Below the pieces are notes generated by a model that saw nothing but the letters and a program-made list of their open reading frames with translations, was not told the DNA's origin and ran no database searches. The position numbers were made by a program, and so were the translations under genes. From Tepidibacter aestuarii (GTDB lineage: Bacteria > Bacillota > Clostridia > Peptostreptococcales > Peptostreptococcaceae): 64,000 nt of DNA. The stretch covers positions 2,418,001-2,482,000 of the forward strand of contig NZ_OW235315.1 of NCBI RefSeq assembly GCF_934924865.1, in the 5' to 3' direction. Shown here piece by piece: positions 1 through 64,000 of the stretch (position 1 is its first letter; each line of letters starts with the position of its first letter).

Positions 1-8
1 TTTACTTT

Positions 9-1289
9 TTACTTTAATAATGGTTTCAATTGATTTTTAAAAACCCATTTAGGATTATAGCGTTGTCTTATTATAGTTTTTGAATTTATTACAGGATTCT
101 TATTAATTAAATTCACTATTTTTTGTCCATGGTCTTCATAATATTCCTGTTCAGATGAATGATAAGTTTCCCTTGTATTAAAACCAAAATTTCTCGCATC
201 CCATCTCATAAAGTAAGCATTTAAATCCTCTCCTATTTCTTTTAATGCAGGAACAGCTTGATTTAGTACTAAGAAGTTTCCTCTACTTGCTGCTTCAAGT
301 ACTATTAATCCAAAAGATTCTGAGTAAGAAGGACAAATAAATAGGTTTGATAATGTAAAGAGTTCTAACACTCCTTTTCTAGGAAAACCATTTGGATATC
401 CTAAATCTGTTGTAAATGCAATATCCTCAGTGTTTAGTCCGAAACTATATGCTAATTCTCTAATTATATTTTTATAAGATTCAGATTTAATATCCATAGA
501 TGGGAAATCACAAAAAATTACTTTAACACTTTTTTCTGTTGCTTTTTTAATAGAGCCAGCTAATGCAACCACTTTTTCCTGTTTTTTCCCTGGTGTAAGC
601 CTTGCTGGATAAATAATAAGGATATCTGGTGATAATAAGTCAAATTTTTTAGATATATCTTTAACCTCATCACTCATATCTTCTAATAAGTTTAATGTAT
701 TATTAATTACACTACAATTATTTTCTGATACATTATACTGTTTTGCAAGAGCAGATATCCCACATTGAGATGGATAAACATACGTAGTCTTAGGCATAGG
801 AGTATAACGAGCAGAAAAAGGCCATTTTGAATTTGGCTCAGGACTAAATGGAACTGAGTGTGTGAATGCAATAAACTTTACATTCTGCAATTCTTGTTGA
901 GCTTTTCTAATAGCTAGATTATGTACTAAGTGCCAACCTAAAAAATGAATATCATGCATTATACATACATCTATATCTAATAACTTTTTTACTAAATCTT
1001 TAGCTATTAAATCTACTTCTTTATAAAAAGTTTCATGAACCTCACCTTTAGGTTGACTGTAATCATACCACGTTATATTTTTCCCATCAACTGTATTTAC
1101 AACTTTAGCCCACTCTATCCTCTTATCCAAGTATATTCCCGTTCTATCACTATCAAGACAATGTTCGCTAACTAATAATTTAGTCTTAATATTAGCATCA
1201 AGCAACATTTGTAAATGCTCACCCACTACATTCACAAGAGAATATGTTCTATCTAATCCATTGAACATAGTAAAAATTGCTACTTTCAT
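9..1289 (-). CDS. GT4-like glycosyltransferase
   Basis: 426 residues with the two-Rossmann GT-B layout. The C-terminal half has the nucleotide-sugar binding signature of GT4 enzymes: IIYPARLTPGKK near residue 228 and an E-x7-E motif (ESFGLIVLEAASRG) near residue 326. It probably transfers a sugar from a nucleotide-sugar donor to a cell- or spore-surface glycan; donor and acceptor cannot be read from sequence. Start is ATG preceded by AGGAG about 8 nt upstream. It is transcribed away from the divergent gene at 1457. The family is secure, the biological role is not; nearby coat and glycan genes make a surface-polysaccharide role plausible. Confidence 0.85.
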   Translation of the reverse strand: MKVAIFTMFNGLDRTYSLVNVVGEHLQMLLDANIKTKLLVSEHCLDSDRTGIYLDKRIEWAKVVNTVDGKNITWYDYSQPKGEVHETFYKEVDLIAKDLVKKLLDIDVCIMHDIHFLGWHLVHNLAIRKAQQELQNVKFIAFTHSVPFSPEPNSKWPFSARYTPMPKTTYVYPSQCGISALAKQYNVSENNCSVINNTLNLLEDMSDEVKDISKKFDLLSPDILIIYPARLTPGKKQEKVVALAGSIKKATEKSVKVIFCDFPSMDIKSESYKNIIRELAYSFGLNTEDIAFTTDLGYPNGFPRKGVLELFTLSNLFICPSYSESFGLIVLEAASRGNFLVLNQAVPALKEIGEDLNAYFMRWDARNFGFNTRETYHSSEQEYYEDHGQKIVNLINKNPVINSKTIIRQRYNPKWVFKNQLKPLLK

Positions 1290-1456
1290 TTATTTTATTC
1301 CTCCTAAATTTTCATACTAATTTATATGTTAAAATTAATGTTTTTATTAATATATTATTTAATAATATTATTCAATAATTATTTTGTAACATCTGTACAT
1401 TTTAGGAATATAATATAGTGTTGTAATTTAAATACATTTAGTAAGGAGGATATAAG

Positions 1457-1990
1457 ATGCCTGACCAAGCTACTGTAGGTGCATACATTATAACTTTTAT
1501 AAGTAATGATTGTAGACTTGAAAGTGGTGAATTAATTCAAGAATGGGTATATACTGTTCAAGAAGATCCTAACTCTATACTACCTTATAATATAAGTCAT
1601 TGGGAATTAGAACTCTGCCCAGAATTCAATATATCAGATCTAATGGATGGAGATATTCAACCAGGCGGTTCATTTGAATTTGGTCCTGGAAATAATAATT
1701 GCGTTCCAGATGGTATACTCAGAGTGAAATGGGATAACCTTACTGATGATGAAATTCAATCTTATTTTTCAAGTGGAGGAAAATTTTCTTTTATAGTAAA
1801 AGGGTGTTTTGATAAAACAGAAAAAAATGTTTATGTTAAAGGAGGAAATGATTGTTTCCCACCATCAGAAGATCCACCAATAACAATAACAGGACCAAGT
1901 TGTAATCCAATAACAACTACTACAGTTCCACCTCCAAGGGGTATTCCATTTAAAGGAGCATTTAATTACAAAATACACGATGAAAAATAA
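1457..1990 (+). CDS. Uncharacterised protein with Thr/Pro-rich tail
   Basis: 177 residues, not recognised. No signal peptide or membrane segment. The body is beta-rich and acidic, with several Cys residues (DCRL, LCPEF, NNCVP, GCFD, DCFPP, SCNP), and ends in a short TTTTVPPPRG linker and a basic tail. The start is well marked by AAGGAGG. Upstream, AC-N16-AATATAATA resembles a sigma-K promoter with one mismatch in the -10, so a sporulation structural role is possible but only inferred. It is followed by two strong hairpins and is probably monocistronic. Confidence 0.6.
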   Translation: MPDQATVGAYIITFISNDCRLESGELIQEWVYTVQEDPNSILPYNISHWELELCPEFNISDLMDGDIQPGGSFEFGPGNNNCVPDGILRVKWDNLTDDEIQSYFSSGGKFSFIVKGCFDKTEKNVYVKGGNDCFPPSEDPPITITGPSCNPITTTTVPPPRGIPFKGAFNYKIHDEK

Positions 1991-2002
1991 TTTAAGTGTT
2001 AA

Positions 2003-2044
2003 ATATGATAAAACCGCTCAATAATTTGAGCGGTTTTATCATAT
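2003..2044. terminator. Perfect 19-bp stem terminator
   Basis: Arms 2003-2021 and 2026-2044 are perfectly complementary with a 4-nt loop and a GC core (ACCGCTC). It lies 12 nt after the stop of the gene ending at 1990. T-rich on both sides, so it may work in both directions. Confidence 0.85.
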
Positions 2045-2073
2045 TGTTTCTATATATAACCTTCCTTAAACAC

Positions 2074-2127
2074 AAAAAGCTATGTTTTTTATAAGAAGTT
2101 ACTTCTATAAAAAACATAGCTTTTTTT
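2074..2127. terminator. Long hairpin with T-run
   Basis: A ~24-bp imperfect stem (AAAAGCTATG... paired with ...CATAGCTTTT, one bulge) ending in seven T. It touches the stop of the small minus-strand gene at 2129, so it probably ends both convergent transcripts. Confidence 0.8.
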
Positions 2128-2128
2128 A

Positions 2129-2293
2129 TTATCCCTCTTGAATAAATGATCTTTCATAAATTTCACAAGTTTCATTTGCGCACACATCTCCTACACAGTG
2201 AATGCATGTTATTACTCTACACTTTTTCATATTAATTTCATATTTATTATCTATTTCATTTATTTTAGATTCAACCATATTCATATTCTCCAT
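2129..2293 (-). CDS. Small Cys-rich protein (54 aa)
   Basis: A 54-residue reading frame. The N-terminal half is charged and probably helical; the C-terminal half has five Cys spaced C-x4-C-x2-C-x4-C-x4-C (within KKCRVITCIHC and DVCANETCEIY), which suggests metal or Fe-S binding or disulfides. Start is ATG with AAGGGGG 8 nt upstream. A sigma-A promoter TTGACA-N17-TAAGAT lies at 2355-2327, and a hairpin follows the stop, so this is a complete transcription unit. I do not recognise the family. Confidence 0.7.
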   Translation of the reverse strand: MENMNMVESKINEIDNKYEINMKKCRVITCIHCVGDVCANETCEIYERSFIQEG

Positions 2294-2326
2294 TCAAAAT
2301 ACCCCCTTCTATATCTTTGCAATTAT

Positions 2327-2355
2327 ATCTTATCATTTTTTTAATTGTTTGTCAA
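2327..2355 (-). promoter_or_regulatory. Sigma-A promoter of the small Cys-rich gene
   Basis: On the minus strand TTGACA (2355-2350), 17 nt spacer, TAAGAT (2332-2327), about 35 nt before the start at 2293. Confidence 0.6.
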
Positions 2356-2581
2356 TTGAATCTTGCAATTTTTATATTTCATTTTCCATTCTATTTTTTA
2401 TGTTTTTTATGAATTTAAGAATTATTCTAAAATAGTACTTTCATTTTTATCCTAATATCTAATTTTCAATTAGATTCTATTCACTATGTAGCAACTAATA
2501 TCAAATAAAACTGATCTATTCTAAAATAAAATGGTTATAAAACTTTAATATCAAGAATATATTTGAAGAGGAGGTGATAAA

Positions 2582-3904
2582 TTGAAAGTTCCGAATCTCA
2601 TATATTCAACAACTATACTTTTTATATCAAACTTTATCGTTAGAATAATAGGCTTTTTATATAAAATCTTTTTATCAAAACAAATAGGTGCAAATGGTTT
2701 GGGTATTTTTCATATGATTTTTCATTTTTTAATGCTTTGTGTATGCTTAACAACAACAGGTATACCAGTTGCACTAAATAGTCTTATTTCAAAAGAAAAG
2801 AAAATGAATAATAACCACAATATGAATTCACTTTTTATTTCTACACTGTATATATCTTTTTTTATCTCTATATTAATAACATTGATAGTATTTTTTAATT
2901 CAAAATTTATCGGATTTAAATTATTACATTCTGCAGATTCTCAAATGTTGATAATCTGTATAATACCAGCAATATCATTAATTACAGTATCAAATATACT
3001 AAGAAACTATTATTACGGTATAAAAAAAGTTCAAATTCCAGCAATAGGTCAAATATTGGAACAACTAGGAAGAATACTATTTGTAGTTATACTATTTTCA
3101 TTTATAAAAAATAAATCTATATATCCTATAATAGCATTGATCGGTATATCAGTTGGAGAAATAGTAAATATATTATTTATAATTATAAACTTGTTTTTTG
3201 AGCCTACTTTATCCAATAGTTACTCTATAACACTCAGTGACTTTAAAAATAGCATTAACAAAATAACTAAAATGGCTGTTCCTATAACATTTAATAGAGT
3301 TTTTACAGTAGCGATTCAATCTATTAGTTCTATATTAATACCTAGCAGACTAGAACTAAGTGGTCTATCTCATATGCAATCTCTATCACTTTATGGTACT
3401 ATTACCGGTATGGTATTTCCGTTTTTATTTTTACCGTTTACTTTAACATCGGCATTGGTTGTAAACTTGATTCCAAGTATTTCTCAAGAAATGCCACATA
3501 AAAACTACAGCATAATAAATAAAAAAATATTTTTTGCTATATTCTTAACTTCATGCATAGGATTTTCTTCAAGTCTAATATATTTTTTCTTTGGTGAAAA
3601 AATATGTATGTTAGTATTCAATAGCGAACTTGCTGGAATATACTTAAAAGCGATTTCTATAAGCACTTTCTTTATGGTACTAAATCACACTCTATCAGGA
3701 ATACTACATTCTATTGAAAAAGAATACAATGCCACAATCAATAATATAATCGGATTATCAGTTCAACTACTTTGCATATACTTCTTACTACCTGTTAGTT
3801 CTATAAACATATATGGATTTATATATGGATTCACTTTATCTGGAGTTATAATATTTACACTTCATCTAATTACACTCTATAAAACACAAAGAAGGTGGCA
3901 TTAA
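2582..3904 (+). CDS. SpoVB-like polysaccharide flippase (MATE/MOP superfamily)
   Basis: 440 residues, almost wholly hydrophobic, with about 12-14 membrane segments. The N-terminus (LYKIFLSKQIGANGLGIFHM) and the TTTGIPVALNSLIS stretch are typical of the SpoVB/MurJ-like export family, which flips lipid-linked precursors across the membrane. SpoVB in Bacillus is needed for spore cortex; SpoVB-like paralogues also serve exopolysaccharides, so the exact cargo is uncertain. Start is TTG behind a strong GAGGAGGTGAT site. The last codons overlap a hairpin shared with the convergent CapF-like gene. Confidence 0.8.
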   Translation: MKVPNLIYSTTILFISNFIVRIIGFLYKIFLSKQIGANGLGIFHMIFHFLMLCVCLTTTGIPVALNSLISKEKKMNNNHNMNSLFISTLYISFFISILITLIVFFNSKFIGFKLLHSADSQMLIICIIPAISLITVSNILRNYYYGIKKVQIPAIGQILEQLGRILFVVILFSFIKNKSIYPIIALIGISVGEIVNILFIIINLFFEPTLSNSYSITLSDFKNSINKITKMAVPITFNRVFTVAIQSISSILIPSRLELSGLSHMQSLSLYGTITGMVFPFLFLPFTLTSALVVNLIPSISQEMPHKNYSIINKKIFFAIFLTSCIGFSSSLIYFFFGEKICMLVFNSELAGIYLKAISISTFFMVLNHTLSGILHSIEKEYNATINNIIGLSVQLLCIYFLLPVSSINIYGFIYGFTLSGVIIFTLHLITLYKTQRRWH

Positions 3905-3916
3905 AACCACCTTCTT
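3889..3916. terminator. Bidirectional terminator between convergent genes
   Basis: 10-bp stem (AAGAAGGTGG/CCACCTTCTT) with an 8-nt loop, overlapping the stop codon of the flippase gene and ending 10 nt before the stop of the convergent CapF-like gene. Confidence 0.7.
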
Positions 3917-3925
3917 CGCTCATTT

Positions 3926-5032
3926 TTATACCTCACAATAATAAGTATCTGGTTTTTTATCATCATATATTTGACTATCCCAAATAAGCAGTATTAACTC
4001 ATCATATAATAAATTTTCTATACTGTGAATGTACCCTACAGGTATGTCTACTACCTCAAATTGTTGACCAGATAAATAATACTCTACCACTTCGTCTGTA
4101 TCTATATTTTTTAATTTTATCAATGCTCTTCCCTTTACAACACATATTTTTTCAGCCTTAGTATTATGATAGTGATTCCCTCTTATACACCTTTGATTAA
4201 TAGTCGATAATGATATTTGGCCAAACTGCTTTGATTTTATAAACTTGCAACTTTTACCTTCTTTACCCTTATGTTCTTTTAATTCGTATGAAAAATATTT
4301 AGGATCTAGAAAGCTTATATAAGTAGCATAAAGCTTTTTCATAAGATCACTTTCTATATTTGGCATAATCAACGACTCTACATTCTTTCTTATTTTGTAT
4401 ATACTATCTACAAGTTCTTTTATAGTTATCTTATAAGTCGGATTAACATTATAGTAAATATCATCACTTGATTCATATATATGAGATAAAAACTTATCTA
4501 TTAGATCCTCTATATATACAAGTTCAAGTTCTCTATTTTTATCAGGCATAGTTATTTGTAAATCTTTGCTTATATTATTGCAATATGTTGCAACTGGTGA
4601 ATTGTAGTTAGGTTTACTCCATTTACCAAATACATTTCCAAGCCTATATATATACACGTTTGCTCCTGTTTTTTCTCTGTATTCAATAATAATATCTTCT
4701 GCTTTTTTCTTACTTATACCAAATGGATTATCTAATTTAGCTTGAACTGATGATATTATAAGTATAGGTGTATTTTTATTTAGCTTTTTAAGAGTTTCAA
4801 CTATACTTTTGGTTAAATCTACATTCCCTACTTGAAATTCCGATATATTTTTAGGTGCATTAATCCCCGCTATATGATATATAAAGTCAGCTTTTTCAAT
4901 ATATTCTTTTAACTTATCTTTAGTATCATCTTTTCCATATTTGAGTATATTTAAGCCCTTCATCCTATTAAGGGCTTCTAATAAATTCTTACCTATAAAA
5001 CCATTGTATCCAGTTACTAAGATATTCTTCAT
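3926..5032 (-). CDS. capF: CapF-like bifunctional SDR/cupin sugar-nucleotide enzyme
   Basis: 368 residues, the size of staphylococcal CapF. Residues 1-245 form an extended short-chain dehydrogenase with the NAD(P) motif GYNGFIG at 8-14. Residues ~250-368 form a cupin with the metal-ligand pattern NHYHNTKAEK near 287 and GYIHSIEN near 335. In CapF the cupin epimerises and the SDR reduces a UDP-sugar on the way to UDP-L-FucNAc. The position expected for the catalytic Tyr of YxxxK reads F104-G-I-S-K108, so reductase chemistry may differ. CapE and CapG partners are absent nearby. Start ATG; AGAGGTG is upstream. Confidence 0.8.
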   Translation of the reverse strand: MKNILVTGYNGFIGKNLLEALNRMKGLNILKYGKDDTKDKLKEYIEKADFIYHIAGINAPKNISEFQVGNVDLTKSIVETLKKLNKNTPILIISSVQAKLDNPFGISKKKAEDIIIEYREKTGANVYIYRLGNVFGKWSKPNYNSPVATYCNNISKDLQITMPDKNRELELVYIEDLIDKFLSHIYESSDDIYYNVNPTYKITIKELVDSIYKIRKNVESLIMPNIESDLMKKLYATYISFLDPKYFSYELKEHKGKEGKSCKFIKSKQFGQISLSTINQRCIRGNHYHNTKAEKICVVKGRALIKLKNIDTDEVVEYYLSGQQFEVVDIPVGYIHSIENLLYDELILLIWDSQIYDDKKPDTYYCEV

Positions 5033-5165
5033 AAAAACACCTCTTTAACCCTTTAGTTATGTTTAACTATCTATAATTTAATTTATGTGATTTTACATAC
5101 ATAAGTTACGAAATCTGAAGAATAATATGGATATTGTTATGTTATAATTTATTGAGGTGATTTAT

Positions 5166-5843
5166 ATGCAAATATTGAAAAACGATTGGCAAGATCTATT
5201 AAAAGATGAGTTTGAACAAGATTATTATTTAAAGCTTAGAAGTTTTTTAGAAAATGAATATAAAACAGAAACTATATATCCAGATGCGAACGATATATTT
5301 AATGCCTTACACTATACTCAGTATAAAGATGTAAAAGTAGTTATACTAGGTCAAGATCCATATCATGGCCCTGATCAAGCACACGGTCTGAGCTTTTCTG
5401 TAAAGCCAAATGTAGCTATTCCACCTTCACTTAAAAATATATACAAGGAGCTTAATAGTGATTTAGGCTGTTACATTCCTAATAACGGTTATTTAAAAAA
5501 ATGGGCAGACCAAGGAGTTATGCTTCTTAATACAGTGCTTACAGTTAAAGCTAGACAAGCAAACTCTCATAAGAATATAGGATGGGAACATTTTACTGAT
5601 AAGATAATTAGTTTATTAAATAATAGAGAAGATCCTATTATTTTCATACTTTGGGGAAAAAATGCTCAATCAAAACTCAAAATAATAAAAAATCCAAAAC
5701 ACTTTATAATAAAATCTGTTCATCCAAGTCCATTATCTGCTCATAGAGGTTTTTTCGGAAGCAAACCTTTTTCTAAAACTAATGAATTTCTAACTTCAAT
5801 AGGAAAAGAACCTATAGACTGGCAAATTGAAAATATTCTTTAG
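5166..5843 (+). CDS. ung: Uracil-DNA glycosylase, family 1
   Basis: 225 residues. It removes uracil from DNA in base-excision repair. The water-activating motif GQDPYHG (near 62-68) and the DNA-loop motif [11 protein letters not shown] (near 185) are intact. The start is taken at ATG 5166, because GAGGTGA (5154-5160) is its ribosome binding site and the upstream in-frame GTG lies inside that site. A TATAAT box at 5143-5148 gives a promoter only ~20 nt upstream. Single gene followed by a hairpin. Confidence 0.95.
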
Positions 5844-5861
5844 AGATAAAAAATTGTAAAC

Positions 5862-6088
5862 TAAAAAGAGGCTCATAAATGAGCCTCTTTAATCCATTGC
5901 GCCGTATGCCTATTAAATTCACACCCGAGCTTCACCCAGGTGGGTATTCTGTCATCTGGCTCTAACTTCCTCTTCTAACAAGGCTTGTTATCCTCAGATA
6001 AACACGAACTCCCGTATACTTCATGTAGGTTGAATTTACTAGGCTATCACGTACGCCCCAGAACTTTTCAAACAATATTTTGTTCTTG
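5862..6088 (-). ncRNA. Structured non-coding RNA (raiA-motif or 6S-like candidate)
   Basis: An unusually GC-rich ~200-nt island between ung and a minus-strand gene, without an open frame. Read on the minus strand it has a TATAAT box (6099-6094), long-range pairing of GCCTA-x2-AAATTCA (about 6035-6020) with TGAATTT-x2-TAGGC (about 5922-5908), an inner TTATCTG/CAGATGA helix capped by TAACAA-GCC-TTGTTA, and a terminal hairpin with a T-run (5890-5862). That is a complete non-coding transcription unit. The class is not certain: the complex fold and conserved look suggest a raiA-motif RNA; 6S RNA is the main alternative. Confidence 0.65.
5865..5890 (-). terminator. Terminator of the non-coding RNA, shared with ung
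   Basis: 12-bp perfect stem (AAAGAGGCTCAT/ATGAGCCTCTTT), 2-nt loop. The T-run is better on the minus strand (TTTTTAGTTT), so it mainly ends the RNA, but it also follows ung. Confidence 0.8.
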
Positions 6089-6165
6089 GTATTATTATAT
6101 ACCAATCTGCACATTTTTAAAAGTATTTTTGTATTCCAAATTTTGATGTTTTTTATAATTTTTGT

Positions 6166-6651
6166 TTACTCCTCATCTGAACTTATCAGATTTTGTAGGA
6201 AATTCATATTTTTCATATCTCCCATGGCTTCAGACTGTATAAGCTCTTTGAACAATTCCATCTTTTTTTTCATATCCATGATTTTTGTTATACTATTTCT
6301 TTTATCTTCTGGAAAAACTTCTATAATTTCTTTTACCATCATATTTCTTCTATCTTTAATATCCATACTTCTGAAAAAATCACTCTCATCTATTTCTACA
6401 CTTTCATTTATGTTGCTTAATTTTTTTATACCTCTTATTAAATCTAACATACTCTCCGCCTTGTTCACTATGACCTTTTCGTCTGGTTTCATATATTTTT
6501 TGCTTCTCATTAGCATTTCTATTCCTCTTTCTAAACCTTTTTCATTTAATTCTGTTCCTCTAAAGTTCTCAAAAATATCTTTTTCACTATCTAAAAGTTT
6601 GTCTCCGTTAAGCGCAAGCACGGCCAAAGCTATAATCATCTTATTATTCAA
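6166..6651 (-). CDS. Uncharacterised helical protein (161 aa)
   Basis: 161 residues, highly charged, predicted mostly helical, with no membrane segment except a mildly hydrophobic N-terminus (MIIALAVLALNG). Met-rich towards the C-terminus. Start is TTG, selected because AGGAGGGG lies 8 nt upstream. Family not recognised. It diverges from the small helical gene at 6774. Confidence 0.6.
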   Translation of the reverse strand: MNNKMIIALAVLALNGDKLLDSEKDIFENFRGTELNEKGLERGIEMLMRSKKYMKPDEKVIVNKAESMLDLIRGIKKLSNINESVEIDESDFFRSMDIKDRRNMMVKEIIEVFPEDKRNSITKIMDMKKKMELFKELIQSEAMGDMKNMNFLQNLISSDEE

Positions 6652-6773
6652 TATAATTCCCCTCCTATACTAATAAATAGTACTCTTCACTTTATATACT
6701 ATGTATATTAGTCAAAATTTGTTACTTATTTTTACTAAGTTTGCATATATTATTTATAAAGGGGGGATTGAAT

Positions 6774-7013
6774 ATGAAAATAGATGAAAAAAAACTTAAA
6801 GATGCCAATGTCGATAAGGAAAAACTAAAGAAAATGAAGGAAAAGGTTAAAAAGGACTATGAAGGAAAAAGCGAAGATGAACTTATGGAAGAGTTAAAGA
6901 AGATTTCACAAAAAATAGATAACAAGGATAAAATATTGAAAAAATTAAAGCCTTTATTAAATAAAAAACAACAAGAAAAATTAGATAAAATATCCAAGCA
7001 GTTAAACAAATAA
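6774..7013 (+). CDS. Small Lys/Glu-rich coiled-coil protein (79 aa)
   Basis: 79 residues, about half Lys, Glu and Asp, with heptad-like Leu/Ile spacing throughout, so probably a coiled coil. No known domain. The start is ATG 6774 behind AAAGGGGGG; an upstream in-frame ATG lacks a binding site. Hairpin 7012-7033 follows immediately. Function unknown. Confidence 0.65.
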   Translation: MKIDEKKLKDANVDKEKLKKMKEKVKKDYEGKSEDELMEELKKISQKIDNKDKILKKLKPLLNKKQQEKLDKISKQLNK

Positions 7014-7033
7014 AGAGCCCATATGGGCTCTTT
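7012..7033. terminator. Bidirectional terminator
   Basis: Perfect 22-nt palindrome (AAAGAGCCC arm) directly after the stop at 7013, followed by GTTTGTTT; the convergent fchA gene ends at 7060. Confidence 0.8.
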
Positions 7034-7059
7034 GTTTGTTTATATAATCACATAACTTT

Positions 7060-7701
7060 TTAAACTAACTTTTCATGTACTCTTTTTAGTACGCAGTCCT
7101 TTATTTTAGAACCTTTTAATATCATATCTTCACACTCAGATCTTTTCTTTTGTACAAATTCACCATCGTTAAGTCCACATAAATTTACCTTAACATTCAG
7201 TATTGCACCTTCAAGTCCAGTGTATAAAAGAAGATTTCCAACACCTAAATCAGTTATAGCATTTTGATTTCCATAATCAACAAAATACTCCATAAGCTCA
7301 AGTGCATCTAGTGAGTTTTTAGCTGTTTCAAAAGGAACATCTATAGACCCTATAGTAGCATCTTGTATAGCTTTTTTTCTTATACTCTTTTGTTCATCAG
7401 TTTCTTTTGGAAGCTTAAATGCCTTCATAACTTCATTAAAAGACTCTGTATCCTTATCTACAAGTTCTAAAAGATTATCTCTTATTGAGCCTAGCTTTTC
7501 GAACTTTTCTTTAAACTCTTTTTTTATATCTTCATCTAAAGCTTCAAATTTTTTCTTTCCAAAGCTTAAGTTTCCCATCATTCTACCAAGGCTTATTCCT
7601 ATATTAGAAGCAAGAGCTGCAACAGATCCTCCACCAGGAGCTGGAGACTTAGAATCTACTTCATTAGAAAAATCTATAACCTTCATATCTATAAGCTTCA
7701 C
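7060..7701 (-). CDS. fchA: Formimidoyltetrahydrofolate cyclodeaminase
   Basis: 213 residues. It converts 5-formimino-THF to 5,10-methenyl-THF and ammonia, the folate step after FtcD in histidine breakdown. The family signature near the N-terminus, SPAPGGGSVAALASNIG, is intact. All-helical fold expected. GTG start with AAGGGGG 7 nt upstream. Last gene of the hutU-ftcD-hutI-fchA operon, 17 nt after hutI. Confidence 0.92.
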   Translation of the reverse strand: MKLIDMKVIDFSNEVDSKSPAPGGGSVAALASNIGISLGRMMGNLSFGKKKFEALDEDIKKEFKEKFEKLGSIRDNLLELVDKDTESFNEVMKAFKLPKETDEQKSIRKKAIQDATIGSIDVPFETAKNSLDALELMEYFVDYGNQNAITDLGVGNLLLYTGLEGAILNVKVNLCGLNDGEFVQKKRSECEDMILKGSKIKDCVLKRVHEKLV

Positions 7702-7718
7702 TCTATAACCCCCTTCTA

Positions 7719-8975
7719 TTAATACACAACCCTCTTATTATCTACAACTAATTTTCCTTCTTTATATACACTATGTGTATGGTTGATTCCAAAATGGTAC
7801 ATTATATAATCTACATTAGGAGCATCGAATATAACTAGGTCTGCCTTTTTTCCTACCTCTATAGATCCAATTTCATCCGCTTTATCAACTGAATAAGCTG
7901 CATTTATAGTTACAGCAGTTAATACTTCATTTGGAGTCATTTTAAGTGCTAACGATCCTAATTGCATTATAAACTGTATGTTTTCAGTTGGACAACTTCC
8001 CGGATTGTAATCAGTTGATAAGGCAATAGGTACTCCATGTTCTATCATTTTTCTAGCCTCTGCATAATTTTTCATAAGGCTAAATGATGTTCCAGGAAGA
8101 ATATTTGCAATAACGCCATTCTTGGCCATAAGGTTCATGCCTTCTTCGCTAGCTGCCATTAGATGATCTGCCGATATTGCCCCTATTTCAGCCGCAAGTT
8201 CTGCTCCTCCTATTGATACTATCTCATCTGCGTGAAGCTTAACCTTATATCCATATTCTTTAGCTTTATTTAATATTTTTCTAGTTTGTTCTACTGAGAA
8301 AACTCCCTCTTCACAGAACACATCACAAAACTTAGCTAAATCTTTTACCTTTGGAAGCATGTCTATTATTATATCTACAAATTCATCTGGATTTTCCTTG
8401 TACTCTTTAGGTACCGCATGAGCTCCTAAAAATGTAGATACTATATCTACAGGATGACTTTCATTTAATTTTTTGTTCACTTCAAGCTGTTTCTTTTCTG
8501 TATCAAGCTCAAGCCCATATCCACTCTTTGATTCAACAGTAGTTACACCGTATCCAAGCATTATATCAAGACTCTTTTTAGCTTTGCTGTAAAGCTGATC
8601 TAATGAAGCTTCTTTAGTAGATTTAACAGTGCTAAGTATTCCTCCACCCTGTTTTAATATATCTATATACGGAACACCACTTATCTTTAAGCTAAATTCA
8701 TTCTCACGAGATCCTCCATGAACCAAATGAGTATGAGGATCTATAAGTCCTGGTGTTACAGTAAGTCCCTTTGCATCATGTATCTCAGTGTTATCTCCTA
8801 TTAATCCTTCTATTATATGTCCTTGTCCTATATACGATATTTTTCCATCCTTTATAGCTACATATGCATTTTCAAGTATCTCAATATTGTTCATTTCTTC
8901 TTTTATTCTAGGTTTATTAACACCTCTCATTGTTGCCAAGTGCCCTATATTTTTTATTATTAAATCTGCTATCAT
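7719..8975 (-). CDS. hutI: Imidazolonepropionase
   Basis: 418 residues, normal length. Amidohydrolase that opens imidazolonepropionate to N-formimino-L-glutamate. Metal ligands are visible: DPHTHLVHGGSRENEF (HxH), later HAVP and KLHADEI His residues, and the Asp in STDYNPGSCP. ATG start with AGGTGAT, 8 nt after ftcD. Third gene in the hut operon. Confidence 0.95.
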   Translation of the reverse strand: MIADLIIKNIGHLATMRGVNKPRIKEEMNNIEILENAYVAIKDGKISYIGQGHIIEGLIGDNTEIHDAKGLTVTPGLIDPHTHLVHGGSRENEFSLKISGVPYIDILKQGGGILSTVKSTKEASLDQLYSKAKKSLDIMLGYGVTTVESKSGYGLELDTEKKQLEVNKKLNESHPVDIVSTFLGAHAVPKEYKENPDEFVDIIIDMLPKVKDLAKFCDVFCEEGVFSVEQTRKILNKAKEYGYKVKLHADEIVSIGGAELAAEIGAISADHLMAASEEGMNLMAKNGVIANILPGTSFSLMKNYAEARKMIEHGVPIALSTDYNPGSCPTENIQFIMQLGSLALKMTPNEVLTAVTINAAYSVDKADEIGSIEVGKKADLVIFDAPNVDYIMYHFGINHTHSVYKEGKLVVDNKRVVY

Positions 8976-8983
8976 TTTATCAC

Positions 8984-9880
8984 CTACTCCATAAGTCCAG
9001 TTTCTAATATCTTATCCATACCAAAGTTCTCAAGCCCTAGATAATAAGCTGCAGTGTCTGCTATAGCCTCCATAGGAACTAAACCTACAACTTCACTACC
9101 CATAACATTTACACCGTATCTTTTAGCTTCCATTCTAACTGTTTCAAATACTCTATACATACTAGTCTTAGTGTAATCTGTTAGATTCATAGTAACTTGA
9201 ACCATTTGTCTTTCTGGTATTTCAACAGGGCCAGCCTTGCAGAATCTAAATCCTCCATTTGAATGTCTTATACATCTTGCTATCTTATTAGCTATTTCTA
9301 TGTTTGTAGTATCAAGATTTATATTGTATGCTATAAGCGGCATTCTAGCTCCAACAGCAGTAATTCCAGCAGTTGGATGTATCTTATTTTCACCAAAATC
9401 TGGATGCCAATTAGGATCTTGTAATTTTTCACTCATTCCTTCAAATTGACCCTTTCTAACTGTTGCAAGATTTTCTCTATCTGGTTTTGTAGCTGCTTTT
9501 TCATATAAAAATACTGGTACTTTATGCTTTTCCCAAACATCTTTTGCACAAGAGTTTGCAAGTTCAACTGCCTCATCCATGCTCATTTCCTTGATAGGAA
9601 TAAATGGCACTACATCAGTTGCTCCCATTCTAGAATGTTGTCCTTCATGCTTAGTCATATCTATTACTTGAGCTGCTACACCTATGGCTTCTACAACTGC
9701 ATTTTTTACAGCCTCTGGCTCTCCAATTACAGTAACAACTACTCTATTGTAATCTTTATCAGCTTCATAATTTAAAAGCTTAACACCTTTTTTCCCTCTA
9801 AGAGGATCTACTATTTTTTCTATCTTATCTAAATCTCTACCTTCACTGAAGTTTGGAACGCATTGAACTATTTTAGCCAT
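8984..9880 (-). CDS. ftcD: Glutamate formimidoyltransferase
   Basis: 298 residues, corresponding to the stand-alone formiminotransferase half of the mammalian FTCD enzyme. It moves the formimino group from N-formiminoglutamate to THF, giving glutamate. The N-terminus VQCVPNFSEGRD is the family signature; the H-E-G-Q-H-S-R-M-G-A-T-D stretch (near residue 80) is the conserved active-site region. Strong AGGAGG. Lies between hutU (14-nt gap) and hutI; together with FchA it routes the one-carbon unit to folate. Confidence 0.94.
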   Translation of the reverse strand: MAKIVQCVPNFSEGRDLDKIEKIVDPLRGKKGVKLLNYEADKDYNRVVVTVIGEPEAVKNAVVEAIGVAAQVIDMTKHEGQHSRMGATDVVPFIPIKEMSMDEAVELANSCAKDVWEKHKVPVFLYEKAATKPDRENLATVRKGQFEGMSEKLQDPNWHPDFGENKIHPTAGITAVGARMPLIAYNINLDTTNIEIANKIARCIRHSNGGFRFCKAGPVEIPERQMVQVTMNLTDYTKTSMYRVFETVRMEAKRYGVNVMGSEVVGLVPMEAIADTAAYYLGLENFGMDKILETGLME

Positions 9881-9894
9881 AATTTTTCCTCCTG

Positions 9895-11919
9895 TTATTC
9901 AAATTTATTATCAACTAAACTTCTTACAAGTTCATCACTAGCTATATAAGGAAGTGTTATATGATCTGTACCCTTATTGTTTTGGTTGTATTCAATACTT
10001 GTAGTTATAGAATTTTGGTTTCTTGCCCATGATCTTCTTGCAACTCCACCCATAACATCCCATGGCATAGCCGCATTTAATATATCATCTACTCTCTTAC
10101 TTCCATCAAGTACCATTCCAAATCCACCATTTATAGATTTACCAATACCTACTCCACCACCATTATGTAGTGCTATAAGGCTCATACCTCTTGCAGCATT
10201 TCCAGCAAAGCAGTGAGTTGCCATATCAGCCATTATATTACTTCCATCTTTTATATTAGAAGTCTCTCTAAATGGAGAATCTGTTCCTGATACGTCATGG
10301 TGATCTCTACCTAACATTACAGGTCCTATCTCACCATTTCTAACCATTTCATTGAATTTAAGAGCTATTCTAGTTCTTCCCATAGCATCTTGATATAATA
10401 TTCTTGCTTGTGTTCCAACTACTAATTTATTATCATGTGCATCCTTAATCCATATATAGTTGTCTCTATCTTGATATCTTCTATCTGGATCTATACAATC
10501 CATAGCAGCTTTATCAGTTTTTAATAAATCTTCTTCTTTACCACTTAAGCAAACCCATCTAAATGGTCCATATCCAAAGTCGAATAATTGAGGTCCTAAT
10601 ATATCTTCTACGTATGAAGGGAATATAAATCCATCTTTTTCATCTACTCCATTTTTAGATATTTCAACAGCTCCTGCATCATATACTGCCTTCATAAAGC
10701 TGTTTCCATAATCAAAGAAGTATGTTCCATTTTCATGTAGCTTTTTAATAAGTTCAAAATGATGCTTTAAAGTTGAATCTACAAGTTCTACAAATTTAGC
10801 TTTATCCTTACCTAAAAGCTCAGTTCTTTCTTCGAATGTAAGACCTTGAGGACAATATCCTCCATCATATACTGCATGGCATGATGTTTGGTCTGAAAGT
10901 AAATCTATTTTCACATTATTGTCAACTGCATATTCTAAAAGATCTACTATATTTCCATGATAAGCGATTGCACACTTTTCTTTTTTATCCATATATTTTT
11001 TAGCTACATCAAAGGCCTCTTTAGCTGTTTTCGCAACCTCGCTTACCCAACCTTGTTCATGTCTAGTTTGAATTCTTGAATAATCAACCTCAGCTATAAT
11101 CCCTACTCCATTGGCAATCTCAACAGCCTTACCTTGTGCTCCACTCATTCCACCAAGACCTGATGTTACGAATAGTTTTCCTCTTAAGTCACTCTTTTCA
11201 TCAAGTCCTAATATTAATCTTCCAGCATTTAATAAAGTAGAATATGTACCATGAACTATACCTTGTGGTCCAATATACATCCATCCTCCGGCTGTCATTT
11301 GTCCATAGTTAGCAACACCAAGTGCCATGGCTCTGTGCCAATTTTGCTGATCATCAAACATTCCAATCATAAGAGCATTGGTAATTATAACTCTTGGAGC
11401 TTTAGGATTTGATCTAAAAAGGCCCACAGGATGGCCAGATTGAATAACAAGAGTTTGATCAACTGTAAGTTCTTCAAGATACTTCATTATAAGTCTATAT
11501 TGCATCCAATTTTGGCAAACTTGTCCTGTTTCTCCATAAGTAACAAGTTCATAAGGATATAGCGCTATATCAAAATCTAAATTATTATCTATCATCACCT
11601 GAAAGGCTTTACCTTCAATACACTTTCCCTTATATTCCTCTATTGATTTAGCCTTTATGTTTCCGCTCGGTCTAAATCTATATCCATATATTCTTCCCAT
11701 AGTTAAAAGCTCATCTAAAAATTCAGGAGCTAATTTTTCATGTAAATTCTCCGGTATATAACGAAGCGCATTTTTTAAAGCAAGCTTAGTTTCTGCTTTA
11801 TTTAAAGTAAATTCTCTCTTTGGTGCTCTTCTTATATTTGGCACAAATTCAGGCATGTCATAAAATACATCATCAAGTTTTATCGTCATCCCATTAGAAA
11901 TATCAATATTAGATATCAT
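9895..11919 (-). CDS. hutU: Urocanate hydratase (long form)
   Basis: 674 residues, longer than the ~550-residue Bacillus enzyme but matching the long form I associate with anaerobes. It hydrates urocanate to imidazolonepropionate with tightly bound NAD+. The nucleotide-binding stretch SGLGGMSGAQGKAV and the conserved QTSCHAVYDGGYCPQG region are intact. First gene of the operon; ATG preceded by AAGGGGGAG. The 167-bp gap to the divergent sugar dehydrogenase holds both promoters and a direct repeat CGTCTA-N4-CGTCTA (about 11990-12005) that could be an operator. Confidence 0.95.
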   Translation of the reverse strand: MISNIDISNGMTIKLDDVFYDMPEFVPNIRRAPKREFTLNKAETKLALKNALRYIPENLHEKLAPEFLDELLTMGRIYGYRFRPSGNIKAKSIEEYKGKCIEGKAFQVMIDNNLDFDIALYPYELVTYGETGQVCQNWMQYRLIMKYLEELTVDQTLVIQSGHPVGLFRSNPKAPRVIITNALMIGMFDDQQNWHRAMALGVANYGQMTAGGWMYIGPQGIVHGTYSTLLNAGRLILGLDEKSDLRGKLFVTSGLGGMSGAQGKAVEIANGVGIIAEVDYSRIQTRHEQGWVSEVAKTAKEAFDVAKKYMDKKEKCAIAYHGNIVDLLEYAVDNNVKIDLLSDQTSCHAVYDGGYCPQGLTFEERTELLGKDKAKFVELVDSTLKHHFELIKKLHENGTYFFDYGNSFMKAVYDAGAVEISKNGVDEKDGFIFPSYVEDILGPQLFDFGYGPFRWVCLSGKEEDLLKTDKAAMDCIDPDRRYQDRDNYIWIKDAHDNKLVVGTQARILYQDAMGRTRIALKFNEMVRNGEIGPVMLGRDHHDVSGTDSPFRETSNIKDGSNIMADMATHCFAGNAARGMSLIALHNGGGVGIGKSINGGFGMVLDGSKRVDDILNAAMPWDVMGGVARRSWARNQNSITTSIEYNQNNKGTDHITLPYIASDELVRSLVDNKFE

Positions 11920-12086
11920 AAAAAACTCCCCCTTATAATTTTTTACACTTTAATCTAAATATCTTTAACTTAAATTATATGAATTTATCGTCTATAAAAC
12001 GTCTAATTTATCACATCAACTATAATTTTCCATATACTATTATAGTAATAGTCAAAAAATAAATTCTGACCAAGAAGGTGATCTGA

Positions 12087-13388
12087 ATGAACATTTGTGT
12101 AATAGGTGCTGGTTACGTAGGGCTTATAACGTCTGTATCATTTGCTAAAATGGGAAATAACGTAATCTGTGTTGAAAAAAATATAGAAAAAGTCGACAGT
12201 CTAAATAAAGGTATTCCAACTATATACGAAGAAGGTTTAAATGATTTATTAATTGAGTGTTTAGAAAAAGAAACTATAAGCTTTACAAATAATTTGGAAG
12301 ATAGCATAAAAAAATCTGATATTGTATTCATAGCTGTTGGAACTCCATCCCTTGACAACGGAGAAGTGGATATGAATCAAGTATATGAATGTATAAAAGA
12401 AATATCTAAGTATATAGATAGATATAAAATAATAGTAAACAAAAGCACTGTTCCCGTTGGCAGTCAAAAATATGTAAAAGATTTATTAATTAAAAATGGA
12501 GTATCTTGTGACAAATTTGATGTAGTATCTAATCCCGAATTTTTAAGAGAAGGAAAAGCTCTATACGATTTCTTTTATGGAGATAAGATAGTAATAGGAC
12601 ATGAATCTCAAAAGTCTAGAAATATAATGAATTTATTATATAAACCATTCAATATACAGACTATATTCACATCTCCAGAAACTGCTGAGCTTATAAAATA
12701 CGCTTCAAATGCATTTTTATCCACTAAAATATCATTTATAAATGAAGTTGCTAATTTGTGTAATAAAGTAGGCGCTGATATAGATACAGTATCTATGGCC
12801 CTAGGACTTGATAAAAGAATATCACCTGAATTCTTAAAACCAGGAATAGGATATGGTGGATCTTGTTTTCCAAAGGATACTGTAGGACTTATTTCAATCG
12901 GGGAAAAATACAACTGCCCATTTGAAATAGTAAAAAGTGCAGTTAGTGTAAACAACAAGCAAAGACTTATTCCAGTTGATATATTACTTGAAGAATACCA
13001 TGATATAAAAGATAAGACAATAACACTTTTAGGCCTTACATTCAAAAGTGGAACAGACGATATAAGAGAAGCTCCATCTTTATATATAATAGAAGAACTA
13101 TTAAAAAAAGGTGTAAAAATAAATGCATACGATCCTATGGTATCAGATGAGATAAAAGAAATATATCCAAATATAAACTATTTTAATAATATGAATGAAT
13201 CTATATTAGGATCAGAATGTATTATTATTTGTACAGATTGGGAAGAATTCAAAGATATTGATTTAGACTTTGTGAAGGATAATATGAAGGAAGCCTTTAT
13301 AATAGACGGAAGAAATATGTTGAGTTTAGATGAAGCTAAGAAAAGAAATATAAAGTATTACTCAATAGGTAAAGGATATACAAATTAA
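12087..13388 (+). CDS. ugd: UDP-glucose/UDP-ManNAc 6-dehydrogenase family
   Basis: 433 residues. Oxidises the C6 hydroxyl of a UDP-sugar to the uronic acid with two NAD+. The N-terminal Rossmann motif IGAGYVGL, substrate region NPEFLREG and the catalytic Cys motif GIGYGGSCFPKD (near residue 258) are all present. The GYGGSCFPKD form favours UDP-glucose over UDP-ManNAc, but this is inferred. ATG start after AAGGTGATC. Product could feed surface glycans made by the nearby glycosyltransferases and epimerase. Confidence 0.92.
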   Translation: MNICVIGAGYVGLITSVSFAKMGNNVICVEKNIEKVDSLNKGIPTIYEEGLNDLLIECLEKETISFTNNLEDSIKKSDIVFIAVGTPSLDNGEVDMNQVYECIKEISKYIDRYKIIVNKSTVPVGSQKYVKDLLIKNGVSCDKFDVVSNPEFLREGKALYDFFYGDKIVIGHESQKSRNIMNLLYKPFNIQTIFTSPETAELIKYASNAFLSTKISFINEVANLCNKVGADIDTVSMALGLDKRISPEFLKPGIGYGGSCFPKDTVGLISIGEKYNCPFEIVKSAVSVNNKQRLIPVDILLEEYHDIKDKTITLLGLTFKSGTDDIREAPSLYIIEELLKKGVKINAYDPMVSDEIKEIYPNINYFNNMNESILGSECIIICTDWEEFKDIDLDFVKDNMKEAFIIDGRNMLSLDEAKKRNIKYYSIGKGYTN

Positions 13389-13402
13389 GTTTTTTAAGAC
13401 CT

Positions 13403-13446
13403 AGCTACCTAGATTTCATAAAAACGAAATCTGGGTTCTTTTTTTT
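13403..13446 (+). terminator. Terminator of the sugar dehydrogenase gene
   Basis: Stem CCTAGATTTC/GAAATCTGGG with an 8-nt loop and a tail of eight T, 15 nt after the stop at 13388. Confidence 0.85.
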
Positions 13447-13461
13447 GGTCTGTGGGTTATC

Positions 13462-13517
13462 AAAACTATCTATAAAAATACCGTAAATGTAGCGATATTT
13501 TTATAGATAGTTTTTTT
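13462..13517 (+). terminator. Second, very long hairpin with T-run
   Basis: Arms 13462-13480 and 13496-13514 are a perfect 19-bp inverted repeat (AAAACTATCTATAAAAATA arm), loop 15 nt, followed by TTT. Looks like a tandem back-up terminator, though the stem is nearly all A/T. Confidence 0.55.
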
Positions 13518-13705
13518 ATATTACTTCTTATTAGTATAAAATTGCTCTTCCCCATAAAAGAAAAGATTTTTTATAGAAAATAATCATTTAAATTCATGGT
13601 AAACCTAGATAGATAACATTTTAATAAGCTTCATTTTTGATAGTCTAATAAATCATATGATTTTCAACTCTTTCAGTAACATTGATAATAAAATAAAACT
13701 ATCAT
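13518..13705. other. Non-coding gap
   Basis: AT-rich stretch between the tandem hairpins and the end of the minus-strand gene at 13706. I see no open frame with a ribosome binding site and no structured element. Confidence 0.5.
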
Positions 13706-13990
13706 TTATTTAATAACAGTATAATAAAAAATCAAAATAACAATACTTGGGATTCCAAACAAAATCAGATTTCCTGTTCTATCCAGTCTTTCATGTCTCT
13801 CATCGCTACTTTCAAATTCTGTTCTACGATAGATATTATCACTTATTAGCCCTGATACAATTGCTCCAATTCCTAAACTTCCAAAGCCTATAATTGAGGT
13901 TGCGTAAATAAAAAACTTTTCACTTCTAGTTATTAAATAGATAATAATAACTAGACATTCCACTACAAATCCCCATAGAATTTTATTCAT
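13706..13990 (-). CDS. Small membrane protein, DUF5316-like
   Basis: 94 residues: membrane segment at ~4-22, a Gly-rich second segment (IIGFGSLGIGAIVSG) at ~31-49, a charged cytoplasmic-type stretch (RRTEFESSDERHERLDR) and a third segment at the C-terminus. This layout matches my memory of the DUF5316 family of small Bacillus/Clostridium membrane proteins. Start chosen at ATG 13990, ~10 nt after AAAGGGGG; in-frame upstream ATGs lack a site. Function unknown. Confidence 0.6.
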   Translation of the reverse strand: MNKILWGFVVECLVIIIYLITRSEKFFIYATSIIGFGSLGIGAIVSGLISDNIYRRTEFESSDERHERLDRTGNLILFGIPSIVILIFYYTVIK

Positions 13991-14110
13991 ATATATTATT
14001 CCCCCTTTTACTCCCATCATCAAATACTTTCATAATATTATATATTAAATTCCGTTATATACTTCACAAAAATATATAATTAATTGTTTTACTCCCTTTG
14101 TATACATACT

Positions 14111-14227
14111 TATAATGAAAATATTATGACTTTATCATAACATTTTTGGAGGGAATTATTGAGAAGATTAATTATTATAAATCTATATAAATATTCAGAA
14201 CTACACTTACAAAATACAGGGTATTAA
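14111..14227 (+). pseudogene. Promoter, RBS and gene start cut off by an inverted-repeat element
   Basis: TATAAT (14111-14116) is followed by TTTTTGGAGGG (about 14143-14153) and a TTG start at 14159. The frame runs 22 codons (MRRLIIINLYKYSELHLQ...) and stops at 14227, inside the left arm of the inverted repeat starting at 14211. The expression signals are too good for a random frame, so this looks like the 5' end of a gene truncated by the element. A genuine 22-residue peptide cannot be excluded. Confidence 0.4.
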
Positions 14228-14410
14228 AATGTTAGCAAATAATTTAAATATTTTTTATAAAACTTGTATTTCATCGTTTGAATATACGTTAAGAAAGTTC
14301 GTTGTCTGACCGTTAGGGAGTTTAGAACTTTTAGTATATTCACTAAGATGGAATACTTAGTTTTGTTAAAATATTTACCATATTTGCGGTATTTTAATAC
14401 CCTGTATTTT
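14211..14410. repeat. 200-bp inverted-repeat (MITE-like) element
   Basis: Perfect 20-bp terminal inverted repeats: 14211-14230 (AAAATACAGGGTATTAAAAT) and 14391-14410. Complementarity continues inwards imperfectly (GCAAAT, TAAATATTTT, GAATATAC/GTATATTC, AAGTTC/GAACTT), so the whole element folds as one long hairpin. No open frame. The GGGTATTAAAAT arm recurs in the hairpin at 35077-35118. No clear target-site duplication. Confidence 0.65.
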
Positions 14411-14432
14411 ACGATTAAGAACATATATTCAA

Positions 14433-15590
14433 TTATTTATAATATTTCTTTTCAACACTATCAAATAGTCTTAACAACCTATTAGCAATTACATTCCAGT
14501 TATGATACTCTTCAACAAATTCTCTTCCAGCCTTACCCATTTCAATAGATTTTTCTTCATTTTCTATCAAATATTTTATATACTTACTAAACTCATCTGG
14601 GTTTGTGTAATCATCAATTGCAAATCCATTTACTCCTTGATTTATTACCTCTGCATTTCCGCCCCTGTTTGTTGTTATCATAGGAAGAGCACTTGCCATG
14701 GCTTCATAATGCACTCTAGCAAGAGGTTCTTGCCATTGAGATGTACAAACGAATAAATCACCCATATTATAGTACTTAGGTATTTCATCAGGAGTTAAAA
14801 ATCCTGTAAATGCTATACTATCCCCAAGCTCTTGGGCAGCAGCCTGAAGGTTTTTTACATAATCATCAGTAGCATTGTTTCCATACCATTTGCTACCAAC
14901 AAATATAAGTTTAGTATCTGGATAATCCTGTAGGACAATCTTCATAGCCTTTATTAAAACATCAGGACCTTTTTTCTTAGACAGTCTTCCAACATATATA
15001 ATAACTTTTGCATTATCCTTTACATCATATTTTTTTCTCATATCAATTCTATCTTGTAAAACATCTTCACTCCAAAATGGTTTTATACGGTCTAAGTCAA
15101 CAGCAGAATAAACCGCATTCATCTTTCCTTTAGCATTTGGATATAAATTTTCCACTCCATTAGCTATAAATTCACTTACAGTACATATAAACTCAACTCT
15201 ATCTATGCATTCTACAGCTCTTTTAGCATCTATTTTTTTAGGCAAGAACATTTCATTATGAAGACTCAAGCTAAAAGGTGTATTAGGCAGACTACGACTA
15301 AGCACACGAACCCACTTAGGTCTATTAAACACATGAACAAGATCAAATTCATCTGTAAGATTTTCTTTTATATTGTTTACATACTCAGCTTTTGTTCTTC
15401 CAGAAACTCTTATATGAGTTATATTGCCATTTTCCTCTCTATCTGGTAGCTTGCTATTACTCAAGCTAAATACGGTTATATCATGATACTTTGATAAAAT
15501 AGGAAGTAAATTAGTTATATATATTTGAATAGCTCCACTGAGTATAGGTGGTACTGGTAGCTTTTCCGTACATATAAATGCAATTTTCAT
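14433..15590 (-). CDS. GT4 glycosyltransferase, CotSA-like
   Basis: 385 residues. N-terminal acceptor domain begins ICTEKLPVPPILSGAIQIY; C-terminal donor domain has IIYVGRLSKKKGPDVLIKA (near 196) and the E-x7-E motif EPLARVHYEAMASALP. Bacillus CotSA, a glycosyltransferase encoded beside the CotS coat protein, is the closest functional analogue I know, and here the gene is last in an operon with two CotS-family genes (15-nt gap). Probably decorates a spore-coat component. Start ATG behind AAAGGAGG. Confidence 0.85.
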   Translation of the reverse strand: MKIAFICTEKLPVPPILSGAIQIYITNLLPILSKYHDITVFSLSNSKLPDREENGNITHIRVSGRTKAEYVNNIKENLTDEFDLVHVFNRPKWVRVLSRSLPNTPFSLSLHNEMFLPKKIDAKRAVECIDRVEFICTVSEFIANGVENLYPNAKGKMNAVYSAVDLDRIKPFWSEDVLQDRIDMRKKYDVKDNAKVIIYVGRLSKKKGPDVLIKAMKIVLQDYPDTKLIFVGSKWYGNNATDDYVKNLQAAAQELGDSIAFTGFLTPDEIPKYYNMGDLFVCTSQWQEPLARVHYEAMASALPMITTNRGGNAEVINQGVNGFAIDDYTNPDEFSKYIKYLIENEEKSIEMGKAGREFVEEYHNWNVIANRLLRLFDSVEKKYYK

Positions 15591-15604
15591 ATATACCTCC
15601 TTTC

Positions 15605-16597
15605 CTAGAACAAATCTTTTAATAAACTCACCTTACTAAGCTCCAATTTTGCTATTGACTCTATCTTATTAGCACTAACACTCTTATTCTTCTTATACAA
15701 GTTCTTAACATCGCCAAAGAACCAATGTGGATATAATAAATCTATCTTTAATATTTCTAACATCTCGGGAGATAGCTTATTGTACTGTTCATAGTAAGAT
15801 AAAGTTGTCTTTATTACATTTTCTTTCCATCCCCCTCCCTTTTGCATCTTCTTACCTATTATTTTTCTAAGATCTCTTATAACCAAATCATATGTTACAC
15901 CATCAAGATCTATAACATATGGACCACCCTCTGAATAAATAACATTTCCAACACCATAATCCTGATGACATAAAGTAAATTCATGAAGATCATTATTACA
16001 GATTTTAAAATAAGCTGATTTTTCAAGCATACCTATACTAATATCAGCAAGTTCTATTATAGAGTCTATATTATCAAAATACGCTTTATGAGATTTATTA
16101 TTTAAATTATTAGATGCCTCGTCCTTCCACTTTAGCATTCTCTTTTTCATAGACTCATACTGATCTTTCCATTTTCCTATTTTTGATGATACTTTAGCTT
16201 CTTCAGGAGGTATATAACCTATAGAATCTATATGGAACTTAGCAAGAGCCTCCATCGCTATTTTAAAATCCTCTGCTTTACCAAAGTTCAAATCCTTTGA
16301 CTCTATCCATTCGTATACTACGAATAACTGCTCATTATATTCTGTTAAAGGCTCTTCATCATTATTTAAATATATACTCGGAACATGTCCCCCTTTATTT
16401 CGGATATAGACTTGTGCATTCACCGAAAATAAAGCTCTCTCCTTGCTGTGTCTAAGTCTTTTAAGACATATTGTTTTTCCATTGTAATCAAACTTCCAGA
16501 TAGTTTTAAGTCCACTATTTTGAATTATTTTAAACTCATCTACTTCCATACCATAATTTAGTAAAACATCCTTAGCCAGTTGATTTAAAGTTGACAT
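15605..16597 (-). CDS. CotS-family spore coat protein (kinase-like fold)
   Basis: 330 residues, aminoglycoside-phosphotransferase/choline-kinase-like fold. Visible features: the Lys strand KTICLKRLRHS, hinge FVVYEWIES, the catalytic-loop-like LCHQDYGVGNVIY and metal-binding-like VIDLDGVTYDLVIRD. This is the CotS/CotI/YutH coat family, whose members sit in the spore coat; CotH-type kinases phosphorylate coat proteins but activity of CotS types is not established. Middle gene of the three-gene operon 17642-14433. Confidence 0.85.
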   Translation of the reverse strand: MSTLNQLAKDVLLNYGMEVDEFKIIQNSGLKTIWKFDYNGKTICLKRLRHSKERALFSVNAQVYIRNKGGHVPSIYLNNDEEPLTEYNEQLFVVYEWIESKDLNFGKAEDFKIAMEALAKFHIDSIGYIPPEEAKVSSKIGKWKDQYESMKKRMLKWKDEASNNLNNKSHKAYFDNIDSIIELADISIGMLEKSAYFKICNNDLHEFTLCHQDYGVGNVIYSEGGPYVIDLDGVTYDLVIRDLRKIIGKKMQKGGGWKENVIKTTLSYYEQYNKLSPEMLEILKIDLLYPHWFFGDVKNLYKKNKSVSANKIESIAKLELSKVSLLKDLF

Positions 16598-16610
16598 TTA
16601 TATTCCTCCC

Positions 16611-17642
16611 TTATACCGGAATAATATCTTCAAAATTATTTATGATAGGTTCTACGGATTTTTCAATAGATATCATTTCTTTTAACCTCTTGACGTATTT
16701 TTGCTCTGTCCAAGTCTTTTCTCTTCTCTCATAATACTTGCTCATTATTCCTACGAATAAATGAGGATATGTCAATGTAGGCTTTAAAACATCCCATTGA
16801 TAATCTTTTAAAGGATTTTGCTCATTGTACCATTTTAATATATTCTTTGTTAGTTCATAATCCCACCCATCATTTTGTCTCTTCATTATCTTATTTAATA
16901 TCTTTCTAATATCTCTAAGAGGTATATCAATAGTCAAAGAATCAGTATCTAGTATATATAATCTTCCAGTATTCTCTAATATACAGTTTCCAGCTGTAAA
17001 ATCTTGATGGCAAAGACCTCCTATTTCTTCTACCTCTTTTACCCAATCAATATAGGATTTCTTATAAAAACCATCTATAGCACTATTTATTCTTTTATAA
17101 AAATGAGGATATTCCTTTAATATAATCTTTCCAAACTCAGAATGTTCATTTTTATTAAGCTCCACATTATAATATTTCTCTAGTTTGTGCATTTCTTTTT
17201 CATACTTTTCTGTCCAAAGTCCAAGGTGAGTTCTAACCTTATAATCCTCTCTTGGATTAAATCCCCTAGATGCCTTATGAAATCTTGCAAGTTCATGTAT
17301 TATTCTTCTAACATTTTCATCACTTGAATAATTAAGAGTAGATCCATCAATTGCTTCACTTAATACAAAGCATACTCCATCCTTTATAACATAATCATCT
17401 CCTAATCTAGTTTTTATTATATTAGGTATATAAACTCCATTACTATTTAAATGGTTAATTGCATCTATAATAAAATCTAGTGTCTTATCTGAAAAAGATT
17501 GCTTTTTAAGTATCTTATATCCCTTATCAGTATTAATCCACCAAACACCTTTTTTCCCTTTATATGATTCTAATTTAATACCTTTAACATTAATATCATA
17601 TTCCTTAAGAACAGGAGTTATATCTTCACCTTTACTTGGCAT
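16611..17642 (-). CDS. CotS-family spore coat protein (kinase-like fold)
   Basis: 343 residues, paralogue of the next gene downstream. Same order of motifs: KGYKILKKQSFS (Lys strand), CFVLSEAIDG (hinge), LCHQDFTAGNCIL (catalytic-loop-like) and ILDTDSLTIDIPLRDIRK (metal-binding-like). First gene of the CotS-CotS-glycosyltransferase operon, 13 nt before its paralogue. ATG start with AAGGAGG. The duplicated pair probably acts in coat assembly or modification. Confidence 0.85.
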   Translation of the reverse strand: MPSKGEDITPVLKEYDINVKGIKLESYKGKKGVWWINTDKGYKILKKQSFSDKTLDFIIDAINHLNSNGVYIPNIIKTRLGDDYVIKDGVCFVLSEAIDGSTLNYSSDENVRRIIHELARFHKASRGFNPREDYKVRTHLGLWTEKYEKEMHKLEKYYNVELNKNEHSEFGKIILKEYPHFYKRINSAIDGFYKKSYIDWVKEVEEIGGLCHQDFTAGNCILENTGRLYILDTDSLTIDIPLRDIRKILNKIMKRQNDGWDYELTKNILKWYNEQNPLKDYQWDVLKPTLTYPHLFVGIMSKYYERREKTWTEQKYVKRLKEMISIEKSVEPIINNFEDIIPV

Positions 17643-17689
17643 ATCCTTTCCTCCTTCAGTCTCATGAATTTCTTTAAATATAAAATTAA

Positions 17690-17708
17690 TGGGGGCTCTC
17701 GCCCCCCT
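17690..17708 (-). terminator. GC-rich hairpin between small acidic gene and CotS operon
   Basis: GGGGGC-tctc-GCCCCC stem. It follows the minus-strand gene ending at 17730 by about 20 nt; the T-run after it is interrupted (ATTAATTTT), so partial read-through into the CotS operon is possible. Confidence 0.6.
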
Positions 17709-17729
17709 TTATAGACTTAAACTTAATTT

Positions 17730-17975
17730 TTAAAATTCAATTTCTTCTTCTTCTTCTTCAAATTCTTCTTGGTTTGCCCAACTTATTTTAACAGAATAAG
17801 ATCCTTCTAATTCATCATTCTCATACTTTACCTTATATACTAATTCTTTATCATCAGGAAGTACTACTTTTTCGCCTTCTATTTCAAGTATTTCTCTCAT
17901 TAATTTTGAATAATTATCCTTTAAGAATACATATAAATCTTCTTTACTTCCTATATATTTTTCTTGATATTTCAT
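17730..17975 (-). CDS. Small acidic protein, amphi-Trp-domain-like
   Basis: 81 residues. The pattern of a helical N-terminus followed by LPDDKELVYKVKYENDELEG and KISWANQ resembles the amphi-Trp domain (alternating amphipathic strands ending in a Trp), which I recall only as a domain of unknown function. The tail is a run of Glu (EEFEEEEEEIEF). ATG start behind AAAGGGGG. Upstream of the CotS operon on the same strand, so possibly spore-related. Confidence 0.55.
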   Translation of the reverse strand: MKYQEKYIGSKEDLYVFLKDNYSKLMREILEIEGEKVVLPDDKELVYKVKYENDELEGSYSVKISWANQEEFEEEEEEIEF

Positions 17976-18059
17976 TTTATAAATCCCCCTTTAAATTAAA
18001 TTTTATTAGCTTTTAATTTATTGCTCTCTATATTATATTCAATGTATCAAATTGTGTTA

Positions 18060-18998
18060 CTATAAATTTAAATTTTTAATATATTTTATTTGCTCATATA
18101 TCCCTTTTTCTATATCAAACTTGCATTCATATCCTAAATACTTCTTTATCTTACTTATATCAGAGTACGTATCCTTTACATCTCCCTTTTCAAAATCCAA
18201 ATAATTTATATTAGCTTTTTTACCTATAATATATTCTATTATTTTTACTACATCTATAAGTTTTATTGGATTTTGACTTCCAACATTAAATATATCTGAT
18301 TTGATATCTGAATACGCAGCTTTTATATTAGCTTCTACTATATCATCTATATATGTGAAGTCCCTTCCCTGCTTACCATCTCCATATATATATATTTCCT
18401 TGTCATATAATATATTTTTTATAAATGTACTTATAGCCATCTCCGGTCTTTGTCTTGGTCCATAAACTGTGAAATATCTAAGAGATATAACTGGTAATCC
18501 ATAGTTTTTGCTATAAAGATCACATAAGTTTTCTGCTGCAAGCTTAGTAACTCCATACGGAGAATACGGCTTTGTTATTTGCGTTTCCTTCATAGGAATA
18601 GCATCTGTGTTTCCGTATACTGAAGACGATGAAGCATATATTATCTTTTTTATATCAAAATTTTTAGATATTTCTAAAAGTTTTTGAGTTGCAGATATAT
18701 TATTGTATATATACTCTTCGAAATCATATCCCCAACTTCCCCTTACTCCAGGCTGACCAGCCTGATGGAATACGTAATCCACATCTAAATACTTTCTCAA
18801 ATCACAGGTTACTAAATTTTCACTTATCAAAGTAAATCTGTGATTTGAAATTAAGTTTTTTAAATTAAATTCTTTTATATCTCTAGAATAATAATCAGTA
18901 AAAGAATCTATCCCTACAACCTCAAATCCTTCCTCTAATAGTCTTTCACTTAAAGTAGATCCTATAAAACCTGCACATCCTGTTACAAGTGCTTTCAA
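18060..18998 (-). CDS. NAD-dependent UDP-sugar epimerase/dehydratase
   Basis: 312 residues, extended SDR family. NAD motif TGCAGFIGS (7-15), active-site Ser region YASSSSVYGN and the catalytic YGVTK (YxxxK) near 150 are intact. The N-terminal GIDSFTDYYSRDIKEFNL resembles UDP-glucuronate 4-epimerases, which would fit with the UDP-sugar dehydrogenase at 12087, but UDP-glucose 4-epimerase activity is possible. TTG start after GAGGGGGT. Single gene, divergent from the CotE-like gene. Confidence 0.85.
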   Translation of the reverse strand: MKALVTGCAGFIGSTLSERLLEEGFEVVGIDSFTDYYSRDIKEFNLKNLISNHRFTLISENLVTCDLRKYLDVDYVFHQAGQPGVRGSWGYDFEEYIYNNISATQKLLEISKNFDIKKIIYASSSSVYGNTDAIPMKETQITKPYSPYGVTKLAAENLCDLYSKNYGLPVISLRYFTVYGPRQRPEMAISTFIKNILYDKEIYIYGDGKQGRDFTYIDDIVEANIKAAYSDIKSDIFNVGSQNPIKLIDVVKIIEYIIGKKANINYLDFEKGDVKDTYSDISKIKKYLGYECKFDIEKGIYEQIKYIKNLNL

Positions 18999-19139
18999 AA
19001 TATCAACCCCCTCAAATTAAGTATTTACTATACTTATATGCATTTATTTAAGTCTAAGTTCAAAAAAATATTAATTTTAATATCACACTTTTATTCGAAC
19101 TGGAATAATATATATAAGTATAGAGAAGGAGGGGGTATT

Positions 19140-19712
19140 ATGGATAATAAGTATAAGAAAGAAAAGCGCATAACAACTATTATCACTAATACAGTTTGCG
19201 GTAAAAAGACGCAATTATGTCAAAATACTATAACTTTAGATGTTGATGATATTGTACTACCTACTCAAATTTTAGGTTCAGCTATTAGAAATGCTCATAT
19301 TGAAGATAGTAAAATCGTTGATATATCTAATGATTTTATGGTAGTAAATGTTACAGGAGAATTTGAAGTTCACGTTTGGTATGAAGAAAACGACAGTACA
19401 AATGTAGTGAAAAGCTATGAACAATTTTCACAAGACTTATCTATCCCAGTGATTGAAGGTGTGGATTATTACAGTAAAAGAATACTGCCTAAGCTTTCCA
19501 AAAAGCCAGTATCACTAGGAGCAATGATTATAAATAAGTCTGGATGCCCTACTATTTCTATAGAAGTAGAGTATGAAATTAAAATCGAAGTAACAGGAGA
19601 GGCTCGTCTTAATGTTTTATGTTATTTAGACGAAAAAGAATGTCAATGTGATAAGAAAAAATTAGATTTTTGCTTTGATGACGATGATGACGATGACGAT
19701 CACGACGACTAA
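19140..19712 (+). CDS. cotE: CotE-like outer spore-coat morphogenetic protein
   Basis: 190 residues. The order TNTVCGKKTQLCQNTITL, LPTQILGSAIRNAHI, VNVTGEFEVHVWYEENDST and a very acidic tail of Asp residues matches Bacillus CotE (~180 residues, N-terminal ...GRKFTQCTNTI, middle YDVNVWYSYADNTKT, acidic C-terminus). CotE organises the outer coat on the forespore. Start is ATG 19140 after GAAGGAGGGGG. AC-N17-AATAATATA upstream resembles a sigma-K promoter with one mismatch. Followed by a hairpin. Extra Cys residues (CQCDKKKLDFCF) precede the Asp run. Confidence 0.75.
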   Translation: MDNKYKKEKRITTIITNTVCGKKTQLCQNTITLDVDDIVLPTQILGSAIRNAHIEDSKIVDISNDFMVVNVTGEFEVHVWYEENDSTNVVKSYEQFSQDLSIPVIEGVDYYSKRILPKLSKKPVSLGAMIINKSGCPTISIEVEYEIKIEVTGEARLNVLCYLDEKECQCDKKKLDFCFDDDDDDDDHDD

Positions 19713-19718
19713 ATATTA

Positions 19719-19746
19719 AGAGCATGTAAAACTACATGCTCTCTTT
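19719..19746. terminator. Terminator between cotE and the DnaB-like gene
   Basis: 10-bp stem AGAGCATGTA/TACATGCTCT, 4-nt loop, then CTTTTATT. It overlaps the end of the convergent gene at 19732. Confidence 0.75.
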
Positions 19747-20682
19747 TATTCTTTCACTACAAAAATAATTATTCTTATAATAGTAGTATATATTTTCTGT
19801 TTTATAGTCTAGTCCACTTCTATTTTTTAGAAGCACAAACTCAACCTTTCTAGGATACTGATTCTTAAGTTCATGAAACTTTCTTATTTTTTCAATATCA
19901 GTTCCACTTTTAAACTGTTCAGATATATTCTTATACTGCAAATATCCAGCTACATCTGCTATATCTTCTATGTCGTATGTATCCTTGAAACTATCGTAGC
20001 TTGCCTGTTTAAAATATGAATCTCTACTTTGAGATGATATGCATATTATAGATATATCTAGTTTTTTTACCATATCTCTTAATTGACTTAAATTATAGTC
20101 ATTTTTTTCTTTATCAGTAATTTTAGCATCTAAATATTTAATTGCTTGTATATAGTCTATTATTACAATAGGCTTAGTTTTTTTTGTTTTTATATGATTC
20201 TCTATTTTTTCTTTTATCTGCTTTATCGAAAATTTAGAATCACATTCAACAATGTTTATTCTTTGAGATACTTCTTCTTTATATTTATCTACTACTATTT
20301 GTAAGGATTCTCTATCTATCTCATTATAAGCTAAATTAAATGAATCAATTTTTTTATACCTTCTAGGATTTAATAAAAATAGTTTTCTACATAAACTTCT
20401 ATCTATAAGTTCTTTTTGGTTCATTTGATATGAGAAAAACAGAACATCATGCCCTTGCCTACATATACTATCCCCTACTTGATTTAAAAAATCCGTCTTT
20501 CCAAACCTAGGCATAGCTCCTATAACATAAAGCTGACTACTTATCCCTCCACCTATCAATTTATCTATATTATCAAATCCTGTAGATACTTTAATTTTGC
20601 CTCTATAATCATTAGTATTTTTTAAAATTTCATCTAGATAAGCATTTACATCTCCATAATTATTCTTAGAACGTCTAGCCAT
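19732..20682 (-). CDS. DnaB-helicase-like RecA-fold ATPase
   Basis: 316 residues corresponding to the C-terminal motor of DnaB without its N-terminal collar domain. Walker A GAMPRFGKT (near 55), Walker B PIVIIDYIQ (near 173), the IICISSQSR segment and a C-terminal FVLLKNRSGL like the arginine-finger region of DnaB are visible. As it lacks the primase-binding domain it is unlikely to be the replicative helicase. It follows the BTAD regulator by 20 nt on the same strand, suggesting a joint, probably regulatory, function. ATG start with AAGGGGG. Confidence 0.75.
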   Translation of the reverse strand: MARRSKNNYGDVNAYLDEILKNTNDYRGKIKVSTGFDNIDKLIGGGISSQLYVIGAMPRFGKTDFLNQVGDSICRQGHDVLFFSYQMNQKELIDRSLCRKLFLLNPRRYKKIDSFNLAYNEIDRESLQIVVDKYKEEVSQRINIVECDSKFSIKQIKEKIENHIKTKKTKPIVIIDYIQAIKYLDAKITDKEKNDYNLSQLRDMVKKLDISIICISSQSRDSYFKQASYDSFKDTYDIEDIADVAGYLQYKNISEQFKSGTDIEKIRKFHELKNQYPRKVEFVLLKNRSGLDYKTENIYYYYKNNYFCSERIKESM

Positions 20683-20702
20683 ATATCCCCCTTAAATACA
20701 CT

Positions 20703-22619
20703 CTAATTTTTTAAAACTACATTATTTTCTTTTATAGGCTTTATATTACAATTAAATCCTTTAAGCTTAGAAAATAATATATCATGCTTAATATTGTCTG
20801 AATTCTTATTAAATATATATTCTATCTTTTCATAAATAATTCTCTTTTTAGTATTACTCTGCTTGTTGAATATATATTTTCTGAGTTTATTATGGGTGAA
20901 TACGTACTTATTCTTACCACTGTATACATCTTCTTTAATAATATTTTTTCTTTCTAATTCATCTAAGAAATCTATTAATTCTATTTCTGGTTTTCCAGTT
21001 ATAAGCTTTAATATATTTGTATTAAAACCTTCTAAAAATATAGATGCTATATCGAGTATTTTAATTGATTCAAATGATAAGTCAACTAAAACACTCTTTA
21101 TCATTTGGATAGATTTATCCGATATTTCACCTTTATTTTGATTGTCTATGTTATCAATAATTTCATTTATAAAAAAGATATTGCCTTCACTTTCTTTATA
21201 TATTTTATCCGCTATTTTTTTATTAAATTTATATTTAGAAATTTTTGATTTACATATCTCATATACCTGTTTTTGATCAAACCTTTTAAGTCTTGTATTT
21301 ATCAGCTTTTCATTTTTAAACATAAAGTTCTTAAATCTATCTATGTTATATTCACAAGAAGCTCGAACAGTTGCTATCAAACTCACATTATCTTGCCTTA
21401 TAAGCAAGCTTTCTAATAAGTTTATGCTTGTTTTATCCATCCAATGTATATCATCTACTAATATAACAATTTTTTTATGTACAGATACCTTTTCAACTAT
21501 ATTAACGATAGTATTTTTTATTGATTCAAGCTTTAACATATCTAATTTCTCATAATTGTCATAGTTTATATCGAACACAGGAAATATAGTATCTATATTT
21601 TTTTTCCAAGATTTCGGTATATATATTTTTTGATCTTCTATTATCTTACTTAAATTTATTAATATATCATTCCACGGCTTTAATAAACTATCTCTTTCCC
21701 CTTCATAACAAGTTATATCCACTATGTAACAATCTTTTTTGTTAATATTATTTATAATCTCATTTTTAAGCTTTGTTTTTCCTATTCCAAATTCGCCTGT
21801 TATAAGTATTGGTTTTGAATCTTTTCCTTTTATAAATTTATTGTGATTATCAAGTATATATTTTACTTCTTCATCTCTATAATAAAATAAGCTTTGTTTT
21901 TTTAATTCTATTTGGCTTATATTTTTTTCGTTTAATATCTTTTCATACAACTTGTAGGTGTTATCATCTGGCTTTATTCCAAGCTCTGAATCTAACATTT
22001 TTTCTAACTTATAATATAAGTTTATTGCCTTATAAAAAGACCCCTGTTCATAATATATATTCATCAAAGCTCTATATGCTCTTTCATCAAATTCATCCTC
22101 ATTCATAAATGCCTTTGCACATACTAAAGCGTCTTCGTACTTTCTTTTTTTCATTAATGATTTTGTTTTATTGTATAATTTATCTATATTCATATCCTTG
22201 TATTTTTGTCGTTCATTATTTATCCACCAATTGAAATTTTCATTATTTTTTAATATAAGTCCTTTTAAAAATTCACATTTTCCATTTTCAAAATATACAT
22301 CTTCTTTATTTAAAAAATTATTTAAATCTGTTTTTATATGTATCTGGGAATTTATGCTAACAGTACTTTTTTTAGGAGATATTATTATATCCATATCAAA
22401 TACCTTTCTTATTTGATACATTGCATTTCTGAGGTTCTTCTTTGCAGTACATTCCTTTGAATCTTCCCATAAAAGATTGACAAGTTCATCTCGGCTAGCT
22501 TCTTTGTTTATTACTAAATAATAAAAGAGTGCCTCCGTTTTTTTGTAAGGAAAACAAATAATTTCATTATTTTTAGATACACTATGATTATTAAAAAATT
22601 TTATATTTATAATATCCAT
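20703..22619 (-). CDS. BTAD-domain transcriptional regulator with AAA ATPase
   Basis: 638 residues. Residues ~1-95: winged-helix DNA-binding domain of OmpR/SARP type (ALFYYLVINKEASRDELVNLLW). Residues ~100-230: helical bacterial transcriptional activation domain with TPR-like pairs. Residues ~250-500: AAA/STAND ATPase with Walker A GEFGIGKTK, Walker B KIVILVDDIHWMD. C-terminal ~140 residues helical. Such SARP/LAL-like regulators use ATP-driven switching on an unknown ligand. Co-oriented with the DnaB-like ATPase. ATG start with AGAGGGTTG. Confidence 0.8.
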   Translation of the reverse strand: MDIINIKFFNNHSVSKNNEIICFPYKKTEALFYYLVINKEASRDELVNLLWEDSKECTAKKNLRNAMYQIRKVFDMDIIISPKKSTVSINSQIHIKTDLNNFLNKEDVYFENGKCEFLKGLILKNNENFNWWINNERQKYKDMNIDKLYNKTKSLMKKRKYEDALVCAKAFMNEDEFDERAYRALMNIYYEQGSFYKAINLYYKLEKMLDSELGIKPDDNTYKLYEKILNEKNISQIELKKQSLFYYRDEEVKYILDNHNKFIKGKDSKPILITGEFGIGKTKLKNEIINNINKKDCYIVDITCYEGERDSLLKPWNDILINLSKIIEDQKIYIPKSWKKNIDTIFPVFDINYDNYEKLDMLKLESIKNTIVNIVEKVSVHKKIVILVDDIHWMDKTSINLLESLLIRQDNVSLIATVRASCEYNIDRFKNFMFKNEKLINTRLKRFDQKQVYEICKSKISKYKFNKKIADKIYKESEGNIFFINEIIDNIDNQNKGEISDKSIQMIKSVLVDLSFESIKILDIASIFLEGFNTNILKLITGKPEIELIDFLDELERKNIIKEDVYSGKNKYVFTHNKLRKYIFNKQSNTKKRIIYEKIEYIFNKNSDNIKHDILFSKLKGFNCNIKPIKENNVVLKN

Positions 22620-22671
22620 AACTACAACCCTCTTTTTATTAATTGTATTTTAGAAAATTTACGTTGTTCAT

Positions 22672-22718
22672 ATGATAAATGGTATAGTTTTTAAACTATA
22701 CCATTTATCATTTTTTTT
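22672..22718. terminator. 19-bp hairpin after hutH, T-run on the plus strand
   Basis: Arms 22672-22690 and 22693-22711 are perfectly complementary with a 2-nt loop. The run of eight T follows only on the plus strand; on the hutH (minus) strand the hairpin is preceded by A's and followed by ATGAACAACG. It may protect the hutH 3' end or block plus-strand transcription. Confidence 0.6.
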
Positions 22719-22725
22719 AATACTC

Positions 22726-24252
22726 TTAATTAAGTTTTCCTATCTTTTCTTCTATTTTATCAACTATTATATTTGAAATTATTAAATCTTCACATTTGTT
22801 TATTTCTTTATACATTATTATGTCTTCTTCTATAGTCTTAGTTTTTTCTCTTATAAGTTCATACGCTATACTAGTTCCAGCGCCAAGCCCCTTATTTCCA
22901 TTAAGATCTATTCCCTGAGTAGCTCCTAACATTTCCATAGCAAGTACCTTTCTTACATTTTCCATTATTTCTCTAGCCTTTCTAGCGGCTATAGTACCCA
23001 TAGATACATGATCCTCTTGATTAGCTGATGATGGTATAGAGTCAACACTCGCTGGATGTGCTAGTACCTTATTTTCAGAAACAAGTGCAGCCGCAGAATA
23101 TTGAACTATCATAAATCCCGAATTCAATCCTCCTTTTTTAGTTAAAAATGCAGGAAGTCCTCCTAATGTAGGATTTACAAGTCTTTCAAGTCTTCTCTCT
23201 GATACGTTTGCAATCTCAGCTAAAGCTATAGCTAAAAAGTCAAAACTTAAAGCCATAGGCTGTCCATGGAAGTTTCCTCCTGATATAACCTCCTCTACAT
23301 CTGGGAATATAAGAGGATTATCAGTTGCAGCATTTATTTCAATCTCTACCTTTTTCTTTATATAATCAATAGCATCCTTACTAGCTCCATGAATCTGAGG
23401 AGTACATCTTAATGTATACGCATCTTGAACTCTAATTTCACCTTGAGTCGTAGTCATATTACTATTATCTAGTATATTTAAAATGTTTTTAGCTGCATTT
23501 ATTTGACCTTGATGTCCTCTAACTTCATGCACCTTTTTATCATAAGCTGTAACTATTCCATTAAGAGCTTCCATAGTAAGCGCTGCTGCCACATCTGCAG
23601 TCTTTAATAAATTAACTGCATCATATACAGTTAATGCTCCCACAGCAGTCATTACCTGAGTTCCATTTATAAGCGCAAGACCTTCTTTTGATGTAAGCTC
23701 TACAGATTCTATATCAGCTTTCTTTAAAGCATCTATACCACTCATTTTTTCACCATTGTAAACAGCTTCACCTTCACCAATCATAACTAAAACCATATGA
23801 GAAAGTGGTGCTAAATCTCCTGATGCACCAAGAGATCCCTTTTGTGGTATTAATGGATGAACACCCTCATTTAGCATTTTTATAAGAGTATTTAAAGTGT
23901 CTATTCTTACACCAGAATTTCCTTTAGCTAAATTGTTTATTCTAAGAAGCATTATACCTCTTGAAACATCCTCATCAAAGCATTCTCCTACTCCACAAGA
24001 ATGACTTATTATCAGATTTCTTTGTAATGTCTTCGTTTCTTCTTTAGTTATAACAACATCTGAAAATTTACCAAATCCGGTAGTTATACCATAAACTATC
24101 TTTTCCTCATCAACAAACTTATCAACTATATTTCTAGCTTTTATAACTTTTTCCTGTGATTCTTTAGTAAGCTCTACCTTATATCCATTTCTAGCTACAT
24201 TAACAACATCTTCAATAGTTAAACTCTTCCCATTTATGTATACCTTATTCAA
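22726..24252 (-). CDS. hutH: Histidine ammonia-lyase
   Basis: 508 residues, normal length. Removes ammonia from L-histidine to give urocanate. The self-cyclising Ala-Ser-Gly that forms the MIO cofactor lies in GSLGASGDLAPLSH (near 141), and YGITTGFG and the C-terminal SANQEDHVSMGT region are intact. TTG start with AAAGGGGGGG. It is separated by ~11 kb from hutU-ftcD-hutI-fchA and sits next to a LacI-type regulator, from which a 299-bp gap with two inverted repeats divides it. Confidence 0.95.
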   Translation of the reverse strand: MNKVYINGKSLTIEDVVNVARNGYKVELTKESQEKVIKARNIVDKFVDEEKIVYGITTGFGKFSDVVITKEETKTLQRNLIISHSCGVGECFDEDVSRGIMLLRINNLAKGNSGVRIDTLNTLIKMLNEGVHPLIPQKGSLGASGDLAPLSHMVLVMIGEGEAVYNGEKMSGIDALKKADIESVELTSKEGLALINGTQVMTAVGALTVYDAVNLLKTADVAAALTMEALNGIVTAYDKKVHEVRGHQGQINAAKNILNILDNSNMTTTQGEIRVQDAYTLRCTPQIHGASKDAIDYIKKKVEIEINAATDNPLIFPDVEEVISGGNFHGQPMALSFDFLAIALAEIANVSERRLERLVNPTLGGLPAFLTKKGGLNSGFMIVQYSAAALVSENKVLAHPASVDSIPSSANQEDHVSMGTIAARKAREIMENVRKVLAMEMLGATQGIDLNGNKGLGAGTSIAYELIREKTKTIEEDIIMYKEINKCEDLIISNIIVDKIEEKIGKLN

Positions 24253-24365
24253 AACTATACCCCCCCTTTGGAATTGTCTAAAAATTCGTTTTGTTTATAA
24301 TTTATTCTATATTCATAATCGTTTTCCCTTTATCTTTTATGATATATTTTGTAAAACATTTATTT

Positions 24366-24384
24366 TTTTACATTTTATGTAAAA
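24366..24384. promoter_or_regulatory. Inverted repeat upstream of hutH, candidate operator
   Basis: TTTTACAT-N3-ATGTAAAA, a perfect 8-bp inverted repeat ~115 nt upstream of the hutH start and between it and the LacI-family gene. Size fits a LacI-family site, but the central CG typical of many such operators is missing. Confidence 0.35.
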
Positions 24385-24397
24385 CCCTACACACCGC

Positions 24398-24427
24398 TAT
24401 ATCACTTTATCTGAGCACAGTGATATA
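24398..24427. repeat. Second inverted repeat in the hutH-lacI gap
   Basis: TATATCACT-N12-AGTGATATA, perfect 9-bp arms. Could form a hairpin in the leader of hutH or be a DNA site; no T-run follows. The rest of 24253-24532 shows no gene. Confidence 0.4.
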
Positions 24428-24532
24428 TTTTATTTTAGCTTTTCATTCGACATTAAGCAGCCTGTTCAGAGCAAATATACTTATGAAATCCCCCTTTAGA
24501 GTATCAATGGATAACTTAGAAAAAGTGCACAA

Positions 24533-24560
24533 AAAAAGTAGGTTACATAACCTACTTTTT
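24533..24560 (-). terminator. Terminator of the LacI-family gene
   Basis: 13-bp perfect stem (AAAAAGTAGGTTA arm), 2-nt loop, seven T on the minus strand. It includes the stop codon at 24552. Confidence 0.85.
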
Positions 24561-25553
24561 AAGTACACTCTGTCTTTCTATAAGACTATAAGGAAGAAGT
24601 ATTTTTTTCTCTTCTAGTCCTTCATTATTTATCATTTTAACTATCATTCTAATAGATACAGCTCCCATATCATATATAGGCTGCTTAATAGTAGTAAGAG
24701 CTGGTCTGTATAAAGATGCTAATTTGATGTTATTATAACCTGATACAGATATATCCTCTGGTACCTTATATCCAGCATCTAATATACAGTTTATAACGCC
24801 TACTGCGATTTCATCACGAGATGCAAATACCGCATCTGGTATATTCTTTGACTCAAGAATCTCACTCATAAGATAATACCCAGATTCACTAGTGTCATCT
24901 CCTTCTTTTACAAGAGTTTCATCAATTTCGATATTTGCTTCATCTAGTGCATTTTTATATCCTCTATATCTATCTGAATCCATTATGTTGTCTTGTGCAG
25001 ATGACTTCATAAATGCTATTTTTTTATTTCCATTCTCTATTAAGTATTTTGTCATGTCATAAGATGCTTTAAAATTATCAATACTTACAGAATAAACATC
25101 AAATTCACTTGCATTCTTGCTTATGTATACTGCTGGTATATTTGCTTTTTCTATTACATCTACATGGTTTTGATGCATCTTCCATGATACAAATATTATA
25201 CCTGCCACTTGCTTTGATTTTAAAAGATTAATATATTTTAATTCTTCATCAGGTTCTCCATAGCTGTTACATAAAATAATATCGTAATCGTATATCTTAC
25301 CTACTTCTTCTATTCCATTAAGCAGTTCTCCCATAAAAAAATCAGATATATCAGGAACTATTACTCCTATTAGCTGGCTTTTCTTAGTTACTAAGCTTCT
25401 AGCTAATGGATTTGGAGTATATCCAGTCTCTTCTATTATTTTTAATACTCTTTGTCTTATCTCATTGCTTACAGGTTTTGAATTGTTGATTACTCTTGAC
25501 ACTGTTGATATAGAAACACCTGCTTTTTTAGCTACATCTTTTATAGTAATCAT
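24552..25553 (-). CDS. LacI-family transcriptional regulator
   Basis: 333 residues. N-terminal helix-turn-helix MITIKDVAKKAGVSISTVSRVINNSKPVS with hinge helix (NPLARSLVTKKS), then a periplasmic-binding-protein-like effector domain (LIGVIVPDISDFFMGELLNGI). Start is ATG 25553, since GAGAGGAAGTGAT is its binding site; the in-frame ATG at 25571 precedes that site. Located immediately upstream of hutH on the same strand, it is a candidate regulator of histidine use, though Bacillus uses HutP instead and the real target may be elsewhere. Confidence 0.88.
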   Translation of the reverse strand: MITIKDVAKKAGVSISTVSRVINNSKPVSNEIRQRVLKIIEETGYTPNPLARSLVTKKSQLIGVIVPDISDFFMGELLNGIEEVGKIYDYDIILCNSYGEPDEELKYINLLKSKQVAGIIFVSWKMHQNHVDVIEKANIPAVYISKNASEFDVYSVSIDNFKASYDMTKYLIENGNKKIAFMKSSAQDNIMDSDRYRGYKNALDEANIEIDETLVKEGDDTSESGYYLMSEILESKNIPDAVFASRDEIAVGVINCILDAGYKVPEDISVSGYNNIKLASLYRPALTTIKQPIYDMGAVSIRMIVKMINNEGLEEKKILLPYSLIERQSVLKK

Positions 25554-25649
25554 TGTATCACTTCCTCTCATACTTTAAATTTTTTCCTTATTTAAAGTTT
25601 ATATTCTCTATATTTATTAAATGTTAATTATATCACTTATCTATATAAA

Positions 25650-25685
25650 AAACAAAGAGCTAGATTTTCATCTAACTCTTTGTTT
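25650..25685 (-). terminator. Terminator of the tandem small-protein genes
   Basis: 16-position stem with one C/A mismatch (AAACAAAGAG...CTCTTTGTTT), 4-nt loop, T-run on the minus strand. Lies just after the last small gene. Confidence 0.75.
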
Positions 25686-25697
25686 TTATTTTTAATA

Positions 25698-25859
25698 TTA
25701 ATGACAATCAAACTCGTTACAAGAACAAAGTATTAATATTAATATTAAGAATGGGATCCAATCACATATATCAAGATCATCTAAACAATCTTGGAATATT
25801 AAGAATAAGAAAAATAAAGCTATAATCCACCATCCATCAAAGTCATTAAAACAACCCAT
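25698..25859 (-). CDS. Tandem small hydrophobic Cys/Trp protein, copy 1
   Basis: 53 residues beginning MGCFNDFDGWWIIALFF and ending in a Cys-rich tail (LCSCNEFDCH). Two hydrophobic segments (WWIIALFFLFLIF and WIPFLILILILC) flank an acidic middle (QDCLDDLDICD), so a hairpin-like membrane peptide is likely. Strong TAAGGAGG site. A sigma-K-like promoter lies at 25930-25903 and a 5'-leader hairpin at 25882-25896. Last of four paralogues in a row. Family not recognised; late-sporulation expression is inferred from the promoter. Confidence 0.75.
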   Translation of the reverse strand: MGCFNDFDGWWIIALFFLFLIFQDCLDDLDICDWIPFLILILILCSCNEFDCH

Positions 25860-25881
25860 AATCTGACCTCCTTATAATTTT

Positions 25882-25930
25882 GAAGGAATTTCCTTCTTGA
25901 TATATACTATGATTTTAGTTATTGATTTGT
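25882..25930 (-). promoter_or_regulatory. Sigma-K-like promoter and leader hairpin, copy 1
   Basis: Minus strand: AC (25930-25929), 17 nt, CATAGTATA (25911-25903), matching the sigma-K consensus AC-N16/17-CATAnnnTA. Downstream GAAGG-N5-CCTTC (25896-25882) forms a 5-bp leader hairpin before the AAGGAGG site. Confidence 0.65.
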
Positions 25931-25952
25931 TATTAATTTGTTGGTTTTAATA

Positions 25953-26114
25953 TTAGCAGCAATCAAATTCGTCACAAGCACAAAGTATCATCACTAGTAT
26001 TAAGAATGGAATCCAGTCACATATATCTACGTCACTAATTGTATCTTGGAATAATACAAATAAGAAGAATAAAGCTATAATCCACCAACCATCAAAGTCT
26101 CTTAAACAACCCAT
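25953..26114 (-). CDS. Tandem small hydrophobic Cys/Trp protein, copy 2
   Basis: 53 residues, MGCLRDFDGWWIIALFF... ending ILCACDEFDCC. It is the most diverged of the four copies: the middle reads QDTISDVDICD, losing the Cys of the other copies. Strong ATAAGGAGG site. Own sigma-K-like promoter at 26195-26168, whose -35 AC overlaps the stop codon of copy 3. Confidence 0.75.
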   Translation of the reverse strand: MGCLRDFDGWWIIALFFLFVLFQDTISDVDICDWIPFLILVMILCACDEFDCC

Positions 26115-26146
26115 AATACGACCTCCTTATAATCTAAAATTAACTT

Positions 26147-26195
26147 GAAGGTTTTACCTTCTTGATATATACTATGAATTTGACTTATAATTTGT
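26147..26195 (-). promoter_or_regulatory. Sigma-K-like promoter and leader hairpin, copy 2
   Basis: Minus strand AC (26195-26194), 17 nt, CATAGTATA (26176-26168); leader hairpin GAAGG-N5-CCTTC at 26161-26147. Confidence 0.65.
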
Positions 26196-26356
26196 TAACA
26201 GCACTTAAATTCGTCACCTGCACATAATATTAATATCAATATTAAGAATGGGATCCAATCACAGATGTCAAGATCATCCATACAGTCTTGGAATAATATA
26301 AATAAGAAAAATAAAGCTATAATCCACCAACCATCAAAATCTTTAAAGCAACCCAT
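26195..26356 (-). CDS. Tandem small hydrophobic Cys/Trp protein, copy 3
   Basis: 53 residues, MGCFKDFDGWWIIALFF..., middle QDCMDDLDICD, tail ILCAGDEFKCC, where one tail Cys has become Gly. Strong AAGGAGG site. Unlike its neighbours it has no promoter or leader hairpin of its own: the 45-bp gap to copy 4 lacks the ~36 bp that carry both in the equivalent gap upstream of copy 2. It is probably cotranscribed with copy 4. Confidence 0.75.
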   Translation of the reverse strand: MGCFKDFDGWWIIALFFLFILFQDCMDDLDICDWIPFLILILILCAGDEFKCC

Positions 26357-26401
26357 AACCTAACCTCCTTATAATCTAAAATTAATTTGACCTATAATTT
26401 G

Positions 26402-26563
26402 TTAATCACAATCAAATTCGTTGCAAGAACAAAGTATTAATACTAATATTAAGAATGGGATCCAATCACATATGTCAAGATCATCTATACAGTCTTGGAA
26501 TAATACGAATAAGAAAAATAAAGCTATAATCCACCAACCATCAAAATCTTTAAAACAGCCCAT
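26402..26563 (-). CDS. Tandem small hydrophobic Cys/Trp protein, copy 4
   Basis: 53 residues, MGCFKDFDGWWIIALFF..., middle QDCIDDLDICD, tail ILCSCNEFDCD. Nearly identical to copies 1 and 3 over the first hydrophobic segment. Strong AAGGAGG site, sigma-K-like promoter (26633-26606, last base of the -10 differs) and leader hairpin. First of the four tandem paralogues. Confidence 0.75.
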   Translation of the reverse strand: MGCFKDFDGWWIIALFFLFVLFQDCIDDLDICDWIPFLILVLILCSCNEFDCD

Positions 26564-26585
26564 AATCTAACCTCCTTGCTTATTT

Positions 26586-26633
26586 GAAGGTTATACCTTC
26601 TCATACATACTATGTAAATTGAGTTAATTTGGT
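26586..26633 (-). promoter_or_regulatory. Sigma-K-like promoter and leader hairpin, copy 4
   Basis: Minus strand AC (26633-26632), 17 nt, CATAGTATG (26614-26606); leader hairpin GAAGG-N5-CCTTC at 26600-26586. Confidence 0.6.
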
Positions 26634-26678
26634 TAATATATATGTATAAAAATTTTGTTCTTATTTATCAAAAAAGAA

Positions 26679-26705
26679 AAAAAGCTAGTTAAAAACTAGC
26701 TTTTT
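26679..26705 (-). terminator. Terminator of the 71-residue Cys/Gly protein gene
   Basis: 12-bp perfect stem (AAAAAGCTAGTT/AACTAGCTTTTT), 3-nt loop, T-run on the minus strand; overlaps the stop codon at 26704. Confidence 0.85.
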
Positions 26706-26919
26706 AGCAGAATCCACCATCACAGCAACAGAATAATACGATAAGTATTAGTATTATAAATAAGAAGTTGTTGTCATCTCCACATCCGCCGAAACAATCA
26801 AAATCACAACAGCAAAATAGTACTAATAATAACAGTATCCATATAAACCCATTATCGTCGTCACAGCCGCCAAATATGTTTCCAAATCCACCTCTAAATA
26901 ATCCACTATTTTCACTCAT
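26704..26919 (-). CDS. Cys/Gly/Asp-rich small protein with two internal repeats (71 aa)
   Basis: 71 residues. Two similar units follow one another: GCDDDNGFIWILLLLVLFCCCD and GCGDDNNFLFIILILIVLFCCCD (first halves shown), each an acidic stretch, a hydrophobic segment of ~12 residues and a CCCD cluster. Probably a double-spanning or surface-associated peptide. Start ATG 26919 after GGGAGGTAA. A sigma-K-like promoter lies at 26995-26968. Related in style, not clearly in sequence, to the four tandem proteins downstream. Confidence 0.75.
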   Translation of the reverse strand: MSENSGLFRGGFGNIFGGCDDDNGFIWILLLLVLFCCCDFDCFGGCGDDNNFLFIILILIVLFCCCDGGFC

Positions 26920-26967
26920 TCTATTACCTCCCATAAATTAATATTAAAAGGTTATTTCCTTCTCATT

Positions 26968-26995
26968 TATGTTATGAGGTTTCATCTAATTTTGT
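26968..26995 (-). promoter_or_regulatory. Sigma-K-like promoter of the 71-residue gene
   Basis: Minus strand AC (26995-26994), 17 nt, CATAACATA (26976-26968). It overlaps the 3' end of the upstream gene at 26972. A weaker AAGG/CCTT hairpin follows at about 26962-26948. Confidence 0.65.
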
Positions 26996-27406
26996 TACTC
27001 TTATAAGCGTTTTTTTTAATTTTTTTTGTATTTCATCTTGTGACATTCTATTGTATGTGTTGTAGTCATCTATATTTTGTTTTAGTTTTTCTTTATTATT
27101 GAATCTATTGTTTATAGCTGTTTTTAATTTTTCTAATGAAACCATTTTATAGTCAATATATGTTTCAACGGATTTATTATTTTCAATGCTCGATAAACCA
27201 CTTTTTAAATTATCTATCCGTCTTATGTAATCATTTATATTGTCTTGATTAATATGATTGTCATTAAAATCTTCAACTATAAAATTAGTTTCTCTTATAT
27301 ACGGATTTATATTTTTGACGTCATTTATTAATTTGTTCTGATAGATACTCAAGTTCATACAAAAAAACAGTACGTACAATATAAATATAGCTGTAAATTT
27401 TCTCAT
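26972..27406 (-). CDS. Membrane-anchored coiled-coil protein, unknown
   Basis: 144 residues. An N-terminal anchor (FTAIFILYVLFFCMNLSIY, residues ~4-22) is followed by a charged, helical, probably extracytoplasmic domain rich in Asn, Lys and Ile. No known domain. Start is ATG 27406 after AAGGAGG; the longer upstream frame has no binding site. The next gene's promoter overlaps its 3' end. Confidence 0.6.
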   Translation of the reverse strand: MRKFTAIFILYVLFFCMNLSIYQNKLINDVKNINPYIRETNFIVEDFNDNHINQDNINDYIRRIDNLKSGLSSIENNKSVETYIDYKMVSLEKLKTAINNRFNNKEKLKQNIDDYNTYNRMSQDEIQKKLKKTLIRVTKLDETS

Positions 27407-27569
27407 AAATTTCCTCCTTAGTATTGCTTTCATTATATTTATATTCATATTTGTACAAGTTATTACAGTTATTTAACTTAAAATAAAAAATTTATATTGA
27501 AAAATTTTCAAACATGTAATAAACTACTATTAAAAATATTACTTTATTACGTTTTAGGAGGTAACAAAT

Positions 27570-27797
27570 ATGTTTGAAAAAGTAAAAGAGATAATAGCAG
27601 ATCAATTAGGTGTAGATGATATAGCTTCTATAACACCAACAACTTCTTTAGTTAATGACTTAGAAGCTGATTCACTTGATGCTGTTGAAATAATGATGGC
27701 TCTTGAAGATGAATTTGATATTGAAATTCCAGATGAGCAAGCTGAAAATTTCAAAAATATAGGAGATATATGTACATATATCGAAGCTAATAAATAA
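27570..27797 (+). CDS. acpP: Acyl carrier protein
   Basis: 75 residues, all-helical and acidic. The Ser that carries phosphopantetheine is in [15 protein letters not shown] (Ser near 38). It carries acyl chains in fatty acid synthesis. Here it stands alone with its own strong TTAGGAGG site and terminator, away from the fab genes. Possibly a second ACP or simply a relocated main gene. Confidence 0.95.
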
Positions 27798-27802
27798 AAA
27801 GG

Positions 27803-27831
27803 ATAAGAGGAATTTTCCTCTTATTTTTTTT
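27803..27831 (+). terminator. Terminator of acpP
   Basis: 10-bp stem ATAAGAGGAA/TTCCTCTTAT, 2-nt loop, followed by seven T. Confidence 0.85.
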
Positions 27832-27870
27832 GAATTTGAAAATAAAGTTTATTAAAATGAGCACTATTTC

Positions 27871-27906
27871 AGACTGCCGACAAAATATTGTTAACAGTCT
27901 TTTTTC
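27871..27906 (+). terminator. Second hairpin with T-run
   Basis: AGACTG/CAGTCT arms with an inner ACAA/TTGT pairing, followed by TTTTT. Separate from any gene; probably insulates the methionine operon. Confidence 0.5.
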
Positions 27907-27951
27907 AAAGTGATTTAATAATAAATATTTTTAAAAAATTTATTTTTTATA

Positions 27952-27980
27952 TTGACATCGGAGAAAATTTCCATTAAAAT
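27952..27980 (+). promoter_or_regulatory. Sigma-A promoter of the SAM-riboswitch operon
   Basis: TTGACA (27952-27957), 17 nt, TAAAAT (27975-27980), about 35 nt before the riboswitch. Confidence 0.75.
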
Positions 27981-28015
27981 TGATTTTAAATTAAAAAAAT
28001 TAAATATTTTTAAGT

Positions 28016-28197
28016 AACTCTTATCAAGAGTGGCGGAGGGATCAGGCCCTATGAAGCCCAGCAACAGCTAGTATCTACTAGAAATGTGCTAATTCCTGCA
28101 GTAATATTACTGAGAGATGAGGGAATAAAATAGTTATACATAACTATTGTAATCTAACAACCATTTCTCAAAGACTATAGAAATGGTTGTTTTTTTA
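28016..28197 (+). promoter_or_regulatory. SAM-I (S-box) riboswitch with terminator
   Basis: The aptamer core is unmistakable: CTCTTATCAAGAG, GGCGGAGGGA, GGCCC...GAAGCCC, CAGCAACAG, AATGTGCTAATTCC, and GAGAGATGAGGG (to ~28123). The expression platform is a 13-bp terminator, AACAACCATTTCT (28156-28168) pairing with 28179-28191, then a T-run. SAM binding should terminate transcription ahead of metY-hom-metA. Confidence 0.97.
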
Positions 28198-28240
28198 TTC
28201 TTCTCATTTTAAAATTCAAATTTTAAAAGGAGGATTAGAT

Positions 28241-29521
28241 ATGAAAGAAAGAAAATTAAATTTTGAAACACTATGCATACATGGAGGATACAACCCAAAA
28301 CCAGGAGAACCTAGAATATTGCCTATAATACAAAGTACAACATACAAATATGAAGATTCCGATCATGTTGCAGCTTTATTTGATTTAAAAGAAGAAGGTC
28401 ATATGTATTCTAGAATAAGTAATCCAACAGTTGCTTCATTTGAGAAAAAAATAGCTCTTTTAGAAGGTGGTGTTGGTGCAGTCGCTGTATCGTCTGGTCA
28501 AAGTGCTACAGCTTTAGCCATTTTAAATATATGTACAAATGGAGATCATATTTTAGCTTCATCTACTTTATACGGAGGAACCTTTACTCTTATTTCTTCA
28601 ACGCTTAAAAAATTTGGAATAGATGTTACGTTTGTAGATCCAAATTTGCCTAAAGAAAAAATACTAGAATATGCAAAAGAAAACACTAAATTAGTTTTTG
28701 GTGAAAGCATTGGAAATCCTGGACTTAATATTTTAGATTTTGATAAGTTTTCACAAATAGCCAAAACAATAAAAGTTCCCTTTATTGTAGACAATACTCT
28801 AATTACTCCATATCTTCTAAAACCTCTTGAACTTGGCGCTAATATAGTAATTCATTCAGCTACTAAATATATAGATGGTCATGCTTCAAGTATTGGAGGA
28901 GTAATTGTAGATGGAGGAAATTTCGATTGGACTAGTGGCAAATTTGATGAATTAGTATCCCCAGACCCAACGTATAACGGAATTAGTTATGTAGAAAAGT
29001 TTAAAGATCTAGCTTATATAACCAAGCTTAGAGTTCAACTTCTTAGAGATTTAGGAAATTGTCTAAGTCCTTTTAACTCTTTTCTATTCAATTTTGGAGT
29101 TGAAACACTTCACCTTAGAATGCAAAGACATAGTGAAAATGCATTAAAGTTAGCTAATTTTTTAGAAAAACATAGAAATGTAAAATGGGTTAACTACCCC
29201 TATCTTAAAAATAGCAAAACTTATGATAATGCACAAAAATATCTAAAAAAAGGCGCAAGCGGTATTCTAACCTTCGGTATTCAAGGTGGAATTGATAATG
29301 CTAAATCTTTTATTAAAAATTTACAACTTACTTCCCTAGTAGTTCATGTGGCAGACACCAGAACTAGTGTACTTCACCCTGCTAGTACAACTCATCGTCA
29401 ACTAAGTGAGAAAGATCAATTAAACGCAGGAGTTACAACTGATTTAATTAGAGTCTCAGTTGGAATTGAAAGTATTGATGATATAATAAAAGATTTTAAT
29501 AGTGCTTTAAACAATATATAA
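28241..29521 (+). CDS. metY: O-acetylhomoserine sulfhydrylase
   Basis: 426 residues, Cys/Met-metabolism PLP enzyme. Makes homocysteine from O-acetylhomoserine and sulfide. Motifs: AVSSGQSATALAILN, STLYGGT, the PLP-binding Lys in HSATKYIDGH (near 209), and the C-terminal HPASTTHRQL typical of MetY. Length over 420 favours MetY over ~380-residue MetB/MetC. Start is ATG 28241 after AAAAGGAGG; the upstream in-frame ATG lies in the terminator. First gene after the SAM riboswitch. Confidence 0.93.
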   Translation: MKERKLNFETLCIHGGYNPKPGEPRILPIIQSTTYKYEDSDHVAALFDLKEEGHMYSRISNPTVASFEKKIALLEGGVGAVAVSSGQSATALAILNICTNGDHILASSTLYGGTFTLISSTLKKFGIDVTFVDPNLPKEKILEYAKENTKLVFGESIGNPGLNILDFDKFSQIAKTIKVPFIVDNTLITPYLLKPLELGANIVIHSATKYIDGHASSIGGVIVDGGNFDWTSGKFDELVSPDPTYNGISYVEKFKDLAYITKLRVQLLRDLGNCLSPFNSFLFNFGVETLHLRMQRHSENALKLANFLEKHRNVKWVNYPYLKNSKTYDNAQKYLKKGASGILTFGIQGGIDNAKSFIKNLQLTSLVVHVADTRTSVLHPASTTHRQLSEKDQLNAGVTTDLIRVSVGIESIDDIIKDFNSALNNI

Positions 29522-29536
29522 TTCGAGGTGATATAA

Positions 29537-30745
29537 ATGGTTTCAGTAGCGATTTTAGGAAATGGAGTTGTAGGCTCTGGGGTTTGTGAGCTTATTAATA
29601 AGAATAATAATAATATAAAACTATCAAAAATTTTGGTTAGAGATATAGATAAACATAAAAATGATAAAAATCACAGTATTATAACAGATAAAATTGAAGA
29701 TGTTTTTGCTGAAGATATAGATATAGTTGTAGAACTGATAGGTGGAATACACCCTGCTTATGAATATATAAAAAAATCTTTGAATAATAAAAAACACGTT
29801 ATTACTGCAAATAAAGATTTGATTTCAAAGTATGGAGAAGAACTTTTAGAGATTGCTTATGAAAACAATGTAAAACTTTATTTTGAAGCAAGTGTTGGTG
29901 GAGGAATTCCGATAATTAAAAATATTAAAAATTACTTAGTAAGTAATGAAATCAAAAGTATAAAAGGTATATTAAATGGAACTACAAATTTCATTTTAAC
30001 AAAAATGGATAAAGAAAAAACCTCTTACAATAATGCTTTAAAAACAGCTCAAAAACTTGGATTTGCAGAATCTGACCCATCCTCCGATATCAAAGGATAC
30101 GACAGTGCAAGAAAGCTTTCAATCCTTTCTACAATAGCTTATAAGAAAAAAGTTTGCTGGGAAAGTTTTAAAGTTGAAGGAATTCATGATATAACCGAAA
30201 CCGATATAAAAAAAGCAAATAAATTAGGAGGCGTTATTAAACTTTTAGGTATAAGTACCTTTGAAGAAGGTAAAGTTTATGCAAGTGTTAGACCTGTTAT
30301 AGTGACTAACAATTCTGAGTTTGCAAAAATAAATAATGAATACAACTCTATAATAGTAGAAGGTGATAGCGTTGGAAAACTTACATTCACTGGAAAAGGT
30401 GCTGGAAAACTCGCAACAGCTACCGCAGTATACTCAGATATAATGGACTCTATACAAAAAAAAGAAAATTCTTTTTTGTTTAATTACGAAAAAGCTTTTA
30501 TTAAAAGTGATTCTAACGAACAATGTGATTGGTATATAAAAATCAACTATAAAAATTCACATACAGTATTGAATGAATTAACTGAATTTTTCAAAAATAT
30601 AGATTTAGAAATTAATAAAAGAACTAATCAAATTCTTGCAGTGGTTAAATCTGAACATGAAAAATATATAAATGAAATATCAGATAAGTTACTACAATTA
30701 GAAGAAGTTACTACATTACGTTCTTTAATGATTTTAAATAATTAA
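29537..30745 (+). CDS. hom: Homoserine dehydrogenase
   Basis: 402 residues. Reduces aspartate semialdehyde to homoserine. NAD(P) motif LGNGVVGSGV (near 7), VVELIGG, NKDLIS, and the catalytic region GILNGTTNFILT and AESDPSSDIKGYDSARK are intact. The C-terminal ~80 residues resemble an ACT-type regulatory domain. 15 nt after metY, 14 nt before metA. Confidence 0.93.
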   Translation: MVSVAILGNGVVGSGVCELINKNNNNIKLSKILVRDIDKHKNDKNHSIITDKIEDVFAEDIDIVVELIGGIHPAYEYIKKSLNNKKHVITANKDLISKYGEELLEIAYENNVKLYFEASVGGGIPIIKNIKNYLVSNEIKSIKGILNGTTNFILTKMDKEKTSYNNALKTAQKLGFAESDPSSDIKGYDSARKLSILSTIAYKKKVCWESFKVEGIHDITETDIKKANKLGGVIKLLGISTFEEGKVYASVRPVIVTNNSEFAKINNEYNSIIVEGDSVGKLTFTGKGAGKLATATAVYSDIMDSIQKKENSFLFNYEKAFIKSDSNEQCDWYIKINYKNSHTVLNELTEFFKNIDLEINKRTNQILAVVKSEHEKYINEISDKLLQLEEVTTLRSLMILNN

Positions 30746-30759
30746 GGGAGGGATATAAG

Positions 30760-31644
30760 ATGCCTCTTTTAATACCTCAAAACAATTCTCTATACGAAGT
30801 TCTAACTTGTGAAGGTATATCTTTAATAGATAAATCTAGTTTTAATAAAAATATAAAACCGCTAAAAGTACTGATTTTAAATTTAATGCCTACAAAATCA
30901 GAAACTGAAATTCAGCTTCTTCGTGTTCTTGGATTTAATAATCACTATATAGAAATAACATTTTTAACAACCAAAACATATACATCTAAAAATACTTCTA
31001 AAGAGCATTTAGACACATTTTATAAAACTTTTGATGAAATAAAAGATGAATTTTTTGATGGTATGATTATAACTGGAGCTCCAGTTGAGCATTTAGAATT
31101 CGAAAATGTTATCTATTGGAATGAACTTAAAGATATAATGGATTATTCATCTAAAAATATAAAATCTACTTTTCATATATGTTGGGGAGCTCAAGCAGGA
31201 CTTTACCATCATTATGGAATAAAAAAATACAATCTATCAAAAAAGGTTTTTGGTGTTTTTCCTCATAAGTCGAATAAGCCTTATTCAAAGTTACTCAATG
31301 GATTCGATGATGAATTTTTTGCTCCTCATTCAAGGTACTCCTATATAAAAAAAGATGATCTTTTAGGTTTAGATGATCTTGAAATATTATCTGAATCAGA
31401 TGAAGCTGGTATATATATAGTAAAATCTAAGGATTTAAAAAATATATTCGTAACTGGTCATTCTGAGTATGACTCTTATACTTTATATAATGAGTATAAA
31501 AGAGATATTGATAGAAATATAGATATACAAATTCCTAAAAACTATTTTTTAAATGATAATCCAAATAATAAGCCTATTGTGAAATGGAGAAGTCATTCTA
31601 ATTTATTGTTTTATAACTGGATAAAAATATTAAATTCATTGTAA
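30760..31644 (+). CDS. metA: Homoserine O-acetyltransferase, MetA type
   Basis: 294 residues. Acylates homoserine for the MetY reaction. Motifs: LILNLMPTKSETEIQLLR near 45, catalytic Cys in FHICWGAQAG (near 142), and the His-Glu region ITGAPVEHLEFE. In this family a Glu after GAPV (here E110) marks acetyl-CoA use, while Gly marks succinyl-CoA, so the product should be O-acetylhomoserine, consistent with MetY. AGGGAGG site. Last gene of the operon. Confidence 0.93.
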   Translation: MPLLIPQNNSLYEVLTCEGISLIDKSSFNKNIKPLKVLILNLMPTKSETEIQLLRVLGFNNHYIEITFLTTKTYTSKNTSKEHLDTFYKTFDEIKDEFFDGMIITGAPVEHLEFENVIYWNELKDIMDYSSKNIKSTFHICWGAQAGLYHHYGIKKYNLSKKVFGVFPHKSNKPYSKLLNGFDDEFFAPHSRYSYIKKDDLLGLDDLEILSESDEAGIYIVKSKDLKNIFVTGHSEYDSYTLYNEYKRDIDRNIDIQIPKNYFLNDNPNNKPIVKWRSHSNLLFYNWIKILNSL

Positions 31645-31645
31645 A

Positions 31646-31673
31646 AAAATAAGAGGGATTCCCCTCTTATTTT
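31646..31673. terminator. Terminator after metA, bidirectional
   Basis: 12-bp stem AAAATAAGAGGG/CCCTCTTATTTT with a 4-nt loop; the minus-strand gene ends at 31667. Confidence 0.85.
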
Positions 31674-32680
31674 TCCTCATAAAACTTTACATTCTTTATA
31701 ACTATATCAACACTTCCGTCGGGATTCTTTTTCATCTGATACTTAAGAGCATCCTCAAACTCATCCATACTCCCCTTTATTTCAAATCCAGTGTCAGTCT
31801 TTATACTCTTCTTTTTAAGCTTCTTCTCAACCCATTTTTTATCTATTGTAAAATTACTTTCTTCTATACCATCTTCAAACATCTGCTCTTTAAATCCATA
31901 TTTCAAATCGTCATCTTCTACTGTTTTTTCTATAAATTCTTCTATATCAACTGCTTCTTTTTCTTTCAATGTATACAGTAAGTTTTCTCTCATAACTCTA
32001 GCTGTATCTATATCATCATAAAAACTATTTGCTATCCACTTTTCAGTTGAATCTCTGAATATTTTAGTTTTATCTTTATCGTCAAATACAACGCTACAAT
32101 CAAATAATTTTTTTACAAAAAAGCTCTCGTCCTTATAAGCTGATTTAGCTGCTTTTTTATCTAAAATTTCTAAATGATATTCATCATTAACTCCACTTAA
32201 TCCTACTATTGCAGCAGTTTTTATCTTCTGAGAAGAACTTAAAAGTCCAACTTCATGCGGAACTAAGTTTATTTTTAATCTCTCTTCTACCACCTCTATA
32301 GAGTGCGTATATGATTTTTTGTATTCAAGAGGAAGTATTTCGACATAAGTATCCTCTTTTATAGAATATAGGCATATAGCCAAATCACATGATTCTACAG
32401 ATGCATCTGCCTTCATCTTATCGAATATATGTTGGGCAATTTCCTTTGAATTATCCACAAATGTATTGTTGTCATATATTATTTTTTCACATAAGTCTTT
32501 TAATACATTCTCACTTTCATTAAATGTAGCCTTTTTTAAATCATCATCCCTTAATACCTTTTTAGTGTGTTTTTGTAAAAGGTCTTCTATTTCTTTTGTC
32601 ATTATTCCTTCAAAGTCATTTAAAACTGGCATATCAGAATTTTTATCTAGTACATGTATTATAAACTTGTGTATTATCAT
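31667..32680 (-). CDS. NdpA/YejK-type nucleoid-associated protein
   Basis: 337 residues. The N-terminus (IIHKFIIHVLDKN), the CDLAICLYSI strand and the KINLVPHEVG segment fit the 37-kDa nucleoid-associated protein family (NA37), which includes E. coli YejK. Function in DNA organisation is only broadly known. Acidic linker and a C-terminal acidic-basic helical domain. Start ATG overlaps the stop of the RluA gene by one base (TAATG), so translational coupling is likely. Confidence 0.75.
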   Translation of the reverse strand: MIIHKFIIHVLDKNSDMPVLNDFEGIMTKEIEDLLQKHTKKVLRDDDLKKATFNESENVLKDLCEKIIYDNNTFVDNSKEIAQHIFDKMKADASVESCDLAICLYSIKEDTYVEILPLEYKKSYTHSIEVVEERLKINLVPHEVGLLSSSQKIKTAAIVGLSGVNDEYHLEILDKKAAKSAYKDESFFVKKLFDCSVVFDDKDKTKIFRDSTEKWIANSFYDDIDTARVMRENLLYTLKEKEAVDIEEFIEKTVEDDDLKYGFKEQMFEDGIEESNFTIDKKWVEKKLKKKSIKTDTGFEIKGSMDEFEDALKYQMKKNPDGSVDIVIKNVKFYEEK

Positions 32681-33594
32681 TATTTTTCCCCCTTTAGCTT
32701 TTCTATTAATTCTTTCATATCATCTGGAAGATCTGCCTTAAAATCAAGCTCTTCTTTAGTTCTAGGCTGATTAAACTCTAATTCATAAGCATGAAGGGCT
32801 TGTCTCTTTATTAAACTTTCATCAACATATCCATAAAGCTCATCCCCTATTATTCCATGGCCTAAATGACTTAAGTGAACTCTTATTTGATGAGTTCTTC
32901 CAGTTTCAAGTAACACCTCTACTATTGTAGCATCTTCTAATCTTTCTATAACTTTAAAATGAGATACTGATTTCTGGCCTCTTTCATCTACTACTCTTTT
33001 TATAGAATCTTCTGTTTCTCTATATATAGGCTGATCTATTGTTCCGAAGTCTTTTTCTATTATACCTTTTACTATTGCTATATACTTTTTAGTAACCTTA
33101 TTTTCCTTCATATCTTGAGATAATAAGTGATGTGCATATGCATTTTTTGCAACTATTAATAGTCCAGATGTGTTCATATCTAATCTATTTACAAATCTTA
33201 TTCTAGGACTCTCATTCTTATCCTTTAAATAAAACATAATCCCATTTGCAATAGTTTGATCTGGATGACTCTTTGTCGGATGAACAACCATATATGGAGG
33301 CTTATCTATCATCATAATATCAAAGTCTTCGTACAATACATGTGTATTTAAATCTTGAGGTTCAAAATGATTACTTTCCTCATCTATTCTGACTTCTATT
33401 AAATCACCTACTTTAGTTTCATGAGAAAGAGTTTGATATTTTGAGTTAACTAATATATTTCTATCTTTTTTCATTTTATTTATGAATCTAACAGACATAT
33501 TCAATTTATCTAACAAAATCTTTTTTAATGTAAGTTCTTTATCTTGTACTTGATATGATATAAGATTGTATCTTTGTTTTTTCTTATCTAGCAA
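32680..33594 (-). CDS. RluA-family pseudouridine synthase
   Basis: 304 residues. N-terminal S4-like RNA-binding region (LKKILLDKLNMS...), then the catalytic domain with the Asp motif FVNRLDMNTSGLLIV (near 135) and GRTHQIRVHLSHLGH. Modifies uridine in 23S rRNA or tRNA; specific target unknown. Start is TTG 33594, selected because AGGAGGG lies 6 nt upstream; longer forms run into the promoter area. Divergent from NAD kinase. Confidence 0.9.
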   Translation of the reverse strand: MLDKKKQRYNLISYQVQDKELTLKKILLDKLNMSVRFINKMKKDRNILVNSKYQTLSHETKVGDLIEVRIDEESNHFEPQDLNTHVLYEDFDIMMIDKPPYMVVHPTKSHPDQTIANGIMFYLKDKNESPRIRFVNRLDMNTSGLLIVAKNAYAHHLLSQDMKENKVTKKYIAIVKGIIEKDFGTIDQPIYRETEDSIKRVVDERGQKSVSHFKVIERLEDATIVEVLLETGRTHQIRVHLSHLGHGIIGDELYGYVDESLIKRQALHAYELEFNQPRTKEELDFKADLPDDMKELIEKLKGEK

Positions 33595-33660
33595 ATTATT
33601 CCCTCCTAATATAATAGTCAATAAAAGTATTATATTATTTATATTTTTAATAGGCAAGTT

Positions 33661-33687
33661 ATTAGATTAATCTAATTGTGTTATAAT
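33661..33687 (+). promoter_or_regulatory. nadK promoter with overlapping palindrome
   Basis: TATAAT (33682-33687) precedes nadK by ~30 nt. A perfect 16-nt palindrome ATTAGATTAATCTAAT (33661-33676) lies where a -35/spacer would be, a plausible operator. Confidence 0.5.
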
Positions 33688-33717
33688 ATGTTTAGGGTTA
33701 ACGAAAGGGAGATTTAT

Positions 33718-34518
33718 ATGAAAAAAATTATAAATATAACGGCTAATTTATCTGTCATCTCTCAGGAAACTGCCAAAACATTAAAATTAAAATTAGAATC
33801 CAAGGGGTTTGAGGTTACAGATAAACTAACTTCAAAAGTAGATCTAATAGTATGCATAGGTGGAGACGGTTCTTTTTTAAGAACAGTTCACGAATATAAC
33901 TTTACATCTATACCTATTATAGGTATAAATACAGGTCATCTAGGCTTTTTTCAAGAAATACACCCATGTGAAATAGATGATTTTATAGACTCTTACATAA
34001 AAAATGATTACTACATACAAGAAATAAACCCTATAAAATCTTATATATATACAAAGAATAGATGTATTGAATCATTTGCCATAAATGAAATAGTTATAAA
34101 AAATAATCTATCAAGGACTATACATTTAAATTTAAGTGTAAACAATAATTTCATAGAAAAATTTAGCGGAGATGGCATAATAGTATCAACTCCAACGGGT
34201 TCTACCGCATACAATTATTCATCAGGTGGTAGTATAGTAGACCCTAGTTTGAAATTAATTCAAATAACGCCTCTATCTCCTATCAACACTAATGCTTATA
34301 GGTCTTTTACATCTAGTATTATACTATCTCAGCATTCTGTAGTTGACATAACCCCAGAGTATAGATTTGAAAATTCTGTTTTGATAGTACACGATGGTGT
34401 TGAACATAAATATAGCGAGACCACTAAGATTATAATAAAATCTTCTGATATTAAAATAAAATTACTTAGATTTAAAAATTATGAATTTTGGAATAAGGTA
34501 TCAGAAAAATTTTTATAG
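33718..34518 (+). CDS. nadK: NAD kinase
   Basis: 266 residues. Phosphorylates NAD to NADP. Family motifs: VCIGGDGSFLRTVH (GGDG near 47), INTGHLGFF and GDGIIVSTPTGSTAYNYSSGG. Start is ATG 33718 after GAAAGGGAG; an upstream in-frame ATG lies inside the promoter. Paired with yfcE (12-nt gap). Confidence 0.94.
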   Translation: MKKIINITANLSVISQETAKTLKLKLESKGFEVTDKLTSKVDLIVCIGGDGSFLRTVHEYNFTSIPIIGINTGHLGFFQEIHPCEIDDFIDSYIKNDYYIQEINPIKSYIYTKNRCIESFAINEIVIKNNLSRTIHLNLSVNNNFIEKFSGDGIIVSTPTGSTAYNYSSGGSIVDPSLKLIQITPLSPINTNAYRSFTSSIILSQHSVVDITPEYRFENSVLIVHDGVEHKYSETTKIIIKSSDIKIKLLRFKNYEFWNKVSEKFL

Positions 34519-34530
34519 GAGGGAATATAT

Positions 34531-35073
34531 ATGAAATTAGGAATAATAAGTGATACTCATGGAAGCTTAACTTATTTTGATAAGGCTTTATCTTATTTAA
34601 ACGATTGTGAATATATACTTCATGCAGGAGATGTATTATACCACGGCCCTAGAAACCCACTTCCTGAAGGATATAATCCAAAAGAATTAGCAGTTAAAAT
34701 CAATTCTTTAAACAATTTAATATTTGCAAGTGGAAATTGTGATTCTGATGTGGACCAAATGGTTATAAACCATCCAATTCAAACACCTTTTGTATTTAGC
34801 AAGCTTGGTGATTTAAATGTGCTTATATGCCATGGGTACAGAAAATCAAAAGAAGATATAATAAAAATGGCTAAAGAATATAACGCAGATATATTAATAT
34901 CTGGTCACACACATGTAAAAGAACTTTACAAAGATGGTGATTTAATAGTGCTTAATCCAGGTAGTACATCACTTCCTAAGGATGGTACTCATTCAATAGC
35001 TATAATAGAAGATAATTGTATAAAGCTTATGAATTTAATAACAGGCGAAGTTTTAAAAGAGATGAATATATAA
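34531..35073 (+). CDS. yfcE: YfcE/MJ0936-type metallophosphodiesterase
   Basis: 180 residues, calcineurin-like. Metal ligands: ISDTHGS (8-12), HAGDVLYHG, GNCDSD, CHGY and SGHTHVKE, the full set for a two-metal site. Hydrolyses phosphodiesters in vitro; in vivo substrate unknown. Strong AGGAGGG site directly after nadK. Confidence 0.9.
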   Translation: MKLGIISDTHGSLTYFDKALSYLNDCEYILHAGDVLYHGPRNPLPEGYNPKELAVKINSLNNLIFASGNCDSDVDQMVINHPIQTPFVFSKLGDLNVLICHGYRKSKEDIIKMAKEYNADILISGHTHVKELYKDGDLIVLNPGSTSLPKDGTHSIAIIEDNCIKLMNLITGEVLKEMNI

Positions 35074-35076
35074 AAT

Positions 35077-35121
35077 AAAGGGTATTAAAATTATATTAAG
35101 CTAATTTTAATACCCTTTGTT
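35077..35121. terminator. 17-bp hairpin between yfcE and PII-like gene; relative of the 14.2-kb element
   Basis: Arms 35077-35093 and 35102-35118 are perfect complements; loop 8 nt. The arm GGGTATTAAAAT and the right flank (TTTTGAGGTTAAGCACAT) resemble the end and flank of the element at 14391-14425 (about 19 of 26 positions). A GGTTAAGC/GCTTAACC inverted repeat follows between ~35126 and 35180. Confidence 0.7.
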
Positions 35122-35192
35122 TTGAGGTTAAGCACATGACTTTGTTTATTTTATTTGTACAAAATCTATATAGCTTAACCATGCAATTTTAA

Positions 35193-35549
35193 TTATTTAT
35201 TGTCTGTTTGGTTTAATCCAAAACCATGGCATTCCACAACAGGAACTACGAACAAAAATCCAACTCCCGGCTTTTCTATATAGTTTAATTCTTCTTTTAT
35301 TTTATCAACTGCTGTTCTTAATAATTTTTCATCTCTTATTACACTAACAAGAGTTTTATTATATGGCTTATGACCCTCTATTAATTTTTTTATACCTGAA
35401 AATACAGGAACCTCTACATCATGATCAAGAAGAACCTTGCCCATCCCCTCACTGTCTATAACGGTAGCACCTAAGTCTAGATGATAAAGTATATCCATTA
35501 TATCATCCAGCTTATCTACCTTATTCAAAACTAAAAATAAAGCATGCAT
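35193..35549 (-). CDS. PII-like small protein
   Basis: 118 residues with a beta-alpha-beta plan like nitrogen-regulatory PII proteins (MHALFLVLNKVDKLDDIMDIL, DLGATVIDSEGMGKVLL, FLFVVPVVECHGF). Residues of the classic ATP and T-loop motifs are not conserved, so ligand is unknown. Cotranscribed with the DUF1294 gene (13-nt gap). AAAGGGGGT site. Confidence 0.7.
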   Translation of the reverse strand: MHALFLVLNKVDKLDDIMDILYHLDLGATVIDSEGMGKVLLDHDVEVPVFSGIKKLIEGHKPYNKTLVSVIRDEKLLRTAVDKIKEELNYIEKPGVGFLFVVPVVECHGFGLNQTDNK

Positions 35550-35562
35550 AACATAACCCCCT

Positions 35563-35889
35563 TTAAATCAAATATCTATATATTAAAAATGAAACAGCTA
35601 AATTTAATAAAAATATAGAAGGAATGCCTATATAAAATTTACTTTTTTGTGTTTTATGCCTAAAAACTGTCATTCCCATAACAACACCTAAAGCTCCTCC
35701 TAAAAATGAAATCACAAAAAAACTAAGCTCTTTTGTTCTAAACTGTCTTCTTCTAGCTTTTCTCTTATCTAAACCAGTCATTATAAATCCGTATATATTT
35801 ATGATTATATAATAATAAATCAAATATATTCCTAAATTATTTAAATGTTGACTTACATTAGTATTTATTATGTTTTGAATATAGGTCAT
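35563..35889 (-). CDS. DUF1294 family membrane protein
   Basis: 108 residues. The signature GFIMTGLDKRKARRRQFRTKE (first part), FLGGALGVVMGMTVFRHKT and three membrane segments match DUF1294, a small membrane family of unknown function. Start ATG 35889, AAGGGAG ~10 nt upstream. Confidence 0.8.
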   Translation of the reverse strand: MTYIQNIINTNVSQHLNNLGIYLIYYYIIINIYGFIMTGLDKRKARRRQFRTKELSFFVISFLGGALGVVMGMTVFRHKTQKSKFYIGIPSIFLLNLAVSFLIYRYLI

Positions 35890-35958
35890 TCTAAAAAGCT
35901 CCCTTCTTTATTAATTATATATTATTATATCACTTTTTCTTATATTTTGTAATTTCCC

Positions 35959-35998
35959 AAAAAAATAAATCCAATATAAAGTTTTATATTGGATTTAT
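35959..35998 (-). terminator. Terminator of pepT
   Basis: 16-bp perfect stem (ATAAATCCAATATAAA arm), 2-nt loop, six T on the minus strand. Confidence 0.85.
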
Positions 35999-36014
35999 CT
36001 TTTAAGTATTAGTA

Positions 36015-37244
36015 TTAATTTTTAGATTCGTATTTTTGAACTATTTTAACTATAAGCTCTACCGCTTTTTCCATAGCAAATGTAGGTATATACTCGTATT
36101 TACCGTGGAAATTATGTCCTCCAGTAAATATATTAGGTGTTGGAAGTCCTTCAAATGAAAGTCTAGAACCATCAGTTCCTCCTCTTATAGGCTTTATAAT
36201 TGGAGTTATATCAGTTTCCTTCATCGCTTCCTCAACTATATCAACTATATACTTTACAGGCTCTACCTTTTCCTTCATGTTATAATATTGATCCTTCATA
36301 TCTAATACAACAGTATTTTTTCCGTATTTTTCATTAATTTTATTTACTGCACTTTCCATAACTTTTTTTCTGTTTTCAAAACTGTCCATATCAAAATCTC
36401 TTATTATGTATTCCATCTTAACTTCTTCAACACTTCCATTTAAATCATTTAAATGATAGAATCCCTCATATCCATCAGTCTTTGATGGTATTTCTTCTTT
36501 AGGAAGTATTTCATTAAGCTCCATAGCTATTAAGACAGCATTTTTCATCTTATTTTTAGCATACCCTGGATGAACATTCTTTCCATTTACTGTAACAACT
36601 GCTCCTGCTGCATTAAAGTTTTCATACTCTAATTCGCCTATTTCTCCTCCATCTAAAGTATAAGCATATTTTGCCCCAAACTTTTCAACGTCGAATTTAT
36701 CAGCACCTCTTCCTATTTCTTCATCAGGTGTAAATCCAACTCTTATTTTACCATGCTTTATTTCAGGATTATTTATTAAATATTCCATAGCTGTAAGTAT
36801 TTCAGCTATACCTGCCTTATCATCAGCACCTAAAAGAGTTGTTCCATCTGTAGTTATAAGTGTCTTTCCTACATAATTTAAAATTTCTGGTGAATCACTT
36901 GGAGATAATACAACGTTTCCATCTTCACTCAATACAATATCTTTTCCATCGTAGTTTTCAACTATTTTAGGATTTACATTTTTTCCGCTCATATCTGGGG
37001 CTGTATCCATATGAGATATAAATCCTATAGTTTCTACCTCTTTATCTGTATTAGACTCAAGAGTTGCCATTATATAACCATTTTCATCAACACTTACGTC
37101 TGTTAAACCAATTTCCTTTAACTCTTTAACTAAATTTTTTGCAAAATCCATTTGAACACTTGAACTAGGACAAGAACTAGATCCTGGATCTGCCTTTGTG
37201 TCTTGCTTAACATATTTTATAAATCTATCAACAACATTACTCAT
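36015..37244 (-). CDS. pepT: Peptidase T (tripeptide aminopeptidase)
   Basis: 409 residues, M20 metallopeptidase releasing the N-terminal residue of tripeptides. Zinc-site motifs: [14 protein letters not shown] (His near 79), [23 protein letters not shown] and [18 protein letters not shown]. Full length. AAGGAGG site. Monocistronic. Confidence 0.95.
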
Positions 37245-37320
37245 ATCAAAACCTCCTTAAAATCCTTTTCTTTATTTTACCATTGTTTCTTTGATAATAA
37301 AATAATATATATAATTTTTT

Positions 37321-38364
37321 TTATATTATATTTACCTTTTTAAATATTTTGTAGAATATGACATAAAACATTAAATAAACCATACCAAGTATACCATATG
37401 CTGTAAGTCCAATAAATATTATACCCAAAGCTGTCATTGGATGTATTCCAACAGAATCTGATATAATTTTTGGCTCTATTAGCTCTATCATAATAGTTAT
37501 TATAGCAAATAAAGCTATTATACCTATAGCTATAAAATATTGCTTTTTTACAATATAAAATATAAACATAGGTATATATATAAAACCAATTCCAAGTACA
37601 GGTATAATATCTAAAATAGCAACTAGAATGCTTATAATCAACGAGTACCTTATTTTTAATATCCAAAACCCTATTAAAGTGCATATAAAAGTTATTCCTA
37701 CCAATATTATGTATGCCTTTAAATATCCAAACATCATATGTTTAATTTCAGCTAACATATTAGACGCCTTTTCTCTTCCATCATCACAAAAAAAAGATAA
37801 AAACTTATTTTTTATATTATCCATATCTTTATCAAAAAAATACAAACTAAATAATACAACGAATGCAACTACAAATAATAAAGGAACCCCTATTATCATT
37901 TGGATACTTTTGTTTGTAATATTTAACAAACCATCAGATATATTATGAATATTAGAAGAAATCTGTCCTTGAATCTGTTTTATTATCTCAGGCTCAAACT
38001 TTTCATAAAATATACTCAACTTATTCATTTGATTTCCCAAATTATTATATAATTCATTGAAATCATCTATCGAGTTGAGTATATCTTTAGACTCTATTTT
38101 CACATTAAATATTATAAACGCACAAACTAATAATATAATTATAAATATAAACAACGATAACAATATGGCAGATATACCTTTTTTTAAGTGAAATTTTTCA
38201 TATAAATAATCTGTACAAGGTTTTATAAGTACTGCCACTACAAATGCTAAAACAAATGGATATGTGTACGATATTGTCAGCGAAAACATAATAAACACCA
38301 ATGTATATATAAGTGTAAAAACGAATAATTTCTTAATATTTTGAATAAAACATTTATCAAACAT
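37321..38364 (-). CDS. ytvI: AI-2E/PerM family membrane protein, YtvI-like
   Basis: 347 residues with about seven membrane segments and the family's C-terminal block (LDIIPVLGIGFIYIPMFIF, EPKIISDSVGIHPMTALG). YtvI is the sporulation-associated member in Firmicutes and has this length; substrate is unknown. Start chosen at ATG 38364, 5 nt after AAAGGTGAT; the two in-frame codons upstream overlap that site. Confidence 0.75.
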   Translation of the reverse strand: MFDKCFIQNIKKLFVFTLIYTLVFIMFSLTISYTYPFVLAFVVAVLIKPCTDYLYEKFHLKKGISAILLSLFIFIIILLVCAFIIFNVKIESKDILNSIDDFNELYNNLGNQMNKLSIFYEKFEPEIIKQIQGQISSNIHNISDGLLNITNKSIQMIIGVPLLFVVAFVVLFSLYFFDKDMDNIKNKFLSFFCDDGREKASNMLAEIKHMMFGYLKAYIILVGITFICTLIGFWILKIRYSLIISILVAILDIIPVLGIGFIYIPMFIFYIVKKQYFIAIGIIALFAIITIMIELIEPKIISDSVGIHPMTALGIIFIGLTAYGILGMVYLMFYVIFYKIFKKVNII

Positions 38365-38426
38365 ATTCATCACCTTTTATTAATTACTTTAATATTATTA
38401 TCTGCCTTTATAGTTATGTCTATACA

Positions 38427-38458
38427 AAAAAATGCCAAAGCTATTTGCTTTGGCATTT
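38427..38458 (-). terminator. Terminator of the CNNM/CorC gene
   Basis: 12-bp perfect stem AAATGCCAAAGC/GCTTTGGCATTT, 5-nt loop, seven T on the minus strand. Confidence 0.85.
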
Positions 38459-38462
38459 CAAT

Positions 38463-39710
38463 TTATTTCGTAAAAAGTCTTATATTCTTTATTCTATTTT
38501 TATCTAAACTTTCAACGATAATCTTTATATTATCAAATTGGACCTCTTCACCTTCTTCCGGAAGTCTTCCTAGTTCACCTATTAAAACTCCACCTATTGA
38601 TTCAAATTCTTCTGATTCTATGTTCGTTCCTATAGTTTCATTAACTATATTGATTCTTGTACTTCCATCTATAATATATTCATTTTCATTTATTATCTTT
38701 ATTTCATCATCCTCTTCATCATATTCATCTTCTATATCTCCAACTATTTCTTCTATCAAATCCTCTATAGTTATAATACCAGCTGTTCCACCGTATTCAT
38801 CTAAAACTATAGCCATGTGTATTTTTTCTTCTCTCATTTCTTGAAATAATTCAGTTATTTTCTTAAACTCAAATGTATAATACGGATCTCTCATATATTT
38901 TCTTATATCAAATGTATCCCTATCTTTATTTACAAATGCTAAATCCTTGACATTTAAAATACCTATTATATCGTCTATACTCTCTTCATATATAGGCATT
39001 CTAGAAAAATGACCATGTTGAAATGTCTCTACTAGTTCTTCATAAGTATCTTCTACATCAACAGCTATAACATCAGTTCTTTGAATCATAGCATCCTTTG
39101 CCTGTAAGTCCCCAAATTCAAAAACATTTTGTATCATCTCTTTTTCTCCAACCTCAAGGACTCCTTCTTCATGACTTACATCAACCATAGTTCTAAGTTC
39201 TTCCTCTGTTATAAAAGGTTGATGTGCATCTGGATTTCCTCCAAACAGCTTTATTATGAATTTGGATATGTAGTTGAATATAAAAACTATAGGGCTCAAT
39301 ACTATAACAACTATAGATATAACCTTTGAAACCTGCAAAGATACAGTCTCTGAATTTTGAGCTGCCAATGACTTTGGCGTTATCTCTCCGAATATAAGAA
39401 CTAATATAGTCATAAAAGCAGTTGCAACAGCTGCTCCATTTTCCTTAAATAAACCTATAAACAAAGATGTAGCAATTGCTGAAGCTCCAATATTGACAAC
39501 ATTGTTGCCCACAAGTATTGCTCCTAATAATTTGTTTGGATTTTCGATTAATTTACTTACAACATCTGCTCCCTCAACATTTTCTTCCTTCATATGTCTT
39601 ATTTTAATTTTACTTAAAGACATCAATGCAGTCTCTGAAGCTGAAAAAAACGAAGATATTCCTAATAATACAAATAATATAAAAAATTGCCACAAACTAC
39701 TCGAATCCAA
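38463..39710 (-). CDS. CNNM/CorC 'hemolysin' family transporter
   Basis: 415 residues. Domains in order: DUF21 membrane domain (residues ~5-180; SASETALMSLSKIKIRHM), two CBS domains (~200-330; MIQRTDVIAVDVED, HMAIVLDEYGGTAGIITIEDL), and the CorC_HlyC domain (~345-415). Probably exports Mg2+ or another divalent cation; the name hemolysin is historical. TTG start, AGGAG ~11 nt upstream. Monocistronic. Confidence 0.88.
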   Translation of the reverse strand: MDSSSLWQFFILFVLLGISSFFSASETALMSLSKIKIRHMKEENVEGADVVSKLIENPNKLLGAILVGNNVVNIGASAIATSLFIGLFKENGAAVATAFMTILVLIFGEITPKSLAAQNSETVSLQVSKVISIVVIVLSPIVFIFNYISKFIIKLFGGNPDAHQPFITEEELRTMVDVSHEEGVLEVGEKEMIQNVFEFGDLQAKDAMIQRTDVIAVDVEDTYEELVETFQHGHFSRMPIYEESIDDIIGILNVKDLAFVNKDRDTFDIRKYMRDPYYTFEFKKITELFQEMREEKIHMAIVLDEYGGTAGIITIEDLIEEIVGDIEDEYDEEDDEIKIINENEYIIDGSTRINIVNETIGTNIESEEFESIGGVLIGELGRLPEEGEEVQFDNIKIIVESLDKNRIKNIRLFTK

Positions 39711-39842
39711 AAATCATCACACTCCTAAAAAATATATATAAATATCATTATATCATAGTCCTAAAATTTTACTATATATATTATATTATGATTTATAAAT
39801 AGATTTTTAACCATATAACTTTAAACTCTATTATCCTACTCA

Positions 39843-39894
39843 TTGTAAACTTTTTTTTGGAAAGGTTGACAAAACACTTATTTATATTTATACT
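39843..39894 (+). promoter_or_regulatory. bioY promoter with BirA-like operator
   Basis: TTGACA (39866-39871), 17 nt, TATACT (39889-39894). TTGTAAACT (39843-39851) and GGTTGACAA (39864-39872) form an inverted pair 12 nt apart, like the biotin-repressor site TTGTTAACC...GGTTAACAA, overlapping the -35. Biotin-loaded BirA would repress bioY and the two genes after it. Confidence 0.7.
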
Positions 39895-39945
39895 TTATAA
39901 AAGTAGATATATAAACGCAATACTTTTTCTATAAGGAGGTATACT

Positions 39946-40494
39946 ATGAATAATAAATTAAAGATCAATGACATCGTGTACGCATCTCTGTTTGCAGCCC
40001 TTACTAGTGTTCTTGGATATATAACAATACCGCTTCCATTTAGCCCAGTTCCAATAACTGGTCAAACTCTTGGAGTTATGCTTGCAGGATGTATATTAAA
40101 TCCTATCCAAGCATTTTTGAGTATGCTAACATTCGTTCTTTTAGGTGTAGCCGGTGCACCTGTGTTTTCTGGAGGTAGAGCAGGATTTAACATTATAGCT
40201 GGTCCTAGCGGAGGATATATCATAGGTTTTATAATAGGAGCAGTAGTAATAAGCTATTTAAAAGGTAAAAATCCAACTACTCTTAAAATGACTTTAGCAA
40301 CAATATTTGGCGGAATTATAGTGATATATATTATAGGTGGATTATGGCTTAATCATGTTACTCAAATGGGCTTATATAAAGCTGTTATAGCTGGTGCTAT
40401 TCCTTTTATACCAGGAGATCTTTTAAAAATCTTTATTGCAGTTTCCATAGGCAAAAGAGTATCTAAAGCTATTAATCACAAGGCATCCGTATAA
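39946..40494 (+). CDS. bioY: Biotin transporter substrate-binding subunit BioY
   Basis: 182 residues, six membrane segments. Typical motifs: LTSVLGYITIPLPFSPVPITGQTLGVMLAG (first 20 shown as PLPFSPVPITGQTLGVMLAG), GAPVFSGGRAG and GPSGGYIIGF. S-component for biotin uptake through an ECF transporter. AAGGAGG site. Its stop shares a base with the start of the thiolase gene (TAATG), so translation is coupled. Confidence 0.94.
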   Translation: MNNKLKINDIVYASLFAALTSVLGYITIPLPFSPVPITGQTLGVMLAGCILNPIQAFLSMLTFVLLGVAGAPVFSGGRAGFNIIAGPSGGYIIGFIIGAVVISYLKGKNPTTLKMTLATIFGGIIVIYIIGGLWLNHVTQMGLYKAVIAGAIPFIPGDLLKIFIAVSIGKRVSKAINHKASV

Positions 40495-41639
40495 TGGTAT
40501 ATATTATAGGAGGACTTAGAAGCCCTATTGGTAAAACCAATGGGGCTTTTAAAAATATACTTCCAGAGGATATTGTTGCTCAGCTTTTAAATAACATTTT
40601 AAAAAAATATAATTTACAAAAAGAATCTATCCATGAATTAATATTAGGGAATTGCGTAGGTCCAGGTGGAAATATAGCTAGATTGTCTTTATTAAAAGCT
40701 GGATTTCCATACTCAAGCGTTGGTACTACAATAGACTTTCAATGTGGATCTTCTCTTAAAGCTATTAACCTAGGTGCCTCTCTTGTAATGTCAGGCCAAA
40801 GGGATTTAATTATAGTTGGAGGAGTTGAAAGTACATCTTTAGAACCAAAAAAACAATACAATAAAAAAGACCCTCGCTATATAAACTCAGATATTTTTTA
40901 TAAAAGAGCTCAGTTTTCTCCATTTGAAATAGGAGATCCTGATATGATTAAAGGTGCAGAGAATGTTTCTACACTAAAGAATATCTCTAAAGATGAAATG
41001 GATAAATGGGCCCTAAAAAGCCATAAAAGAGCTTTATATGCAAGAGATAATAATCTATTAAATGATATAATATCACCTATTGATATAAACGATAGAGCAA
41101 TAGATTATGATCAAGGAATAAAAAACACTATAAATGAAAGACTTTTAAAAAAGGTAAAGCCTATATATGAAGGTGGAAATTTAACAGCGGGAAATTCATG
41201 TCTTACCCACGATGGAGCTGCTTTAATACTTCTTGCAAGCGAAAATGCTGTAGATAAATACAATTTAAATCCCATAGCAGAGTTTATAAGTGAATCTAAT
41301 GTAGGAGTTGATCCCAACTTATCACCGCTTGGCCCAATAGCATCAATTAACTCTTTACTAAAAAAAGAAAATCTAAGTATAGATGATATAGATTTATTCG
41401 AGATAAATGAAGCCTTTGCAGTAAAAGCTATAGCTTGTATGAGAGAACTTAATATACCTGAAAACAAATTAAATATATTAGGAGGAGCCCTTGCATATGG
41501 ACATCCTTACGGAGCCTCTGGTGCTATAATAATGCTTCACCTTATAAAAGCACTCCAAATAACTAATAAAAAGCTCGGTATAGCAAGTCTTGGAGTCGCA
41601 GGAGGTCTTGGAATATCTACTTTAATAAAGAGGTGTTAA
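40494..41639 (+). CDS. Thiolase-like protein lacking the second catalytic Cys (YhfS-like)
   Basis: 381 residues, thiolase fold. Nucleophile motif DFQCGSSLKA (Cys84), NEAFAVKA and the His motif GHPYGASG (near 337) are present. The C-terminal C-x-G motif that supplies the proton-shuttling Cys reads SLGVAGGLG, with Gly367 at the Cys position. Condensation or cleavage by the normal mechanism is therefore doubtful. The order bioY-thiolase-AMP ligase recalls the Bacillus yhfU-yhfT-yhfS operon, which is also BirA-controlled and of unclear function. Confidence 0.85.
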   Translation: MVYIIGGLRSPIGKTNGAFKNILPEDIVAQLLNNILKKYNLQKESIHELILGNCVGPGGNIARLSLLKAGFPYSSVGTTIDFQCGSSLKAINLGASLVMSGQRDLIIVGGVESTSLEPKKQYNKKDPRYINSDIFYKRAQFSPFEIGDPDMIKGAENVSTLKNISKDEMDKWALKSHKRALYARDNNLLNDIISPIDINDRAIDYDQGIKNTINERLLKKVKPIYEGGNLTAGNSCLTHDGAALILLASENAVDKYNLNPIAEFISESNVGVDPNLSPLGPIASINSLLKKENLSIDDIDLFEINEAFAVKAIACMRELNIPENKLNILGGALAYGHPYGASGAIIMLHLIKALQITNKKLGIASLGVAGGLGISTLIKRC

Positions 41640-41641
41640 AC

Positions 41642-42997
41642 ATGCTTATCTATTCAAATTTAAGGAAATTTGCTAATTTGCAACCCAATAAGATTGCTAT
41701 AAAAAAAGGCTTAAAGATTATAAATTATAAAAAATTAGATTTTATAACAGATTTTATAGCTAAAAAGTTTTTAACAGTTTTAGATTCAAACAATAATAAT
41801 AATGTTTTTATAAAGCAATTTGATGAAATATATTCTATTATTTATTTGATAAGCTTATCTAAAATAAATCAAACGAGTATATTAGTTGATATAGATTTTA
41901 ACGAAAATATATATCAAAATTTATATAACAAGGTAAAACCAAAATTAGTAATAGATGATACTTTTAATTACAATGAGATAATAGATAATATAATTTACAA
42001 TAATTTTGATTATATACCTATAGACTTAAATTTTAATTTAAATAGTGATAATATATTTTTAGGCTGTTTAAGCTCTGGTAGCACAGGAGATGCTAAGCTT
42101 ATATTTAAAAACCACAATTGTTGGGTTAAGGCATTTAAACATCAAAGTGATATATTTAAGATATCAAAAGATGATAAACTATTTTTAGTTGGAAATTTAG
42201 TATATACAGCTAATTTAAACAGCGCTATTCATATGATATATACAGGAGGGTCAGTAGTTTTCTCTACTTCTAAATTTCCTAAAACATGGATAAAAGAAAT
42301 TTATTCAAATAAAATTACCTATATATTTATGGTCCCCTCCCATTATAAGCTTTTAATTAAATCCATGAAGAATGAAAATGTATACATAACATCACTTCTA
42401 AGCTGTGGTTGTAAAATGGATATTAAAACTTTAAAAAACATAATCAAGTTATTCCCAAATTCCGTTTTTCATGAATACTACGGAGCAAGCGAGCTAGGAC
42501 ATGTATCTTACATAAGTTCAAATCAAATACTAGAAAAACAAGATAGTGTTGGAATAGCCTTTCCAGAGGTTCAAATTCATATAAAGGATTCTATTGTAAG
42601 CGTTACAAGTCCCTACATATCTCCTATGTATCCTGATACATATAGTGTTTTAGATACAGGATATTTAAAAGACGGTTATCTATATTTAACAGGAAGATTA
42701 GACAATATGATAAATAAAGCTGGATACAAAATAATACCCTCTAAAGTAGAGAGTATTATTTTAAATAGTTATTTTGTTGAAGATGTATGTTTATTTTCAG
42801 TTCATGATAATATTAAGAATCAAAAACTATGCGCTTTTATAGTTAAATCTGAGCAATTTAATTATATTAAGTTCAAACAATATCTTAAAAACAATCTTGC
42901 TAAAAATACGATACCTCAAATCATCAAATATGTAGATTCAATACCTTTAAATGCAAGTGGTAAACCAGATATTAAATTTATGACTAAGTATCTTTAA
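41642..42997 (+). CDS. AMP-forming acyl-CoA ligase-like enzyme (YhfT-like)
   Basis: 451 residues. Adenylate-forming superfamily motifs are complete: P-loop SSGSTGDAKL, YGASELGHVSY, DTGYLKDGYLYLTGRLDNM and the C-terminal catalytic Lys in NASGKPD. Likely activates a carboxylic acid to an acyl-CoA; chain length unknown. Being behind a BirA-type operator, it may handle a biotin precursor such as a pimelate-like acid or salvage a biotin catabolite; this is inference. Start at ATG 41642, since AGAGGTG precedes it. Its stop overlaps the stop of the convergent permease gene. Confidence 0.82.
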   Translation: MLIYSNLRKFANLQPNKIAIKKGLKIINYKKLDFITDFIAKKFLTVLDSNNNNNVFIKQFDEIYSIIYLISLSKINQTSILVDIDFNENIYQNLYNKVKPKLVIDDTFNYNEIIDNIIYNNFDYIPIDLNFNLNSDNIFLGCLSSGSTGDAKLIFKNHNCWVKAFKHQSDIFKISKDDKLFLVGNLVYTANLNSAIHMIYTGGSVVFSTSKFPKTWIKEIYSNKITYIFMVPSHYKLLIKSMKNENVYITSLLSCGCKMDIKTLKNIIKLFPNSVFHEYYGASELGHVSYISSNQILEKQDSVGIAFPEVQIHIKDSIVSVTSPYISPMYPDTYSVLDTGYLKDGYLYLTGRLDNMINKAGYKIIPSKVESIILNSYFVEDVCLFSVHDNIKNQKLCAFIVKSEQFNYIKFKQYLKNNLAKNTIPQIIKYVDSIPLNASGKPDIKFMTKYL

Positions 42998-44259
42998 GCT
43001 TTAAGTTTATTTTTTGCTTGTATCTGTTTTTTCCATGCATGAAGTCCAAGAGATAACCCTATTACTCCATAGGCTACAAATACTCTAAAATATTCTCCTA
43101 TTTGAGCACTACCCAATAAGTTTTTACCAGCCTGTGGAGATACTATAAATAAAGTATGGAATAATATCGTTCCTATTATAGCCTGAGATATAGTAGCTCT
43201 TGATACTGATGCTCCACCTATTAGTAAAGCTGCTATAGCAAACATTCCAACCTGTTCATGACTTCCGTATGTATTTAATGTCCCTAGATTTTGTAAAAAT
43301 ATTAATTGTCCCCATCCAGCAAATACAGTAGATATTACTATAGATATTATTCTAATCTTATCTACAGCTATACCAGATACCTTTGCTACATGATTATCTT
43401 GGCCTACTGCTTTAAAATCCTGACCTAATTTAGTCTTCATTATAAAAACATTAAACATACAAAGAAGAGCTACAACTAATATAGTTACAACAGGCACTTT
43501 TATCATTTTAAATATAGGCTGAAACTGACTTAATAAAATAGAAACTATCCCAACAACTAAAAATATAGATAAATTTATAATATGTTTTTTAGTAAATTTC
43601 TTATTCTTTACTCTCTTAAATAAAATATATAAAATACTTATAATAGATGCAACAACTATAACATCAAGTATAGGAAACTTTACTATATTGTCAAGTGCAT
43701 ACTTGACTCCTCCACTTAAATCTATAGTGTTTTTTATACCAACGCCTCCGCTAAGAACTAATACCGGATTATTCATAGGAATCAATGTTCCAATCAGAAA
43801 TAAGAATAATAATTGATATAATCCATTTGCAAAAAATCCTAGGATCATACTAGCTATCATTTCCTGTCCTTTGGTTTTGTTTAATAATTTTCCTGTTAAA
43901 TATCCAAATAAAACTGCTATCGGCACTGTCAATAAAGCACATAATAAAAATCCTTGTATACCACCTATTTTCCAGTGAGTTACTGCTATTAAAGCTATCT
44001 GACCTGCCATTGCACCTATTACTATACCAAAGTTAAGACCCATACCTGCAAGTACAGGAATAATCAGAGAAATTACTAAAAATGAATTTCTTGAAATTCT
44101 AGCAATCAGCTCATTTACTATAAATATCATAGGTTGACCAGAATACTTAACCCCTATAAGACAAAGAATTACAAACATTATAGTAACCATATTATCAAAT
44201 AATAATTCTCTAAAATTTATTGATTTACTTTTATTCTTAATTGCATTTTCTTCATTCAT
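42994..44259 (-). CDS. ABC transporter permease (BPD_transp_2 type)
   Basis: 421 residues, about ten membrane segments, with the permease stretch GASVSRATISQAIIGTILFHTLF. Same family as RbsC and nucleoside-type permeases. Paralogue of the next permease (44261). Last gene of the four-gene importer operon; its stop overlaps the stop of the convergent acyl ligase gene with no terminator between. Confidence 0.85.
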   Translation of the reverse strand: MNEENAIKNKSKSINFRELLFDNMVTIMFVILCLIGVKYSGQPMIFIVNELIARISRNSFLVISLIIPVLAGMGLNFGIVIGAMAGQIALIAVTHWKIGGIQGFLLCALLTVPIAVLFGYLTGKLLNKTKGQEMIASMILGFFANGLYQLLFLFLIGTLIPMNNPVLVLSGGVGIKNTIDLSGGVKYALDNIVKFPILDVIVVASIISILYILFKRVKNKKFTKKHIINLSIFLVVGIVSILLSQFQPIFKMIKVPVVTILVVALLCMFNVFIMKTKLGQDFKAVGQDNHVAKVSGIAVDKIRIISIVISTVFAGWGQLIFLQNLGTLNTYGSHEQVGMFAIAALLIGGASVSRATISQAIIGTILFHTLFIVSPQAGKNLLGSAQIGEYFRVFVAYGVIGLSLGLHAWKKQIQAKNKLKA

Positions 44260-44260
44260 G

Positions 44261-45301
44261 CTACTCCCCTCCTTTTACTTTTGTTAATGCATATAAAATA
44301 ATTCCATACTGTACTACAACTCTTGCTACCTCTGATAAATTTCCTTCTGTAATTATTTTATTTGCAACAGGAAGTGCTATTGTCAAAAGCCCCTGAAATA
44401 AAAAAGTTCCAAGTATAACATGAGATATTTTTGCATTTTGAGCACTTGCTCCACCTATTAAAATGGCAGCTACGGCTGCAAATCCCATCATCATAGGAGC
44501 TTGGTAAAGTTGAAAAAATCCATAACTTTGAGCATATATAATTATTCCTACTGCACCCAAAATAGTAGATAGTACAGTCCCTATTATCCTACTTTTGTCA
44601 ACATCAATACCAGATGCTATTGCAAATTTTGGATTATCTCCTACTGCCTTCATAGTAATACCTGCTTTAGTATTTAAAAACACATAAACTAATAAGCAAG
44701 CTATTATAAAAAATATTAAAAGACCAGTAGGTATATTTACTTTACCTATATTAAATGATAAAAATTTGTTTAGTATTTTATCGAACCTTGAACCTAAAGA
44801 AATTGTAGTTCTAAGACCATCACCTATAGGCCACTTTATCTCTGAACTACTAAAAGGAAGTATAAGCCACCCTATACACATCAAAGATATAGCCGAAAAT
44901 CCTACATATGTAGATACCATCATTTCAGAACCTTTTACTTTATTTAACAATACTCCATAAAAGTATCCTACAACAGCAGCTATTGGTATTGATATAATTA
45001 CAGCTATGAAAAATGCACTAAATCCAGTAAGATTCATTTCAATACTTATAAGGCCGCCTAAAAGCCCACATACGATTCCCAAAGGAATACCAAAGTTAAG
45101 CCCTATACCACATAAAATTCCAGGAACCATAGCTAGAACCAATACTCCATTCATACCTGTTCTAACCAAAGTATCAGATAGCAGCATGTATATTGGAATT
45201 TTTAAAAAAACAGCCATCACGCAAAGTATTATCAAAAAAGCTATTATAGTAGTTCTTGCAAATCCTAATTTCTTTATAAAATCTTTCATAGTTTCAACCA
45301 C
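44261..45301 (-). CDS. ABC transporter permease (BPD_transp_2 type)
   Basis: 346 residues, about nine membrane segments. IGGASAQNAKISHVILGTFLFQGLL is the counterpart of the motif in the second permease (first part quoted: IGGASAQNAKISHVILGTF). GTG start directly abuts the stop of the ATPase gene (TAAGTG), so the two are coupled. Forms a heterodimeric channel with the 42994 gene product. Confidence 0.85.
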   Translation of the reverse strand: MVETMKDFIKKLGFARTTIIAFLIILCVMAVFLKIPIYMLLSDTLVRTGMNGVLVLAMVPGILCGIGLNFGIPLGIVCGLLGGLISIEMNLTGFSAFFIAVIISIPIAAVVGYFYGVLLNKVKGSEMMVSTYVGFSAISLMCIGWLILPFSSSEIKWPIGDGLRTTISLGSRFDKILNKFLSFNIGKVNIPTGLLIFFIIACLLVYVFLNTKAGITMKAVGDNPKFAIASGIDVDKSRIIGTVLSTILGAVGIIIYAQSYGFFQLYQAPMMMGFAAVAAILIGGASAQNAKISHVILGTFLFQGLLTIALPVANKIITEGNLSEVARVVVQYGIILYALTKVKGGE

Positions 45302-46903
45302 TTATATTTCCTCCTTTGCATGAATTTTTTTATATTCGCCAGCCATCATAAGTCCAAAATCTGTATCGCTATCTTGTGGCTTTAATATACCTTCTATTTT
45401 TCCTTCTGCAACTATGGCTATTCTATTACAAACAGATCTTAATTCACCAAGTTCACTAGATGTTACTACAATAGTCATTCCAAGTTCTTTGTTTAGTTTT
45501 ACAAGTAAATCAAGAACTAATTTTTTAGCTCCTATATCTATTCCTCTAGTAGGTTCTGATACAAACAATACATCTGGATTTAAGGTTAAGGCCCTAGCTA
45601 TACAAACCTTTTGTTGATTTCCTCCACTCAACCTTCTAGTAATTTGAGTAGGTCCTGTACACCTTATGTCAAGATCCTTTATCATTTTAAGAGCATGCTC
45701 TCTTATCTCTTTTTTATTTCTTTGAGTAAACAATCCATAATTTTTTATAAACTCCCCTTTGATCTGCATAGCTGTCAATACGATATTTGTCTCTATAGAA
45801 GTATCTAGCAATAACCCAATTCCTCTTCTGTCCTCACTAACGAATGCAATCTTATTATTTAAAGGATCTTTAGGAGCATTAAGCTTTAGTTTCTTACCAT
45901 CTAACAATACCTCTCCTTCACTCGGATAAAGACCCATTATTCCATTTGTAATACCTATTTTACCTTGTCCAGCAAGACCCCCAATACCTAAAATTTCTCC
46001 TTTTTTAATATCTAAATTTACACCCTTTACATATTCTCCCGGCATAGATACTTTTAGATCTTTAATAGACATCATTACTTCTTCATTTTCACTATTAATT
46101 TCTTCATTAGTATTTAAACTTTCAATTTTTCTACCAACCATCAATTCTGCAAGCTGCATTACATTTGTATCATTTTTATCAAGTGCTGCTACAAACTCAC
46201 CATCTCTTAGTATTGTTACATTATCAGCTGCCTCCATTACCTCATCTAATCTATGAGTTATAAACAGTATTGCAATTCCTGAGTCAGATATTCTTTTCAT
46301 AGCCTTTAATAAATTATCTGCTTCACTTTCTGTTAAAACCGCTGTAGGTTCATCAAATACCAAAAGCTTTATATTACTTTTATCTATCTCTCTAGCAATC
46401 TCTATAAACTGCATATAACCTACTGGAAGTCCTGATACCTTGGATTTTTCATCAATATCTATTCCTAATTTATCTAGGTCATCTCTTGCATCCTTATTCA
46501 TACTATCAAAGTCTAGACTTTTTAAACTAGGTCCCATAACTTTACTTAGGATATTGTGTTTAGTAGTTTCTCTATTCAGCTTTATATTTTCAGTTATATC
46601 AAATCCTGGAATAAGCATAAACTCCTGATGTACCATTCCTATTCCTAGTTTCATTGCTTCATTAGGAGACTTAATATCAACCTTTTTACCATCTATATGT
46701 ATTTCACCTTCAAATCCACCAGTAGAATGGATAACAGGCATCCCAAACAATATGTTCATAAGTGTAGATTTACCAGCTCCATTTTCTCCTAAAAGAGCAT
46801 GTATTTCTCCTTTTTTAGTTGATAAATTTATTCCCTTTAAAACTTGGTTACCGAAATAATCTTTTTTAATGTTTTTCATTTGAATGACATATTCTTCGCT
46901 CAA
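45302..46903 (-). CDS. ABC transporter ATP-binding protein, two-domain (RbsA-like)
   Basis: 533 residues with two ATPase modules. First: Walker A LLGENGAGKSTLMN, Walker B LLVFDEPTAVLT. Second: degenerate P-loop GGLAGQGKIG, signature RRLSGGNQQKVCIA, Walker B DVLFVSEPTRGIDIG. Typical of sugar/nucleoside importers. TTG start with AAGGGGG. A hairpin (46931-46951) separates it from the binding-protein gene upstream. Confidence 0.9.
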   Translation of the reverse strand: MSEEYVIQMKNIKKDYFGNQVLKGINLSTKKGEIHALLGENGAGKSTLMNILFGMPVIHSTGGFEGEIHIDGKKVDIKSPNEAMKLGIGMVHQEFMLIPGFDITENIKLNRETTKHNILSKVMGPSLKSLDFDSMNKDARDDLDKLGIDIDEKSKVSGLPVGYMQFIEIAREIDKSNIKLLVFDEPTAVLTESEADNLLKAMKRISDSGIAILFITHRLDEVMEAADNVTILRDGEFVAALDKNDTNVMQLAELMVGRKIESLNTNEEINSENEEVMMSIKDLKVSMPGEYVKGVNLDIKKGEILGIGGLAGQGKIGITNGIMGLYPSEGEVLLDGKKLKLNAPKDPLNNKIAFVSEDRRGIGLLLDTSIETNIVLTAMQIKGEFIKNYGLFTQRNKKEIREHALKMIKDLDIRCTGPTQITRRLSGGNQQKVCIARALTLNPDVLFVSEPTRGIDIGAKKLVLDLLVKLNKELGMTIVVTSSELGELRSVCNRIAIVAEGKIEGILKPQDSDTDFGLMMAGEYKKIHAKEEI

Positions 46904-46930
46904 CCCAAATCCCCCTTATATCTAAATTAA

Positions 46931-46951
46931 GGTTGCCATAAAAAGGCAACC
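46931..46951 (-). terminator. Intra-operon hairpin after the binding-protein gene
   Basis: GGTTGCC/GGCAACC, 7-nt loop, no strong T-run on the minus strand. Probably stabilises the 3' end of, or partly attenuates beyond, the binding-protein message, a common way to keep binding protein in excess. Confidence 0.6.
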
Positions 46952-46970
46952 CTATATTTAATATCCTTAT

Positions 46971-48101
46971 TTAGAAAGTTATATAATCTGAAAGTACCAT
47001 AAAGAAATTATCAAATGTATTTCCTGTACTTTCATTCGTGAATGTACTTAATTTCATATCTATACCTGATACATTTTTAAATATTTCTTCTATTTTAGCT
47101 TTGTCTACCTTACCATTAGTATTTCCTTCTAAGAATGCCTTAGCATATTCAACTCCACCTTCAACAAACATCATATTAACTGGAACTGGCCATGTAGAGA
47201 ATCTACCTGTTCCACCTTTTTCAGCTATCTTAGATTTGATTTCTTCAACTACATAATCAACATCACCTTTTTTATCATCAGGTATTTGGATTCCTAATGC
47301 ACCTGGGAATGCATGGTATGGAGAAGGACAACATGGTTGTGGATATATAGCTCCTTGCTCTAAAGCAGCTTTTATTAATGGCTCTTGCATAGAACAGTTA
47401 GTACTAAAGAATGCAGTATCTTTTCCAAGCTCAGCAACTTTTCTTGGAACATCTTCTAATATAAATTGTTGCGCTCCTGGAACCCCTGCATCTCCAGTTG
47501 GATCTGGTGCTGTTGCATCTATAAACTCCATATCTAACTTTTCACAAGTTTCTCTAAGTAAGTCCCTTCTCATTGCAAGTAATTGATAAGACATATGTCT
47601 TGGGAATGAATAGTGAACAAGTTTTGTAGCACCCATTTTTTTAGCTTGTTCTACTATACTAGTTCCCATTCCTAGTTCATCTGCTTGAAGTACTACATCA
47701 GCTTTTGATGCTATCATATCTGGGTCTTCTCCTGGAACACCAACCACAAATAACATATCTGGTCTTATCTCTCTAGCCTTATCTATAGCTGCCGATACTC
47801 CTGGTATACCTTGAACAATAACAATTGCTTTAACTTCTGGATCTGATGCCATACTCATAACATTTGCTATAGTTGTTTCTTGCTCTTTCATAAAGTTATC
47901 AGGATAAGTTTGAAGAACTATCCTATCACCATATTTTTTCTTCATTTTTTCTGCTGCTCTATACTCCTCTTCACCTTGAGATACAGTACCTGTCATAATT
48001 CCAATCTTAGAAACTTCCTCTTTCTCAGCTACTTGACCACATCCAACCAGCCCTATAATCATAACTGCTGCCATAAATATGGCTAAAATCTTCTTAATCA
48101 T
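46971..48101 (-). CDS. DUF3798-type substrate-binding lipoprotein
   Basis: 376 residues. Lipoprotein signal: positive N-terminus, hydrophobic IFMAAVMIIGLVGCGQ, lipidated Cys at ~22. The rest is a periplasmic-binding fold (IGIMTGTVSQGEEEYRAA, IVIVQGIPGVSAAIDKA). It resembles the DUF3798 family, whose ligands I do not know. First and probably most expressed gene of the importer operon. AAAAGGGGG site. Confidence 0.85.
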   Translation of the reverse strand: MIKKILAIFMAAVMIIGLVGCGQVAEKEEVSKIGIMTGTVSQGEEEYRAAEKMKKKYGDRIVLQTYPDNFMKEQETTIANVMSMASDPEVKAIVIVQGIPGVSAAIDKAREIRPDMLFVVGVPGEDPDMIASKADVVLQADELGMGTSIVEQAKKMGATKLVHYSFPRHMSYQLLAMRRDLLRETCEKLDMEFIDATAPDPTGDAGVPGAQQFILEDVPRKVAELGKDTAFFSTNCSMQEPLIKAALEQGAIYPQPCCPSPYHAFPGALGIQIPDDKKGDVDYVVEEIKSKIAEKGGTGRFSTWPVPVNMMFVEGGVEYAKAFLEGNTNGKVDKAKIEEIFKNVSGIDMKLSTFTNESTGNTFDNFFMVLSDYITF

Positions 48102-48410
48102 TTTTGACCCCCTTTTAATTTGTTAATATATAGATATGCATGTACTATATACTTTCATGCATGTTATATTTATTTTTATAGTCATTCAAGTGGATTTTTA
48201 TATATTTTTAATTTTTTACATATGGCACTATTCTTTTTTCGCAATTTTCTAACCTTTAGATCAAATTAGGTTATATTGTAAATTTGTTAATTTTATGTTT
48301 ATAATTCTTGCTTTGCATAAAAAATTAAACTTTTCTGTTTTGCGGCTAATTTTTGGGGAATAATATATTAGGTAAGTTTTTACCATTATTTATTTAGAAA
48401 GGGGATTTTT
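48102..48410. promoter_or_regulatory. Divergent promoter region
   Basis: 309 bp between the importer operon and the siroheme-type gene. It contains ATGCATG-N13-CATGCAT (48136-48162), 35 nt ahead of the lipoprotein start, which could be an operator or leader hairpin. A weak TTGAAT-N17-TAACAT promoter is visible on the minus strand just upstream of it. No open frame seen. Confidence 0.4.
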
Positions 48411-49073
48411 ATGTCTAAGAAAGATTTATTAGAAAAAGGGGCTGTCCTTCAAAGGGACAAAGAAACATATGCAATAGCACCTCATTTACCTGGAGGAATT
48501 ATTTCAACTGACAAATTAAGAAAGATTGCAGATACTGCTGATAAATACAGCGCGCAAGCAGTAAAATTGACATCATCTCAAAGAATAGCAATTGTAGGAC
48601 TTAAAGAGGATGATCTAGACAATGCTTGGGAAGATTTAGGAATGAAGCCAGGAGCTGCTATAGGGCTTTGTGTAAGAAGTGTTAAGTTCTGTCCTGGAAC
48701 AACATTTTGTAAAAGAGGGCAACAAGATTCAGTAGGAGTAGGTATGAAGCTAGATGAGCTATATCATGGAATGAGTCTTCCAAACAAGCTTAAAATAGGC
48801 GTTAGTGGATGTCCAAACTCGTGTGCAGATAATCATTTCAGAGATATAGGTATAATGGGTACTCCTAAAGGATTTAGAATCCAAGTTGGAGGAAAAGGAG
48901 GACTGAAGCCTAGATTAGGTGATACTTTATTTGAACATGTTGATGAAGATGAAGTATTTAAAATAATAGATAAGGTAGTCAAAGTATACTCTAAAAATGC
49001 TAAAAGACATGAAAGATTAGGATCATATATAGATAGAGTTGGACTTGATGAATTTAGAAAAGAAGTAGAATAA
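48411..49073 (+). CDS. Small sulfite/nitrite-reductase-like siroheme Fe-S protein
   Basis: 220 residues. It has the half-barrel and the four-Cys cluster motif of sulfite/nitrite reductases, C-x5-C (FCPGTTFCKRG) and C-x3-C (SGCPNSCADN), which bind a [4Fe-4S] cluster bridged to siroheme. Only one such module and no ferredoxin or flavin domain, as in the small dissimilatory-type proteins of anaerobes. Substrate not known; sulfite is the best guess. AAAGGGGA site. Stands alone. Confidence 0.82.
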   Translation: MSKKDLLEKGAVLQRDKETYAIAPHLPGGIISTDKLRKIADTADKYSAQAVKLTSSQRIAIVGLKEDDLDNAWEDLGMKPGAAIGLCVRSVKFCPGTTFCKRGQQDSVGVGMKLDELYHGMSLPNKLKIGVSGCPNSCADNHFRDIGIMGTPKGFRIQVGGKGGLKPRLGDTLFEHVDEDEVFKIIDKVVKVYSKNAKRHERLGSYIDRVGLDEFRKEVE

Positions 49074-49195
49074 TAAAATTCGCTTCACGCTAACGCATGG
49101 CTCATGTCGCTAATGAGTCCTACGGGCTCCGTTGCTTAAAATAGTTGATGCTGTAGTTCTTTCATCAATATTATCTATATATTCAAATTTTCATA
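49074..49195. repeat. ~120-bp dispersed repeat, copy A
   Basis: Aligns along its length with 51356-51480: TAAAATTCG at the start, then TACGG-GCT-CCGTTGCT, AAAATA, TGTAGTTCTT and CATCAAT. ACGG-n3-CCGT hairpin conserved in both. Non-coding, GC-rich relative to surroundings. Confidence 0.65.
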
Positions 49196-49211
49196 ATTTT
49201 CTAGCAAATGA

Positions 49212-49235
49212 AAAAGACCCCTTACGGGGTCTTTT
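49212..49235 (-). terminator. Terminator of the symporter gene
   Basis: 10-bp stem AAAAGACCCC/GGGGTCTTTT, loop TTAC, T-run on both strands. Confidence 0.85.
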
Positions 49236-49242
49236 CTTTGAA

Positions 49243-50688
49243 TTATTTACTAACGCTATCAGTAGTATTTTCCCAGAACTCTGCATTTTTTATATCATAC
49301 TTTTTAGAATTAAATACAGGGTCCTTGCCTGCTGCTTTTTGCTCTTCATAGTCTTTAAGTGCTATAAGAGCCGGTTTTCCCATTATAAGTATTGCTATAA
49401 CATTTAGCCATGCCATAGTACCAACACCTATATCTCCTAATGCCCATGCTAAGTTTGCAGTCTTTATAGCTCCATAGAAAGTTGCTCCAAGTAATGCAAA
49501 TCTCAATACATTTATTAATGATTTATTATTGCTCTTTCTTATTAAATAAGCAACATTAGTTTCAGCAATATAATAATATGCCATCAAAGTAGTAAATGCA
49601 AAGAAGAATAAAGCTATTGCAACAAATGCACCACCAAAAGATGGTAATAGAGTTTCAACTGCTCTTTGAGTGTATATAGGCCCTATTTCAACATCTCCTA
49701 AATTATTAGCTATAAATCCTCCAGATTTATCGTAAATATTGTACATTCCAGTAATTAAAATCATGAATCCAGTAGCTGAACAAACAAATAAAGTATCTAT
49801 ATATACTGAAAATGCTTGAACTAATCCTTGTTTTGCAGGATGTGAAACCTCAGCTGCAGCTGCTGCATGCGGGCTAGTTCCCTGACCTGCTTCATTTGAA
49901 TAAATACCACGCTTAACTCCCCAAGAAATAGCCATACCTAGTATACCAGCAAAAGCAGGTTGTGCTCCAAATGCACTCTTAAATACTAATGCTATAACTC
50001 CAGGTAATTCAGAAATATTAACAATTATTACAATAAGTGCAACCAATATATAACCTGTAGCCATAAGAGGTACTATTATTTCAGCTGCTTTGCTTATACG
50101 CTTAACTCCACCAAATATTATAAGTGCTAAGAATACAACTAATATTATTCCTGTTACTGTAGGAGTTATCCCAAATGCATTATTAAGTCCTGCTGCTATA
50201 CTATTAGACTGAACTCCTGGTAAAAAGAATCCCATTGCTACTATAGTTGCAACTGCAAATGTAGTTGCATACCACTTATTGTTCATTCCTTTTTCTATAT
50301 AATACGCTGGTCCTCCACGATACTCTCCATCTTGTTCAACCTTATATATTTGAGCTAAAGTAGCCTCAACATAAGCTGAACCTGCTCCTAAAAAGGCTAT
50401 TGCCCACATCCAGAATAATGCTCCAGGTCCTCCCATTGCTATAGCCGTTGCAACCCCTGCTATATTTCCAGTTCCTACACGACCTGATACAGATAACGCA
50501 AATGCCTGGAATGAAGAAACCCCTTGTTCTGACGATGATCCTCCAAATAATAGCTTTACCATATCTTTCAAAAGTCTAACTTGTAAAAAACGAGTTCTGA
50601 AAGAAAAGTATATACCTGCTCCTAAACATAAAATAATAAGTGCTTTACTCCAAATCAATCCATTTAAGACACCGACTAGATGCTCCAT
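49243..50688 (-). CDS. Alanine/glycine:cation symporter (AGCS family)
   Basis: 481 residues, about 11 membrane segments. Family motifs include SVSGRVGTGNIAGVATAIAMGGPGALFWMW (first part: SVSGRVGTGNIAGVATAIA), KRGIYSNEAGQGTSPHAAAA. Imports alanine or glycine with Na+ or H+. Start ATG 50688 after AAAGGAGG. The leader carries a glycine riboswitch, so glycine is the likely substrate. Confidence 0.92.
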   Translation of the reverse strand: MEHLVGVLNGLIWSKALIILCLGAGIYFSFRTRFLQVRLLKDMVKLLFGGSSSEQGVSSFQAFALSVSGRVGTGNIAGVATAIAMGGPGALFWMWAIAFLGAGSAYVEATLAQIYKVEQDGEYRGGPAYYIEKGMNNKWYATTFAVATIVAMGFFLPGVQSNSIAAGLNNAFGITPTVTGIILVVFLALIIFGGVKRISKAAEIIVPLMATGYILVALIVIIVNISELPGVIALVFKSAFGAQPAFAGILGMAISWGVKRGIYSNEAGQGTSPHAAAAAEVSHPAKQGLVQAFSVYIDTLFVCSATGFMILITGMYNIYDKSGGFIANNLGDVEIGPIYTQRAVETLLPSFGGAFVAIALFFFAFTTLMAYYYIAETNVAYLIRKSNNKSLINVLRFALLGATFYGAIKTANLAWALGDIGVGTMAWLNVIAILIMGKPALIALKDYEEQKAAGKDPVFNSKKYDIKNAEFWENTTDSVSK

Positions 50689-50866
50689 ATAATTCCTCCT
50701 TTTAAATTTTTTTGGTTTTTGATGCAAAAAACAAAACTTGAAATTATAAAACATTGAAAAGTAAAACTAAAATAAAAAAATGATAAGTAAAACGAAAAGC
50801 TATAAAGAAAAGTAATCAAAAAGTCAAATCATGAAAATCTGATTTTTGGGATTTATTCCGGTAAGA

Positions 50867-50995
50867 ATAATCTCTGTCCTTTTACCTGAGAGTTTGACTA
50901 ATTTCTATTAGCTTTCCCCTTCGGTGCTCTTTGTAGAGTCTCTCCAGAGGCTCGTCTGATAACGTTTTCTCATTATCTTCATCCGAACTCATTTA
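50867..50995 (-). promoter_or_regulatory. Glycine riboswitch upstream of the symporter
   Basis: Minus strand: CCTCTGGAGAGACTC, GAGCACCGAAGGGGAAA, AAACTCTCAGGTAAAAGGACAGAG, the glycine (gcvT) aptamer core (each quoted in part). Single aptamer, about 180 nt before the symporter start. A weak AAATCA/TGATTT hairpin with T's (about 50850-50820) may be the terminator. Promoter TTGACA-N18-TATAAT at 51035-51006. Confidence 0.95.
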
Positions 50996-51005
50996 ACTAA
51001 TTATT

Positions 51006-51035
51006 ATTATACGTTAATATATAGTCAAATGTCAA
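51006..51035 (-). promoter_or_regulatory. Sigma-A promoter of riboswitch-symporter unit
   Basis: TTGACA (51035-51030), 18 nt, TATAAT (51011-51006) on the minus strand, just ahead of the glycine aptamer. Confidence 0.75.
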
Positions 51036-51355
51036 TATATTATTCTTAATTTTCTAATTATTCCAAACATTTATAACATATCGAATTCTTTGCTATTTAA
51101 AATTAACATCTGTATCAATGTTAATTTATATAAATATTATTCTTTAGAAAAATATTGTTTAGCTTCGCTTACTATCGCATTTCTAAGTCCTATAATTTCA
51201 CATACTCTAAAAATATTTTTTATTTCCTTTAAAGTTACATATTAATACTACTTAACCTAGTATTATAGGAATATTAAATATATTCTTTACAGAACTAGTT
51301 ATAGTATTAACCTTAGCAAATCTTCTTATTCTAAAATAAAAAATATATTATATAT
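51036..51355. other. Gap between the two glycine riboswitch units
   Basis: AT-rich, without a complete gene. On the minus strand a 34-codon open stretch ends at 51137 (...GLRNAIVSEAKQYFSKE), lacking start and binding site; it may be a decayed gene fragment or chance. Confidence 0.4.
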
Positions 51356-51480
51356 ATAAAATTCGTCTAGTTGCTACGCACTGACTCATATCGCCAACGA
51401 TCCCTACGGTCTCCGTTGCTCAAAATAATTGCAAGTGTAGTTCTTGCATCAATGTTATCCACAGAACGAAAATTTTATAA
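51356..51480. repeat. ~120-bp dispersed repeat, copy B
   Basis: Related to 49074-49195. Its ends, TATAAAATTCG and CGAAAATTTTATA, are inverted repeats. Internal TGCAAG/CTTGCA and ACGG/CCGT hairpins. Confidence 0.65.
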
Positions 51481-51492
51481 TCCCTTAGTATA

Positions 51493-51556
51493 TAAAAAAA
51501 GCCAAAATATAGATTTTGGCTTTTAAATAATAAAAGCCAAATCAATATGATTTGGC
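51493..51556 (-). terminator. Two tandem terminators after the second glycine riboswitch
   Basis: Minus strand: GCCAAATCA/TGATTTGGC (51556-51536) with TTTT, then AAAAGCCAAAAT/ATTTTGGCTTTT (51524-51497) with seven T. Both lie between the riboswitch and any gene. Confidence 0.8.
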
Positions 51557-51592
51557 CTCTGGTTTGAAATATATCATCAACTCCGATATATC

Positions 51593-51728
51593 CCCTGTCC
51601 TTTTACCTGAGAGTTTAGTTGATTAAAATTTACCTTTAAACAACTTTTCCCCTTCGGTGCTCTATAAAAGAGTCTCTCCAGAGGTTCGTCCAATAACAGT
51701 TTTAATCCTGCTACCTTCATCCGACCGT
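51593..51728 (-). promoter_or_regulatory. Second glycine riboswitch with no adjacent gene
   Basis: Same core as the first: CCTCTGGAGAGACTC, GAGCACCGAAGGGGAAA, AAACTCTCAGGTAAAAGGACAG (in part). It has its own promoter (TTTACA-N17-TATAAT, 51774-51746) and is followed by two terminators, then the repeat copy B, and no coding region for ~900 nt until the symporter. Confidence 0.93.
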
Positions 51729-51745
51729 ATTAAGTTATAAACTGT

Positions 51746-51774
51746 ATTATATTTGCTTATTCCCTGTTTGTAAA
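51746..51774 (-). promoter_or_regulatory. Promoter of the second glycine riboswitch
   Basis: TTTACA (51774-51769), 17 nt, TATAAT (51751-51746). Confidence 0.7.
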
Positions 51775-51893
51775 GTCGATTTAAATTTTTCATAATTTTC
51801 TGAATGTCGAAATTTTATTATTTATTGCCTTATAATCCAATATATTGTAGAATTAGTATGTCAAATCTAATTATACTTAGGGGGTTTTTTATC

Positions 51894-52688
51894 TTGAATA
51901 TAGCATTAATTGGAGCTGGAATAGGCGGTAAAAATATTATACAAGCAATAAACGATACAGATTCTATAAATATTTCTTTAGTTATAGATAAAAATTTAGA
52001 TGCACCAGGCATAGTTCTTTGTAAAAGTTTAGGTATAGATTATTCTCAATCTATAGATGATTTAGATAATAAAAACATTGATTTAATAATAGAGGCTACT
52101 GGCAACAGTAATGTTGCTAAATTATTGCAAGAAAAATTCAGCCATAAATGTACTATAATAGATTCTACTGGTGCTCTTTTAGTAATGACTCTAGTAGATA
52201 GAAATGTAGATACTCTATCTCAACTTAATAACCATATTTCCATAATTAGAGATACTTCAAATATAGTAAAAACTGAGTTAGATGACATATCATCGTCAAT
52301 AGATGATATGCAGGGTATAAGCGATATACTTTTAGATTCTACTAAAACTTCTATAACTCATATACAAGATACTGACAAAATAATAAAATACGTAAACAAA
52401 ATAGCCCATCAAACTAAAATACTAGGTATAAATGCTACTATTGAAGCTGCAAGAGCCGGCCAAGCCGGAAAAGGATTCTCTGTAGTTGCAAATGAAGTTC
52501 AACAGTTAGCAACAAATAGCGAGGGGTTTGCTAAAGAAATTAATGAAATACTTGGAAAAATAACAGATGAGATAAAAACTATAACAGCTGAAGTAGACAA
52601 GCTAAAGAATCTTTCAAAATCTCAAACAGATTCTTCTAATAAAGTTCAAGTTGCTGTTGATAAGCTTATAAGTGAAACATCTATTTAA
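51894..52688 (+). CDS. Rossmann-fold domain fused to a chemoreceptor signalling domain
   Basis: 264 residues, soluble. Residues ~1-120: Rossmann domain with [12 protein letters not shown] and [20 protein letters not shown], like the NAD-binding half of homoserine dehydrogenase/DapB-type enzymes. Residues ~125-264: methyl-accepting chemotaxis helical hairpin with the tip [20 protein letters not shown] (near 180-199). No membrane segment. Probably a cytoplasmic receptor reading a nucleotide or redox cofactor for CheA/CheW; inferred. Start TTG 51894 after TAGGGGG; a TATAAT lies at 51831-51836. Confidence 0.82.
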
Positions 52689-52691
52689 ATA

Positions 52692-52723
52692 AAAAAATAC
52701 GCCATATCCATGGCGTATTTTTT
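52692..52723. terminator. Terminator between chemoreceptor and topoisomerase genes
   Basis: 14-bp perfect stem AAAAAATACGCCAT/ATGGCGTATTTTTT, 4-nt loop; convergent genes on both sides. Confidence 0.85.
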
Positions 52724-54794
52724 AATCCAATATTTTCACATCGGTCATATAGCTTCTCTTTCCAAGCTTTAAAACTTCTATCCCTTTAGAAGTTTTTGTT
52801 GATTGAAGCTCTATATCCTTAGTATTTATGACAGAAGCTTTTTTATTATTTTTATAAAGCTCTAATTTAACATCATCTTTTATATAAAGCATGCGAACTA
52901 GTTCTGACTTATCAGAATAAGCCTTTACAAGCTTTCTTCTATTAGTCTTAGTCTTATAATTTTCTATATGAGTTTTAGCTATCTTAGCATCCCTAAAACA
53001 ATAAAGCATATATCCTTCATAATTATTAGAAAGACACATATATATAATATTCTCATCTTCCTTTAGCTTTAATATATTAGTTAAATACTCACCTAAAGAA
53101 CTAGCCTTACAATCAGCAAGGTCATAAACTTTTAATTTATATAAATTCTGCTTATTTGAAAAAAGTAGAATTTCATCCTTATTATTAGCATCTATCTCTT
53201 GTATTATAAAGTCATCATCTTTCAATTTTTGCTCCGAAAAAGATCTAAGCGAAGCGAGAGATATCTTCTTAAAGTAATTCTCATTAGTTAAAAATAACTT
53301 GACATTATAGTCACTTATTAAATGTTCATCTTTTATTTCTTTTATATCATCATTGCTTATTATTTCAGTCTTTCTAGGTTTTTTGTATTTTTTAGAAACC
53401 TCTTTTAATTCTTTTATTATTATATTTTTTATTTTTTTATCACTTTTAATAGTTTCATTAAGATTTTCCAAATCAGACTGCAAAGTCTTTATATTATTTA
53501 GCTGTTTTAATATATATTCTTTATTTAAATTCCTAAGCTTTATTTCAGCTATATATTCTGCCTGAATTTTATCTATATTAAATCCTTTAATCAAGTTAGG
53601 TATAACTTCTTTATCTTCTTTAGTATTTCTAATTATATCAATAGCCTTATCTATATCAAGTAAAATTTTCTCAAGCCCTAATAGAAGATGTAATCTATCT
53701 GTCTTTTTCTCTATATCATATTGTAAATATCCCTTAATGCACTCTACTCTAAAATCAACCCATTCTCTTAGAACTGCCTTTATGCCTAATACCTTAGGTT
53801 GCCCATTTATTAACATATTAAAATTGCAAGAAAAACTATCTTCAAGAGTAGTCATCTTATAAAGCTTATGCATAAGCAAATCTACGTCCGTATTTCTTTT
53901 TAAATCCAAAGTAACCTTAAGACCATTTAAATCAGTCTCATCTCTAACATCTGATATTTCTTTAATTTTATTGTCTTTAACAAGATCTATTATTTTATCT
54001 ATTATAGTCTCTATATTAGTAGTATAAGGGATTTCATATACTTCTATACAGTTGTTCTTTTTATCATATCTATACTTAGCTCTTAATTTAAAGCTACCTC
54101 GTCCTGTTTCATATATCTTTTCCATTTGATCTTTTGAATATATTATATATCCACCCGTTGAAAAATCCGGAGCCTTTATATAATCACTTATATCCACATC
54201 TTTATTTTTAATATAATTAATAGTAGCACTACATACCTCTTCTAAGTTAAAACTACATATACTACTTGACATACCAACAGCGATACCTTGATTTGCATTT
54301 ACAAGTACATTAGGGTATGTTGTAGGCAAAAGTACAGGCTCTTTTAAAGTACCATCATAATTGTCTACAAATTTAACAGTATTTTTATCTATATCCTTAA
54401 AAATCTCCTTGCATAGATCATCTAATTTTACCTCTGTATATCTAGGTGCTGCAAAGCTCATATCTTTAGAATATTTTTTACCAAAGTTTCCCTTAGAATC
54501 TATAAACGGGTGAAGTAAAGAATCATTTCCTCTTGTCAATCTAACTAGAGTCTCATATATAGCCATATCACCATGGGGATTTAACTTCATAGTTTGTCCA
54601 ACAACATTTGCTGATTTTGTTTTATTGGAATTTAAAAGCCCCATTTTATACATAGTATATAAAAGCTTTCTATGACTTGGCTTAAAACCATCTATCTCTG
54701 GAATAGCTCTTGAAACTATTACGCTCATAGCATACGGCATATAATTTTCTTCTAGCGTTTCTGTAATTCTTTGTCTTTCTATATTTTCAACCAT
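52722..54794 (-). CDS. parC: Type IIA topoisomerase subunit A (ParC/GyrA-like)
   Basis: 690 residues, shorter than GyrA (~820) because the C-terminal beta-pinwheel is reduced. DNA-cleaving Tyr119 is in FAAPRYTEVKL. Breaks and rejoins DNA with the ATPase subunit encoded next upstream. In the stretch NPHGDMAIYETLVRL the residues matching E. coli GyrA Ser83 and Asp87 are Met77 and Glu81, and the usual HPHGD reads NPHGD. Probably a second, topo IV-like enzyme rather than the main gyrase. 15 nt after its partner. Confidence 0.88.
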   Translation of the reverse strand: MVENIERQRITETLEENYMPYAMSVIVSRAIPEIDGFKPSHRKLLYTMYKMGLLNSNKTKSANVVGQTMKLNPHGDMAIYETLVRLTRGNDSLLHPFIDSKGNFGKKYSKDMSFAAPRYTEVKLDDLCKEIFKDIDKNTVKFVDNYDGTLKEPVLLPTTYPNVLVNANQGIAVGMSSSICSFNLEEVCSATINYIKNKDVDISDYIKAPDFSTGGYIIYSKDQMEKIYETGRGSFKLRAKYRYDKKNNCIEVYEIPYTTNIETIIDKIIDLVKDNKIKEISDVRDETDLNGLKVTLDLKRNTDVDLLMHKLYKMTTLEDSFSCNFNMLINGQPKVLGIKAVLREWVDFRVECIKGYLQYDIEKKTDRLHLLLGLEKILLDIDKAIDIIRNTKEDKEVIPNLIKGFNIDKIQAEYIAEIKLRNLNKEYILKQLNNIKTLQSDLENLNETIKSDKKIKNIIIKELKEVSKKYKKPRKTEIISNDDIKEIKDEHLISDYNVKLFLTNENYFKKISLASLRSFSEQKLKDDDFIIQEIDANNKDEILLFSNKQNLYKLKVYDLADCKASSLGEYLTNILKLKEDENIIYMCLSNNYEGYMLYCFRDAKIAKTHIENYKTKTNRRKLVKAYSDKSELVRMLYIKDDVKLELYKNNKKASVINTKDIELQSTKTSKGIEVLKLGKRSYMTDVKILD

Positions 54795-54809
54795 AAATCT
54801 TCACTCCCC

Positions 54810-56780
54810 TTAACTAACATCTGTCATATCAATATACTTATGTCCATACTCAGCTATGAATCTTTTTCTTTCTTTAATATCGTCCCCTAGTAACATATCA
54901 AATACCTCTTGTGTTTTCTTAACATCTTCAGGAAGTACTTGAATAAGCCTTCTACTTTCAGGATTCATAGTAGTTTGCCACATCATCTCAGGCTCATTTT
55001 CACCAAGTCCTTTTGACCTTTGGATATTGTATTTACCCTTTATCTTAGATATTATACTATTTTTTTCCTTCTCATTATAAGCAAAATAAGTTTTTCTCGA
55101 AGTATTTATTTCAAATAATGGCGATTCAGCTATATATACTTTTCCTTTTTCTATTAGCATAGGTACTAGTCTATAAAGCATTGTAAGTATAAGCGTTCTA
55201 ATTTGGAAGCCATCTACATCTGCATCGGTACATATTATTACCTTATCCCAATTCAAATTATTCATATCAAAAGTATTCAAATCTTTATTATGCTTAGTCT
55301 CTATTTGAACACCACATCCAAGAACCTTTAATAAATCCGTTATTATATCACTTTTAAAGATTTTATCGTAATCTGCTTTAAGACAATTAAGTATCTTACC
55401 TCTAACAGGTATTATAGCTTGAAACTCTGAATCTCTTCCCATTTTACAAGAACCAAGTGCAGAATCTCCCTCAACTATGAATAATTCTCTCTTACTAATA
55501 TCCTTAGTTCTACAATCAACAAACTTTTTAACCCTGTTCTTTATATCTATGTTTCCACCTAACTGTTTTTTTATGTTTATTCTTGTTTTTTCAGCTCTTT
55601 CTCTACTTCTCTTATTAACTAAAACTTGTTCACATATTTTATTTGCTTCTAATTTATTCTCTATAAAATATATTTCTAGCTTTTCTTTTAACAAACTAGT
55701 TATAGCTTCTTGTATAAATTTATTAGTTATAGATTTTTTAGTTTGATTTTCATAACTTGTAATTGTAGAAAATGAATTTGTAACTAGTATTAAACTATCT
55801 GATATATCTACAAAACTTATCTTCTTTTCACCTTTGTTATACTTATTATTATCTTTTAAGTACTTATCTATCATATATATAAATGCGTTCTTAACAGCCT
55901 TATCAGGAGATCCTCCGTATTCTAAAAAACTCGAGTTGTGGTAGTATTCAATCAAATTGATTTCATTATTAAAACAAAATCCTACCTGAACCTTAAGCTT
56001 ATATTCGGGCTTGTCCTCTCTATCCCTACCTCGTCTTTCCTCTTCATATAATTGTACATTAGTAAATCCTTTTGAATCATTTACCTCATCTATATAATCT
56101 AAAATACCATTTTCATAACAGTATTCGTAGTTTTCATCAGTTTCTTCATCATAAATCTTGAATTTAAGATTTGAATTTACTATAGCCTGTTTTTTAATTA
56201 CATCCTTATAATAATCTATATCTATTTGTATATCTGTAAATACATCTATATCAGGCTTCCACTTTATTATAGTTCCAGTATGTTCATAATCACACTTTTC
56301 TTTTTTTAGGCCTCCTATATTCTCACCTTTTTCAAAATGAAGATCGTACTTATATCCGTCTCTATAAACAGTAACATCCATATATTCTGAACTATATTGA
56401 GTAGCACAGCTTCCAAGTCCATTAAGCCCTAAACTAAATTCATAATTTTCACCAGAATTATTTTTATACTTACCACCTGCATATAATTCACAAAATACTA
56501 GTTCCCAGTTGTATCTATCTTCTTTTTCATTATAATCAAGAGGTATTCCTCGACCTCTATCCTTTATTATTATAGAATTATCACTACATCGTGTTATCTC
56601 GATTATATTTCCAAAGCCTTCTCTTGCCTCATCTATAGAATTTGATAATATTTCAAACACAGAGTGCTTACATCCTTCAATACCATCAGAGCCAAATATT
56701 ACACTAGGTCTTAATCTAACTCTGTCTGCGCCCTTAAGAGATGATATACTATTATTTCCATAGTCGTTATTTTTGTTCAT
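54810..56780 (-). CDS. parE: Type IIA topoisomerase subunit B (ParE/GyrB-like)
   Basis: 656 residues. GHKL ATPase: EILSNSIDEAREGFGN (N-box), KDRGRGIPLDY, LGLNGLGSCATQYSSE; transducer domain; Toprim with FIVEGDSALGSCK (near 438) and CTDADVDGFQIRTL; C-terminal RSKGLGENEPEMMWQTTMNP. Supplies ATP-driven strand passage. Start ATG 56780 after GAAGGTGGTAG. Forms an operon with parC. Divergent from the 1618-residue fusion gene. Confidence 0.88.
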   Translation of the reverse strand: MNKNNDYGNNSISSLKGADRVRLRPSVIFGSDGIEGCKHSVFEILSNSIDEAREGFGNIIEITRCSDNSIIIKDRGRGIPLDYNEKEDRYNWELVFCELYAGGKYKNNSGENYEFSLGLNGLGSCATQYSSEYMDVTVYRDGYKYDLHFEKGENIGGLKKEKCDYEHTGTIIKWKPDIDVFTDIQIDIDYYKDVIKKQAIVNSNLKFKIYDEETDENYEYCYENGILDYIDEVNDSKGFTNVQLYEEERRGRDREDKPEYKLKVQVGFCFNNEINLIEYYHNSSFLEYGGSPDKAVKNAFIYMIDKYLKDNNKYNKGEKKISFVDISDSLILVTNSFSTITSYENQTKKSITNKFIQEAITSLLKEKLEIYFIENKLEANKICEQVLVNKRSRERAEKTRINIKKQLGGNIDIKNRVKKFVDCRTKDISKRELFIVEGDSALGSCKMGRDSEFQAIIPVRGKILNCLKADYDKIFKSDIITDLLKVLGCGVQIETKHNKDLNTFDMNNLNWDKVIICTDADVDGFQIRTLILTMLYRLVPMLIEKGKVYIAESPLFEINTSRKTYFAYNEKEKNSIISKIKGKYNIQRSKGLGENEPEMMWQTTMNPESRRLIQVLPEDVKKTQEVFDMLLGDDIKERKRFIAEYGHKYIDMTDVS

Positions 56781-56954
56781 ATATACTACCACCTTCTATT
56801 TTTGATTTCCTATTTTACACTACACAAAACCTATGTTCGTGTCAAGATTATTATTTTATATATATAATTTAAATTATATGAATTTTACTATATTTAGAGT
56901 TAATAATACATAGTATAATTATCTAAAATACATTTACCGAGAGGTGTTTAATTG

Positions 56955-59900
56955 ATGAAAAAAGATATTGTAATAGATATACACAAAGAAATACTAGATT
57001 CTGTATTAAATCTAGATCTTTCAGACAAGATTTCACATTTATTTTTAACAAATAATATAGATAATTATTTGTTTATAGCAAATATAAATAATATGATAAA
57101 AAATCGAGACTATACATGTAAATCTATATTAAACCTTTGCCAAAATATATTAGACAATATTCATCCAAATTTAAGTAAATCTGATTGGCTAAACTACACC
57201 TACAACATACTTTTATATAAATCTTTCCCAGACTCTGTAGAAATAGAGTTCCAAGAGATTTCCGAAAATATACAACTGGCTTGTATGATATATATAGAAA
57301 TTATCAGAGTATTTTGTAAATACGAAAAGTTATCTAATAATTCAAGCTTTTATATACAATATCCTCTAAATTTTTTAAATACTGACGAAATTAATTCACT
57401 TGATGCAAGATCAGAATACAAACGTTTTATAAAATATTTCAATAATGAATACATATATGAAATGATGAAGCTAAACCAAGAAATACTAAGTCACAACACA
57501 CTAGATCACATATGCGGAGTACACTATCTAGCACTTAGCATAGCACGACAAATTAAAAATATAGGTATTCCTATAGACTTAGGAAGAGTTTCAGGAAGTG
57601 CTGCTGGTCATGACTTAGGTAAATTTGGATGCAAAAAAAGCGAATCAAAACGAGTACCTTATCTGCATTATTATTATACCGATAAATGGTTTAAAAAACA
57701 CCACATAATGTATATAGGTCACATAGCTCTCAATCACTCTGTTTGGGATCTTGAGCTTGAAAATTTATCTATAGAGTCTCTTATCCTCATATACTGTGAT
57801 TTTCGTATTAAAAACAATGATAATTTCCAAATGAGCATATTCAGTTTAAAAGAGTCTTTTAATATTATACTTCAAAAACTAGATAATGTAGATGATTTAA
57901 AGAAAAAAAGATACTCAAAAGTCTATGCAAAACTTAAGGATTTTGAAGATTATTTAATTCATATAGGTGTAGATTTAGGTTATCAAGATATAAAATCTGA
58001 TAAACGTAAGCAATCATACTACTCTTTAATAAGTGGAAATGAGATAATAAGTAACCTAAAATATCTATCAGTTCATCACAATATAAATCTTATGCACAAG
58101 CTTAGAAGTGAACATTCTCTTAACTATATATTAGAACTTGCTAGAAGCGAAAATGACGGAGATAATATAAGAAAATATCTTCAAGTCTTTGAAGAATATT
58201 CAACTTATTTAACTCAAAACCAAAAAATAGTAATGCTAAAGTTTTTATATGAAAATCTGGTTCATCCTGATGAGGACATAAGAAAGCAATGTGCATATTT
58301 AATAGGTAATTTAATAGCAGTATTCGATGAAAATTACAGAAAAGAAATACCTAGTGATGTTAAATTAAATAATCCTCTTACTACTAGCTATTCTCTTTTA
58401 TGCGATTACTTGAATTTATTCATAAATCCAGATCATAAGATAATAGATATTCATCAAAAATGGATAGGATATAATATATCTGTAATGCTTTCTTCATTGT
58501 TTAGTAATTGTAATGAATCTCAGGTAAAAACCTATAAAAGCATAGTATTTAGCTATTATAAAAAATACTTCACTAAAAATAATAGCATTCAGCTTTATTT
58601 AATAAATGCAATGAAATATATACCTATATCAAATGATGATGTTATACTTGTAGATTATATATTATCAGCTCTAAATAGCAATAATGATAATATACGAATA
58701 TCCTCTTTAAACATAATTTATATACTTTTAAATAAAGAAAATAATAATTTCAGATCAAACAAAAATATAAACGAATTTTTTGAAACGAATACATTTAAAT
58801 CACAAATACCAGCAGAAAATTTCTTGAAATTTAAAATTTCAACCAAACTAAACTTGAAAGAAATTACTTTGAACAAGTACAAATCAATTTATTTGAGTGA
58901 TGAATCTAAAATAGGAAGTATATTTCTAAGTAACTTAAAAACTTTAACTCCTTGGATTATAAAAAAGATTAATATAGATTTATTATTCGAATACAATGTA
59001 AAAAATTTAAACAATATGGCTTATACAGCTATGCATTTTTGCAATCTTTTAAAGGTTAGCGGTATAGAAAGTGTGAGAAATGCTGCCGGAAAAAACATAA
59101 TAAAAATAATGCCTTACCTGTCACTTGAAGAAAGAAATGACATTGCAATAGAATTGCTTAGATCTCTTGAAATAGAAAAATATCAATTTAGTAAGTATAT
59201 ACCTGATTATTTAGGCGAAATTATACTTTATCTTCAACCGATTGAACTAGATGAAGTTATAGATGATTTTACTCAAAAGACAAAGCAATCAAATAATCAA
59301 ATAACATCTTTAGTTCTTGAAACCGTTGGAATAACTTTAAAGAATTATCCTAAATACAAGGATAGATTCTCTGAAGGTGGGGATATATCAAATAAAAGAC
59401 TTATAAAAATCTTAGGTATTTTGTTAAATGGACTTGCTCACTATGATTATCATGTTAAGCAAACTTCATTTAGAGTCATAGGAAGGCATATATTTGCATC
59501 TAAAAGACTTTATATGGAAAACAAAAAAGACATATTTAAAGTTATAGCTAAAAAACTCTTAGTTTTAATAGATTCAGTTGAGTCAAAAGATATCGTATTT
59601 TTTACTAATGCAGCAGCCTTAAATCAAGTATATAGATTTATAAATGAATATACATTTGCAAAGAAAGACATATCAATAAATGTTCCATCTAAAGTAGCTT
59701 TTTTCCCAGGAACTTTCGATCCTTTTTCTGTTGGTCACAAGGAAATTGCAAAAGCTATCCAAAATTTAGGATTTGAGGTTTATCTTTCTGTAGATGAGTT
59801 TTCTTGGTCCAAAAAGGCTCAACCTAATTTATTTAGACGAAATATAATAAATATGTCTATAGCTAATGAACCCAATATTTATTTATATCCCGACGATATA

Positions 59901-61811
59901 CCTGTTAATATTTCAAATCCTAAAGATTTAAAAATCCTTAGTGAAAGTTTTCCTGAATCAGATATTTCTATAGTAATAGGAAGTGATGTAATATTAAATG
60001 CATCAGCGTACAAAAAACCTGCTTCTGATTATTCTATACACAATTTTTCTCATATCATTTTCAAAAGAAATATCAAAGATTCTACTAGTCTTGATGATAC
60101 GCTTAAGTCTCAAGTTGATAAGCTAGAAAAAAATGCTATAATACTTAATTTACCTGCTCAATACGAAGATGTAAGTTCTAGCCAAATAAGAGATTATATA
60201 GACGAAGATAGAGATATTTCAGAGCTTTTAGATCCACTTGCACAAAAATATGTATACGAAAAAGGATTGTACCAAAGAGAACCTCAATACAAAGCGCTTA
60301 TGAAGACTATGTCTATAGATATAAATATAGCTACTGATATATCCAAGGATTTGATAGATAGGATAGATTTAGAGTTTTTTAAGGACAATACTTACAATCT
60401 CAAAAATCTTTATAATAATTTAAAAATGTACAATACCAAAATATTATACATACAAGACTCTAGTAAAAATAATAAAATATTAGGATTTTGCTTATTTCAT
60501 CAATTAAATTGGAGTATGCTTTATAAAGAATTTAAAAACCACACTACATCTGAATACGTACGCCAAAATGTAATAGGAAAAGCAGTTGTAATAGATTATA
60601 TATCTTGCATAAAAAACTATGAAATAGAAAATCTAGAGCAAATATTAATAACAGAAGTTCTATCTTTTTGTATCAAAAGAGACTATACTTATGCTATATA
60701 TAAAGACACTACTAACTACAATCTAACTGAATCCGCCCATTATACATTAAAGCTTCAGGGATTTTTAGAAGTATCAGATCAAGATGTAGATCCTATTTAT
60801 GTAGTCAATATGACAAATCCTTGTGTATTGACCTTAGATGTTGAATCATTTATAAAAGCTCCATTTGTAGATAGTCATAGGGTAAGAAAAACTATATTGA
60901 GATCTAGAAAAAAACTGCAAGAGGCACTCAGCTGTATTTACCCTGGAAGTCTTGTTTTATCATTTGATAAAACAGTTTTATATGAAAATCTAATACGAAA
61001 GGTATGTAAGGAAAATAAAGTACCACCTATAAGCTTAAAGCCTAGAAAATCAGGAGATTCTATGTGTGTTCCATTTGGTAACCTCTTAAAAGGAGTTGTT
61101 GTACCAAACACGGTTACCAAATCTCTTCATACGGAGAAATTATTCAATCCTAGCTTAACTGATTTTTCCATTGCTTCATACCCTTACTACCTAGACCTTC
61201 AAAGTCAGATTAAAACAATAGCATCATTCGATAGAAATGTAATTCTTATAGACGATATTTTGAATAAAGGATATAGAATAAAAGCTATTGATCCTATATT
61301 GAAAGAACAAAATGTAAACGTTAATAAAATTATAGTTGGTATACTATCAGGTAGAGGAAAAGAACTTATGGATATTCAAAATAGAGCTGTAGATTGTGCT
61401 TATTTTATTCCAAACCTAAGACTATGGTTTAATGAAAATGCTATGTATCCATTTATAGGAGGAGATACTCTATGGAGAGGCGTTGCTCCTAAAAGAAATC
61501 TAATTCCTTCTATTAATATGCTATTCCCTTATACCTCTTTGTCTTTTGTCAAAAATGCATCTAAATCGTCTTTATACGAACTATCAAGAGTTTGTATCCA
61601 AAACTCTATAGATATACTAAAATCTATAGAAAAAGAATACGAAAAGATACACAAGCGCAAGCTCACTTTAAATCACCTAGGAGAAGTCTTAAAATCGCCT
61701 AGATACCTTGATCATGGTAAAAATATGAATTATGATTTAAATTTAAATCCATCTCATTATTTAGAAAATGACTTAGAACTTTTAAAACGTATGGAAAATA
61801 TAATAGTTTAG
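56955..61811 (+). CDS. 1618-aa HD / helical-repeat / nucleotidyltransferase / PRTase-like fusion
   Basis: Unrecognised architecture. In order: helical region (1-170); HD phosphohydrolase-like domain (~175-300; HICGVHYLA, GHDLGKFG near 219, GHIALNHS near 256); long helical region resembling HEAT/ARM repeats (~350-900); nucleotidyltransferase of NadD/CoaD type (~912-1105; FFPGTFDPFSVGHKE at 916, VIGSDVIL, SSSQIRDYI near 1074); ~200 residues of possible acetyltransferase fold; PRTase-like segment (VILIDDILNKGYR near 1430) and a C-terminal helical region. Suggests nucleotide or NAD-type cofactor chemistry in one chain. Start ATG 56955 after GAGAGGTG (a TTG precedes it). First gene of a three-gene operon. 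Confidence 0.85.
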   Translation: MKKDIVIDIHKEILDSVLNLDLSDKISHLFLTNNIDNYLFIANINNMIKNRDYTCKSILNLCQNILDNIHPNLSKSDWLNYTYNILLYKSFPDSVEIEFQEISENIQLACMIYIEIIRVFCKYEKLSNNSSFYIQYPLNFLNTDEINSLDARSEYKRFIKYFNNEYIYEMMKLNQEILSHNTLDHICGVHYLALSIARQIKNIGIPIDLGRVSGSAAGHDLGKFGCKKSESKRVPYLHYYYTDKWFKKHHIMYIGHIALNHSVWDLELENLSIESLILIYCDFRIKNNDNFQMSIFSLKESFNIILQKLDNVDDLKKKRYSKVYAKLKDFEDYLIHIGVDLGYQDIKSDKRKQSYYSLISGNEIISNLKYLSVHHNINLMHKLRSEHSLNYILELARSENDGDNIRKYLQVFEEYSTYLTQNQKIVMLKFLYENLVHPDEDIRKQCAYLIGNLIAVFDENYRKEIPSDVKLNNPLTTSYSLLCDYLNLFINPDHKIIDIHQKWIGYNISVMLSSLFSNCNESQVKTYKSIVFSYYKKYFTKNNSIQLYLINAMKYIPISNDDVILVDYILSALNSNNDNIRISSLNIIYILLNKENNNFRSNKNINEFFETNTFKSQIPAENFLKFKISTKLNLKEITLNKYKSIYLSDESKIGSIFLSNLKTLTPWIIKKINIDLLFEYNVKNLNNMAYTAMHFCNLLKVSGIESVRNAAGKNIIKIMPYLSLEERNDIAIELLRSLEIEKYQFSKYIPDYLGEIILYLQPIELDEVIDDFTQKTKQSNNQITSLVLETVGITLKNYPKYKDRFSEGGDISNKRLIKILGILLNGLAHYDYHVKQTSFRVIGRHIFASKRLYMENKKDIFKVIAKKLLVLIDSVESKDIVFFTNAAALNQVYRFINEYTFAKKDISINVPSKVAFFPGTFDPFSVGHKEIAKAIQNLGFEVYLSVDEFSWSKKAQPNLFRRNIINMSIANEPNIYLYPDDIPVNISNPKDLKILSESFPESDISIVIGSDVILNASAYKKPASDYSIHNFSHIIFKRNIKDSTSLDDTLKSQVDKLEKNAIILNLPAQYEDVSSSQIRDYIDEDRDISELLDPLAQKYVYEKGLYQREPQYKALMKTMSIDINIATDISKDLIDRIDLEFFKDNTYNLKNLYNNLKMYNTKILYIQDSSKNNKILGFCLFHQLNWSMLYKEFKNHTTSEYVRQNVIGKAVVIDYISCIKNYEIENLEQILITEVLSFCIKRDYTYAIYKDTTNYNLTESAHYTLKLQGFLEVSDQDVDPIYVVNMTNPCVLTLDVESFIKAPFVDSHRVRKTILRSRKKLQEALSCIYPGSLVLSFDKTVLYENLIRKVCKENKVPPISLKPRKSGDSMCVPFGNLLKGVVVPNTVTKSLHTEKLFNPSLTDFSIASYPYYLDLQSQIKTIASFDRNVILIDDILNKGYRIKAIDPILKEQNVNVNKIIVGILSGRGKELMDIQNRAVDCAYFIPNLRLWFNENAMYPFIGGDTLWRGVAPKRNLIPSINMLFPYTSLSFVKNASKSSLYELSRVCIQNSIDILKSIEKEYEKIHKRKLTLNHLGEVLKSPRYLDHGKNMNYDLNLNPSHYLENDLELLKRMENIIV

Positions 61812-61827
61812 AATTGGAGATGATTAA

Positions 61828-63081
61828 ATGTTTTTTTATAAATTAGATGATAAAGTTCTATTCTCAAACTTTAATTACGATTTAGATGAAATATCAGAAA
61901 CTGAGGCAATGAACAACGAAGATACCATATATTTTTTAAATAAATTAAATCCATTAAATTCAAGAAGAATGTTTTGTGTTTCACATCCAAGTTTGCTTTA
62001 TTTAGAAGAAGAAAATACAAATCTAATCGATATATGTGATGATTTTAAGTGTAATACTCCTTTATGGATAATGGATAAAATAAACGATAGAAAGGTTATG
62101 GGTATAAATACAAATTACCTTAATTGGAAAGATTCAATAAATTATACTTTACCTAAATCGTGGAGAGTTAATATAGTAGGCCTTGGTGATGTAGGATCTA
62201 CTCTTTTAATAGGTCTTAAGCTTTTAGGTGGCAATACTATAAACTGCATAGGTTTATATGGATTAAATAAATCTAATCTTCAAAGGCTAGAGTATGAAAT
62301 GAACCAAATAATAGATCCATTTTCCGATGAGTCTATGCCACAAATAAGCGTAGTAGAAGAAAATGAACTGTTTGACTGCGATATATTCGTATTTTGCGCA
62401 TCAAAAGGAATACCTCCTGTTGGATCAAATGTATCTGATGTTAGAATGATTCAATTTGAAGAAAATGCAAAAATAGTAAGTCATTACGCTAGAAAAGCTC
62501 GTAATTCTTGCTTTAAGGGAATATTTGCAGTGGTATCAGACCCTGTAGATCCACTTTGCAAGGTTTCCTTTATATCTAGTAATAAGGATGAAAATGGAAA
62601 TTTAGACTTTCTTGGTCTAAGCTCAGATCAAATTAGAGGTTATGGCCTTGGAGTTATGAATGCCAGAGCTATATATTACTCTAAAAAAGATTCTAATACA
62701 GAAAAATATATAAATGAAGGCAGAGCCTTTGGACCTCACGGAAAAGGTCTTATAATAGCTAATAGTATAAATAATTACAATGAAGAATTATCTCTAAATC
62801 TTACTGATAAAGCTATAAATGCAAATATAGACGTTAGAAATACCGGATTCAAGCCTTATATTGCTCCAGCTTTATCATCAGGAGCCCTGTCACTTATAAA
62901 TACTATGAAAGGCAATTGGAACTATAGCTCAACTTATACAGGAAATGTATTTATGGGTGCTAAGAACAGATTGACACAATCTGGAGTCGAAATAGAAATG
63001 CTACATCTTCCAGAACAATTGTTAAATAGAATAAAAAATACTTATAAAGATTTAAATGATATAGACTGCTTCAAATTCTAA
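61828..63081 (+). CDS. MDH/LDH-like NAD-binding protein with N-terminal extension
   Basis: 417 residues. Residues ~1-108 are an unknown domain. Then a Rossmann domain NIVGLGDVGSTLLIGL (near 113), FAVVSDPVDPLC (counterpart of NPVD in malate/lactate dehydrogenases), RGYGLGVMNARAIYY and GPHGKGLIIANS, which keeps the catalytic-type His of G-x-HG. Likely a 2-hydroxyacid or related oxidoreductase; substrate unknown. 16 nt after the fusion gene, so a partner in the same process. GGAGATG site. Confidence 0.78.
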   Translation: MFFYKLDDKVLFSNFNYDLDEISETEAMNNEDTIYFLNKLNPLNSRRMFCVSHPSLLYLEEENTNLIDICDDFKCNTPLWIMDKINDRKVMGINTNYLNWKDSINYTLPKSWRVNIVGLGDVGSTLLIGLKLLGGNTINCIGLYGLNKSNLQRLEYEMNQIIDPFSDESMPQISVVEENELFDCDIFVFCASKGIPPVGSNVSDVRMIQFEENAKIVSHYARKARNSCFKGIFAVVSDPVDPLCKVSFISSNKDENGNLDFLGLSSDQIRGYGLGVMNARAIYYSKKDSNTEKYINEGRAFGPHGKGLIIANSINNYNEELSLNLTDKAINANIDVRNTGFKPYIAPALSSGALSLINTMKGNWNYSSTYTGNVFMGAKNRLTQSGVEIEMLHLPEQLLNRIKNTYKDLNDIDCFKF

Positions 63082-63105
63082 TATTTAATCGAGGGAAGTG
63101 TTATT

Positions 63106-64000
63106 ATGAATACTCTTTATATTGTAATGCCAAGTGCATCACAAGAATTCAAATCATTTATACATAGTCTAACTGACGATTTGAATACTATATTTATTGA
63201 AGAAGAATCAAACTTACCCGATCTTAAAAATAAAAAAATATTATTTGCATTAGAGCTTGATGATTGTGGGTTTAACAATACTTTATTCTCTATAATATCT
63301 AAATTATATAAAAGAGGAAAAGACTCTTTAAATAACTCAAGTGCAATATTAATAGTTCAAAGTCCAAATGAATTATACACAAAGAGTTTATCCCAAAATA
63401 TAATATTTCTACTAAATCAAATAGGGTGTTCATTTATAGGGCACCCCCTAGTTGAAGCTACTAAAGACTTAAATAACTTCATGACATGGAAGAAAAGATT
63501 AAACCTTGAGCTTGATAATATATATTTTCAGCGATCTAAAAAACTAATTAAAAATTTTATGAAGAAACACTACGAGCGTATAGAAAATCCGAATATACTA
63601 GCACTTCACGCTAGCTCTTATGAGACGTCTAATACATTGATGCTTTGGAATATGGTAAAAGAAAATCTAACTAACTGCACAATAAACGAATTTCACGTTG
63701 AAAATGGAACAATAACAGATTGTAAGGGATGTTCTTATATAGCATGTAAACACTACAGCGAAAATGACAGTTGTTTTTACGGAGGAACTATAACTAAAGA
63801 GCTCTTACCTAGTATAAAAAAAGCTGATTGTATAATATGGATATGCCCAAACTACAACGATGCTATATCTGCTAAGCTTATGGCAGTTATAAATAGACTT
63901 ACTGTTCTTTATAGAAAAATGAAATTTTACGATAAAAGTATATTTTCTATAATAGTTTCTGGAAACTCAGGAAGTGACTCAGTAGTAAAACAACTTATAG
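63106..64000 (+). CDS. Flavodoxin-like/Fe-S flavoprotein, runs off the window
   Basis: At least 298 codons, open at the window end. Starts MNTLYIVMPSASQEFK after GAGGGAAG. Residues ~1-155 are an unknown domain; from ~165 the fold resembles NADPH-dependent FMN reductases (ILALHASSYETSNTLMLWNMV), with a Cys cluster C-x2-C-x4-C-x8-C (DCKGCSYIACKHYSENDSC) and IIWICPNYNDAISAKL as in iron-sulfur flavoproteins. Third gene of the operon, 24 nt after the MDH-like gene. Would supply electrons to the pathway. Confidence 0.72.
   Translation, partial: MNTLYIVMPSASQEFKSFIHSLTDDLNTIFIEEESNLPDLKNKKILFALELDDCGFNNTLFSIISKLYKRGKDSLNNSSAILIVQSPNELYTKSLSQNIIFLLNQIGCSFIGHPLVEATKDLNNFMTWKKRLNLELDNIYFQRSKKLIKNFMKKHYERIENPNILALHASSYETSNTLMLWNMVKENLTNCTINEFHVENGTITDCKGCSYIACKHYSENDSCFYGGTITKELLPSIKKADCIIWICPNYNDAISAKLMAVINRLTVLYRKMKFYDKSIFSIIVSGNSGSDSVVKQLI

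Follow-up and report, generated by a model that had tools for sequence, protein, structure and literature searches.

A three-gene operon around a giant HD-HEAT-nucleotidyltransferase-phosphoribosyltransferase-like fusion protein in Tepidibacter and other Firmicutes, a candidate pathway for a nucleotide-type cofactor

Introduction

Among the closest described systems to the operon treated here are those in which the nicotinate-nucleotide adenylyltransferase NadD stands next to, or is fused with, an HD-domain hydrolase. A proofreading role was reported for the HD domain of a NadD-YqeK fusion (PMC9426524), and the ligand set H...HD...H...H...D was described for the Ap4A hydrolase YqeK (PMC8177086). 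Like NadD-YqeK, the giant protein encoded by the operon unites in one chain a nucleotidyltransferase of the NadD fold with an HD hydrolase that has this ligand set. However, it differs in the domain order HD-HEAT-nucleotidyltransferase, in the additional GNAT-like and phosphoribosyltransferase (PRTase)-like domains and in the presence of two redox partner genes. Furthermore, the giant scores below the NadD cut-off, its HD domain is not clearly a YqeK domain and the host possesses its own nadD and yqeK. The DVU_1551-type NTP transferases with HD domain (NF045665) are presumably also nucleotidyltransferase-HD fusions, with a nucleotidyltransferase part that we take to differ in kind from that of the giant; the likeness is confined to the HD region and the window copy reaches 15.2 of the 315 bits required.

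No part of the operon proteins within the window passes the cut-off of a curated single-function family in Pfam or NCBIfam; the cut-offs of the general domains PF01467, PF00056 and PF03358 are passed. The names given in the databases are automatic and read nicotinate-nicotinamide nucleotide adenylyltransferase, cytidyltransferase or lactate/malate family dehydrogenase. Among the papers listed by searches of the open PMC full-text literature, none describes the operon. We regard the operon as a new system assembled from known folds; counting any NadD-HD fusion as one kind would make it a form thereof.

Operon structure and genomic context

The host genome of 3.67 Mb in two contigs is Tepidibacter-like and clostridial. 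The window, i.e., the whole stretch of 64,000 nucleotides that was analyzed, carries the operon at its end (Table 1). A preliminary description, made from the sequence alone, had proposed a three-gene operon around a giant fusion with the partner genes 16-24 nt downstream, and the gene coordinates confirmed this arrangement of a 1618-aa giant, a protein of the lactate/malate dehydrogenase (LDH/MDH) superfamily and a four-Cys flavoprotein, all encoded on the plus strand. The giant starts with ATG, preceded by an AGAGGTG site ending 8 nt before it; a TTG three bases upstream is a possible alternative start. Three bases past the third stop codon a terminator-like hairpin of 20 pairs is followed by a T run (L002:12157-12201, stop codon ending at 12153), so that the operon looks closed.

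Table 1. Features of the operon (window coordinates) and the basis of their assignment.
Feature	Coordinates	Strand	Basis
Giant protein, 1618 aa: N-terminal region, HD, HEAT, NadD-like nucleotidyltransferase, GNAT-like, type I PRTase-like, helical tail	56955..61811	+	profiles; predicted structure of part
HD domain, ~residues 151-345	57405..57989	+	H185, H219-D220, H238, H261 and D282 invariant (47/47); sequence basis
HEAT-repeat scaffold, ~residues 360-905	58032..59669	+	single PF02985 match at residues 428-456, E 7.2e-5; extent inferred
NadD-fold nucleotidyltransferase, ~residues 910-1110; GTFDPFSxxH, SS(T/S)xIR	59682..60284	+	profiles, predicted structure, alignment
GNAT-fold domain, ~residues 1119-1287, without [QR]xxGx[GA] acetyl-CoA loop	60309..60815	+	predicted structure; motif scan
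Type I phosphoribosyltransferase-fold domain, ~residues 1289-1493, motif VILIDDILNKGYR	60819..61433	+	predicted structure, profiles, alignment
LDH/MDH-superfamily protein, 417 aa, extra N-terminal region of ~110 aa	61828..63081	+	PF00056, 5.6e-9; catalytic residues 44/44
Flavoprotein (FMN_red), four invariant Cys	63106..64000; gene runs on to 64152 beyond the window (L002:11107-12153)	+	PF03358, 1.8e-17 on the in-window part

A promoter scan was uninformative (56 matches compared to a shuffle mean of 53.7). In the 501 bases around the operon start no structured RNA was detected at E up to 1, and in 16 loci, the own one included, a search for upstream riboswitches and structured RNAs at gathering thresholds returned nothing beyond tRNAs, a tmRNA and a single glycine riboswitch, the latter in L012 on the opposite strand and about 5.3 kb upstream of the giant. 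No recurrent fourth gene was seen in the locus maps, and inspection of the neighbor genes by eye in selected loci showed housekeeping functions. In the window a gyrase/topoisomerase IV A and B subunit pair (52722-54794 and 54810-56792, both on the minus strand) is encoded divergently from the operon; ORFs of similar size (690-694 and 660 aa) occupy this position in L061, L062 and L063. Next to this pair a 294-aa protein (51804-52688, plus strand) combines a Rossmann-type dehydrogenase-like N-terminal half (GFO_IDH_MocA 5.7e-5, DapB_N 5.4e-5) with an MCP signaling domain (5.7e-24) and is possibly, judged from these domains, a soluble redox or metabolite sensor.

Domain architecture of the giant protein

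For the giant, the preliminary description had listed an HD hydrolase, a long helical-repeat scaffold, a NadD/CoaD-type nucleotidyltransferase and a PRPP-binding-like motif. The HD hydrolase is supported by profiles and was complemented by its ligand set, the scaffold turned out to be of the HEAT type as judged from the PF02985 match, and the PRPP-binding-like motif lies in a type I PRTase fold of the predicted structure. The nucleotidyltransferase fold was retained together with its NadD-like character, the NadD profile match (TIGR00482) having an E of 6.9e-13; the CoaD-type reading was rejected as its match is weaker (9.5e-5). A GNAT fold between the nucleotidyltransferase and the PRTase domain, present in the predicted structure, had been overlooked.

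The ligand set H...HD...H...H...D of YqeK was found in the HD domain of all 47 giants compared. This set is not exclusive to YqeK, and in hhalign the likeness between the HD domain and the product of the host yqeK (chosen by eye) is weak (16.6% probability, E 0.0015, 55 columns). In an alignment of 33 of the 42 distinct loci then available, the commonest NCBIfam match of the HD part was NF045665, which 18 of the 33 sequences matched with an E of 0.01 or lower (4.3e-7 in the best case). A sequence search of the HD region against the PDB gave a marginal match only (1xx7_A, 0.034).

Structure predictions covered residues 880-1618 and 1285-1618 of the giant, and the model of the former contains a NadD-type nucleotidyltransferase fold; the fold lists name some families only, hence the absence of a family from such a list does not exclude it. 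A BFVD search with this model returned mostly acetyltransferases and some nucleotidyltransferases and added no information. The NadD-like part aligns to the NadD of the host itself (E 2.8e-11) and reaches 49.1 bits with TIGR00482, below the cut-off of 112.45 bits. NadD enzymes are characterized by the motifs (H/T)xGH and SSTxIR. In the (H/T)xGH region of the giants the second His is invariant (47/47), the first position is occupied by S (40 sequences) or T (7) and the Gly is found in 20 of 47, while SSxxIR is present in all 44 giants with linked partners. The GNAT acetyl-CoA loop [QR]xxGx[GA] is absent from the region in 42 of the 44 rows, which together represent 42 distinct loci, and the two matches lie elsewhere as judged by eye.

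Residues 1289-1493 carry, according to the model, a type I PRTase fold. In the PRPP motif the first Asp is conserved in 46, the second Asp in 42 and the Gly in 46 of 47 sequences, and the usual Thr positions differ. Typical PRTases possess a loop of the T-T-G-x-T kind. From the type I enzymes OPRT, APRT, UPRT and HPRT the domain differs by its H/N-K-G-Y-R loop, by a family-specific NTVTKxLHTEK segment and by its fusion near the end of a 1618-aa chain, and the window domain stays below the curated NCBIfam and PF00156 cut-offs (for PF00156 16.4 of 26.3 bits, E 0.0056). Among 35 of the 42 distinct loci then available, PF00156 matches 18 with an E of 0.1 or lower (0.0012 in the best case), and a sequence search against the PDB gave a marginal match only (4rqa_A, 0.045). 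In a distant relative (L013:13799-14800) the PRTase domain passes the cut-off of the Pfam family PRTase-CE (27.3 of 27 bits, 4.1e-6), a term that is absent from the open PMC full-text literature.

The partner proteins

The second and third genes were expected to encode an MDH/LDH-like oxidoreductase and a Cys-containing flavoprotein, and both assignments stood. The LDH-like protein carries the Pfam LDH N-terminal domain, and a PDB search with its profile retrieves chains of LDH and MDH enzymes, with a best E of 5.2e-6. It shares with the L-lactate/malate dehydrogenases the glycine-rich Rossmann motif and R206, R280 and H304, invariant in 44 of 44 sequences and presumably placed at LDH Arg109, Arg171 and His195. 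It differs by the extra N-terminal region, an altered substrate loop and the Asp168 position, which is N, H, Y or once R in this family, and with 28.5 bits it stays below the curated LDH cut-off (NF000824, 339 bits). In L096, L099 and L116 the protein comprises 318-328 aa and has no counterpart of the ~110 N-terminal residues; that region is therefore not needed everywhere. The host carries another LDH-family match (E 1.2e-4).

The flavoprotein shares the FMN_red domain and a conserved Cys cluster with NADPH-dependent FMN reductases and iron-sulfur flavoproteins, and it differs in the Cys spacing CX2CX4CX8C (C206, C209, C214 and C223, invariant in 44/44) and an N-terminal extension of ~160 aa. 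For this N-terminus being a repeat of the FMN_red part there is a hint only (hhalign probability 3.6%, E 0.012), and a sequence search of the flavoprotein against the PDB gave no match at E up to 0.1.

Distribution and conservation of gene order

Among the matches listed from other genomes the nearest relatives of the giant are found in Tepidibacter (91% to T. mesophilus), and all four genomes searched within the genus have it. In the family survey (71 genomes) the giant and the flavoprotein gave strong matches in the identical 13 genomes. In the class survey (391 genomes), in which we drew the cut-off for a strong giant match at better than 1e-90, the giant was found in 32 genomes and the LDH-like gene in 31, each of which also has the giant; the genome with a giant and without the LDH-like gene (G181) is 84% complete, and its contig breaks off within the giant gene. 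Apart from extra giant pieces or copies in the same genomes, all further matches to the giant with an E of 0.001 or lower were short and confined to the nucleotidyltransferase region, as would be expected of ordinary nucleotidyltransferases. In the phylum survey (398 genomes) the LDH-like protein was matched at better than 1e-70 in eight genomes, i.e., that of the window, G067 from the same class and six that are more remotely related, of which five have the full trio and one has a contig beginning just before the LDH-like gene. These counts show that the system is widespread but sparse.

Fifty loci were mapped, of which 48 are distinct (L008/L070 and L011/L084 are the same places and were counted once). 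The trio is adjacent and in order in 41 of the 48, with frequent 4-nt overlaps between genes 2 and 3. Two of these 41, L075 and L087, have a gap of more than 120 nt between the giant and the LDH-like gene. Of the other loci, in L070 and L071 the LDH-like and flavoprotein genes lie 5-6 kb downstream on the same strand, contig ends cut L074 and L113, and L082, L091 and L098 are second giant copies without partner genes. Across 43 loci the divergences correlate with r 0.82 for giant and LDH-like protein, 0.94 for giant and flavoprotein and 0.84 for LDH-like protein and flavoprotein, values that include shared ancestry and constitute no test of interaction. By these comparisons the three genes are evidently inherited together. 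Two findings had been named in the preliminary description as speaking against it, namely predicted structures without nucleotidyltransferase or PRTase fold and homologues occurring widely without the partners; the models contain both folds, and the partners are nearly always kept, the exceptions being L082, L091, L098, L070 and L071.

In a FastTree phylogeny with midpoint root the three partnerless copies group as a single clade (support 1.0). Each of them retains the complete HD ligand set and the PRPP motif but has a damaged SSTxIR, mildly so in L082, and L091 and L098 also show changes in the GTFDP stretch. Nucleotidyltransferase activity seems to be required in giants accompanied by the two redox genes, which would tie its product to the partner enzymes. 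This contrast is suggestive only since one clade represents one evolutionary event.

Possible functions of the operon

The preliminary description had postulated a pathway that builds, adenylates and reduces a nucleotide-type cofactor. This idea fits the domain anatomy and is partly supported. We tentatively favor the operon being a pathway, complete in itself, to a nucleotide-type (dinucleotide) cofactor of non-canonical kind that would differ from housekeeping NAD, a reading that is quite possible, if somewhat short of probable. In its favor are the co-occurrence, conserved order and correlated divergence of the three genes, the full or almost full conservation of catalytic residues in the HD, nucleotidyltransferase and LDH-like parts, the kinship of the nucleotidyltransferase with NadD in a host that has separate NAD genes, and the contrast with the partnerless copies. 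The PRTase-like domain would join a base to PRPP or bind a 5'-phosphoribosyl compound, and the nucleotidyltransferase would adenylylate the resulting nucleotide. The HEAT and GNAT-like parts may keep substrates in place, and redox steps on, or with, the product may fall to the LDH-like enzyme and the Cys-flavoprotein. The proofreading reported for an HD domain fused to NadD gives the HD domain of the giant a possible role (PMC9426524): in analogy to the NadD-YqeK fusion it could hydrolyze wrong or spent phosphoanhydrides. Several points speak against a cofactor pathway: the PRPP motif departs from the usual one, including its second Asp, the operon lacks an enzyme to make a novel base, its surroundings show no recurrent fourth gene, the HD domain is only weakly similar to YqeK, the contrast with the paralogues stems from a single clade, and the PDB sequence matches are marginal for the HD and PRTase regions and absent for the flavoprotein.

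The main rival is NAD(P) salvage and damage control, according to which the giant would produce or repair nucleotides of the usual NAD type, the PRTase and nucleotidyltransferase forming a salvage line with the HD domain as proofreader, and the oxidoreductases handle damaged or over-reduced forms. The nucleotidyltransferase is indeed NadD-like, and the NadD-YqeK fusion of a minimal cell was reported to act on NaAD analogues (PMC9426524). However, the host is already equipped with nadC, with a NAPRTase-family gene whose partial profile match exceeds the cut-off, and with an ordinary nadD over its cut-off adjoining yqeK (identified by eye), so that a second line to plain NAD is not obviously needed and ordinary NAD is probably not the product. 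The separate nadD also rules out the giant as the only NadD of the host. In addition, the known nicotinate and quinolinate PRTases are of type II, as opposed to the type I fold of the giant, and the link to the LDH-like enzyme and the Cys-flavoprotein is left unexplained. We consider this rival fairly unlikely.

The cofactor pathway can be phrased in a more far-reaching form: as a single chain, the giant would make, adenylylate and proofread a new NAD-like dinucleotide that the LDH-like enzyme and the Cys-flavoprotein reduce or use, and anaerobic Firmicutes would possess a new system built on a redox cofactor. In this specific form the proposal is unlikely. Such a system would have been overlooked because the giant is automatically named as a nicotinate-nucleotide adenylyltransferase.

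Alternatively, the PRTase-, nucleotidyltransferase- and GNAT-like domains could bind effectors on the HEAT scaffold of a nucleotide-sensing or signaling complex, in which the HD domain hydrolyzes or tunes the signal and the redox proteins report or set the redox state. The altered PRPP loop, the GNAT fold without acetyl-CoA loop and the partnerless paralogues, with their damaged nucleotidyltransferase signature and intact HD and PRPP motifs, are consistent with this, and PyrR and PurR are examples of regulators built on a type I PRTase fold. Nevertheless, a pure sensor would need neither the SSxxIR kept in every partner-linked giant nor the invariant LDH catalytic residues, which makes a sensor distinctly unlikely.

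A role in macromolecule modification (RNA or protein) or in defense is very improbable: systems of these kinds can contain HEAT scaffolds and GNAT folds, and L013 matches PRTase-CE, but PHROGs, PADLOC, viral contigs (LDH-like query only) and plasmids yielded nothing convincing for a defense or mobile origin, PADLOC (2023 version) giving chance-level matches (best E 0.008 over three proteins), the viral contigs no relative and the plasmid collection a single 2.6-Mb record resembling a chromosome, and all genomes searched in the genus have the giant.

As the three-gene set of the favored cofactor pathway is small and complete, the question of its product is directly testable. Even under NAD repair the giant would be, to our knowledge, the most elaborate NadD-HD fusion. 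If the cofactor reading is true, many proteins labeled as NadD-type enzymes or cytidyltransferases belong to an undescribed cofactor or nucleotide pathway of anaerobes. A database search with residues 880-1618, in which scoring was limited to the 7991 candidates with the most words in common (7997 in a second search of this kind), returned 4506 proteins at E up to 0.001, and the best 120 of these 4506 cover at least 98% of the 739-residue query.
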